A stretch of 41,472 bases of DNA, taken from contig NZ_JAOQNX010000040.1 in the NCBI RefSeq assembly GCF_025961575.1, forward strand, positions 1 to 41,472, written 5' to 3'. Below the pieces are notes generated by a model. It searched no databases and had not been told where the DNA came from. It saw only the letters and a list, made by a program, of their open reading frames with translations. Made by a program: the position numbers and the translations under genes. The stretch comes from Rhodoblastus acidophilus. Lineage in GTDB: Bacteria > Pseudomonadota > Alphaproteobacteria > Rhizobiales > Beijerinckiaceae. Positions 1-41,472 of this stretch are shown here, piece by piece. The number at the start of each line of letters is the position of its first letter. The stretch's first letter is position 1.

Positions 1-12
1 TCAACCCGGAGG

Positions 13-109
13 GCCGGGCGCTTTTGCCTCAGGGGTGCGTCGAACGGCTTGGCCGTGTCCCCGACACGGCCTGCGCCATTCTCCTTCCCCTGAGGCAAAA
101 TCGCCCGGC
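13..109. repeat. Nested inverted repeat (23-bp arms around an 8-bp hairpin)
   Basis: Bases 13-35 and 87-109 are inverted copies of each other with one mismatch in 23. The 51-nt spacer holds a second perfect hairpin, ggccgtgt at 51-58 and acacggcc at 64-71. No coding frame explains the symmetry. It lies downstream of the DUF2383 gene, so it could act as a strong transcript end, or it may be a copy of a dispersed palindromic element. What is seen is only the symmetry; the role is inferred. Confidence 0.6.
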
Positions 110-178
110 GCAGGCGGTTCCGTCCTAAAAACATCCCGCTCTAGGCTCCGGCGCGCCGCCGGAGCCTGTTTCAAACGG

Positions 179-610
179 TCACGCGGCCCTCTGCATCTGC
201 ATGACCAGAACTTTTTGGGCGATCTTGTCGCGTTGCGCCTTCAGCAGCTCGGCGGTCTCCTCGGGCAAAACCGCCTTCAGCGCCTCGTCGTATTTGGCGA
301 GGTTGCGCTGCTCGCCGTCGATGAGGCCGCCCAACACGCTGTCGCCGAGTCCGTCGAACAGCGCGCGCACGTTCATGATCGCCCGGTTGACCACGCTCAT
401 GAACGAGCCTTCGTCATTCGCGACCAGCCCGAAGCGGGTCAGGATCTCGCCGAGCTCCTTGGCGTTTCGGTCATGCAGGCCGATCATGTCGAGGAAAAGC
501 GGCGACAAACCCTTGCCTTCGGCGTCGACCACCGCTTCCTCGTAACCATTGCGCGCGTCGATCTCACTGGTGTGAAGCGACTTCAGGACTTCGAGAATTT
601 CATTGTCCAC
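179..610 (-). CDS. DUF2383 / PA2169-family four-helix-bundle protein
   Basis: A 143-aa all-helical acidic protein that resembles the DUF2383 (PA2169) family, ferritin-like bundles of uncertain function often linked to stress or envelope maintenance. The early segment LKSLHTSEIDARNGYEEAV and the later ERNLAKYDEAL-like helix, with regularly placed Glu/Asp/His, fit that family. The reading frame is open further upstream to 658, but a GGAGG lies 5 nt before a GTG at 610, and the protein from there (VDNEILEVLKSLH) begins where family members usually do, so I chose GTG. It is divergent from the OmpA-domain gene across 189 bp. No signal peptide or membrane segment is visible. The family assignment is by eye; iron binding is not shown. 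Confidence 0.7.
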   Translation of the reverse strand: MDNEILEVLKSLHTSEIDARNGYEEAVVDAEGKGLSPLFLDMIGLHDRNAKELGEILTRFGLVANDEGSFMSVVNRAIMNVRALFDGLGDSVLGGLIDGEQRNLAKYDEALKAVLPEETAELLKAQRDKIAQKVLVMQMQRAA

Positions 611-799
611 GCAAACCTCCATGAAAACGGCCGCGAAACATTTGCGGCCCTCAGCCAAGGAAACGGCGGCGCACAGGGTTGGTTCCGCGGGCGCGCAGAG
701 CTGCTAAGTCGTTGTGCAATTTCGCGAAAGGCTTATCGAGCCTGTTGAGCCGATCTTGATCCGCGTGCATAAAGTCGGCGCGAAGGGAATCGCGAGACC

Positions 800-2155
800 A
801 TGGCTGCTTCAGAGGGAATGCCGCAAGACCAGAGCGGGGACGAACCCGAACGCCGGGCGACCGAACCTGCGCGAGGCGAGGGCGCCTCTGGGCCGGGCCC
901 GAGCGACGCCCAGAGGCTGGACCAGCCGGTCAAGCCGGACCAGCCGGTCCTGCCGGAGCAGAGGCGAGCGCTTCCAGGCGCGGCGCGGGCGCCCGCGCCC
1001 TCTAAGCTTAATCGCATTCTGGCGCTCGACAGCAGTTTTCGGGTGATCGCCTCCTGGCGCCTCGAAGGGGTGTCGGTCGAACCGACCACCATTCTGATCG
1101 GGGCGATCAAACAGTTTTGTTCGCGCGACGCCGCGGGGCCGCAGGGCGACTTGCGGGTGCTGCATTTCCATGGCGGGCCGGTGTTGTTGCGCGCCTCGGC
1201 GCATCTGATCCTGGCGGCGCAGTTTTTGGGGGAGCCGCTTCCCCAGGATCGGGCGCGTCTCGATGTCGCCTTCAAAGCCTTGATGAAGAAGGACAAGCCG
1301 CTTGATGGCGATCTCGCGGCCGTCGCCGCGCGGCTGAGGACGCCCGAGGCGAAGCCTTTGGCGCGCCAACGGATTGTTGTCGCCGCGGCGGCGGTCGCGG
1401 CGCTGGTTTTGGGCGCTTTGGCCTTGTTTCCGCGCGGCGGGGCGCCCGAGACGCGCCCGCAAAAAATGCTCGCCGCCGCTCTGGCCGCGCAGCCGCGCCT
1501 TGCCGGCTGGCCGCTGAGCGTTTCGCTGGACGGCGATGTCGCTTCGGTGAACGGGGTCGCGCCCGCCGACGCCGATCTCGACGCTTTGGCGAAAAGCCTG
1601 CCGGCGGCGCCGTGGCGCTGGGAAATCCATGTCGCCAAGGTTGTGGACGCCGAGGCGTTTTCGGCGGCCGAGGCGCGCGCCAAGGCGCTGGCGGAGCAAT
1701 TACGGCTTGCTGAGGAGCGGCTTGCGGCGCTCGACGGGCGCCTCGAGGCCGTGGAAAAATGGCGGGCCGAACGCGCCGCCGAGGCCGAGGGGCCGGCGGC
1801 GCTGCTGACGCGTCTGGCGCGGAGCACGACCATTGCTTTCCTCGACGACGACCATTTTGCCGACCCTGCGCAAGCGCATCGTGAGATCGCCGAGATCGCG
1901 GCGCGGCTGAAGGAGACCGACGCGCGGCTGCGGATCGTCGGCTACACCGACGCCCATGGCCCCGCGCCGAAGAATCTGGCGCTGTCCCGGGCGCGGGCCG
2001 ATGCGGTCAAGCGCGCGCTGGTCGGGGAGGGGATCGATGCGAAGCGGTTGCTGAGCGTCGGGCGCGCCGACCACGCTCCGATCGCCGCCGAAAACAGCTC
2101 GGATCGCCGCCGCAACCGGCGCGTGACCTTTGAGGTTTTGGGCGCGACGGAGTGA
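800..2155 (+). CDS. Membrane-anchored OmpA-domain protein with N-terminal cytoplasmic domain
   Basis: A 451-aa protein in four parts. Residues 1-70 are Pro/Gly/Arg-rich and probably disordered. Residues 71-180 form a compact domain (ILALDSSFRVIASWRLEGVS onward) that looks like a roadblock/longin-type fold but is not firmly recognised. Residues 191-210 are one transmembrane helix. Residues about 222-285 resemble a BON-like domain, followed by a coiled coil (285-330) and a C-terminal OmpA/MotB peptidoglycan-binding domain (340-450) with GYTDAHG, NLALSRARADAVK and a final RRNRR. The likely topology is a cytoplasmic N-terminus and a periplasmic C-terminus bound to peptidoglycan. The order TM-BON-OmpA recalls mycobacterial ArfA/OmpATb (established family knowledge). 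ATG start at 800 with a weak GGGA upstream. A role as envelope anchor is inferred. Confidence 0.75.
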   Translation: MAASEGMPQDQSGDEPERRATEPARGEGASGPGPSDAQRLDQPVKPDQPVLPEQRRALPGAARAPAPSKLNRILALDSSFRVIASWRLEGVSVEPTTILIGAIKQFCSRDAAGPQGDLRVLHFHGGPVLLRASAHLILAAQFLGEPLPQDRARLDVAFKALMKKDKPLDGDLAAVAARLRTPEAKPLARQRIVVAAAAVAALVLGALALFPRGGAPETRPQKMLAAALAAQPRLAGWPLSVSLDGDVASVNGVAPADADLDALAKSLPAAPWRWEIHVAKVVDAEAFSAAEARAKALAEQLRLAEERLAALDGRLEAVEKWRAERAAEAEGPAALLTRLARSTTIAFLDDDHFADPAQAHREIAEIAARLKETDARLRIVGYTDAHGPAPKNLALSRARADAVKRALVGEGIDAKRLLSVGRADHAPIAAENSSDRRRNRRVTFEVLGATE

Positions 2156-2166
2156 TGAGGCGCACG

Positions 2167-2187
2167 CAATGCTGCAGCGCAGCATTG
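2167..2187. terminator. Perfect 9-bp hairpin after the OmpA-domain gene
   Basis: caatgctgc at 2167-2175 and gcagcattg at 2179-2187 form a perfect stem with a 3-nt loop, 11 bp after the stop codon of the upstream gene. No T-run follows, so it may be a weak terminator, an mRNA 3'-end stabiliser, or an operator for the RTX gene that begins 105 bp later. Confidence 0.4.
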
Positions 2188-2291
2188 ACGTTAGGTGATG
2201 TAGACATTTCCCGGTAATATCCCCCATCAGCCCGGCGTTCCCGACGAACCGCGCCTGGGACGCTCGCGGGCGGCTCAGGGGAGTTCTGACC

Positions 2292-4970
2292 ATGGCGACC
2301 GTGACCGTCACTTCAAGTGACATGACGAGCATAAATATCGACCCGTCTTTATACATACTGGATAATAATTATGGCCCATTTGCATTGTTTGATCGAACCG
2401 TAAGCGGCTATAATTATTATATAGCCGTCCTGGCAATATCTGCTGTAACTCTTCCGGGATCGCTTCAGTTGTACCTGGATCTTCTCGTTCATATTGATAT
2501 GAAAAAACTGACGGCGCCGGGTGTGGAATGGTCCGGGGATGTCGTGATTTCGTATGATGAAACGAATTACGCGAATTTGGCCGATGCGCTATGGAATGGC
2601 GACGACACGATCACACTCGGTGATGGCGTCAATTCCTCCACCTTCACCAAAATCTTCGGCGACAGCAATGTCGTGTCCGGCCAGCAGTGCGGCGCCGACA
2701 CGATCCGCGCCGCCAGCCTGACGTCGGCCGGCGCCGGCTTCCAACTGGTCGGCGACGCCTTCACCGCCAATGACGTGTGCAGCGGCGGCAACGACCTCAT
2801 TGACATGCGCAATCTCGCAGGCGCCTCCGGCGCGCCGACGATCGTCGGCGATTTCTATACCGCGAACGGCTCCGGCCGCTTTGGCGACGACATCATCTAT
2901 GGCTCAGCGTTCGGCGACATCATCTATGCCGACGCCGTCACTGTCGCCTCGCCTGACGATTGGATCGGCGGGCGCAATCTGGTTTATGCCGGCGCTGGAG
3001 ACGACACTGTTTATGGCGGGACCGGCGACGACAAGCTCAATGGGCAGGCTGGCGCCGACACGCTATTTGGCGGGGACGGCAATGACACGCTTACCGGCGG
3101 CGACGGGGCCGACACGCTCTATGGCGACGACGGCGACGACAAGCTCAATGGGCAGGCCGGCGCCGACACGCTGTTTGGCGGGGATGGCAATGACACGCTC
3201 ACCGGCGGGGACGGCAAGGATGTGCTCGACGGCGGCGACGGCGTCGATACGGCGGTCTATTCCGACAAGACCGCGCCGGTCGCCGTCGCGCTCAAGGGCG
3301 CCCAGGTCGCGACCGTGACGGTCGGCGGCGTCGCCGAGGATTCGATTCTCAACATTGAAAACATCGTCGGCGGCTCCGGCGCCGACACGCTCACCGGCGA
3401 CGCCTTCGCCAATACGCTTTCCGGCGGCGCTGGCGACGACATTTTGCGGGGCGGCCTCGGCGTCGACGTGCTCGACGGCGGCGCCGGCTCCGACACCGCG
3501 GATTACCGCGACAAGTCGGCTTCGGTGGCTGTGACCTTGATCGGTTATCTCTCGGCGGGGCAGCCCGTCGCGTCAGGAAATGTCGTCGTCACCGTCGGCG
3601 GCGTCGCCGAGGACACCCTTCGCAATATTGAAAACATTTTTGGCGGCGCGGGCGCCGACGCCCTTACCGGCGACGCGCTCGACAATCTGTTCCGCGGCGG
3701 CGGCGGCAATGATGCGCTCGACGGCGGCGCCGGCTCCGACACCGCCGACTACCGCGACAAGACCGCCGCGGTCTCCGTGGCGCTGAACGGGGCGACCCGC
3801 GTCGGCGTGCTGGTCAATGGCGTGCCGGAAGACACAATTGTCAATATCGAGACCGTTTATGGCGGTTCGGCCGCGGACACGCTGACCGGGGACGCGGCCA
3901 ACAACCTGTTCCGCGGCGGCGGCGGCGCGGATGTCCTCGACGGCGGCGCCGGTTCGGACACTGCGGATTACAGCGACAAGACCGCCGCCGTGGCCGCGAC
4001 GCTGAATGGCGCGACCCTCGCCACCGTGACCGTCGGCGGCGTCGCGGAGGATACGATCCGCAACATCGAGAACCTGATCGGCGGCGCCGGCGCCGATACG
4101 CTGGTCGGCGACGCCCTGGTGAACACGCTCCTCGGCGGCGCGGGCGCCGATCTTCTGAGGGGCGGAGGCGGCGCCGATTATCTGGATGGCGGCGCCGGCT
4201 CGGACTGGGCGGATTACCGCGACAAGTCGACGCCGGTGGCGGTGACGCTGAACGGGGCGATCCCGGCGCCGGTGACGGTCGGCGGCGCGACGGAAGACAG
4301 GATCGTCAATATCGAGAGAATTCTTGGCGGCTCGGGCGCGGACACGCTGACCGGCGACAGCCAGGACAATATTTTCCGCGGAGGCCCCGGAAAGGACATC
4401 CTCGACGGCGGCGCCGGCTCCGATACGGCGGATTATAGCGAAAAAGCGGGCGCCGTGGCCGTGACGCTGAACGGGGGGGCGGACGCCGTCGTGTCGGTCG
4501 GCGGCGCGGCCGAAGACACGATCCGCAATATCGAGAACGTGCTTGGCGGCGCCGGCGCGGATCGGCTGACCGGCGACAGCGGGGTCAACGTTCTCTCCGG
4601 CGGGGGCGGAAATGACATCCTCACCGGCCTGGGCGGCGCCGACGTCCTGACCGGCGGGGCCGGCGCGGACGCTTTCGTCTACACCTCGCTCATCGATCTC
4701 GGCGACACGATCACCGATTTCACCTCCGGCTCCGACCATATCGACGTGTCCGCCGCCGGGATCTTTGGACTGACTGCGGGCATTACGCCCAATCTGGTCC
4801 AGACCGCCAACCACGCGATCTGGACGCCCGGCGCGCTTCTTGAATACGAAACTGGAACGGGCGGGCTCTACTTCGACCTCAGCGGTGGGGCGGGGGTCGG
4901 CGTCATGCGTGTCGGCGTGCTGGCGGGCGCGCCCAAGCTCGTTGGGACCGACATCCATATCATCGCGTGA
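2292..4970 (+). CDS. RTX-type calcium-binding repeat protein, probably type I secreted
   Basis: An 892-aa protein dominated by GGxGxDxLxGGxGxD nonapeptides from about residue 230. After a block of simple repeats (including a near-identical 36-aa duplication) come six tandem modules of about 73-82 aa. Each consists of a DxADYRDK-type start, a VxVTLNGA beta strand, a (V/I)GGxxEDxIxNIEN segment and a GGxGADxLTGD / RGGGGADxLDGGAGSD RTX stretch. The end (AFVYTSLIDLGDTITDF, then SDHIDVS and a hydrophobic tail) matches the C-terminal serralysin-like and secretion-signal region of type I substrates. There is no N-terminal signal peptide and no protease motif (HExxH), so it is an adhesin/S-layer-like or unknown repeat protein. 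No ABC/HlyD/TolC genes are nearby. The first 100 or so codons are AT-richer than the rest. RBS-like AGGGGAG lies before the ATG. Confidence 0.85.
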   Translation: MATVTVTSSDMTSINIDPSLYILDNNYGPFALFDRTVSGYNYYIAVLAISAVTLPGSLQLYLDLLVHIDMKKLTAPGVEWSGDVVISYDETNYANLADALWNGDDTITLGDGVNSSTFTKIFGDSNVVSGQQCGADTIRAASLTSAGAGFQLVGDAFTANDVCSGGNDLIDMRNLAGASGAPTIVGDFYTANGSGRFGDDIIYGSAFGDIIYADAVTVASPDDWIGGRNLVYAGAGDDTVYGGTGDDKLNGQAGADTLFGGDGNDTLTGGDGADTLYGDDGDDKLNGQAGADTLFGGDGNDTLTGGDGKDVLDGGDGVDTAVYSDKTAPVAVALKGAQVATVTVGGVAEDSILNIENIVGGSGADTLTGDAFANTLSGGAGDDILRGGLGVDVLDGGAGSDTADYRDKSASVAVTLIGYLSAGQPVASGNVVVTVGGVAEDTLRNIENIFGGAGADALTGDALDNLFRGGGGNDALDGGAGSDTADYRDKTAAVSVALNGATRVGVLVNGVPEDTIVNIETVYGGSAADTLTGDAANNLFRGGGGADVLDGGAGSDTADYSDKTAAVAATLNGATLATVTVGGVAEDTIRNIENLIGGAGADTLVGDALVNTLLGGAGADLLRGGGGADYLDGGAGSDWADYRDKSTPVAVTLNGAIPAPVTVGGATEDRIVNIERILGGSGADTLTGDSQDNIFRGGPGKDILDGGAGSDTADYSEKAGAVAVTLNGGADAVVSVGGAAEDTIRNIENVLGGAGADRLTGDSGVNVLSGGGGNDILTGLGGADVLTGGAGADAFVYTSLIDLGDTITDFTSGSDHIDVSAAGIFGLTAGITPNLVQTANHAIWTPGALLEYETGTGGLYFDLSGGAGVGVMRVGVLAGAPKLVGTDIHIIA
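3024..3229 (+). repeat. 108-bp tandem DNA duplication in the RTX gene
   Basis: The segment beginning ggcgacgacaagctcaatgg at 3024 recurs at 3132, exactly 108 bp (36 codons) later, with only a few third-position changes through about 3220. The low divergence shows a recent in-frame duplication or conversion within the RTX repeats. Confidence 0.8.
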
Positions 4971-4973
4971 CGC

Positions 4974-5357
4974 TTACGCGCTGGGGCAGAAGGTCTCGTA
5001 GAGCACGCCGATCAGCCGCTCGACGCGGGCGTCGGCCAGGGCGTAGCGGATGCTCTGGCCCTCGCGCGTCGGGCGCACGAGGCCGTCCTTGCGCAATAGC
5101 GCAAGATGCTGCGACACCAGGCTCTGCCGCGCCTCGAGCTTTTCCGTGATCTCGCCCACCGAGGCTTCGCCGTCGGCGAGCAGACACAGGATGCGCAGCC
5201 GCACGGGATTGGCCAGCGACTTCAGGAATTCGCTCGCCTGTTCGGCGGCCTCGCTCAAAGCGGCGGAATCGCTGCCGACGACGTCGGCTTCGGGTTTCTT
5301 CATGCGGGCCATTTCAGCAAGTTCCGTCAGCGCCTGACGCTTGTCAATCGCGTCCAT
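4974..5357 (-). CDS. ArsR-family regulator of the BigR/SqrR persulfide-sensor type
   Basis: A 127-aa winged-helix ArsR/SmtB protein: helix-turn-helix around residues 66-95 ([23 protein letters not shown]), beta wing [13 protein letters not shown]. It has exactly two cysteines placed as in BigR/SqrR, Cys58 in the alpha-2-like LRILCLL and Cys124 in the C-terminal LYETFC. In characterised BigR and SqrR these form a disulfide or polysulfide bridge in response to hydropersulfides (established for the subgroup; inferred here). The canonical metal motif ELCVCDL is absent. It ends 3 bp from the stop of the convergent RTX gene and is divergent from tex by 96 bp. Start taken at ATG 5357; an internal ATG about 18 codons downstream (MKKPEADVV) is also possible since neither has a strong RBS. 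No sulfide-oxidation target gene is in this window. Confidence 0.8.
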
Positions 5358-5453
5358 TCGCAAGCCAAGCTTTTCCACAACACCGGCTTTGACCCGGCGG
5401 GCCCCGAGGGGTACAAGCGCGCCCCGCCCGGACCAACGATCGAGAGCTCGCCC

Positions 5454-7778
5454 ATGAACGCCATCAATCGCCGAATCGCTCAGGAATTGCAGGTCGCCGA
5501 AGGGCAGGTGACCGCAGCCGTCGACCTGCTCGACGCCGGCTCGACCGTGCCCTTCATCGCCCGCTACCGCAAGGAGGCGACCGGCGCGCTCGACGACACC
5601 CAATTGCGCACCCTTGAGGAGCGTCTGCGCTACCTGCGCGAGCTCGAAGACCGGCGCAAGGCGGTGCTCGAGTCGATTCGCTCCCAGGACAAGCTGACGC
5701 CCGAACTGGAAAAACAGGTTTTGGGCGCGGACACCAAGGCGCAGCTCGAAGATATTTATCTGCCGTATAAGCCTAAGCGCCGCACCAAGGCGACCATCGC
5801 CCGCGAGGCCGGGCTCGCGCCGCTCGCCGAGGGGCTTTTGACGACGCCCACGCTCGATCCCCGCGTTGAGGCGGCCAAATTTGTCGATGAGGCCAAGGGC
5901 GTCAAAACGGTTGAGGAGGCGCTGGACGGCGCCCGCGCCATTCTGGTGGAAAAATTTTCGGAAAAAGCCGAACTGGTGGGCGCGCTGCGCGAGGCGTTCT
6001 GGTCGCGCGGGCGGCTGGTGTCGAAAGTGCGCGACGGAAAAACCCAGGACGGGGCGAAATATTCGGATTATTTCGACTTTTTCGAGCCGCTTTCGAAATT
6101 GCCGTCGCATCGCATCCTCGCTTTGTTTCGCGGCGAGAAGGAAGAGATTCTCGATCTGGTGCTGGAGCCGGAAGGCGCCGCCGAGATGGAGGCCAATGGC
6201 GAAAAGGCTTATGAGCAGGCGATCGCCGCCAGTTTTGGCGTGGCCGAGCGCGGCCGTCCCGCCGACAAATTCCTGATGGATGCGGTGCGCTGGGCCTGGC
6301 GCACGCGGCTCAAGATTTCGCTGTCGGTCGATCTGCGCTCAAAGCTTTGGCAGAACGCCGAGGATCAAGCCGTAAAGGTGTTTGCCGGCAATTTGCGCGA
6401 CCTCCTGTTGGCGGCGCCGGCGGGGCCGCGCGCCACCATGGGTTTGGACCCGGGTTTTCGCACTGGCGTCAAGGTGGCGGTGGTCGACGCCACGGGAAAA
6501 GTTGTCGATACCGGCGTGATCTATCCGCATGAGCCGCAGCGGCGCTGGGACGATGCTTTGGCCGTGCTCGGCGCTCTGTGCATGAAGCACAAGGTCGAGC
6601 TGATCGCCATCGGCAATGGCACGGCGTCGCGCGAGACCGACAAGCTGGCGGGCGAGTTGGTCGCCAAATTGCCGGCGGCGAAAATCACCAAGATCGTGGT
6701 GTCGGAGGCGGGGGCGTCGGTTTATTCGGCGTCCGCTTATGCGGCGAGCGAATTGCCGGGGCTCGACGTCACCCTGCGCGGCGCCGTCTCCATCGCCCGG
6801 CGCTTGCAGGACCCGCTCGCCGAACTGGTCAAGATCGATCCGAAAAGCATTGGCGTCGGGCAGTACCAGCATGATCTCGCGGAGTTCAAACTGTCGCGGT
6901 CGCTCGACGCCGTCGTGGAGGACTGCGTGAACGGCGTCGGCGTCGATTTGAATACGGCGTCCGCGCCTTTGTTGGCGCGGGTTTCGGGTCTGGGTGAGTC
7001 GCTCGCCGGCAATATTGTCGCCCATCGCGACGCCAATGGCGCCTTCAAGACTCGGGCGGAGCTGAAAAAAGTGCCGCGTCTGGGCGCCAAGGCGTTCGAG
7101 CAATGCGCGGGCTTCTTGCGGATTCGCGGCGGGGACGATCCGCTCGACGCCTCGGGCGTGCATCCCGAAGCCTATCCTTTGGTGCGCAAGATTTTGGCGG
7201 CGACCAAGGCCGATATCCATGTGCTCATCGGCGATTCGAAAACCCTGCGCGGGCTGAAGCCGAAGGATTTTGCCGACGACCAGTTCGGTCTGCCGACCGT
7301 CACCGACGTCTTAAAAGAGCTGGAAAAACCCGGGCGCGATCCGCGTCCCGAGTTCAAAACCGCGACGTTCCAGGAGGGGGTCGAGACCCTGTCCGATCTG
7401 AAGCCCGGCATGGTGCTTGAGGGTGTGGTCACCAATGTCGCGGCCTTCGGCGCCTTTGTCGACATTGGCGTGCATCAGGACGGGCTGGTGCATATTTCCG
7501 CCATGTCGAAAAACTTCATCAAGGACCCGCGCGAGGCCGCCAAGCCCGGCGATGTCGTCAAGGTGAAGGTCTTGGAGGTCGATGTTCCGCGCAAGCGAAT
7601 CGCCTTGACCATGCGTCTCGACGACGCCGTCGATGCGCGCGCCGGGCGCGGGGAGGGCGGTCGTCCCCAACAGAAGCAGCCGTTCCGGCAGCCGCCGCAG
7701 CCGCGCTCGACCGCGGGCAACGCCTTTGCCGAGGCTTTTGCCCGCGCCAACGCCAACCCGCCGAAGAAGGGGCGGTAA
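5454..7778 (+). CDS. tex: Tex-family RNA-binding transcription accessory protein
   Basis: 774 aa, the usual Tex length. An N-terminal helical Tex domain ([19 protein letters not shown]; later [15 protein letters not shown]) is followed by a YqgF-like fold ([19 protein letters not shown]), a helix-hairpin-helix segment ([20 protein letters not shown]) and a C-terminal S1 domain ([20 protein letters not shown] through [20 protein letters not shown]). It ends in a Gln/Arg/Pro-rich tail. Tex proteins bind nucleic acid and influence transcription or RNA processing. The frame is open far upstream, but the conserved family start is the ATG at 5454. The rest of the neighbourhood is unrelated in function, so it appears to be a stand-alone housekeeping gene. 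Confidence 0.95.
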
Positions 7779-7900
7779 CGCCCCAGCCTGGCATTGCGAT
7801 GACCTATCGTAGTGCGACTTATTTGCATCGCGGCGCCTTTTTTTTCGGCGCTGCGGCGTTCCGGGCTGACTTGGTAAACGTTTTTCGCTAAGGCGGGACG

Positions 7901-8908
7901 ATGAAAAAAGCTGCAGCGCTGGGACTTGTTCTCGGCCTCCTCCTGTTCGCCGCTCTCACTTTCTATGAAGGCGTGGGCGACGTGGCGCATGCTTTTGCGC
8001 GCATCGGCCTGATCGGAGCGCTTCTGATCGCCGTGATTCGTTTTGCCCAGACCTTCGGCGCAGCCCTGGCCTGGCGCTTCATGATCCCCAACGCGCGCCC
8101 CGCGCCCTGGGTGTTCTGCCAATTGCGCTGGGTGCGCGAGTCCATCAACAATCTGCTGCCGGTCGCCTCGGTCGGCGGCGATGTGTTTGGCGCCCGGCTG
8201 TTGAAAAAACGCCGGGTCGACGGCGGCGTGGCCGCGGCCAGCGTGATCGTCGACCTCTTGGCGCAGACGGCGACTCAGGCCGTGTTCACCGTGATCGGCG
8301 TCGTCCTGCTGCTGCGCGCCGGCGCCGAGGCCGATCTGACCCTGGCCGCCGCGATTGGCGCGTTCATCATGGTTCCCGCCGTCGCCGGGTTCTGGCTGGC
8401 GCCGCGGCTGCTGTCGATGGGATGGATCGACCGGCTCGCCGAAAAGATCGAGAGCCAGACCGGCTGGCCGTCCATCGCCGGTCTGCCGTCCCTGCGGAGG
8501 GGGCTCGACGCCATCCTGCGCAACCGTGGCGGCCTCGCCCGGGCGCTCGCCATCCATATGGCGATCTGGTTCGTCGGCGCGCTGGAGATTCATTTCGCTC
8601 TTCAGTTTCTGGGCGATCCCCGCTCCTTCGCCACGGCCATCACCATCGAAAGCCTCGGCCATGCGGTGAAGGCGGCCGGTTTCCTCATCCCCGGCGCCTG
8701 GGGCGTGCAGGAGGGCGGTTTTATTGCTTTGTGCGCCGCCTTTGGCATCGGCTCGCCCAACGCCATCGCGCTGTCGCTGATCAAGCGCATTCCCGATCTG
8801 ATCTGCGGCGCGCCCGGCCTGGCGCTGTGGCGGCGCATGGAGGGCGAAAGCCTGTTCGCCACTTTTTTGCGCGCGAAGAGGCCCGAAGGGGAGGCCGGAC
8901 ATGCTTGA
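7901..8908 (+). CDS. hpnL: HpnL-like hopanoid-cluster membrane protein (UPF0104/LPG-synthase TM family)
   Basis: A 335-aa polytopic inner-membrane protein with about eight hydrophobic helices. It carries the UPF0104 motifs INNLLPVASVGGDVFGARLL near residue 85 and KAAGFLIPGAWGVQEGGF near residue 260. In this family the HpnL branch sits in hopanoid gene clusters and is thought to move hopanoids or lipids across membranes; the activity is not directly proven. The following genes, hpnM and hpnI, support the HpnL assignment over a generic flippase. Start ATG 7901 with AAGGCGGG upstream. The end overlaps the start of hpnM by 8 bp, so they are translationally coupled. Confidence 0.85.
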   Translation: MKKAAALGLVLGLLLFAALTFYEGVGDVAHAFARIGLIGALLIAVIRFAQTFGAALAWRFMIPNARPAPWVFCQLRWVRESINNLLPVASVGGDVFGARLLKKRRVDGGVAAASVIVDLLAQTATQAVFTVIGVVLLLRAGAEADLTLAAAIGAFIMVPAVAGFWLAPRLLSMGWIDRLAEKIESQTGWPSIAGLPSLRRGLDAILRNRGGLARALAIHMAIWFVGALEIHFALQFLGDPRSFATAITIESLGHAVKAAGFLIPGAWGVQEGGFIALCAAFGIGSPNAIALSLIKRIPDLICGAPGLALWRRMEGESLFATFLRAKRPEGEAGHA

Positions 8909-9515
8909 TCGCCGCATCTTTTTGGGCCTGCTCGCGGGACTGCCGTCGCTGGCCGCCCAAGTCCAAGCCGCCCGAGCCCAAGCCGCCCAAGCTTCCGAGT
9001 CGTCCGACGCGGACGCGGCTCTTGCCGTCGTGCGGGCCTTGCAGGACAGCCAGGTCGAGGTGCTGAGCCACGCGACGAAAATGTCGCTGCAGCAGCGTTT
9101 CGACGCGCTGCGTCCCGCGCTGGGCGCCGCCTTCGATCTCGACGGCATGGCCAAGCTCGCCTATGGGCCGGGATTTGACGCTCTGCCCGAGCGCGAGGCG
9201 TGGACGCAGAGTTTTGGCGATTATGTCGCCGCCACTTATGCGCAACGGCTCGAATTCGTCGAGTCCAAGGGATTTGAGCGCGACGCCAAGGTCGAGCCGC
9301 GCGACGGCGCGCTGGTGGTCGGCACGCGGATGATCCCGCTCAAGGGCGAGCCGATGCCGATCGATTATGTGGTGAAGTCCACGCCACACGGTTGGCGCAT
9401 TGCCGATATATTGGCCAATGGCTCGATCTCCGAGCTCACCCAATGGCGCCGCGCGTTAAAAGGTCTGGCGCTGAAAGATCTGCGCCAACGCGTCGCCAGC
9501 CTGCTGGGGCGTTAG
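8901..9515 (+). CDS. hpnM: HpnM-like MlaC/Ttg2D-family periplasmic protein
   Basis: A 204-aa exported protein. The N-terminus MLDRRIFLGLLAGLPSLAAQ has a twin-arginine-like RRIFLG followed by a hydrophobic stretch and an Ala-rich cleavage zone. The mature part matches the MlaC/Ttg2D fold: LQDSQVEVLS helix, MAKLAYGPGFDALPEREAW, FGDYVAATYAQRL, the strand pair RDAKVEPRDGALVVGTRM and DYVVKSTPHGWRIADILANG. MlaC-type proteins ferry lipids through the periplasm; HpnM is the hopanoid-cluster version and probably serves hopanoid trafficking with HpnL. GGGGAGG precedes the ATG inside the hpnL 3' end. Usual family length. Confidence 0.85.
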   Translation: MLDRRIFLGLLAGLPSLAAQVQAARAQAAQASESSDADAALAVVRALQDSQVEVLSHATKMSLQQRFDALRPALGAAFDLDGMAKLAYGPGFDALPEREAWTQSFGDYVAATYAQRLEFVESKGFERDAKVEPRDGALVVGTRMIPLKGEPMPIDYVVKSTPHGWRIADILANGSISELTQWRRALKGLALKDLRQRVASLLGR

Positions 9516-9575
9516 GGCAGGCTCCCAAAAAGCGGGCGCGGTTTCTGTGACGCGCGTCCCTTGAAAGGAAACGGC

Positions 9576-10796
9576 ATGCTGACCGGACTGGAGGCAGGCT
9601 TCGACGCCTCGCTGCCGCTCTTGGCGCTTTATCTGCTGGCGCTGGCGTCCTGCCTCTACACCTTGCTGGCGGTTTTCGCCGTACGGCGCGCTTTTCCGCG
9701 GGAAAATCGCGGCGCCGCGCCGAAAATCGCGCCGAGCGTCACCGTGCTCAAGCCGCTTTACGGGGCCGAGCCGGGCTTGCGCGAGCATCTGCTGAGCTTT
9801 TGCCGCCAGGATTATGCCGGTCCCGTGCGGATCGTGTTCGGGGTTCACAGCGCCGCCGATCCCGCGGCGGCGGTGGCGCGCCGCATTGTCGAGGCCGTGC
9901 GCGCCGGCGAGATCGCGGGCGCGCCCGCCGGGCTCACCGCGGAGCTGGTGATCGATCCGGCCCGCCATGGCGGCAATGGCAAGGTCGACAGTCTGATCAA
10001 CATGTCCCGCGCAATCGTCGGCGAGGTCGTGGTGCTGGCCGACAGCGACATTATCGTCGCCCCCGATTATCTCAATCGCCTGACCGCGGCGCTGGAGGGG
10101 GAGGGCGTCGGCGCCGTCACCTGCCTGTACCGCGGCGTGGCCATGACCGGATTGTGGGCGCGGCTGTGCGCCATGGGCGTGGATTACGCCTTCCTGCCCA
10201 ATGTCGCGACCGGGCTGGCGCTGAACATGGCGAAACCCTGCATCGGCGCCACCATCGCCTTGCGCCGCGAGGTTTTGGACGGGATCGGCGGCTTCGCGCC
10301 GCTGAAGGACCAGCTCGCCGACGATTTCGTCCTCGGCGCGCTGGTGCGCGAGCACGGTTTTAAAGTGGCGGTGGCGGATTTCGTCGTGCGCCACGCCCAT
10401 GGCGAGCGCCATTTCTCCGATCTGTGGCGCCAGGAAATCCGCTGGGCGCGCACCATACGCTCGATCGATCCCGGCGGCTATTTCGGCACGCTCGTCACCC
10501 ATCCCGTGGGCTGGGGCCTGTTGGCCTTCGCCTGCCATCCCTTTGCGCCCGTCTCCACGGCGCTGCTGGTTGCGGGCCTGTTGTGCCGGCGCCTGTTGCA
10601 GGGCGCGGTCGACGCGCGATTCGCCGGCGAGGCCCAGCCGCAGGCGCTGCTGCCGTTGCGCGATCTTTTGGGATTCCTCGTGTTCTGGGGGAGTTTTTGG
10701 CCGGGTCACCTGCGCTGGCGCGGCAAGAATTTCGATTTGCGCGACGATGGCGTGATGACCCCGGTCGAGGGCGAGCGCGCCGAAGCGGCGGGGTGA
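9576..10796 (+). CDS. hpnI: HpnI hopanoid glycosyltransferase (GT2, ceramide-glucosyltransferase-like)
   Basis: A 406-aa membrane glycosyltransferase. An N-terminal TM helix (residues about 14-36) precedes a GT-A domain starting SVTVLKPLYGAEPGLREHLL. The expected GT21/GT2 residues are present: the DSD of VLADSDIIV, the D of QLADDFVLGALV, and the QxxRW-type QEIRW. C-terminal membrane helices follow. HpnI adds N-acetylglucosamine to bacteriohopanetetrol, which HpnK then deacetylates and HpnJ rearranges (established in other bacteria). Neither hpnJ nor hpnK is within this window. Start chosen at ATG 9576, with AAAGGAAA 5-12 bp upstream, rather than the TTG at 9561. The 60-bp gap after hpnM fits one hpnLMI operon. 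Confidence 0.88.
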   Translation: MLTGLEAGFDASLPLLALYLLALASCLYTLLAVFAVRRAFPRENRGAAPKIAPSVTVLKPLYGAEPGLREHLLSFCRQDYAGPVRIVFGVHSAADPAAAVARRIVEAVRAGEIAGAPAGLTAELVIDPARHGGNGKVDSLINMSRAIVGEVVVLADSDIIVAPDYLNRLTAALEGEGVGAVTCLYRGVAMTGLWARLCAMGVDYAFLPNVATGLALNMAKPCIGATIALRREVLDGIGGFAPLKDQLADDFVLGALVREHGFKVAVADFVVRHAHGERHFSDLWRQEIRWARTIRSIDPGGYFGTLVTHPVGWGLLAFACHPFAPVSTALLVAGLLCRRLLQGAVDARFAGEAQPQALLPLRDLLGFLVFWGSFWPGHLRWRGKNFDLRDDGVMTPVEGERAEAAG

Positions 10797-10802
10797 GCGA
10801 AA

Positions 10803-10894
10803 TCTAGAGCATTTTCGAGCGAAGTGGATGCCGGTTCGCGTGAAGAAAATGCGGTGAAACAAGAATCTAGAGCCCGTTCGGTGAACGGGCTCTA
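10803..10894. repeat. Dispersed intergenic palindromic repeat, copy A
   Basis: Element flanked by a direct repeat of tctagagc (10803-10810, 10866-10873) and containing the inverted pair gcattttc/gaaaatgc (10810-10817, 10845-10852) around atgccggttcgcg. A clearly related copy lies at 25352-25444. Sequences like this are common intergenic repeats in Hyphomicrobiales genomes (recalled, not searched). Its right part is the shared hairpin at 10868-10894. Confidence 0.65.
10868..10894. terminator. Convergent hairpin between hpnI and the GGDEF-EAL gene
   Basis: tagagcccgttc at 10868-10879 and gaacgggctcta at 10883-10894 form a perfect 12-bp stem with loop ggt. It ends exactly on the TAG stop codon of the minus-strand gene. 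It could terminate hpnI transcripts; there is no T-run, so factor-independent action is not certain. Confidence 0.55.
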
Positions 10895-13024
10895 AGCCGC
10901 CGCGATCGCCAGCGCCGGGCGCTCGCGCAGCTCCTGCAGCAGCCCCGGCAATTCGTGGGCCGCAACCGGGGGGCTGAACAGAAAGCCCTGGGCCTGGCGA
11001 CAGCCCTCCCGCCGCAGCGCCTCCAATTGCGCCTCGGTTTCCACGCCCTCCGCCAGTACGACCATGTCCAGGGCGTCGCAGAGGCTGACCACGGCCTTCA
11101 CAATGGCGTTGCTCTTGCGCGACCGGTCGAGATCGCGGGTGAAGCTGCGGTCGATTTTCACCTTGTCGAAGGGGAAGGTCTGCAGATAGCTCAGCGAGGA
11201 ATAGCCGGTGCCGAAATCGTCCATGGCGATGCGCACGCCCAGCGTTTTCAGGGCGCCGAGCGTGGCGAGGGTCGCGTCCTTGTCCTTGATCAGGATGCTT
11301 TCGGTGATCTCCACCTCGAAGCGGCGGGGCGACAGGCCGGATTCGCGCAGGGCCGCCGCGATCTGTTTCACCAAAGGGCGCGACTGGAACTGCACGGGTG
11401 AGAAATTGACGGCGACGCCAATGTCTTCGGGCCAGCGCACCGCATCGGCGCAGGCCTGGCGCAGCACCCAGTCGCCCAGCGGCGCGATCAGCCCGATCTC
11501 CTCCGCCAGCGGGATGAACAGGTCGGGCGCCAGCAGGCCGCGCTGGGGATGGCGCCAGCGGAGCAGCGCCTCGAAACTTTTCACCCGCCGCGAGGCCAGG
11601 TCGACGATCGGCTGGTAGAACAGTTCGAGCTGGTCGTCGCGCAGCGCCTGGCGCAGGTCGAGCTCCAGCTCGCGGCGCTCCTGCATGCGCTCGTTCATCG
11701 CCGGCTCGAAATAGCGCCAGATGCCGCGTCCGTCCGATTTGGCGCGGTAGAGCGCCATGTCGGCGGCGCTGAGCAGACCTTCGCTCTCGCCGCCGTCCTG
11801 CGGCGCCAGCACAATGCCGATGCTGACGCCGACCACGACATGCTGGCCGTCGATGGTGAAGGGCCGCGACAGCGCTTCGATCAGGCGGCGCGCCAGCGCG
11901 GCGGCCTCCTGCGGCTGCAGCAGGAAGGACTGGATGATGGCGAATTCGTCGCCGCCGAGCCGCGCCAGCGTGTCGGTCTCGCGCAATTCCGCTTTCAGCC
12001 TTGCGGCGGCGGCGACCAGCAGCCGGTCGCCGACGGGATGGCCCAGCGTGTCGTTGACCTCCTTGAAGCGGTCGAGGTCGAGGCACAGCAGGGCGAAGCT
12101 GATGCCGCGACGGGCGCGGGCGAGCGCCTCGTCGAGCCGCAGCCGGAACAGGGTGCGGTTGGGCAGGTTGGTCAGGGAATCATGATGCGCGGCATGGGCC
12201 AGGCGCTGCTCGACCTCCTTGCGCTCGGTGACGTCGATGGCGACGCCGGTCGAGGCGACGGCCTTGCCCTCGGGGCCGAACTGATAGCGGGCGCGCAGCT
12301 CGATGTAGCGCAGCTTGCCCGTGCGCGGGCAGCGCGTGCGGTAATCCAGGCTGATCTCGGGCGCATTGTCCCGATAGGCGCAGCGCATCAGCTCCATCAC
12401 CCGGCGCCGGTCTTCGGGAAGGACGCGCTCCAGCCAGACCGAGGTCGGAATCGGCCCCTCGCCCTCCGGCAGGCCCATGATTTCGCGCATGGCGGGTTCG
12501 ACATAGATCACGCCCTTGACCAGGTCGCGGCGCACCGTCCCGATCCGGCCCACCATCTGGCCGAGCCGCAGCGCCTCCGCATAGGCGCGCAATTCCTCGT
12601 CGGCGCGGCGCGTCTCGGTCACGTCGATCGCAATGCCGATGCTGCGCAGGGGCGCGCCGCTATTGTCGCGGGCCGTCACGGTGGCGCTGATCATCGCCCA
12701 CATCGTGCGGCCGTCGGGCAGCAGATGACGCGTTTCCCCCTCCCAGCGGCCGGTCTCGATCATCGCCTGGATGAATTCCGGCATGGTCCGGCTGGCGTCC
12801 TCGGGATGCTGCAGATCGTGCGGGCCGAGCGTGAGAAGCTCCGCCTCGCTGCGCCCGAGCATTTTGCACATGCGCGAATTGACCCGCGTGAATTTTCCCG
12901 TGCGAAAATCGGCTTGCGCGATCCCGGCGATATTGGAGACGAACAGCGCCTCCAAGGCGGCGGCATGGTCGGCGGGGCGCTCGCCCCGGAAACGTTGGGT
13001 CAGCTTCCGCCAGATCTGCTTCAT
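10892..13024 (-). CDS. PAS-PAS-GGDEF-EAL cyclic-di-GMP turnover protein
   Basis: 710 aa, soluble, no TM helices. Two PAS domains (first about residues 25-140, ending IGIAIDVTETRRA; second about 150-265, ending STGVAIDVTERKE) precede a GGDEF domain (HHDSLTNLPNRTLF; DLDRFKEVNDTLGHPVGDRL; ARLGGDEFAII) and an EAL domain. The cyclase signature GGDEF is intact, with an RETD inhibitory site five residues before it. The phosphodiesterase residues are also intact: EALLRW, VNFSP, ITES, DDFGTGYSSL and KIDRSF. Both activities are therefore plausible, with the PAS domains as sensors. Start is uncertain: I chose ATG 13024 (AAAGGTG upstream); the frame stays open to a TTG at 13138. It is convergent with hpnI; no partner gene is visible. 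Confidence 0.9.
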   Translation of the reverse strand: MKQIWRKLTQRFRGERPADHAAALEALFVSNIAGIAQADFRTGKFTRVNSRMCKMLGRSEAELLTLGPHDLQHPEDASRTMPEFIQAMIETGRWEGETRHLLPDGRTMWAMISATVTARDNSGAPLRSIGIAIDVTETRRADEELRAYAEALRLGQMVGRIGTVRRDLVKGVIYVEPAMREIMGLPEGEGPIPTSVWLERVLPEDRRRVMELMRCAYRDNAPEISLDYRTRCPRTGKLRYIELRARYQFGPEGKAVASTGVAIDVTERKEVEQRLAHAAHHDSLTNLPNRTLFRLRLDEALARARRGISFALLCLDLDRFKEVNDTLGHPVGDRLLVAAAARLKAELRETDTLARLGGDEFAIIQSFLLQPQEAAALARRLIEALSRPFTIDGQHVVVGVSIGIVLAPQDGGESEGLLSAADMALYRAKSDGRGIWRYFEPAMNERMQERRELELDLRQALRDDQLELFYQPIVDLASRRVKSFEALLRWRHPQRGLLAPDLFIPLAEEIGLIAPLGDWVLRQACADAVRWPEDIGVAVNFSPVQFQSRPLVKQIAAALRESGLSPRRFEVEITESILIKDKDATLATLGALKTLGVRIAMDDFGTGYSSLSYLQTFPFDKVKIDRSFTRDLDRSRKSNAIVKAVVSLCDALDMVVLAEGVETEAQLEALRREGCRQAQGFLFSPPVAAHELPGLLQELRERPALAIAAA

Positions 13025-13191
13025 GCGCCGGACACCTTTGGGCGCCCCAAGACGCGGCGCAACACGCAAGGCTTCTGACATGAAGCGCTGGGGCGGCCGC
13101 TGCATCGCGGCCCGATGTGACGCTATGGTAATGTCCAAAAGTGAATGCGGCGCAAAGACTAAAGGTTAACGTTGAGGGCGAGGCGCCCGCG

Positions 13192-13626
13192 TCAGCTCAC
13201 GCGGTTTCCCTCCGCGTCGATGATCAATTGGCCGTCCTCCTTGGCGAGCGGCCCCGGCGGCAGGCGGTCGAGCAGGTCCAGAACCAATTCGCTCGGACGG
13301 CAGAGGCGCACGCCCCTGGCCGTGCAGACGATCGGGCGGTTGACCAGGACGGGATGCGCGACCATGGCGTCGATCAGGGCCTCGTCGGACACTGCGGGAT
13401 CGAGCAGTCCCAGCTCCTGCGCCGGGGATTTCGCTGTCCGCAAGGCGTCGCGCGCCGTCAGGCCGGCGCTGGCGAACAGGCCGAGCAATTGCGGTCTGGT
13501 CCAGCCGGTTTTCAGATAGTTGATCACTGTCGGCCGATAGCCCGCCGCCTCGATCATGGCGAGCACGTTGCGGGACGTGCCGCAGGCGGGGTTGTGATGG
13601 ATGACGACCTGCGTGACCTCAGGCAT
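13192..13626 (-). CDS. arsC: ArsC-type (glutaredoxin-coupled) arsenate reductase
   Basis: 144 aa. The catalytic motif HHNPACGTSRNVLAM near the N-terminus (Cys15) and the later VNRPIVCTARGVRLCRPSE, containing the conserved arginines that hold arsenate, identify the E. coli R773 ArsC family. It reduces As(V) to As(III) with glutathione/glutaredoxin; the product is exported by Acr3 encoded just upstream. Start at ATG 13626 gives the family-standard N-terminus; an in-frame ATG at 13656 adds ten residues encoded by a triplicated 15-nt sequence. It overlaps the acr3 stop by 8 bp, so the two are coupled. Confidence 0.93.
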   Translation of the reverse strand: MPEVTQVVIHHNPACGTSRNVLAMIEAAGYRPTVINYLKTGWTRPQLLGLFASAGLTARDALRTAKSPAQELGLLDPAVSDEALIDAMVAHPVLVNRPIVCTARGVRLCRPSELVLDLLDRLPPGPLAKEDGQLIIDAEGNRVS

Positions 13627-13664
13627 GACGGCTCTTGGCGTGTCGGCTCTTGGCATGACGGCTC
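13619..13664 (-). repeat. 15-nt tandem triplication at the acr3/arsC junction
   Basis: On the plus strand the units tgacggctcttggcg, tgtcggctcttggca and tgacggctctcttgc follow one another. They encode the repeated SRHAK at the Acr3 C-terminus and, in another frame, the optional N-terminal extension of ArsC, placing two in-frame ATGs 30 nt apart. Confidence 0.75.
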
Positions 13665-14722
13665 TCTTGCGCGGGCAAAAATGTGCGGCGGCGGACGGCG
13701 GCGCCGGCCTCGTACCAGCCGCGCGTGGCGTTGACGAGTCTGACCACGGTCAGCATGACCGGGACCTCGATCAGCACGCCGACCACGGTGGCGAGCGCCG
13801 CGCCGGAGGAAAAGCCGAACAGGCTGATGGCGGCGGCCACCGCCAGTTCGAAGAAATTGCTGGCGCCGATCAGGGCCGAGGGCGCGGCGACGCAATGCGC
13901 CTCGCCGGCCGCGCGGTTGAGCAGATAGGCGAGCCCGGCGTTGAAATAGACCTGGATCAGAATGGGGACGGCGAGCAGCAGGATGACGACGGGCTGGGCG
14001 ATGATCTGTTCGCCCTGAAAGCCGAACAGCAGCACCAGCGTGGTCAGCAGCGCGATCAGCGACAGCGGCTGCACGCGGGCGAGCAGGGTTTTCAGCGCCG
14101 CCTCGCCGCCGGAGGCCAGAGTCGCGCGCCGCAGGATTTGCGCGGCGATGACCGGGACGACGATATAGAGCGCGACCGAGAGAACCAGCGTCGCCCAGGG
14201 AACGGTGATGGCGGAGAGGCCGAGCAGCAGGCCGACGATGGGCGCGAAGGCGACCACCATGACGACATCGTTGAGCGCGACCTGGCTCAGGGTGAAATGG
14301 GGTTCGCCTTGGGACAGATTGCTCCAGACGAACACCATGGCCGTGCAGGGGGCGGCGGCGAGCAGGATCAGGCCGGCGATATAGGACTCGATCTGGTCGG
14401 CGGGCAGCCAGGCCTTGAACAGCCCGCCGATGAACAGCCAGCCGAGCAGCGCCATCGAGAAGGGTTTGACCGCCCAGTTGACGAACAGGGTCACGCCGAT
14501 GCCGCGCCAATGCTCAGTGACCTGCGACAGTGCGGAAAAATCGATCTTCACCAGCATGGGCACGATCATCAGCCAGATCAGCGCGGCGACCGGCAAATTG
14601 ACCTTGGCGATTTCGGCCGCGCCGATGACGTGGAAGACGCCGGGGAAAAAGTGGCCGAGCGCGACGCCGACGGCGATGCAGAGCGCGACCCAGAGGGTCA
14701 GATAGCGTTCGAACAGGTTCAT
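13619..14722 (-). CDS. acr3: Acr3-family arsenite efflux permease
   Basis: A 367-aa ten-helix inner-membrane transporter of the BASS/Acr3 superfamily. Family landmarks: LFERYLTLWVALCIAVGVAL at the start, ILLAAAPCTAMVFVWSNL with the essential TM4 cysteine, and QGEPHFTLSQVALND. Exports As(III) (and perhaps Sb(III)) using the proton gradient. Start ATG 14722 is fixed by family homology and by the ATGA overlap with the arsR stop (14719). The C-terminus ends in a threefold SRHAK-type repeat created by a 15-nt tandem triplication. Confidence 0.93.
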   Translation of the reverse strand: MNLFERYLTLWVALCIAVGVALGHFFPGVFHVIGAAEIAKVNLPVAALIWLMIVPMLVKIDFSALSQVTEHWRGIGVTLFVNWAVKPFSMALLGWLFIGGLFKAWLPADQIESYIAGLILLAAAPCTAMVFVWSNLSQGEPHFTLSQVALNDVVMVVAFAPIVGLLLGLSAITVPWATLVLSVALYIVVPVIAAQILRRATLASGGEAALKTLLARVQPLSLIALLTTLVLLFGFQGEQIIAQPVVILLLAVPILIQVYFNAGLAYLLNRAAGEAHCVAAPSALIGASNFFELAVAAAISLFGFSSGAALATVVGVLIEVPVMLTVVRLVNATRGWYEAGAAVRRRTFLPAQESRHAKSRHAKSRHA

Positions 14723-15081
14723 GCGCGTTGTTCCACAGCGGTCGAGGGCGGGCGACAGGGAGAGAGGTCCGCGATCAGCGGCGCACAGAGGTCGGCGCGG
14801 CCGCCGCAGCAATCCTTCAGCAGAAACAGCACGAGTTCGCGCAGGCGGGGCAGGTCGGCGCGATAGAGGATCGAACGGCCGCGCCGCTCGCCGGTGACCA
14901 GGCCGGCATTGGCGAGGATCGAGAGATGCGCCGACATCGTGTTCTGCGGCGCGCCGATCAGCCGCGCCAGTTCCCCGGCGGGCACGCCTTCGGGCTCGCT
15001 TTTGACCAGCAGCTTGAAGGTTTGCAGCCGCGTGGCCTGCGACAGGGCCGAGAGGGCGGTCAGGGCGGCAAGTTCATCCAT
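14719..15081 (-). CDS. arsR: ArsR As(III)-responsive repressor with C-terminal CC...C site
   Basis: 120-aa ArsR/SmtB winged-helix repressor. Recognition helix NTMSAHLSILANAGLV, wing RRGRSILYRAD. The arsenite site is not the classical alpha-3 CVCxxC but C-terminal: DCCGGRADLC, i.e. Cys91, Cys92 and Cys99. This is the arrangement known from Acidithiobacillus ferrooxidans ArsR (Cys95, Cys96, Cys102). It should repress this operon and release DNA on binding As(III). It is first of the arsR-acr3-arsC trio and overlaps acr3 by 4 bp. The 49-bp gap to the preceding thioredoxin gene is AT-richer (tatatccagattaatggaa), a plausible promoter/operator. Confidence 0.92.
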   Translation of the reverse strand: MDELAALTALSALSQATRLQTFKLLVKSEPEGVPAGELARLIGAPQNTMSAHLSILANAGLVTGERRGRSILYRADLPRLRELVLFLLKDCCGGRADLCAPLIADLSPCRPPSTAVEQRA

Positions 15082-15130
15082 ATATCCAGATTAATGGAAA
15101 TAAGGGTGAGGCACAAGGCGGTCGAGCTCG

Positions 15131-15367
15131 TCAGGCCGCCAGCCATTTGGCGACGTCTTCGGGCTTGGGCAGCCCGCCGGCATGGACCACCTTGCCGTCG
15201 ATCACGATCCCCGGCGTCGAGGCGATGCCGAAGCCGGCGATGGCGGCGTAGTCGGTGACTTTTTCGAGATCGATGGCGACGCCGAGCTTTTGCGCCTCGG
15301 CGCGCACCATGTCGGCGGTCGCCTCGCAGCGTTTGCAGCCGGGGCCAAGAACTTTGATGCTTTTCAT
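15131..15367 (-). CDS. Small thioredoxin-fold redox protein (CxxC) next to permease
   Basis: A 78-aa mini-thioredoxin: MKSIKVLGPGCKRCEAT with CxxC at Cys11-Cys14, cis-Pro region ASTPGIVIDGKVVHAGG, C-terminal helix PEDVAKWLA. This is the thioredoxin_3 / redox-active disulfide protein 2 family that regularly accompanies YraQ/DUF318 permeases. It follows the permease by 15 bp and is probably cotranscribed. It may deliver or reduce the permease substrate (inference). Confidence 0.88.
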   Translation of the reverse strand: MKSIKVLGPGCKRCEATADMVRAEAQKLGVAIDLEKVTDYAAIAGFGIASTPGIVIDGKVVHAGGLPKPEDVAKWLAA

Positions 15368-15382
15368 GACGGGTGACCTTTC

Positions 15383-16435
15383 TCAGGAGAACAGCGCGTT
15401 GAACAGATAGCCGACCGCCAAGATGCCCGCGGCGACCACGCCGGCGAAGACCGCGACGAGGCGCACCGTCATTACTTTTCGCAGGATGACCATTTCGGGA
15501 AGCGACAAGGCGATGACGCTCATCATGAAGGCGAGCGTCGTGCCGAGCGCCGCGCCCTTGCTCAGCAGCGCCTCGACCACTGGAATGATGCCGGCGGCGT
15601 TGGAATAGATGGGAACGCCGAGCAGCACGACGGCGGGCACGGACCACCATGCGCCCCTGCCCATGATCGAAGCCAACAGGTCGGTGGGCACATAGCCGTG
15701 GATGACGGCGCCGACGCCTATGCCTATGATGATCCAGAGCCAGACTTTGCCGACGATGTCGCGCACAGCCTCAAGACCCGCCCCGATGCGGTCAGCTACG
15801 GTCGAGTGGTCCGGCATGATGACGGCTTCGCCCGCGCGCACGTTGCGGACCCATTCCTCCAGCCAGCCCTCAAGGTGGAGGCGTCCAATGACCCAGCCGC
15901 AGACGATCGCGATGGTCATGCCGAACACCAGATAAACCAGCGCCACTTTCCAACCGACCAGCGCGAACAACAGGCCGAGCGCGACCTCGTTCACCATCGG
16001 CGCCGAGATGAGGAAGGAGAAGGTCACGCCGAGCGGCACGCCGGCCGACACGAAGCCCACAAACAGCGGCACGGCGGAGCAGGAGCAGAAGGGCGTGAAC
16101 ACGCCGAGCGTCGCCGCCGCAATATTGCCGACGCCCTCGCGCCGGCCGGCGAGCAGGGCGCGGGTGCGCTCGGGCGAGAAGAAGCTGCGCACGATCCCCA
16201 TTGCGAACACGACCAGCGCCAGCAGCATCAGCACTTTTGGCGTGTCGTAGACGAAGAAGCGCGCGGCCTCCGCCATCCTGCTATCCGGCTGAACGGGCAG
16301 CCAGCCAACGACCCGCGCGGAGAAATCCTCCAGGCGCCAATAGACGGCGAACCACAGCGCAACCGCGGCGAGCGTGGCGGCGACAGAGATGAAGGCTTGC
16401 GAATTTGCGGATAAGTTTGGAGTTTTGGCGCTCAT
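15383..16435 (-). CDS. DUF318/YraQ-family permease (ArsP-like)
   Basis: A 350-aa polytopic membrane protein with about eight helices. Diagnostic segments are LGVFTPFCSCSAVPLFVGFV (conserved CSC), SAGVPLGVTFSFLISAPMVN and LGVPIYSNAAGIIPVVEALL. Relatives called ArsP export trivalent methylated or aromatic arsenicals; other YraQ members have unknown substrates. The location between two arsR genes supports an arsenical role. Start ATG 16435, overlapping the upstream arsR stop by 4 bp. Confidence 0.85.
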   Translation of the reverse strand: MSAKTPNLSANSQAFISVAATLAAVALWFAVYWRLEDFSARVVGWLPVQPDSRMAEAARFFVYDTPKVLMLLALVVFAMGIVRSFFSPERTRALLAGRREGVGNIAAATLGVFTPFCSCSAVPLFVGFVSAGVPLGVTFSFLISAPMVNEVALGLLFALVGWKVALVYLVFGMTIAIVCGWVIGRLHLEGWLEEWVRNVRAGEAVIMPDHSTVADRIGAGLEAVRDIVGKVWLWIIIGIGVGAVIHGYVPTDLLASIMGRGAWWSVPAVVLLGVPIYSNAAGIIPVVEALLSKGAALGTTLAFMMSVIALSLPEMVILRKVMTVRLVAVFAGVVAAGILAVGYLFNALFS

Positions 16436-16728
16436 GCCGCATCCGCCTCGGCTTGCGGCGTCGCCGCCATGATCGCATCGACGATGGCGACGACTTCGGG
16501 CGCCAATTTCGGATGGCGCCGGTAGCGCACCCATTGGGCGTCGCGCCGGTCGATCACCAGTCCGGCGACTTTAAGCGCCGCCATATGCCGCGACATGCGC
16601 GACTGGCTGGCGTCGATCTTCTTCATGAGTTCGCAGACGCAATGTTCTTCGCCATCCCAGAGGAGGCGGATCGCCGCGAGGCGGGTGGGCTCGGCCAAAG
16701 CTGACAGGATCGAGACGATATCTTGCAT
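16432..16728 (-). CDS. arsR: ArsR-family metal(loid) repressor with alpha-3 CxC motif
   Basis: 98-aa ArsR/SmtB protein with the classical alpha-3 thiolate motif EEHCVCELMKKI (cf. ELCVCDL), recognition helix ASQSRMSRHMAALKVAGLV and wing DRRDAQWVRYR. Binding of As(III)/Sb(III) to the Cys pair should derepress the operon. It is the first gene of the arsR-permease-thioredoxin set. A short palindrome (ttgcat-g-atgcaa, 16723-16735) lies over its start codon. It differs in sensor architecture from the second ArsR 1.4 kb downstream. Confidence 0.9.
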   Translation of the reverse strand: MQDIVSILSALAEPTRLAAIRLLWDGEEHCVCELMKKIDASQSRMSRHMAALKVAGLVIDRRDAQWVRYRRHPKLAPEVVAIVDAIMAATPQAEADAA

Positions 16729-16735
16729 GATGCAA
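16723..16735. promoter_or_regulatory. Small palindrome over the arsR start codon
   Basis: ttgcat and atgcaa flank a single G; the ATG of the minus-strand arsR lies inside. ArsR proteins bind short imperfect dyads near their own start, so this is a possible autoregulatory operator. Six-bp arms alone are weak evidence. Confidence 0.3.
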
Positions 16736-17144
16736 ATTATGCCAGAATGCGCTTATGCGCTTTGCGGCATATCAATCCCGATGGCTTCGCCGGCTCATCG
16801 TCGGTGAGGCGCATTCGAGCAAGGTCTGGAATTCGCCAATTTTGGAAGCGCCGGAGTTGGATTTGGTGGTATTTTTTTGGCCTTGTCTTGAAGGCTGGCG
16901 AGAGCCGATTTTTCTGAAATTTCGCGTTCTGGTTGAATTCCAATTGCGCAAAACCGCGCAGAATCGTCGCGTTTGTGCAAAAAAAGCGTGATTTTTGACG
17001 AAAACACGCGCGTTTTCGTGTCTGCAGCTTGTGGGTTGTGGGCGGCGGCCTGGAGGATGGGATGGGGGCCGCGCTTGCCCTGTGGGGGGTGGGCGGGAAT
17101 ATTGCTTAAAAACAGAGGCTTGTGCGGCGCGCGATTTCGGGCGA

Positions 17145-17160
17145 TGTTTCACGTGAAAAC
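17145..17160. promoter_or_regulatory. parS-like ParB-binding site
   Basis: The sequence TGTTTCACGTGAAAAC matches the 16-bp parS consensus TGTTTCACGTGAAACA at 14 positions; the central TTTCACGTGAAA is a perfect palindrome. It lies in a gene-free region, as expected for a real site. parA/parB are not in the window. Confidence 0.5.
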
Positions 17161-17272
17161 AAAACGTGAACATAATTTTGACGCAGTGCCGATTTTGCCG
17201 GATTTCGCGGTTTTCACTTTTCGGAAAAAACCCGCAACGACCTGGCGGATTGTCTCTCGCGGGCCGGCGTGG

Positions 17273-17295
17273 ATGGCCGGGACAAGCCCGGCCAT
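17273..17295. repeat. Dispersed GC hairpin downstream of the 61-aa gene
   Basis: atggccggg and cccggccat form a 9-bp stem with loop acaag. It sits 20 bp beyond the stop of the minus-strand small gene and may end its transcript. The wider string is of a type often repeated between genes in Hyphomicrobiales (recalled, not searched). Confidence 0.5.
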
Positions 17296-17314
17296 GACGG
17301 TTCTGGGGCGGCCG

Positions 17315-17500
17315 TCAGGTCACCGCCATTTGCGGAACCACCGTGATCTTCCAGCTCTGGCCGTCGTCCGATTCCTCGATCGACTGGACAAAACCCTTCA
17401 CCACGACGTCGCCGAAATATTCGTAGATCGCCTCCTGCTCTTCCTGGGCTTCCTTGCAGCGCGTGACCTGCCGCCCGTCCGAAGTCTCATAAGTCGCCAT
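17315..17500 (-). CDS. Small conserved-looking protein of unknown function (61 aa)
   Basis: MATYETSDGRQVTRCKEAQE is followed by an acidic helix (EEQEAIYEYFGDVVVKGFV) and an amphipathic strand SWKITVVPQMAVT. I do not recognise a family. Coding is supported by a good Shine-Dalgarno (GGAGTGAGGG) before ATG 17500 and by clean codon use; an upstream in-frame start at 17530 is less likely. It is divergent from msrB by 135 bp. No signal peptide; single Cys at residue 15. Confidence 0.6.
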   Translation of the reverse strand: MATYETSDGRQVTRCKEAQEEQEAIYEYFGDVVVKGFVQSIEESDDGQSWKITVVPQMAVT

Positions 17501-17635
17501 GGCCCTCACTCCGAATGAAGATGCGCGCAATTTAAAACAGAGCGCGTGTCGTCACAATGGCGGGATGCGGCCGTCACACGTCGCTTGCGCGGCGGCCAAG
17601 CCAAACCCATCTAATCCCCAGTAAGGAGGCCGCGT

Positions 17636-18037
17636 ATGACCGATGATTTCAGGGTGACCCGAACCGACGCCGAATGGCGGGCGATGCTCACGCCCGAGCA
17701 ATATGACGTGCTGCGCGGCCATGGCACGGAACGGCCGAGCTCCTGCGCGCTGAACCATGAGGAGCGCGCCGGGACCTTCCATTGCGTCGGCTGCGGCCAG
17801 CCGCTGTTCCGGTCCCTGGAAAAATTCGAGAGCGGCACGGGTTGGCCGAGCTTTTTCGACCCGATCGAGGGCGCGGTCGACACCAGCCGCGACGCCTCCT
17901 GGGGCATGATCCGCACCGAGGTCCATTGCAGCGCATGCGGCGGCCATCTCGGCCATGTGTTCGAGGACGGCCCGCCGCCCACCAACCTGCGCTATTGCAT
18001 CAATGGCGTGGCGCTGGACTTCAAGCCAAAGGCGTGA
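17636..18037 (+). CDS. msrB: Peptide methionine-(R)-S-oxide reductase MsrB
   Basis: 133 aa, full-length MsrB. Zinc site from two CxxC pairs (FHCVGCGQ and [11 protein letters not shown]), core motif [36 protein letters not shown] with the catalytic Cys in RYCIN. It reduces methionine-R-sulfoxide in oxidised proteins using thioredoxin. Excellent RBS AAGGAGG 7 nt before ATG 17636. Cytosolic (no signal peptide). It stands alone, followed after 94 bp by panD. Confidence 0.96.
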
Positions 18038-18131
18038 TCCGAATCGCGAGGCTGGCGATTCCCGTGAAAAAAAGCTATTGGAGCGTCCAAAGCTCGGGGG
18101 CGGCTGGCCTCCAGACATTCAGGACAAGTCA

Positions 18132-18581
18132 ATGCGCAAGGTTGTCGGCGCCAAACTTCACGGAATCCACGTGACGGACGCCAATATCGACTATCACGGC
18201 TCGATCACCCTCGACCCCGATCATTGCGAAGAGGCGGGGATTCTGCCGCTGGAGTTCGTCGAGATCTGGAACAAGAACTCCGGCGCGCGAATCTCGACCT
18301 ATGTGATCCTGGGGGAGCGCGGCTCGCGCTGCTGCATCCTCAACGGCGCGGCGGCGCGCACCTGCCAGCCCGGCGACGCGCTGATCATCTGCTCGTCGAT
18401 CTATGTGGACGCCGAGGAAATCCCCAGCCTCAATCCAAAAGTGCTGGCCTTCGACCGCGACAACCACGTCATCGACCGGCTGTCCTATAAGGTCGACTTC
18501 GACGACAAGGGGCGCTACCGCTTCGCCATCCACGACGAAACCGGCGCGAAACAACCCATTCCCCTTAAATCCAAAGTCTGA
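18132..18581 (+). CDS. panD: Aspartate 1-decarboxylase (pyruvoyl enzyme)
   Basis: 149 aa. The proenzyme cleavage site is the G-S of YHGSITLD (Gly23-Ser24), from which the pyruvoyl group forms; the start [19 protein letters not shown], the [19 protein letters not shown] strand and [19 protein letters not shown] are PanD core. It makes beta-alanine for pantothenate/CoA. About 20 residues longer at the C-terminus than the E. coli enzyme. ATG 18132 with AGGA upstream; the longer open frame to 17955 is an artefact overlapping msrB. Confidence 0.95.
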
Positions 18582-18670
18582 TAGGACGCAAACCAAAGAC
18601 CGGCTTGGCCCGTCGCGCGGAAGCACTCGCTTTCGCGCTTTTCCTTTTTGCGGCGCAGTGTCTGGGTCTT

Positions 18671-18718
18671 GCGCATGATCTTGTCCGAAAACCGGGACCA
18701 CTTTTCGGGACCATGCGC
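18671..18718. repeat. Dispersed intergenic palindrome upstream of serA
   Basis: gcgcatg (18671-18677) and catgcgc (18712-18718) bracket a second pair, gtccgaaaa and ttttcgggac. This gcatgatcttgtccgaaaacc-type element is familiar as an interspersed palindrome in Hyphomicrobiales genomes (recalled, not searched). It lies 20 bp before the serA GTG, so it would be in its leader. Confidence 0.6.
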
Positions 18719-18738
18719 TGACGCATCAGGAGAATGAA

Positions 18739-19983
18739 GTGAACGCACGTCTTTCGCTGTCCAAGGACAAGATCAAGGTGCTGCTGCTGGAAGGCATCCA
18801 CCAGAGCGCGGTCGATTTGTTCCACAACGCCGGCTACACCAATGTGACGCGCCTGACCAAGGCGCTCGACGGCGATGCGCTGCGCGAGGCGCTGCATGGC
18901 GTGCATATCGTCGGCATCCGTTCGCGCACCAAGCTCACCGAGCAGGTTTTTGAAGACGCCGACCGTCTGATGGCCGTCGGCTGCTTCTCCGTCGGCACCA
19001 ATCAGGTCAAGCTGCCCGCGGCTTCCGCGCGCGGCATTCCGGTGTTCAACGCGCCGTTTTCCAACACGCGGTCTGTCGCCGAACTGACCATCGGCGAAAT
19101 CGCCATGCTGCTGCGCCGCATCCCGTCGCGCTCGCACGATTGCCACAATGGCGGCTGGGACAAGAGCGCCGTCAACTCTTTTGAGGTGCGCGGCAAGACG
19201 CTCGGCATCGTCGGCTACGGCAATATCGGCAGCCAGCTGTCCTATCTGGCCGAGGCCATGGGCATGCGGGTGATTTTCTTCGACATCACCGACAGATTGC
19301 GCCACGGCAACACCGAGCCGACCAGCACGCTTGAGGAGCTGCTGGCCCAGTCCGACGTCGTCAGCCTGCATGTGCCGGAAACGCCGCAGACCAAGAACAT
19401 GATGGGCGCCGAGCAATTCGCGCAGATGAAGAAGGGCGCTTATTTCATCAACAATGCGCGCGGCACCTGCGTCGATATCGACGCGCTGGCGGAGGCGCTG
19501 AAGAGCGGCCATCTGCTCGGCGCGGCCGTTGACGTGTTCCCCAAGGAGCCCGCGGCCAATGGCGAGAAATTCGTGTCGCCGCTGCAGGGGCTGGAAAACG
19601 TCATCATCACCCCGCATATCGGCGGCTCCACCGAAGAGGCGCAGGAGCGGATCGGCGCGGAAGTCGCCCGAAAGCTTGTCGATTATTCCGACATCGGCTC
19701 GACCGTGGGCGCGGTGAACTTCCCGCAGGTGCAGCTGCCGCCGCGTCCGAACGGCACGCGCTTCATGCATGTCCACCGCAACGTGCCGGGCGTGCTGCGC
19801 AAGCTCAACGACGCTTTTTCCAGCCGCGGCCTGAACATCGCCTCGGAATTCCTGCAGACCGACGGCGACGTCGGCTATGTGGTGATCGAGGCCGACGGCG
19901 GTCTGGAACTGGCGGAGCAGGTGCTGGAGGACATCCGCGGCATCGAGGGCACGCTGCGCGCGCGCATCATCTACGAGCGCTGA
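18739..19983 (+). CDS. serA: D-3-phosphoglycerate dehydrogenase with ACT domain
   Basis: 414 aa, E. coli-type SerA. N-terminal substrate domain (GIRSRTKLTEQVFEDADRL), Rossmann motif GIVGYGNIGSQLSYLAEAMG near residue 155, catalytic-acid region NVIITPHIGGSTEEAQERIG, and a C-terminal ACT domain (FMHVHRNVPGVLRKLNDAFS onward) that gives serine feedback inhibition in the family. First step of serine synthesis. Start is GTG at 18739, preceded by AGGAGA. Confidence 0.96.
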   Translation: MNARLSLSKDKIKVLLLEGIHQSAVDLFHNAGYTNVTRLTKALDGDALREALHGVHIVGIRSRTKLTEQVFEDADRLMAVGCFSVGTNQVKLPAASARGIPVFNAPFSNTRSVAELTIGEIAMLLRRIPSRSHDCHNGGWDKSAVNSFEVRGKTLGIVGYGNIGSQLSYLAEAMGMRVIFFDITDRLRHGNTEPTSTLEELLAQSDVVSLHVPETPQTKNMMGAEQFAQMKKGAYFINNARGTCVDIDALAEALKSGHLLGAAVDVFPKEPAANGEKFVSPLQGLENVIITPHIGGSTEEAQERIGAEVARKLVDYSDIGSTVGAVNFPQVQLPPRPNGTRFMHVHRNVPGVLRKLNDAFSSRGLNIASEFLQTDGDVGYVVIEADGGLELAEQVLEDIRGIEGTLRARIIYER

Positions 19984-19992
19984 GAGGGGCTT

Positions 19993-20012
19993 GGGGGAGG
20001 CGCGCCTCCCCC
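19993..20012. terminator. GC palindrome after serA
   Basis: gggggaggcgcgcctccccc is a perfect 20-bp palindrome starting 9 bp after the serA stop. It would fold as a strong hairpin and probably ends the serA transcript before the tRNA gene; only scattered Ts follow. Confidence 0.5.
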
Positions 20013-20122
20013 CGCCTTGTTCTGGTGTTGATTATCAGAACAAAAAGTTGCGCGGCGCGCTTGCGGGCGAGCGCAACGCCAATTATGGTCCGCGGCGACT
20101 CGGGGCTTTGCCCCACGGTCAT

Positions 20123-20197
20123 TGGGGCGTCGCCAAGTGGTAAGGCAGCGGATTTTGATTCCGCCATCCGTAGGTTCGAATCCTGCCGCCCCAGCCA
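20123..20197 (+). tRNA. tRNA-Gln (anticodon TTG)
   Basis: Acceptor stem tggggcg/cgcccca, D arm gcc..ggc, anticodon stem gcgga/tccgc with loop ttttgat (anticodon TTG, Gln), T arm gtagg-ttcgaat-cctgc, discriminator G and encoded CCA at 20195-20197. All four arms pair. It reads Gln CAA (and CAG by wobble). Confidence 0.96.
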
Positions 20198-20654
20198 TTT
20201 CTTTTATACCGGCAAATGCAAGGCGTTGTGGGTTCTCGACGAGACGTAACCAGACGCTTCACGCCCTCGGGCGTCAGCACGCCATTGGAGTCGGCGAACT
20301 GGGGCGCCGGCAATGGCGGCGGGCTCGCAGCTGCAGCCTGATTGCGGCCATATGGTGAGAACTTAATCCATCTCTCTGATTATTAACTGCTATTGGGTGT
20401 AAATCCGCTCGGTTTTCGCCTCCAACCCCGCAGGTTTTGCCTGACCGTTGCGCATTTTCCGGTCGGTTTTTCTGCTGCTTAAAAATGCGGCTGGACGACA
20501 AGGGCTCCTCCTTTAGTTTGAGCATCAAGCCGCGACGCAAAGGTTGCGGCGCTCCTGAACTGAGTGACGACTGAAGCATCCTCGGCGCGTAAGGCGTTGA
20601 CGGTGAAAGGTAAAACTTTGCCCATCGTCGTCGCGCCACACGAGGATGCGTTCC
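20198..20654. other. Gene-free leader region upstream of nifJ (457 bp)
   Basis: No convincing gene. The tract 20340-20520 is AT-richer. A weak hairpin gaccg/cggtc (20443-20447, 20460-20464) is followed by ggttttt and may terminate the tRNA transcript. A TTGACG at 20597-20602 has no good -10 partner, and I saw no clear FNR box or sigma-54 site. Confidence 0.4.
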
Positions 20655-23600
20655 ATGACCCGTTTTCCCGGCCTGCCCACAGTCATCAACGGCAATGGCG
20701 CCGTCGCTCACGTCATGAGCCACGTCTGCGGCGGCGTGATCGGCTATCCCATCACGCCCTCGACTGAAATCGCGGAAAATTTCGAAAATTTCCGCGCCAA
20801 TGGCGGCGTCAACGTCTGGGGCCAGCATCCATTCTTCTATGAGCCGGAGGGCGAGCATTCCGCACAGAGCGGCGCCATGGGCGCGGCGCTCACCGGCGGC
20901 AAATATGTCTCCAACGCCTCGTCAAGCCAGGGCGTGCTCTATGCGCTGGAGTCGCATTATGTGACTGTGGGAAAAAAGGTCGGCGGCTTCGTGCTGCATG
21001 TCGCTGCGCGCGTGGTGTCGCGCCATTCGCTCAACGTCATGGCGGGACATGACGATGTCTATGCGCTGCTGCTCGCCGGCTACACCATCCTCTTCGCCGC
21101 AAATCCGCAGGAAGCCGCCGATTTCGCCGCGCTATCCTACAGGATCGCCGCGAATGCGCTGATTCCCGTCGCCAACGCCATGGATGGTTTCGCCACCTCG
21201 CACATGATGAGCGAAGCGCTCCTGCCCGAACCGGAGCTTTTGCGAACCTTCATCGGCGATCCCGCCGCGCGCATTCCCGCGCCGACCGTCGCGCAGGAAA
21301 TGCTGTTCGGGGCCAAGGGCCGCGTCTGGCAGATCGGTCAATGGTTCGAGCGCCACGCCGGCGCCTTCGACACCGACAAGCTCGAAGCCGCGCGGAAACA
21401 GCTCGCCGCCAAGGCCGACGCCATAGAAACCGACACAGGCGGCGTCCTGCTCGACGATTTCGCCGGGCTATTGCCGCAGAAACTTGCCGCGCCCTTCCGC
21501 CGGCTCTGGCTGAACGCGTGGGAGAAAGGCACCCGCCAGCGCGTTCCCGCCCTTGTGGACGTCAACAATCCCGGCCTGACCGGCGGCGTGCAAAACCAGC
21601 CGGATTTCCAGAGCGGCTGCGCCGACCATCGCGCCCATTTCGCCGCCGACGTTCCCCGTTTCATCGACGAAGCTTTTGTCGAATACGCCGCTTTGACCGG
21701 ACGCGTCTATCGCCCGGTCATGGGTTTTGAAGCCGAGGACGCCGAGACCGTCCTGATTGGCCTGGGCTCGGTGACCGAGGACGCCGAAGCCGTCGCGGCG
21801 CATCTGCGCAAGCAGGGCCGCAAGGTCGGCGTGCTCGCGGTCAAACAGTTGCAGCCGTTCCCGGAGGCCGAAATTGTGGAGGCGCTCAAGGGCAAGCGCG
21901 CCGCCACCATTCTGGAGCGCTCCGAAAACATCGAACTCACCAGCCGGGTGATGCAGGCCCTGTGCAAGGCGCCGCGCGCCGCGCAGCCGCGCCTGACCAC
22001 TGCGATCTTCGGCCTTGGCGGCCACGACCTCCAGCCGCGCCATCTCGTCGCCGCCTATGACAATATGGACCGCGCCGAGCCCTCCGATTTCGTTTATCTC
22101 GGCTCGCAATTCATGGACGACGACGCCTCGCCGGCGCAGCAGAAGCTTGGCGCCGCCTATCCCGACAGTCTGCGCATGGGCCTGCCAGCCGGCGAAAATC
22201 CGCAGCTGCTTCCCGAGGGAGCGCTGCGCATCCGATTCCACTCCATCGGCGGCTACGGAACCATCGCCACTGGAAAGCTGGCGACCGACATCCTCGCCGG
22301 CGCGCTGAACCTGCATTCGAAATCGGCGCCGAAATACGGTTCGGAAAAGAGTGGCGCGCCGACCAATTTCTACATCACCCTCAGCCCCGAGCCGGTGAAG
22401 CTCACCAACGCCGAACTGGAGGACGTCGAGGTCGTGGTCTCGCCTGACCACATGGTGTTCGCCCATGCCGATCCCCTGCGCGGTCTGCGCGAGGGCGGCG
22501 CGTTCTTCCTGCAATCGCACCATTCGACCGAAGACGCCTGGCGCGCGCTTCCCGCTTCGGCGCGCGCTGAAATTCGGGCGAAAAACATCCGTTTCTTCGT
22601 GCTTGACGCCTTTGCGGTGGCCAAGCGTCATGCGCCCTCTCCAGAACTGGCGACGCGCATGATGGGCGTCGCCTTCATTGGCGCGCTGTGCGGCCGCATG
22701 GAGCGCATGGCGGCGGGCGCCGACGCCTCCGCGGTGCTGGAGCGCATCCGCAAGCAGATCGCCAAGAAATTCGGCTCCAAGGGCGAGGCTGTCGTCGCGG
22801 GCAATATGGCGGTGATTTCGGAAGGGCTGGAGGCGTGCTTCGCCGTGCCTTACCAGAAGTTCGGGGATAAAGCCGGAACGCCCGCCGCGCCCCATGCCGA
22901 CCTTTCCGAGAGATTGGGCGGCGCGGCGGCCAAGGTCGCCTCGCCGAGCGGCTTGTTCAGCGCCGAATATTTCAACGAAATCTTCGCCAAACCCATGCGC
23001 GACGGGCGGATCGGCGAAAGCGCGATCCTGCCGGGAACCGGCCTGTTCATGCCTCCGGCCTCCGCCGCCGCCAAGGACAAGGGCCTGTTTCGCCGCGAGG
23101 CGCCGGAATTCCTGGCCGACAAATGCACGGGATGTCTGGAGTGCACGCTTGTGTGCCCCGACGCCGCCATGCCCTGCACCGTGCATGAGATCGACGATCT
23201 CCTGTTCACGGCGGCGCGCCGCGCCGGCTTCGCTTCGAAAGGCGCGCTGGCGGACGCGCTTGTCGACGCCGCGGGCCGCATCCGCGACCGCCTCGCCGAA
23301 ACGCCGCGCGCTGCGCTGCACGCCTTGTTCGCCGAGCAGGGTGAAATGCTGGCGCTCTATGACGGCGCCCTGTCGGGGGCCTTGCAGAGTGTGGCGAAAC
23401 AGCTGGCGAGTTTCCCCGTGGCGAAGACCGGCTTCTTTTTCGACCAATATGAAAAGAAGGCGAAGGGCGAGGGCGGCCTGTTCTCGGTCGGCGTCGACCC
23501 CGCCAAATGTTCTGGCTGTCTCGAATGCGTGGCGGTCTGCGGCGCCAAGGCGCTGCGCGCGCAGGAGCAGGACGAGGCCGGGCTGGCGGCGTTGCGCGCG

Positions 23601-25187
23601 CGCTTCGCCTTCCTCGCCGACACCGCCAACACGCCCGCGCGCTTCAGCGAAAATCAGAGCATCGGCAACGCCAAGCGCCTGATGCTGGACCGCGACAATT
23701 ACTACGCCACATCGGGCGGCCATGGCGCCTGTCGCGGCTGCGGCGAGGTCACGGCCATCCGGCAGATCGCCTCCGCCGCCCATGCGCTGCATCGCAAGAG
23801 CGCCACCGCCGAAATCGCCGAGATCGAAGAGCTGAGCGACAAACTGGGAGTTTTGCTCGAAACTCTGCCTGCCGATGGCAATGGCGGTTCGGCGCGGCGC
23901 GCCCGCATCGAGGCGACGCTCACAACGCTTCAAAAGCGGCTGTTCGAACTCGAATGCGGCCCCACCGGCGCCGGACAGTCCGGCCTCGCCGTCGCCAACG
24001 CCACGGGCTGCTCCTCGGTCTATTGCTCGACCTTCCCGTACAATGCCTATCGCGACCCCTGGGTGAACAGCCTGTTTCAGGACACGCCCGCGCTTGCAAA
24101 GGGTCTTTTCGAGGGCATGGCGGCCGACATCGTCACAGTGGTGAAGGCGCGCCGTGTTGCGGAGCTGGAGCTTGCCGGCGCCTATGATGAAAACACGCAG
24201 GGACGGGCGCTCAAAACCCTGAACTGGGAGAATTTCACCGAGGCCGAACGCGCGCGCATTCCGACCATATTTTCGATGGGCGGCGACGGCGCCAATTACG
24301 ACATCGGCTTCGGCGCGCTGTCGAAACTTTTGACCACCAAGGCGCCGGTCAAAGTGGTGATCCTCAACACCGGCGGCTATTCCAATACTGGCGGTCAGGC
24401 GTCGTCGTCGAGCTATCTCGGGCAGGACGCCGATCTCGCGCGCATTGGCGCCGCTCATGATGGCAAGCAGGATGATCGCAAGGAGCTGAGCCTGATCGCG
24501 GCGATGCATCCCAAAGTGATGGTGGTGCAGACCAGTCCGTCGATCCCCGGCCATTTTCTGCGCAATGTCCTGACGGCGTTGGCCTATCAAGGCGGCCCGG
24601 TGGTGCTGGACATTTACACGCCATGCCAGGGCGAGAACGGCGTCGGCGACGATCTCTCGCACCGGCACGGCCGTCTCGCCGTGTCGAGCCGCATGGCTCC
24701 CGTGTTCACCCACGATCCCGAAGCGGGCGAGACGCTGAGCGCGCGTTTGTCGCTCACTGGCAATCCCGGGGTCGAGAGCGATTGGGACACCAGTGTTCTC
24801 TCCTGGACCGACGACAAGGGAGAACGCCATGAGATGGAGGTTCCGTTCACGCCGGCGGATTTCGCTTTGCGCGAAGGGCGGTTCAAGCGGCACTTCGGAC
24901 GTCCCTTGTCGGATGACGTCGAAGCCGCCGTTCCGGTCGCCGCCTTTATCGATCTGCCTGCGGAGGAAAGAGAAGGCGTCACGCCCTTCGTCTGGACGAT
25001 CCGCGCGGGACGGCTTGCGCGCTTGAGCGTCTCGCCGGCGCTGGTGCGTTTGGTCGAGGAGCGGCGGCGCAACTGGCGCCAGCTCAAGGAGCTGGCCGGA
25101 TATCCATTGCTCACCAAAGAGCAGGACGCGACGCCAGACACTGCGGCGGTCGCGCCGAAGGAGATGCACGCCTCGGCGCTGCACTGA
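20655..25187 (+). CDS. nifJ: Long pyruvate:ferredoxin/flavodoxin oxidoreductase-like protein
   Basis: 1510 aa, well above the 1170-1200 aa of ordinary single-chain NifJ. Order: pyrimidine-binding domain (CGGVIGYPITPSTEIAENF; substrate-side VAARVVSRHSLNVMAGHDDV), transketolase-C-like domain (IGLGSVTEDAEAVAAHL), gamma domain (RFHSIGGYGTIATGKLATDI), then two 4Fe-4S motifs, CTGCLECTLVCP near residue 823 and CSGCLECVAVC near 950, about 127 residues apart. The TPP domain follows, with CRGCGE near 1023, ATGCSSVYC, GDGANYDIGFGALS and YSNTGGQ. It should oxidise pyruvate (or another 2-oxoacid) with CoA to acetyl-CoA, CO2 and reduced ferredoxin. Start at ATG 20655 (GAGG 9 nt upstream) is preferred to ATG 20646. 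A monocistronic gene with a terminator; pyruvate specificity is inferred. Confidence 0.88.
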   Translation: MTRFPGLPTVINGNGAVAHVMSHVCGGVIGYPITPSTEIAENFENFRANGGVNVWGQHPFFYEPEGEHSAQSGAMGAALTGGKYVSNASSSQGVLYALESHYVTVGKKVGGFVLHVAARVVSRHSLNVMAGHDDVYALLLAGYTILFAANPQEAADFAALSYRIAANALIPVANAMDGFATSHMMSEALLPEPELLRTFIGDPAARIPAPTVAQEMLFGAKGRVWQIGQWFERHAGAFDTDKLEAARKQLAAKADAIETDTGGVLLDDFAGLLPQKLAAPFRRLWLNAWEKGTRQRVPALVDVNNPGLTGGVQNQPDFQSGCADHRAHFAADVPRFIDEAFVEYAALTGRVYRPVMGFEAEDAETVLIGLGSVTEDAEAVAAHLRKQGRKVGVLAVKQLQPFPEAEIVEALKGKRAATILERSENIELTSRVMQALCKAPRAAQPRLTTAIFGLGGHDLQPRHLVAAYDNMDRAEPSDFVYLGSQFMDDDASPAQQKLGAAYPDSLRMGLPAGENPQLLPEGALRIRFHSIGGYGTIATGKLATDILAGALNLHSKSAPKYGSEKSGAPTNFYITLSPEPVKLTNAELEDVEVVVSPDHMVFAHADPLRGLREGGAFFLQSHHSTEDAWRALPASARAEIRAKNIRFFVLDAFAVAKRHAPSPELATRMMGVAFIGALCGRMERMAAGADASAVLERIRKQIAKKFGSKGEAVVAGNMAVISEGLEACFAVPYQKFGDKAGTPAAPHADLSERLGGAAAKVASPSGLFSAEYFNEIFAKPMRDGRIGESAILPGTGLFMPPASAAAKDKGLFRREAPEFLADKCTGCLECTLVCPDAAMPCTVHEIDDLLFTAARRAGFASKGALADALVDAAGRIRDRLAETPRAALHALFAEQGEMLALYDGALSGALQSVAKQLASFPVAKTGFFFDQYEKKAKGEGGLFSVGVDPAKCSGCLECVAVCGAKALRAQEQDEAGLAALRARFAFLADTANTPARFSENQSIGNAKRLMLDRDNYYATSGGHGACRGCGEVTAIRQIASAAHALHRKSATAEIAEIEELSDKLGVLLETLPADGNGGSARRARIEATLTTLQKRLFELECGPTGAGQSGLAVANATGCSSVYCSTFPYNAYRDPWVNSLFQDTPALAKGLFEGMAADIVTVVKARRVAELELAGAYDENTQGRALKTLNWENFTEAERARIPTIFSMGGDGANYDIGFGALSKLLTTKAPVKVVILNTGGYSNTGGQASSSSYLGQDADLARIGAAHDGKQDDRKELSLIAAMHPKVMVVQTSPSIPGHFLRNVLTALAYQGGPVVLDIYTPCQGENGVGDDLSHRHGRLAVSSRMAPVFTHDPEAGETLSARLSLTGNPGVESDWDTSVLSWTDDKGERHEMEVPFTPADFALREGRFKRHFGRPLSDDVEAAVPVAAFIDLPAEEREGVTPFVWTIRAGRLARLSVSPALVRLVEERRRNWRQLKELAGYPLLTKEQDATPDTAAVAPKEMHASALH

Positions 25188-25208
25188 TCTGACGAAATCC
25201 TGAAACGG

Positions 25209-25236
25209 AAAGGCCGCGCTTGGAGCGCGGCCTTTT
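25209..25236 (+). terminator. Intrinsic terminator of nifJ
   Basis: aaaggccgcgc (25209-25219) and gcgcggccttt (25225-25235) make an 11-bp stem with loop ttgga, ending in TTTT, 22 bp after the nifJ stop. Confidence 0.85.
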
Positions 25237-25351
25237 CATGTTCCGGCCAAGCCGCGCGGCGACCGCCCTTCGTTCGCTTGTCCCGGTCCAAAGCGTCCGT
25301 CCGCGCTCCCGCATGAAGCGGTCTTGGGGATCGGTGCTTTCAGATGCGCGA

Positions 25352-25444
25352 GAGCCTTTGGAGTGAAGCGAATGCCGGTTCGCTCGAAGGCGATAAGTTA
25401 AAACAACAAGAGCGCGTTCGGGGAACAGGAGTTCACCGAACGCG
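25352..25444. repeat. Dispersed intergenic palindromic repeat, copy B
   Basis: Related to 10803-10894: both start gagc, share atgccggttcgc and an aaacaa tract, and end in a hairpin containing cgttcgg. Here the hairpin is cgcgttcgg (25413-25421) with ccgaacgcg (25436-25444), plus an inner gaac/gttc. It lies just beyond the 3' end of maeB and could terminate it. Confidence 0.65.
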
Positions 25445-25490
25445 AAGGTCCTATCGGAAACCGTATGCCGTGCGCCAACCGGCGACGGTA

Positions 25491-27782
<2,292 letters not shown>

Positions 27783-27877
27783 GGCTTATGTCTCCTGCGG
27801 AATCTGGACCGTCCGGCTCGGAGCACCGTGGGGGCGTGGGCTTCGCGCATCGCCGCGTCATCCTGCGGGCGGAGATT

Positions 27878-27901
27878 TTTCGGAATACGAAAAGTTTTTC
27901 G
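27878..27901 (-). promoter_or_regulatory. Tripartite IclR-type operator, site 1 (maeB)
   Basis: Read on the minus strand: CGAAA-AACT-TTTCG-TATTC-CGAAA. The inner pair is part of the dyad TTTTCG-N5-CGAAAA (27877-27893). It begins 42 bp after the first base of TTGACG. Confidence 0.65.
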
Positions 27902-27914
27902 CATTCTTCTGCGG

Positions 27915-27943
27915 CGATTAGACCGAATTCGTTTTGCCGTCAA
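27915..27943 (-). promoter_or_regulatory. Candidate maeB promoter
   Basis: Minus strand: TTGACG (27943-27938), 17-bp spacer, TAATCG (27920-27915). The -35 is near consensus, the -10 is weak. It places operator site 1 just downstream of the likely start, a position for repression. Confidence 0.45.
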
Positions 27944-28146
27944 GCAGGCGACCAAGCGCCGCGTTGGGCCGCAGCGGGGCGTCGCGAAAAAACAACGTTC
28001 GCTCAGCGGAATTGCACGGCTCCCGGCCGCCGCGGGAGGGACGTTCGCCCCCGTAAAGTATTGAAATGCAGAAACATCCTGTGCCGCCAGCGTCGCTGCG
28101 GCCTTCGCTTGCCGTGCGACAAGTGGTCGCTTTTGGCAATGGGGTC

Positions 28147-28175
28147 TTGACGAAATCCGGCAGCGGAAACATAAG
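28147..28175 (+). promoter_or_regulatory. Candidate promoter of the MFS-FAH-IclR operon
   Basis: TTGACG (28147-28152), 17-bp spacer, CATAAG (28170-28175), followed about 14 bp later by operator site 2. It would give a leader of about 270 nt before the MFS start. Confidence 0.5.
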
Positions 28176-28188
28176 GCCAGCGTCGATG

Positions 28189-28212
28189 CGAAATAAGTTT
28201 CGCAATACGAAA
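28189..28212 (+). promoter_or_regulatory. Tripartite IclR-type operator, site 2 (MFS operon)
   Basis: CGAAA-TAAG-TTTCG-CAATA-CGAAA, 24 bp. Overlaps a perfect 7-bp hairpin tgcgaaa/tttcgca (28187-28204). It begins 42 bp after the first base of TTGACG, the same spacing as site 1. Confidence 0.65.
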
Positions 28213-28408
28213 AACGGGAACGAAACAATGCCGGGACAATTCAGAACGCGACTGCGACGACGACGCTGAGCCAAGACGATCCTCACGAAATCGAGCGCCG
28301 ATTGACGCCCGCCGCTCAGAACGCAGTCGCCCTTTTCCAAGCCCAATTCCCGAGAACCCTTAACCCATAAGCCCAAGGGGAGGGGTGTGCGCGGGCGACG
28401 GCCTTTCA

Positions 28409-28426
28409 CGCGACGCAAGCGTCGCG
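28409..28426. promoter_or_regulatory. Perfect hairpin just before the MFS gene
   Basis: cgcgacgc-aa-gcgtcgcg, 8-bp arms, ending 14 bp before the AAGGAG Shine-Dalgarno. Could modulate translation or be an operator; not assignable further. Confidence 0.35.
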
Positions 28427-28454
28427 CGCTGATCTCGACTCCAAGGAGAGTGAA

Positions 28455-29870
28455 ATGAGCTTGTCACTTGCAGAATACCCCGCAGCCGCGGAGGCTGCGC
28501 CAACTGCGCCAATCTCCGTCTTGGACGGACGCATGCTGATCGCGCGGCTCGAGCGGTTGCCGATCACCCGACCCGTGTTCTGGGCGCGTGGCGTCGTGGG
28601 CATGGCTACGTTTTTCGACGGCTACACAACCCTGGCGATCGCCTACGCCATGCCGGTTCTCGCGAAGACCTGGGGTTTGACCCCGACATCCACGGCGGCG
28701 ATCATCTCGGCTGGCTATGTTGGCCAATTGTTTGGCGCGGTGTTCTTCGGTTGGTTGGCTGAGCGGATCGGTCGCCTGCCCGTGTTGATCGCCACCATCG
28801 CGATTTTCGCGGCGATGAGCTGCGCCTGCATCTTCGCCTGGGACGCGCAGTCCCTGATCATCTTCCGCTTTCTGCAAGGCATCGGGACGGGCGGCGAAGT
28901 GCCGGTGGCCAGCGCCTATGTCAGCGAATTGAGCGGAGCCAAGAAGCGCGGGCGCTTCTTCCTTCTCTATGAGTTGCTTTTCCTCGTCGGCCTCGTCTTC
29001 GCTGGAATGATCGGCTACGCGCTGGTTCCGACGGTCGGCTGGAAGGCGATGTTCGTCGTCGGCGTCGTTCCGGTCGCACTGATCGCGCCCCTGACCTTCT
29101 TCCTGTTCGAGAGCCCGCGCTGGCTGATCGGGCGCGGCCGCCTGGCGGCGGCCGACAAGGTGATCTCGCGCTTCGAAAACAGCGCGCGCCGCGCCGGCGC
29201 GAGCCTTGAGGAGCCGCGTCCCGCTGAAATCACCGTCAAGGTCGACGCGCCCGCTGGCGCCTGGCGCGAGATTTTCGGCTCGTTCTACGGTCCGCGCACC
29301 TATCTGCTGTGGGTGTTGTGGTTCGGCGCTTATCTCGTCAACAACGGCCTGGTCACCTGGTTGCCGACGCTCTATCGCACCAAATTCGACATGCCTGTCG
29401 ACCAGGAGATCGCCTACGGCTTCATCATGACCGGCTGCGCCGCCGTGGCTTCGCTCGTCTGCGCGCTGACCATCGACCGGGTGGGACGCAAGCGCTGGTA
29501 CGCCGCCGCGCTGCTGGTGGCCGCCATTCCGCTCGCCGCCCTGGCTGTCTTGGGGGCGACTTCGGCGAAAATGGTGTTTGTCCTCGCGACCCTGTCCTAT
29601 TCCGCAATCCAGACCGTCACCTTCTCGCTCTACCTCTATTCCGGTGAGCTTTATCCGACCCGCCTGCGCTCGGTCGGCGCGGGACTTGGAAGCGCCTGGC
29701 TTCGCCTCGGCTCCTTCGCCGGTCCCTGGGTGATCGGGTTCGCGGTGGCGAGCGGCGGCATCGCTCCGGTCTTCGCCGTCTTTTCCGGCATAGCCGTGGC
29801 CACCGGACTGGTCTGCGTGCGCTGGGCGCCCGAAACGACCGGCCGCGTGCTCGAAGAACTGTCTCCCTGA
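28455..29870 (+). CDS. MFS transporter (sugar/organic-acid symporter type)
   Basis: 471 aa with 12 predicted TM helices. Family marks: FFDGYTTLAIAYAMPVLAKT in TM1 (the FDGYD-like aromatic-acid/metabolite symporter motif), GWLAERIGRLPVLI (loop 2-3), RFLQGIGTGGEVPVASAYVSE, FLFESPRWLIGRGR and TIDRVGRKR. This places it among metabolite:H+ symporters of the AAHS/SP groups; the substrate is probably a carboxylate or sugar acid. AAGGAGAG lies before ATG 28455. It is first in an operon with a FAH-family enzyme and an IclR::SMP-30 regulator, which suggests uptake of the compound that the other two handle. Confidence 0.9.
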   Translation: MSLSLAEYPAAAEAAPTAPISVLDGRMLIARLERLPITRPVFWARGVVGMATFFDGYTTLAIAYAMPVLAKTWGLTPTSTAAIISAGYVGQLFGAVFFGWLAERIGRLPVLIATIAIFAAMSCACIFAWDAQSLIIFRFLQGIGTGGEVPVASAYVSELSGAKKRGRFFLLYELLFLVGLVFAGMIGYALVPTVGWKAMFVVGVVPVALIAPLTFFLFESPRWLIGRGRLAAADKVISRFENSARRAGASLEEPRPAEITVKVDAPAGAWREIFGSFYGPRTYLLWVLWFGAYLVNNGLVTWLPTLYRTKFDMPVDQEIAYGFIMTGCAAVASLVCALTIDRVGRKRWYAAALLVAAIPLAALAVLGATSAKMVFVLATLSYSAIQTVTFSLYLYSGELYPTRLRSVGAGLGSAWLRLGSFAGPWVIGFAVASGGIAPVFAVFSGIAVATGLVCVRWAPETTGRVLEELSP

Positions 29871-29936
29871 CAAAGCCTGGGCGCGAGGCCTGACCTCGCG
29901 CCCTGACCTTTCCAACCGCCGTGAACGGAGGATGCA

Positions 29937-30800
29937 ATGAAATTCGTGAGCTTCCTGCGCCCGGATGGGACCGCGAGCCATGGTCTGGTCGAATCCGGCC
30001 GCATCCGCGATCTCGGCGCCGTCGATCCCGAGAGCCCGGACCTGCGCGCGCTTCTCGCGCATGGCGATGTCGGGCGCCTGGCCAAGTTGAGCGAAGCGGC
30101 GCCGGCTTTCGATCTCGCCGCCGTCGCCCTGTTGCCGGTTATCCCCAATCCCGGCAAGATCGTCTGCGTCGCGCTCAACTATCGCGGCCCCGGCGCGCCG
30201 CCGCCGCCCGAATATCCGGCGCTTTTTCTGCGCGCGGCTTCGTCGCAGACGGCCCATCTCGCGCCGCTGGTGAAACCACGCCTCTCCGACAAACTGGATT
30301 TCGAAGGCGAACTCGTGGTCGTCATCGGGCGCGGCGGTCGCCATATTTCCGAACAGCAAGCGCTCGGCCATGTCGCCGGCTATTCCTGCTACAATGACGC
30401 CTCCGTCCGTGACTGGCAGCGCCATTCGCACCAGTGGACGCCCGGAAAGAATTTCGATGCGACCGGCGCCTTTGGCCCCTGGCTGGTCACGCCGAATGAA
30501 ATGCCTCCCTTCCAGCACGCTTTTTTGCGCACGCGCCTGAACGGCGTCGAGATGCAGAAGGCGCCTCTGTCGTCGATGATCTTCAGCGTCGCCTGGCTGA
30601 TTTCTTACGTCTCGCGCTTCGCCACGCTCGAACCCGGCGACGTCATCGTCACCGGCACGCCGGAGGGCGTCGGCGACAAGCGTCAGCCGCCCGTCTATCT
30701 CCGCGACGGCGATGTGGTGGAGGTCGAAATCGACGGAATCGGCCGGTTGGAGAACCGCGTCGCAGCCGAACATGAGACGGAGGATTCCGGCCGTGCGTGA
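29937..30800 (+). CDS. Fumarylacetoacetate hydrolase-family protein
   Basis: 287 aa. N-terminal MKFVSFLRPDGTASHGLVES domain, then the FAH catalytic fold: PGKIVCVALNYRG, metal ligands in KLDFEGELVVVIGR (two Glu) and CYNDASVRDWQ (Asp), MPPF, DVIVTGTPEGVG and VEVEIDGIGRLENRV. Members hydrolyse, hydrate or decarboxylate 2-oxo acids and diketo-deoxy sugar acids in aromatic and sugar-acid breakdown. The precise substrate cannot be read. RBS GGAGGATGCA before ATG 29937. Its stop overlaps the GTG start of the regulator gene by 8 bp. Confidence 0.88.
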   Translation: MKFVSFLRPDGTASHGLVESGRIRDLGAVDPESPDLRALLAHGDVGRLAKLSEAAPAFDLAAVALLPVIPNPGKIVCVALNYRGPGAPPPPEYPALFLRAASSQTAHLAPLVKPRLSDKLDFEGELVVVIGRGGRHISEQQALGHVAGYSCYNDASVRDWQRHSHQWTPGKNFDATGAFGPWLVTPNEMPPFQHAFLRTRLNGVEMQKAPLSSMIFSVAWLISYVSRFATLEPGDVIVTGTPEGVGDKRQPPVYLRDGDVVEVEIDGIGRLENRVAAEHETEDSGRA

Positions 30801-32379
30801 GGAGGGCAAGTCCGGCGTCCAGGGCGCCAACCTGATCGCCAAGGCCTGCGACATTCTCGATCTCGTCGGCGAGGCGGCGGGGAGCGTCGCCATCCACGAT
30901 CTCGTGGAACGCACGGGTCTGCCGAAATCGACCGTCTATCGCATCGTCGCGGCGCTCGGCGCGCGCGGCCTGCTGCGCAACAACCAGCGCGGGCAAACCA
31001 TCGCGCTCGGCTTCCATTTTCTCGATCTCGCTCACAACGTCTGGACGATCCCCGACCTCGTCGGCGTCGCGTCGCTCGAACTGCGGCGCCTGCGCGACAT
31101 GACCGGCGAGACCGCCTATCTCGCGGCGCTGTCCGGCAGTTCCGCGGTGACGCTCGCGCGCTATGTCGGGGCGCATGAGAACAGTTCGATGTCGGCGCTC
31201 GGCAGCGTCAAGCCGCTGCATTGCACCAGCCAGGGCAAGGCGATTGTCGCGCATTTGCCGGCGCGCGAGGCGGATCATCTCGTCGCCGGGTTGCATTTCG
31301 ACATCCTGACTCCGCGCACCCTCAGGACGCGCGATCTGTTCAAGACGGAGCTGGAGCAGGTGCGCGCGCGCGGATTCGCCATCGACGATCAGGAAATCTT
31401 TCCGGGCGTGCGCTGCGTCGGCGCGCCCGTGTTCGACCGCGAGGGGGCGTGCGTCGGAGCCATCAGCGTGACCGGACCGGCCTATCGCATGACGCTCGAA
31501 CGCATTGACCAACTCGGCCCCGAACTCGTCGACGCCGCGGCGCGGATTCGCGCCAATCTCGCGCCCGCCCCAGCCAAGGCCGAGGCCGGCCCGGATATTC
31601 GCGCGCTGGGTCAACCGTCGTTCCACGGCGCCATGCCGTTCTGGTCGCGGGGCGAAGGCCGCCTGTATTGGGCGGATCGCCTGGCGCCCGCCGTCTACAC
31701 GCTGCGCAATGGCGAGGAGACGCAATTGCTGGCGCGGACGCCCGAGCCGATCGAGGCGCTGCTTCCGGCGCCCGAAGGCGGCGTCGATGTGCTCTGCGAC
31801 GGCGGCTGGCGGCGGTTGCTGGCCTGTGGGACCCAGATCGAGCTCGTCGCGCCTCCGCCCATAGGACTCGTCGCCGCCTGCATGGACAGGGCGGGCGAGC
31901 GATGGGCGGCGATCCGGGATCAGGGCCGCACGCAGGTCGGCCGTCTCGACGCCGGCGGCTTCCACGGCGAATGGACCGTCAACGCCGAGATCACCGCGCT
32001 TGCGGGCGGCCGGGATGGACTGGTCTATGGCGCGGATGGCGCGCGCGGCGTCGTTTACGAATTCCGCCAGCAAAGGGCGGCGCCGCATGTCCTCGCCCGA
32101 TTGCCGCGCGGCGCCGGCGAGCCCCGCGCCCTGGCCGTCGATCCCGATGGCGGGATCTGGGTCGGCCTGTGGGAAGGCTGGAGCGTCGCCAGGCTCGATG
32201 AGAGCGGCGAGATCGAACGCATTCTCGCGCTGCCGGCGCCGCGTCCCTCCGGCCTCGCCTTCGGCGGAGACAAAGGCGAACGACTCTTCGTGACGACGGC
32301 GCGCCTGGGACTCGCCCACGACATTCTCGCCAATGCGCCGGCCTCGGGCCGCCTTCACGTGTTCGACGCCTGGCGCTAG
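30793..32379 (+). CDS. IclR-family regulator fused to an SMP-30/gluconolactonase-like domain
   Basis: 528 aa. Residues 12-70 are the IclR winged helix (VAIHDLVERTGLPKSTVYRI). Residues 80-255 are the IclR effector domain (TGETAYLAALSGSSAVTLAR; PLHCTSQGKAIVAHLPARE; GVRCVGAPVFDREGACVGAI). Residues 270-528 form a beta-propeller like SMP-30/regucalcin: RLYWADRLAPAVYTLRNGE, AVDPDGGIWVGLWEGWSVAR, PSGLAFGGDKGERLFVTTAR. The usual divalent-metal ligands are missing (GAMPFW instead of GEGPxW; EPRAL instead of PDGL; no NGL), so lactonase activity is unlikely. It probably senses a lactone or sugar-acid metabolite. Start is GTG 30793 with GGAGG upstream; an ATG further up lies inside the FAH gene. Likely controls its own operon and maeB through the CGAAA/TTTCG sites. 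Confidence 0.9.
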   Translation: MREEGKSGVQGANLIAKACDILDLVGEAAGSVAIHDLVERTGLPKSTVYRIVAALGARGLLRNNQRGQTIALGFHFLDLAHNVWTIPDLVGVASLELRRLRDMTGETAYLAALSGSSAVTLARYVGAHENSSMSALGSVKPLHCTSQGKAIVAHLPAREADHLVAGLHFDILTPRTLRTRDLFKTELEQVRARGFAIDDQEIFPGVRCVGAPVFDREGACVGAISVTGPAYRMTLERIDQLGPELVDAAARIRANLAPAPAKAEAGPDIRALGQPSFHGAMPFWSRGEGRLYWADRLAPAVYTLRNGEETQLLARTPEPIEALLPAPEGGVDVLCDGGWRRLLACGTQIELVAPPPIGLVAACMDRAGERWAAIRDQGRTQVGRLDAGGFHGEWTVNAEITALAGGRDGLVYGADGARGVVYEFRQQRAAPHVLARLPRGAGEPRALAVDPDGGIWVGLWEGWSVARLDESGEIERILALPAPRPSGLAFGGDKGERLFVTTARLGLAHDILANAPASGRLHVFDAWR

Positions 32380-32460
32380 CTCTCGTTGGCGCCCCAGGGA
32401 AGGCAAATCCTACGATATGGGATCATAAGGCAGTAACCAGGGACTAAAGTCTAATAAAGC

Positions 32461-32553
32461 GTATGGCGATCATTGACGATGCGAGGTGTCTGTAAGATGA
32501 TCGAAATCACAAAACGAGGACAATAGGCAGGAATAAAAGCGTAAGACGATCAT
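32461..32553 (+). promoter_or_regulatory. Three direct repeats upstream of pflB
   Basis: gtatggcgatcat (32461-32473), gtaagatgatcga (32492-32504) and gtaagacgatcat (32541-32553) share the core GTAnGnYGATC in one orientation. The outer two also share an aataaa(a)gc prefix. They look like activator or repressor half-sites near a TTGACG at 32473-32478. The protein that would bind is unknown. Confidence 0.45.
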
Positions 32554-32640
32554 GTTGCTGAAAAGCATTTTGCTTATTCAGTAAAAAAGAAGTCTTCGCT
32601 CCACCTGCTCGAGACGTTCGATCTTCCGGATCGAGCGAAC

Positions 32641-32718
32641 GGTCCCGGCTGGCCGGAGACGCTCCGGCGGCCAGGTCCTTGGGGCGGCCGCCAATGCCCG
32701 CGCGGCCGTCCCGGGACC
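32641..32718 (+). promoter_or_regulatory. Structured GC-rich leader of pflB
   Basis: ggtcccgg (32641-32648) pairs with ccgggacc (32711-32718), enclosing a 10-bp stem ctggccggag/ctccgg..ccag (32649-32658 with 32662-32674, 3-nt bulge) and a second GC palindrome ggcggccgcc. A cis-acting RNA is possible; no known riboswitch was recognised. Confidence 0.35.
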
Positions 32719-32748
32719 TTCGCGCTTCGGTCTTGAAGGAGAGCAGCT

Positions 32749-34515
32749 ATGACAATCAACCCCAAGATTTCCCTCGACGATCCCTGGGCGGGCTTCGCCG
32801 GGGATGACTGGCGCGCCTGCGTCGACGTGCGCGGGTTCATCCAGGCCAATTACCAGCCCTACCTCAAGAACGGAGCTTTCCTCGTCGGTCCGACCGCGCG
32901 CACCAAGGCGGTTTGGGACCAGTTGTCCGTCCTGCTGAAGCTGGAGCGCGAGAAGGGCGTGCTGGATGTGTCCGCCGACCGCGCCTCCTCCATCCTCGCG
33001 CATGGTCCCGGCTACATCGACCGCGACAAGGAGGTGATCGTCGGCCTCCAGACCGACGCGCCGCTGAAGCGCGCCATCATGCCCAATGGCGGATTGCGCA
33101 TGGTCGAAAACGGCCTCGCCGCCTTTGGTTATTCGCTCGACCCTTCCGTGAAGGAAATCTGGACCAAATACCGCAAGAGCCACAACCAGGGCATTTTCGA
33201 CACCTACACGCCCGAAGTCCTCGCCGCCCGCAAGGCGGGCATCGTCACAGGCCTGCCCGACGCCTATGGCCGCGGCCGCATCATCGGCGATTACAGGCGC
33301 GTCGCCCTCTATGGCGTGGACTTCCTGCGCAAGGAGCGCCAAAAGGTCTTTCACGAGCTCGACGGCGTCGATTTCACCGATGATGTGATGCGGCTGCGCG
33401 AAGAACTGTCCGAACAGTTTCGCGCCCTCGATGAACTCCGGGAGATGGCGGCGGGCTACGGCTTCGACATCTCGCGTCCCGCCGCCACCGCGCGCGAGGC
33501 CGTGCAATGGACCTATTTCGGTTATCTCGCCGCGGTGAAGGAGCAGAACGGCGCGGCCATGTCGCTGGGCCGCATCTCCACCTTCCTCGACATTTATTTC
33601 CAGCGCGACCTTGCCGCTGGCCTGATCGACGAGGAGCAGGCGCAGGAGATCGTGGACGATCTCGTGATCAAGCTGCGCATCATCCGCTTCCTCCGCACGC
33701 CGGAATACGACAGTCTGTTCTCCGGCGATCCCACCTGGGTCACGGAATCGATTGGCGGCATGGGTGAGGACGGCCGCACGCTGGTGACCAAGACCAGCTT
33801 CCGGTTCCTGAACACCCTGCACAATCTCGGTCCGGCGCCGGAGCCCAATCTGACCGTGCTCTGGTCCACCGAACTTCCTGAAGGTTTCAAGGATTTCTGC
33901 GCGCAAGTCTCGATCGAGACCTCGGCGATCCAATATGAGAACGACGACGTGATGCGCCCGCACTGGGGCGACGATTACGGCATCGCCTGCTGCGTCTCCG
34001 CCATGCGCATCGGCAAGCAGATGCAGTTCTTCGGCGCGCGCGCCAACCTTGCGAAGGCGCTGCTCTACGCCATCAACGGCGGCGTGGACGAGAAGACGGG
34101 CGCAAAGGTCGCGCCCGGCTTCGAGCCGATCACCTCGGATGTCCTCGCCTGGGACGAGGTGATGGCGAAACTCGACCCGATGATGGACTGGCTCGCCAAG
34201 ACCTATGTCACGGCGTTGAACTGCATCCATTACATGCACGACAAATACGCCTATGAGCGCATCGAGATGGCGCTGCACGACCGCGACATTCTCAGAACCA
34301 TGGCCTGCGGCATCGCTGGTCTTTCGGTGGCGGCCGACAGCCTGTCGGCGATCAAGCACGCCAAGGTGAGCGTGCTGCGCAACGAGGCGGGCCTCGCCGT
34401 CGACTACAGGATCGAGGGCGACTTTCCGGCCTATGGCAACAACGACGACCGCGCCGACGACCTCGCGGTGTGGTTGGCGGAAACCTTCATGAAGAAGGTC
34501 GCGGCGCAGCCCTAA
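32749..34515 (+). CDS. pflB: Pyruvate formate-lyase, N-terminal part, ending at an in-frame TAA
   Basis: 588 aa that follow E. coli PflB from its start to just before the glycyl-radical domain. Key features: [59 protein letters not shown], and the catalytic cysteine pair in [20 protein letters not shown] (Cys414-Cys415; Cys418-419 in E. coli). The frame stops at TAA 34513-34515 after FMKKVAAQP. The next codon in the same frame continues the family sequence ([10 protein letters not shown], cf. E. coli TYRDAIPTQS), so one stop codon separates the two halves with no frameshift. PFL cleaves pyruvate with CoA to acetyl-CoA and formate. Good RBS (AAGGAG) before ATG 32749. Either a nonsense mutation, a sequencing error, or a genuine two-chain enzyme. 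Confidence 0.9.
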
Positions 34516-34530
34516 TTCTACCGCAACGCC

Positions 34531-35004
34531 ATGCCGACCCAGTCGGTGCTGACCATCACCTCCAATGTGGTCTACGGCAAGAAGACCGGCGCCACGCCGG
34601 ACGGACGGCTGGCCGGCAAGCCGTTCGCGCCGGGCGCCAATCCGATGAACGGCCGCGACCGCAAGGGCTTTGTCGCGGCGGGCGCTTCGGTGGCGAAGAT
34701 TCCTTACGCCTGCGCGCTCGACGGGATTTCCTGGACGGCTTCGGCCACGCCCGACGCGCTGGGCCGTCTGCCGACCGAGCGCCAGAAAAACCTCGCCAAT
34801 TGCCTCGACGCCTTCGCCGAGGCCGGCGGCCACCACGTCAATGTCAATGTGTTCCACCGCGAGACCCTGCTGATGGCGATGGAGCATCCGGAAAACTATC
34901 CGCAGCTGACGGTGCGCGTCTCCGGCTATGCCGTGAACTTCGTCAAGCTCACCCGCGAGCAGCAGCTCGATGTGATCTCCCGCACCTTCCACGCTTCGCT
35001 GTGA
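34531..35004 (+). CDS. pflB: Pyruvate formate-lyase, C-terminal glycyl-radical part
   Basis: 157 aa, in the same frame as the upstream piece and starting at the first ATG, 15 nt after its TAA. It contains [40 protein letters not shown] and the radical site RVSGYAVNF, with Gly132 here matching E. coli Gly734. Sequence quality is undiminished: no further stop or frameshift. There is no Shine-Dalgarno before ATG 34531, so it would depend on reinitiation, readthrough or an error in the read. In size and content it resembles GrcA/YfiD, the stand-alone radical domain that repairs cleaved PFL in E. coli (established), which makes a split enzyme thinkable. Confidence 0.85.
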
Positions 35005-35060
35005 GCGATGCGGCCGCCGCCGCTTGGCGGCGGCCGCAGCCTGACGCTTGAGGGCGCAAC

Positions 35061-35864
35061 ATGTCACACATCGCACTCCGCACGCGGGCGGCGCCGGATT
35101 CGGCGCTGATCGCGAACTGGCCCGACCATGCCGATCCGGTCGGCTACCTTCACTCCGTCGAAACCGGCGCCGCCGCCGACGGGCCGGGCATGCGCTTCAT
35201 CTATTTCGTGGCCGGCTGTCCGCTGCGCTGCCTCTACTGCCACAACCCGGACACGTGGAAATTCGCCTCTGGCCGCGTCGTGACCCTCGATGACGCCATC
35301 GAGGAAATCCGCCCCTACGCGCATTTCCTGCGCAAGGCCGGCGGCGTCACCATTTCCGGCGGAGAACCGCTGACCCAGCGCAATTTCGTCGGTCGTCTGC
35401 TGCTGCGGTTGCGCGACGAGCTGGGTCTGCATACGGCTTTGGATACGCAAGGTTTCCTGGGCCACAAGGTGTCCGACGCCTGGCTCGACGCGGTCGATCT
35501 TGTGTTGCTCGACGTCAAGCACGCGGACCCCGGCGCGTACCGACTGATCACGAGCCGCGCGTTGCAGCCGACGCTCGACTTCGGCGACCGGCTCACGCGT
35601 CTGCGCAAGCCGATGTGGATCCGCTACGTGCTGGTCCCCGGCCTGACCGATGCGCCCGCCGACCTCGAAAAACTGGCGGACACGCTGCTGCCATGGGGCG
35701 AGGCGATCCAGCGCGTCGAGGTCCTCCCTTACCACCGCATGGGCGCGCCGAAATGGCTTGAGCTGGGTCGGTCCTATCCGCTCGGCGAAACACGGCCGCC
35801 GACCGCCGAAAACCTCGCCGCCGCCATCGACCTGCTGCGCCGCCGCGGCCTTCCCGCCTTCTGA
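35061..35864 (+). CDS. pflA: Pyruvate formate-lyase activating enzyme (radical SAM)
   Basis: 267 aa. The radical-SAM motif CPLRCLYC (Cys53, Cys57, Cys60) sits in FVAGCPLRCLYCHNPDTW. GGVTISGGEPLTQ, the ALDTQGF strand and VDLVLLDVKHADP follow as in PflA; RVEVLPYHRMGAPKW is the C-terminal PflA signature. It abstracts H from the PFL glycine using SAM and a 4Fe-4S cluster. About 20 residues longer at the N-terminus than E. coli PflA. ATG 35061 after GAGGGCGCAAC. Lies 56 bp behind the pfl C-terminal piece and 25 bp before ackA. Confidence 0.95.
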   Translation: MSHIALRTRAAPDSALIANWPDHADPVGYLHSVETGAAADGPGMRFIYFVAGCPLRCLYCHNPDTWKFASGRVVTLDDAIEEIRPYAHFLRKAGGVTISGGEPLTQRNFVGRLLLRLRDELGLHTALDTQGFLGHKVSDAWLDAVDLVLLDVKHADPGAYRLITSRALQPTLDFGDRLTRLRKPMWIRYVLVPGLTDAPADLEKLADTLLPWGEAIQRVEVLPYHRMGAPKWLELGRSYPLGETRPPTAENLAAAIDLLRRRGLPAF

Positions 35865-35889
35865 TTTCCTCTCCCCGACAGGGCTCGTC

Positions 35890-37134
35890 ATGTCCTCCTA
35901 CAAATCCCCCCTTCTCGTCCTCGTCGTCAATTGCGGCTCGTCCTCCGTCAAATATTCGCTGCTGCCGGTCGGCGGCGGCGCCCCGATCGCCTCGGGCGCC
36001 GCCGAATGTCTCGGGCTTCCCGAAGCGCGCCTTTCCATCAAGCTCAACGGCGTCAAGATCGTCGAGGATTTGAAGGGCGGCGCGCACGAGGCCGCGCTGT
36101 CGGCGATCTTCGCGCACCTCCAGACTGAAGGCTTCCTGCGCTATATCGCGGCGGTCGGGCATCGCGTCGTCCAGGGCGGCGAGCGCTTCAGCGAATCGGT
36201 GGTGGTGACGCCGGAGGTGCTGGCCGACCTCGAAAAACTGACGCCGCTGGCGCCGCTGCTCCATCCCGCCAACATGCTGGGCATTCGCCTTTGCATGAAG
36301 TCCTTCCCGATGGCGCCGCAAGTCGTCGTGTTCGACACGGCCTTCCACCAGACGCTGCCGCCGGCCGCCTACACCTATGCCATCCCGCGCGCGCTCCAGC
36401 GTGAGCACGGCCTGCGCCGCTACGGTTTCCATGGCACGTCGCATCGCTACGTTTCCGGCAAGGCCGCGCGCATGCTCGGCCTCGACCCCGACAACCATGG
36501 TCTCGTCATTGCGCATCTCGGCAATGGCAGTTCGGCCACCGCCGTGCTCAACGGGCGCAGCATCGACACCACCATGGGCCTGACGCCGCTCGAAGGCCTC
36601 GTCATGGGCACCCGCAGCGGCGACATCGATTTCGGCGCCGCCGCCTATATCGCCCGCGTCGCCGGTCTCGACATGGCGGGCGTGGACGACATGCTCAACA
36701 AGAAAAGCGGCCTGCTCGGCATTTCCGAACTCTCCAGCGATTGCCGCACGCTCGAAAACGCGGCGGACGAAGGCCACGAGGGCGCGCTGCTGGCGCTGGA
36801 TGTCTTCGTGCACCGTCTCGCGCGCTGCATCGGCGGCCTCGCCACCTCGCTGCCGCGCTTCGACGCGCTGGTGTTCACCGGCGGGATTGGCGAAAATTCC
36901 GGGCGCATCCGCGCCGCGACCCTGCGCCGCCTCGAGGTCTTTGGCTTCACCCTCGATGACGAAGCCAATCGCGAAATGGTCGGCGGGCGCGGCGGACGCA
37001 TCGACGCGGATTTCGGCCCGGCGGCGCTGGTCGTTCCCACCGACGAGGAATCCGTGATCGCGCGCGACGCCGCCGCCCTAGCGCATCTGTCCGATCTGGA
37101 CGTTTTCGCCGCCCAGCGCCGCGCCGCCGTCTAA
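35890..37134 (+). CDS. ackA: Acetate kinase
   Basis: 414 aa. ASKHA-fold signatures VVNCGSSSVKYSLL at the start and YGFHGTSHRYVSGKAARML in the middle, then IAHLGNGSSATAVLNGRSID, TPLEGLVMGTRSGDID and FTGGIGENS. Converts acetyl phosphate and ADP to acetate and ATP, the energy-yielding step after Pta. Start at ATG 35890 is set by the family N-terminus; the frame is open further upstream inside pflA. RBS weak. Twelve bp separate it from pta. Confidence 0.96.
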   Translation: MSSYKSPLLVLVVNCGSSSVKYSLLPVGGGAPIASGAAECLGLPEARLSIKLNGVKIVEDLKGGAHEAALSAIFAHLQTEGFLRYIAAVGHRVVQGGERFSESVVVTPEVLADLEKLTPLAPLLHPANMLGIRLCMKSFPMAPQVVVFDTAFHQTLPPAAYTYAIPRALQREHGLRRYGFHGTSHRYVSGKAARMLGLDPDNHGLVIAHLGNGSSATAVLNGRSIDTTMGLTPLEGLVMGTRSGDIDFGAAAYIARVAGLDMAGVDDMLNKKSGLLGISELSSDCRTLENAADEGHEGALLALDVFVHRLARCIGGLATSLPRFDALVFTGGIGENSGRIRAATLRRLEVFGFTLDDEANREMVGGRGGRIDADFGPAALVVPTDEESVIARDAAALAHLSDLDVFAAQRRAAV

Positions 37135-37146
37135 GGAGCTTTCGCC

Positions 37147-39276
37147 ATGAACGCCGCCTCGCGCCACCGCGCCTTTTACCTCGTTCCCCTGTCGCGGCAG
37201 GCGGGACTGACCAGCATGGCGCTCGGGCTTGCCCGCGCGCTTCGCCTCGCCGGACTGCGCGTCGGCTTCTCCAAGCCCATCGCCCAGCCCGAGCCGGGCG
37301 CCGAACAGGACCTGTCCGCGCATTTCGCCCGCGCCCTTTGCGGCGCCAAGACGCCAGACGCGATCGCGTTCGAGCGCGCCGCGACGCTGTTGCGCGCCGG
37401 CGAGCTTTCCGTGCTCATGGAGGACGTCGTCGCGCAGGTGGAGACGCAGCGCGCGGACTGCGACGTGATGATCGTCGAGGGGCTCATCCCCGACGCCGAC
37501 ATCCAGATCGCGACCCGGCTGAACATCGAGATCATCCGCACGCTCGGCGCCGACATCATTCCGGCGCTCTCGGGCCATGACATGCGGCGCGAGGACATCG
37601 TCGCCAAGGTCGCCACCGCCGTCGAGCAATATGGCGACGACGGCAAGCGCGCCATTGCCGGCGTCCTGGTCAACCATTGCGACGACGCGCTCGCGGCGGC
37701 GCTGGTGATCGGCGGTCCCTTGCGCTTCGCCGCCGACGCCGCTCCGGCGCCCATTCTCGCGGCCGCGCCCTTCGACGCCGAACTCGCGGCGCCGCGCGTG
37801 ATCGACGTGGCCGACAGCCTCGGCCTCGAAATCGTTCATCGCGGCGAGATCGAGACGCGGCGCGCGCAAACCCTGCTGGTCGCAGCGCGCCCCGCCGAAA
37901 AGCTGTTGAGCCATCTGACGCCGGGCGCGCTTGTGGTGACGCCCGCCGACCGGTCCGACGCGCTGCTGGCGTCGGCGCTGGCCGCCCAGCGCGGCATGCC
38001 GCTCGCCGGTTTCGTGCTGACCTGCGGCACGCGTCCGGCGCCGGAAATCAGGGCGATCCTGGACGCGCCGCCGCTCGACCGGCTGCCGATCCTGGCGACC
38101 TCCGAAGACACCTATTCCACGGCGTCGCGCCTGTCGAACCTGTCGCGGCACATCGGCCGCGACGATACCGAGCGCATGGAGCGCGTCGTGTCCTTCATCG
38201 CCGAAAGAATCGACACGCGCGCGCTGGCGCAGCGCATCGGCGCGCCATCCGACGATCTGATGCCGCCGCCCGTTTTCCGCCATCGCGTCGTCGAAGCGGC
38301 GCGGGCCGCCGCGCTGCGCATCGTGCTTCCCGAGGGCGACGAGCCGCGCACCCTGAAGGCGGCGGCGATCTGCGCCGAAAAGGGCGTCGCGCGCTGCGTG
38401 CTGCTGGGCGCGCCGGAAAAAATCCGCGCGGTGGCGGCGGCGCATGGCGTCGATCTGCCGGCGAATGTCGAAATCCTCGATCCCGAGGCGATCAGGCCGC
38501 GCTTTGTCGCGCCCATGGTCGAATTGCGCAAGAGCAAGGGACTGACGGCGCTCCAGGCCGAAATGAGCCTTGAGGACACCGTGGTGCTCGGCACGATGAT
38601 GCTGGCGCAAGGCGATGTCGACGGACTCGTCTCCGGCGCCGTCCACACCACCGCCAACACGGTTCGTCCGGCGCTGCAACTGATCAAGACCGCGCCCGGA
38701 TCGAAGATCGTGTCGAGCGTCTTCTTCATGCTGATGCCCGATCAGGTTTTCGTCTATGGCGACTGCGCCATCAATCCCGATCCGAGCGCGCAGGAATTGG
38801 CGGAGATCGCCATCCAGTCGGCGGATTCGGCGGCCGCCTTCGGCATCGAGCCGCGCGTCGCCATGATCTCCTACTCGACCGGCGCCTCCGGCACCGGCGA
38901 GGACGTCGAAAAGGTGCGGCGCGCGACGGAGCTGGTGCGGGAGCGCCGCCCCGATCTCGTCATCGACGGCCCCATCCAGTATGACGCGGCCTCGGTCGAA
39001 AGCGTCGGCCGCCAGAAGGCCCCCGACAGCCCGCTGGGCGGCCACGCCAATGTCTTCATCTTTCCCGACCTCAACACCGGCAACACCACCTACAAGGCGG
39101 TGCAGCGTTCGGCGAATGTGGTTTCGGTCGGGCCGATGCTGCAGGGCCTGCGCAAGCCGGTCAACGACCTCTCGCGCGGCGCGCTGGTGGACGACATCGT
39201 CTACACCATCGCCCTCACGGCGATCCAGGCGCAGGCGGGCAAGCGGGAAACGCGCCTCGCGGCCGCGGCGGAATAG
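37147..39276 (+). CDS. pta: Phosphate acetyltransferase (long, E. coli-type)
   Basis: 709 aa. N-terminal P-loop-like domain without a classical Walker A (YLVPLSRQAGLTSMALGLAR; FSKPIAQPEPGAEQD), middle DRTGG domain, and a C-terminal PTA domain from about residue 375: RAAALRIVLPEGDEPRTLKA, QGDVDGLVSGAVHTTANTVR, RVAMISYSTGASGTGEDVEK and FPDLNTGNTTYKAVQRSANV. Converts acetyl-CoA and phosphate to acetyl phosphate. The order pflB-pflA-ackA-pta on one strand with short gaps makes a complete pyruvate-to-acetate fermentation operon. Confidence 0.96.
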   Translation: MNAASRHRAFYLVPLSRQAGLTSMALGLARALRLAGLRVGFSKPIAQPEPGAEQDLSAHFARALCGAKTPDAIAFERAATLLRAGELSVLMEDVVAQVETQRADCDVMIVEGLIPDADIQIATRLNIEIIRTLGADIIPALSGHDMRREDIVAKVATAVEQYGDDGKRAIAGVLVNHCDDALAAALVIGGPLRFAADAAPAPILAAAPFDAELAAPRVIDVADSLGLEIVHRGEIETRRAQTLLVAARPAEKLLSHLTPGALVVTPADRSDALLASALAAQRGMPLAGFVLTCGTRPAPEIRAILDAPPLDRLPILATSEDTYSTASRLSNLSRHIGRDDTERMERVVSFIAERIDTRALAQRIGAPSDDLMPPPVFRHRVVEAARAAALRIVLPEGDEPRTLKAAAICAEKGVARCVLLGAPEKIRAVAAAHGVDLPANVEILDPEAIRPRFVAPMVELRKSKGLTALQAEMSLEDTVVLGTMMLAQGDVDGLVSGAVHTTANTVRPALQLIKTAPGSKIVSSVFFMLMPDQVFVYGDCAINPDPSAQELAEIAIQSADSAAAFGIEPRVAMISYSTGASGTGEDVEKVRRATELVRERRPDLVIDGPIQYDAASVESVGRQKAPDSPLGGHANVFIFPDLNTGNTTYKAVQRSANVVSVGPMLQGLRKPVNDLSRGALVDDIVYTIALTAIQAQAGKRETRLAAAAE

Positions 39277-39285
39277 GAGGGCGCC

Positions 39286-39444
39286 ATGACAGTTCATGCG
39301 CCCGAAACCATTGCATCGCGCGGGGACGCGCTGTCGCCGAAAGCGATCGCGCATGTCGCGCACGCGATCTCGGCGGCGCGCTGCCGGTTCGCCGATCTGC
39401 GCGGAAGGCGGTTGGGCGGCGACATCGCGAAGACGCGAGCGTAA
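39286..39444 (+). CDS. 52-aa small protein in the fermentation operon
   Basis: MTVHAPETIASRGDALSPKA begins a 52-residue ORF, basic and Ala-rich toward the end (a helix with one Cys, then RGRRLGGDIAKTRA). It lies 9 bp after pta and 1 bp before the next gene. A near-perfect Shine-Dalgarno TAGGAGG stands 5 nt before its ATG; by contrast the following exporter gene has no obvious RBS of its own, so this ORF may also serve to bring ribosomes to it. No family recognised. Confidence 0.55.
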   Translation: MTVHAPETIASRGDALSPKAIAHVAHAISAARCRFADLRGRRLGGDIAKTRA

Positions 39445-39445
39445 A

Positions 39446-40237
39446 ATGGACCAGATGTGCCGCATCGGCCTCAGCCGCCTGGAGCTGATCGAGATCGCCG
39501 ACGTCGCCCTGAAGATCGGGCGCGTCCTGATGGAATGCGGCGCCAGCGTCCGGGTGATCCAGGAGGGCGCCACGCTGACGGCGCGCGGCCTCGGCGTCGA
39601 TGAGGCGGGCATGCGCGTCGGCTATGCCTCGCTCGCCATTACGGTTCGCTCCGGCGACAATGTGGTGACGCAAATGACGCCGGTCGGACGGCACGGCGTC
39701 AATCACCGCCTGGACATGGCCACGCGCCGGCTGGCGCGCATGGCCGGCGACGTTTTTGCGGATGCGGGCGCGCTGGGCGCGGAGCTCGACCGCATCGTTC
39801 AGGAGACGCCGCGCCATGCCCCATGGTTCGTCGCCGTCGGCGTCGGCGTCGCCTGCGCGTCGTTCTCGCGCCTGCTCGGCGCCGATTGGGCCGCTTTTCC
39901 CGCCGTGTTCGTCGCGGCGGCTACGGCGCAGTCGCTGCGCCACAGGTGGCTGCGCCAGGGCGGCAATCCGTTCGTCGTCGCCGCGCTCGCAGGGTTTCTC
40001 GCCGCCTTCACAGCGACCATGGCCGCGCGCATTGCAGGCTCGGCGCGGGTCGATATCGCCATGATGGCGGCGACCTTGCTGCTGGTGCCGGGCGTGCCCG
40101 CGACCAATGCGCAGACGGACATCATGGACGGGTTCCCGACCGTGGGCAGCGCGCGCGCGGTCAGCGTCGCCATGGTGATGATGTTTTCGGCGACGGGAAT
40201 CTGGTGCGCGGAAAATCTGGCGAGGAGCCTGTCGTGA
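39446..40237 (+). CDS. ThrE/YjjP-type exporter subunit (DUF1212)
   Basis: 263 aa. A soluble N-terminal half (IADVALKIGRVLMECGASVR; MRVGYASLAITVRSGDNVVT; NHRLDMATRRLARM) typical of DUF1212 is followed by five TM helices with the hallmark LLLVPGVPATNAQTDIMDG. In corynebacterial ThrE this domain is fused to the next one; in E. coli it is YjjP, which with YjjB exports succinate (established there). The substrate here is unknown. Start ATG 39446 follows the small ORF by one base. The stop overlaps the GTG of the partner gene by 4 bp. Confidence 0.85.
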   Translation: MDQMCRIGLSRLELIEIADVALKIGRVLMECGASVRVIQEGATLTARGLGVDEAGMRVGYASLAITVRSGDNVVTQMTPVGRHGVNHRLDMATRRLARMAGDVFADAGALGAELDRIVQETPRHAPWFVAVGVGVACASFSRLLGADWAAFPAVFVAAATAQSLRHRWLRQGGNPFVVAALAGFLAAFTATMAARIAGSARVDIAMMAATLLLVPGVPATNAQTDIMDGFPTVGSARAVSVAMVMMFSATGIWCAENLARSLS

Positions 40238-40740
40238 CCTGGGCGCCGCACCTTCTCCACCAGGCCTTCTTTGGCGGCCTCGCGGCGGCGGGGTTCGGCA
40301 TCCTCTTCAACTTCGGTCTGCGCGCGCTGCCCTGGCCGGCGGCGGCCGGCGCGCTGGCGCTCGGCGTCCGCGCCGCGCTGCTGTCGGCGGGATGGAGCCT
40401 GGAATCGGCGTCCTTCGTCGCGGCGCTGTCTTGCGCCGCCGCGCTGTTCCCGTTCCGGCGCCGGCTCGGCCCCGCCGCCGGCGCCATCGCGCTCGCAGGC
40501 TGCATTCCGATGATCCCGGGCGCGTTCTTCGGCGACGCGCTGCTTGGCTTTCTCGCCGTCAGTTCGCCGGTGGCGCAACATGCCGACGCGACGCTGGTCA
40601 AGTCGCTGCAATCGCTGCTGCGCGTGTTTTTCACCCTGGCCGCCATCGGCGCCGGCCTCGCCATTCCCTCCCAGATTTTCGGCCGCAGTCGTCTCACTCA
40701 GGAGAACGCCCATGTCCCACAGCACCTACATCGCCTTTGA
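40234..40740 (+). CDS. ThrE/YjjB-type exporter subunit (DUF3815)
   Basis: 168 aa, four to five TM helices. HQAFFGGLAAAGFGILFNFG at the start and GCIPMIPGAFFGDALLGFLA in the second half are DUF3815 marks. It completes the exporter with the preceding gene. Start is GTG 40234 (RBS GAGGAG) in an ATGA-like GTGA overlap with the upstream stop. Its 3' end overlaps the next gene by 29 bp. Confidence 0.85.
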   Translation: MTWAPHLLHQAFFGGLAAAGFGILFNFGLRALPWPAAAGALALGVRAALLSAGWSLESASFVAALSCAAALFPFRRRLGPAAGAIALAGCIPMIPGAFFGDALLGFLAVSSPVAQHADATLVKSLQSLLRVFFTLAAIGAGLAIPSQIFGRSRLTQENAHVPQHLHRL

Positions 40741-41239
40741 CAGCGCCTCGCCCGCACGGACGCGTGCGAAAGGCTCCGGCGAGGTTCGCCGGCGCGTCAT
40801 GGCCGAACCGCCGCCCATTCAGTCCTCCGCCCGCGATTTCCGCGATCTCGTCGACGCCCGTCGCCGTGAACAGGCGATGCTTCGCCAGCGCGCGGCCGCG
40901 CAAGCGCAACGCCAGCGCGAGGAACAGGCGAGCGCCTTGCTGAACGCCTCGGTTTCCGAGGACGAATGGCGCCTCGTTCTCGACGGCGCGCGGCGCGCCG
41001 CGCAGCAGGGGCGCGAGGAATTCGCGTTGCTGCGCTTTCCCGCCTCGCTGTGCGAGGACGGCGGCCGCGCGGTGAACTGCCCGGATCCCGACTGGCCGTC
41101 GACGCTGAGGGGCAAGGCGGCGGATTTCTGCCGTCTGTGGCGCGCCGACCTCAAGCCGCTCGGCTTCCGCCTCAGCGCGCGCGTCGTGAGTTTTCCGGAC
41201 GGCCTGCTCGGCGACATCGAACTCGCGCTGGGGTGGTAG
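40712..41239 (+). CDS. Unknown protein with N-terminal coiled coil, last gene of the pfl operon
   Basis: 175 aa. Residues about 40-75 are a charged Arg/Gln/Glu-rich coiled coil (RDLVDARRREQAMLRQRAAA). Residues 80-175 are a compact domain, EDEWRLVLDGARRAAQQGRE, LLRFPASLCEDGGRAVNCPD, FCRLWRADLKPLGFRLSARV, ending GDIELALGW. I do not recognise a family. No TM helix or signal. Three cysteines, all in the C-terminal domain. RBS AGGAGA before ATG 40712. Being within the operon and directly ahead of its terminator, it is likely expressed with the fermentation genes. Confidence 0.7.
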   Translation: MSHSTYIAFDSASPARTRAKGSGEVRRRVMAEPPPIQSSARDFRDLVDARRREQAMLRQRAAAQAQRQREEQASALLNASVSEDEWRLVLDGARRAAQQGREEFALLRFPASLCEDGGRAVNCPDPDWPSTLRGKAADFCRLWRADLKPLGFRLSARVVSFPDGLLGDIELALGW

Positions 41240-41332
41240 CGACTTCCGGCGGCGACGCGCCGGAGCCGGCAGCAAATTCCAAGGGATCGAAAGCGGTGGC
41301 GTTCACCCGAGCGCCGCCGCGGCAGGCGTTGC

Positions 41333-41367
41333 GGCGGCGGCGATGATGGTCCGCCGCCATTTTTTTT
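41333..41367 (+). terminator. Intrinsic terminator of the pfl operon
   Basis: ggcggcgg (41333-41340) and ccgccgcc (41351-41358) with a 10-nt loop, followed by A and eight Ts. Strong rho-independent form, 94 bp after the last stop codon. Confidence 0.85.
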
Positions 41368-41378
41368 CAACACGGCCA

Positions 41379-41407
41379 TTGACGGACTTATTTGGGAGGA
41401 GTACCCA
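41379..41407 (+). promoter_or_regulatory. Candidate promoter at the right edge
   Basis: TTGACG (41379-41384), 17-bp spacer, TACCCA (weak -10). Same -35 hexamer and spacing to operator site 3 as at the other two units. It would drive a plus-strand gene mostly outside the window; an ATG at 41444 opens a frame that runs to the edge, but the operator occupies where its RBS should be. Confidence 0.35.
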
Positions 41408-41418
41408 AAAATCACGTC

Positions 41419-41442
41419 CGAATAATTTTTCGTATTCCGAAA
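41419..41442 (+). promoter_or_regulatory. Tripartite IclR-type operator, site 3
   Basis: CGAAT-AATT-TTTCG-TATTC-CGAAA. The inner dyad TTTTTCGTATTCCGAAAAA (41426-41444) has perfect 7-bp arms and is the reverse complement of site 1 over 18 of 19 bases. Confidence 0.65.
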
Positions 41443-41472
41443 AATGCCCGCCAGCAAGGCCGACCCGGACGG

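Follow-up and report, generated by a model that had tools for sequence, protein, structure and literature searches.

A single in-frame TAA codon in the pyruvate formate-lyase gene of Rhodoblastus acidophilus, probably a recent nonsense mutation

The pflB gene described here lies in a window of 41,472 nucleotides (the whole stretch of Rhodoblastus acidophilus DNA that was analysed), and a close described counterpart is PflB (TIGR01255), represented by the pyruvate formate-lyase (PFL) of E. coli (2PFL/1H16). The two are alike in domain content, in the tandem cysteines, in the loop with the radical glycine and in the adjacent pflA gene; unlike E. coli PFL, the frame in the window contains a TAA codon, in a column that aligns to approximately E. 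coli residue 592. The segment beyond this TAA (the second piece) shares its C-terminal glycyl-radical segment with GrcA/YfiD (TIGR04365). According to the excerpted text of PMC8683613, the structured part of YfiD corresponds to no more than E. coli residues 693-759, and YfiD rescues PFL cut at Gly734; the second piece is approximately 95 residues longer than that structured part. It scored 87.4 bits with TIGR04365 (GrcA; cut-off 170) and 128.1 bits with GrcA3 (NF038360; cut-off 158), and so belonged to neither family.

PFL in two consecutive reading frames, as in the window, was also observed in two other genomes. In a small-genome relative at class level (G588; locus L161, 1238-3665), a large chain of 693 amino acids matched TIGR01255 over positions 2-663 with 1159.3 bits, over the cut-off, and a small chain of 80 amino acids, approximately 100 nt past the large chain, scored 161.8 bits with GrcA3 against the cut-off of 158. 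The Shine-Dalgarno sequence of this small gene was modest (-3.8 kcal/mol), a pflA-like gene was present after the small chain, and the large chain had an extra cysteine-rich tail ending in DCGCCEGTCK. The same pair, with the same cysteine-rich tail, was present in G1125 (locus L165), with 98% identity over the small chain and over large-chain residues 230-693, where the locus is cut; the pair is approximately 98% identical in the two genomes, which are placed in different genera. A sample of 57 genomes around G588, with G588 counted, contained 2 above the GrcA3 cut-off. The solved structure 38la has a PFL chain of 687 residues whose end coincides with that of the G588 large chain. Judged from sequence, both genomes carry a natural two-gene PFL, which putatively acts as one enzyme; the small chain bears the NCBIfam name GrcA3. 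These genes differ from the window in that they are cut at model position ~663, almost 90 residues after the cut in the window, and in that the pair has an intergenic gap, a start of its own and a presence in two genomes; the window differs in each of these respects, and its second piece lacks a separate start with a ribosome-binding site. Recent pseudogenes formed by a single nonsense mutation are a known kind of allele. The window resembles them in its one lesion, in the lack of other decay and in the patchy distribution of an accessory gene, and no specific difference from them was found.

The pflB frame and the genes that follow it are arranged as below.

32749..34515, + strand: pflB first piece, 588 amino acids from an ATG start, with most of the barrel, ending at the TAA
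34513..34515, + strand: in-frame TAA within pflB, in a column with sense residues in all 110 compared rows
34516..35004, + strand: remainder of pflB, comprising 162 codons and the final stop, with the glycyl-radical domain; first ATG at 34531
35061..35864, + strand: pflA, intact, PFL-activating radical SAM enzyme (TIGR02493, 275.3 bits, cut-off 231.75)
35914..37134, + strand: ackA family acetate/propionate kinase, intact (TIGR00016, over the NCBIfam cut-off; the mechanical ORF start is 35650, with the family match from approximately 35914)
37147..39276, + strand: pta, intact, phosphate acetyltransferase (over the NCBIfam cut-off)

A preliminary description had reported a single in-frame TAA in a frame otherwise open from 32749 to 35004, and this was borne out by the open reading frames and their translation. 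Its placement of the catalytic Cys414-Cys415 in the first piece and of the radical glycine in the second agreed with the motif positions, and pflA, ackA and pta were intact as it had stated, all scoring above their NCBIfam cut-offs. The tandem cysteines are encoded at 33988-33993 (CCVS at residue 414) and the radical glycine at 34924-34926 (RVSGYA, residue 723); both are therefore present in the pflB frame but not on one unbroken chain, as the TAA lies between them. TIGR01255 matched the first piece over positions 2-575 (917.6 bits) and the second over positions 584-744 (210.1 bits), and the whole scored as a single frame with one TAA inside reached 1150.3 bits against a cut-off of 994.2. Read from the ATG at 34531, in the same frame as the first piece and open to 35004, the second piece comprises 157 amino acids. 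GC content at third codon positions was 0.86 in the first piece, 0.88 in the second and 0.84 in pflA, and the overall GC content of the sequence analysed was 65.7%. This value and the PFL relatives would fit an alphaproteobacterium near Hyphomicrobiales.

The explanation that we consider probable is that this pflB is an ordinary formate C-acetyltransferase gene, an accessory gene of fermentation, and that one nonsense substitution recently inactivated it at a variable codon in a loop. The gene would belong to a patchily distributed pflB-pflA-ackA-pta fermentation cluster of an alphaproteobacterium, and a single substitution, if the base is real, would have turned the loop codon into TAA. Ribosomes would halt there and yield a 588-residue chain which, without the radical glycine and the final strands, could not be expected to work as PFL. 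In this group PFL is presumably an accessory enzyme, so that its loss would be tolerated.

Relatives of the gene were taken from named genomes, with the best 80 of 562 kept. Among these the nearest was from a Phyllobacteriaceae metagenome-assembled genome (MAG; L003, 84%), followed by two Aquitalea (L004 and L005) and a Hyphomicrobiales MAG (L006) at 81-82%; DNA identity to the two closest relatives was only about 81-83%. With the loci of the genome survey, 111 PFL loci were offered for comparison and 110 were unbroken across the site, L047 being dropped as it is cut by a contig end. These 110 rows represent 109 distinct genes (L002 and L084 are one gene of G004), and species may recur among them. 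The stop column was sense in every row (110/110), with varying residues (T 47, Y 28, H 14, A 9, V 6, S 2, F 2, M 2). TIGR01255 was found above its cut-off in 44 of 397 genomes at the level of the order, 12 of 385 in the class and 51 of 398 in the phylum, these samples overlapping. In this survey the genome of the window was the sole one with a single in-frame stop flanked by one frame, and no other genome had a stop at this place. The search for the same stop in related genomes, which had been proposed as a check, thus found no relative that shares the cut; intact orthologues are present in relatives, and the window has a single lesion, as expected of a recent nonsense pseudogene. Within the genus, PFL was present in 2 of 11 genomes, and the other copy was unbroken and divergent (60-66% identical). 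Among the 35 loci viewed, pflB, pflA, ackA and pta were close together as in the window in L003, L006 and L021, and L009 had the same gene order but with a gap of more than 4 kb. No report of this PFL split was found in the titles and abstract beginnings of the literature matches listed.

Some PFL genes in the survey were broken in other ways. In L162 (G1095), L163 (G854) and L164 (G367), PFL is split into two pieces that overlap or abut and whose coordinates place them in different frames, consistent with frameshifts; the frame-shifted copy of G1095 also has a TGA elsewhere, and the PFL pieces of G331 are on two contigs. None of the breaks in these four genomes is at the position of the stop in the window. 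An origin of the TAA as an extra codon was considered, as the loop is one residue longer than in E. coli PFL, and was rejected: 53 of the 110 rows also have the longer loop and carry a residue at the stop column, and a substitution is therefore simpler. Plasmid relatives of 20000-41472 were also sought; among 60 of 65 matching plasmid records, coverage of the query reached 80% in none, the longer matches were to pflB/pflA, malic enzyme or pta at approximately 72-77% identity, and six matches at 90-95% comprised only some 80 bases (20123-20207) at a tRNA-Gln gene.

The statement that neither half shows decay held at conserved columns. At near-invariant columns (at least 98% agreement among the other sequences), the window had no departures in 282 columns, 77 of which are in the second piece, and the other sequences had a mean of 1.33 (median 0). 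Departures of the window numbered 2 at 95% columns, where the other sequences had a mean of 2.91 and a median of 1, and 7 at 90% columns (mean 7.24, median 5 in the others), all in the first piece. Unique amino-acid changes in the second piece, counted for window to relative with four outgroups each, were similar: 7 to 4, 4 to 7, 7 to 6 and 8 to 5 for L003, and 4 to 6, 4 to 5, 5 to 5 and 5 to 6 for L006. One outgroup gave 11 to 4 for the window versus L026, and three of four leaned to the window versus L004 (10 to 7, 11 to 7, 13 to 8), the fourth giving 8 to 10. For the first piece, the window showed an excess with some outgroups (L003: 39 to 22, 41 to 23; L006: 43 to 25) and not with others (L003: 24 to 23, 29 to 34; L006: 29 to 30, 32 to 36, 34 to 33). 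The dN/dS ratio to L003 was approximately 0.14 in both pieces (0.108/0.747 in the first, 0.091/0.640 in the second). From the 647 nonsynonymous sites in near-invariant columns, the upper bound (95%) of neutral divergence since a loss was 0.46%; the bound from the second piece alone was 1.7%. The lack of departures at the 282 columns means that any loss is very recent; the decay test is equally compatible with a gene that was never lost.

The position of the stop in the fold was examined with AlphaFold2, by modelling the intact relative L003 from 68 sequences (pLDDT 80.1, pTM 0.85); an earlier model from 13 relatives was poor (pLDDT 53.8) and was set aside. The best match of the L003 model was 2PFL (TM 0.90, 64% identity). 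In this model the stop site is in a loop (587-591) between a helix (568-586) and a strand (596-601), and predicted strands 596-601 and 697-702 both lie beyond it. Strand 596-601 would be a barrel strand, and strand 697-702 probably corresponds to beta-10 in the barrel of ten strands given in the excerpted text of PMC8683613. The stop had been placed exactly between the barrel and the glycyl-radical domain; this was not upheld, as 22 of the 647 profile positions of the Pfam PFL-like domain and a predicted strand still follow it, and the Pfam Gly_radical match begins at residue 32 of the second piece. The crystallised 'large domain' construct of E. coli PFL, of 624 residues, likewise ends approximately 32 residues past the stop column. 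That the stop is in a linker agrees with the predicted loop, but such a position is not special: 39% of the residues in the L003 model are loop and a single change would turn 166 of 750 codons into a stop, so a loop position of the TAA needs no special cause.

The preliminary description had listed a two-chain PFL akin to GrcA/YfiD, stop readthrough, a fresh nonsense mutation and a base-calling error as alternatives. The last two fit the evidence; the two-chain PFL akin to GrcA/YfiD is not supported. No signals for restart or readthrough were found. The lack of other lesions is equally expected from a base error or from a working gene. A consensus base error in the draft assembly, the real pflB being intact, ranks next after a young null allele, but is rather unlikely. 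The lesion is a lone one of the substitution type, the 2256 nt contain neither a second stop nor a frameshift, there is no departure at the near-invariant columns, and the assembly is a draft of 80 contigs; against this, the site has no homopolymer run or obvious repeat, and the assembly has a completeness of 100% and a contamination of 0.45%. Substitution errors are also rare in finished consensus sequences.

A two-chain or readthrough enzyme is unlikely even when the two are taken jointly. In the two-chain case, with the cut inside the barrel, translation would restart at the ATG at 34531, and the 157-residue chain would complete the fold and bring in the radical glycine, like a permanent GrcA; we regard this as quite improbable. 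Both pieces are conserved, the cut is in a predicted loop, the natural two-gene PFL of G588 and G1125 exists elsewhere, and this ATG is just 15 nt beyond the TAA, so that termination-reinitiation is physically possible in principle. However, no Shine-Dalgarno sequence was found 5' of it (+1.9 kcal/mol, versus -3.8 kcal/mol and a gap of ~100 nt for the small gene of G588); pflB itself has one of -8.1 kcal/mol, 6 nt 5' of its ATG, and the values for pflA and pta were -6.1 and -7.1 kcal/mol. The cut also differs from that of GrcA and of the two-gene PFL, as both predicted strands beyond the stop would be on the second chain and the small chain of GrcA or of the natural split covers only the last 65-80 residues, and it is absent from all relatives examined. 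No GrcA, second PFL or other glycyl-radical protein was found in the genome, which gave one match each, as with PF01228, that of the window itself; there is therefore no GrcA to help the 588-residue chain. Readthrough yielding some full-length PFL is more improbable still. The entire downstream frame is conserved and the RNA across the stop (34486-34560) is somewhat more stably folded than shuffled sequences (z -1.98, 11 of 200 as good), but directly 3' of the stop the RNA shows no unusual structure (z -0.54). A programmed readthrough structure was considered and rejected. No UAA-reading or suppressor anticodon was found among 47 tRNA genes, all with ordinary sense anticodons, in a set that is incomplete in having no tRNA-Ile. 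Gaps in tRNA sets are usual where rRNA operons collapse in assembly. The base after the TAA is T, and the excerpted text of PMC6764699 treats TAAT as not leaky and TAA as the least leaky bacterial stop, with readthrough of ~1e-5 to 9e-4 in E. coli and Salmonella. Inside the coding sequence, the RNA 5' of the stop (34440-34515) had a z of -3.11 against 200 shuffles, as it folds more stably than these.

A stop in a loop between two conserved halves resembles a split enzyme, yet a very young null allele must look alike, and caution is needed in reading such loci. The comparison with G588 and G1125 provides criteria that separate the two: a start site of its own, an intergenic gap, the position of the cut and occurrence in more than one genome. 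If two chains did cooperate here, a glycyl-radical barrel built from two halves would be new.

Other genes in the window were also noted. A 1513-amino-acid pyruvate:ferredoxin oxidoreductase-like protein with POR, ferredoxin and TPP domains is encoded at 20646-25187 (+ strand); it is longer than the 1167-position TIGR02176 model and scored 372.3 bits, below the cut-off of 911.35. This protein is a possible second anaerobic route from pyruvate. An NADP-dependent malic enzyme-like protein with a C-terminal phosphotransacetylase-like part is encoded at 25491-27782 (- strand; 1023.4 bits, below the cut-off of 1178). At 30712-32379 (+ strand) there is a 555-amino-acid fusion of an IclR-type regulator with an SMP-30/gluconolactonase domain, and at 2292-4970 (+ strand) an 892-amino-acid protein with RTX-type calcium-binding nonapeptide repeats in 11 stretches.
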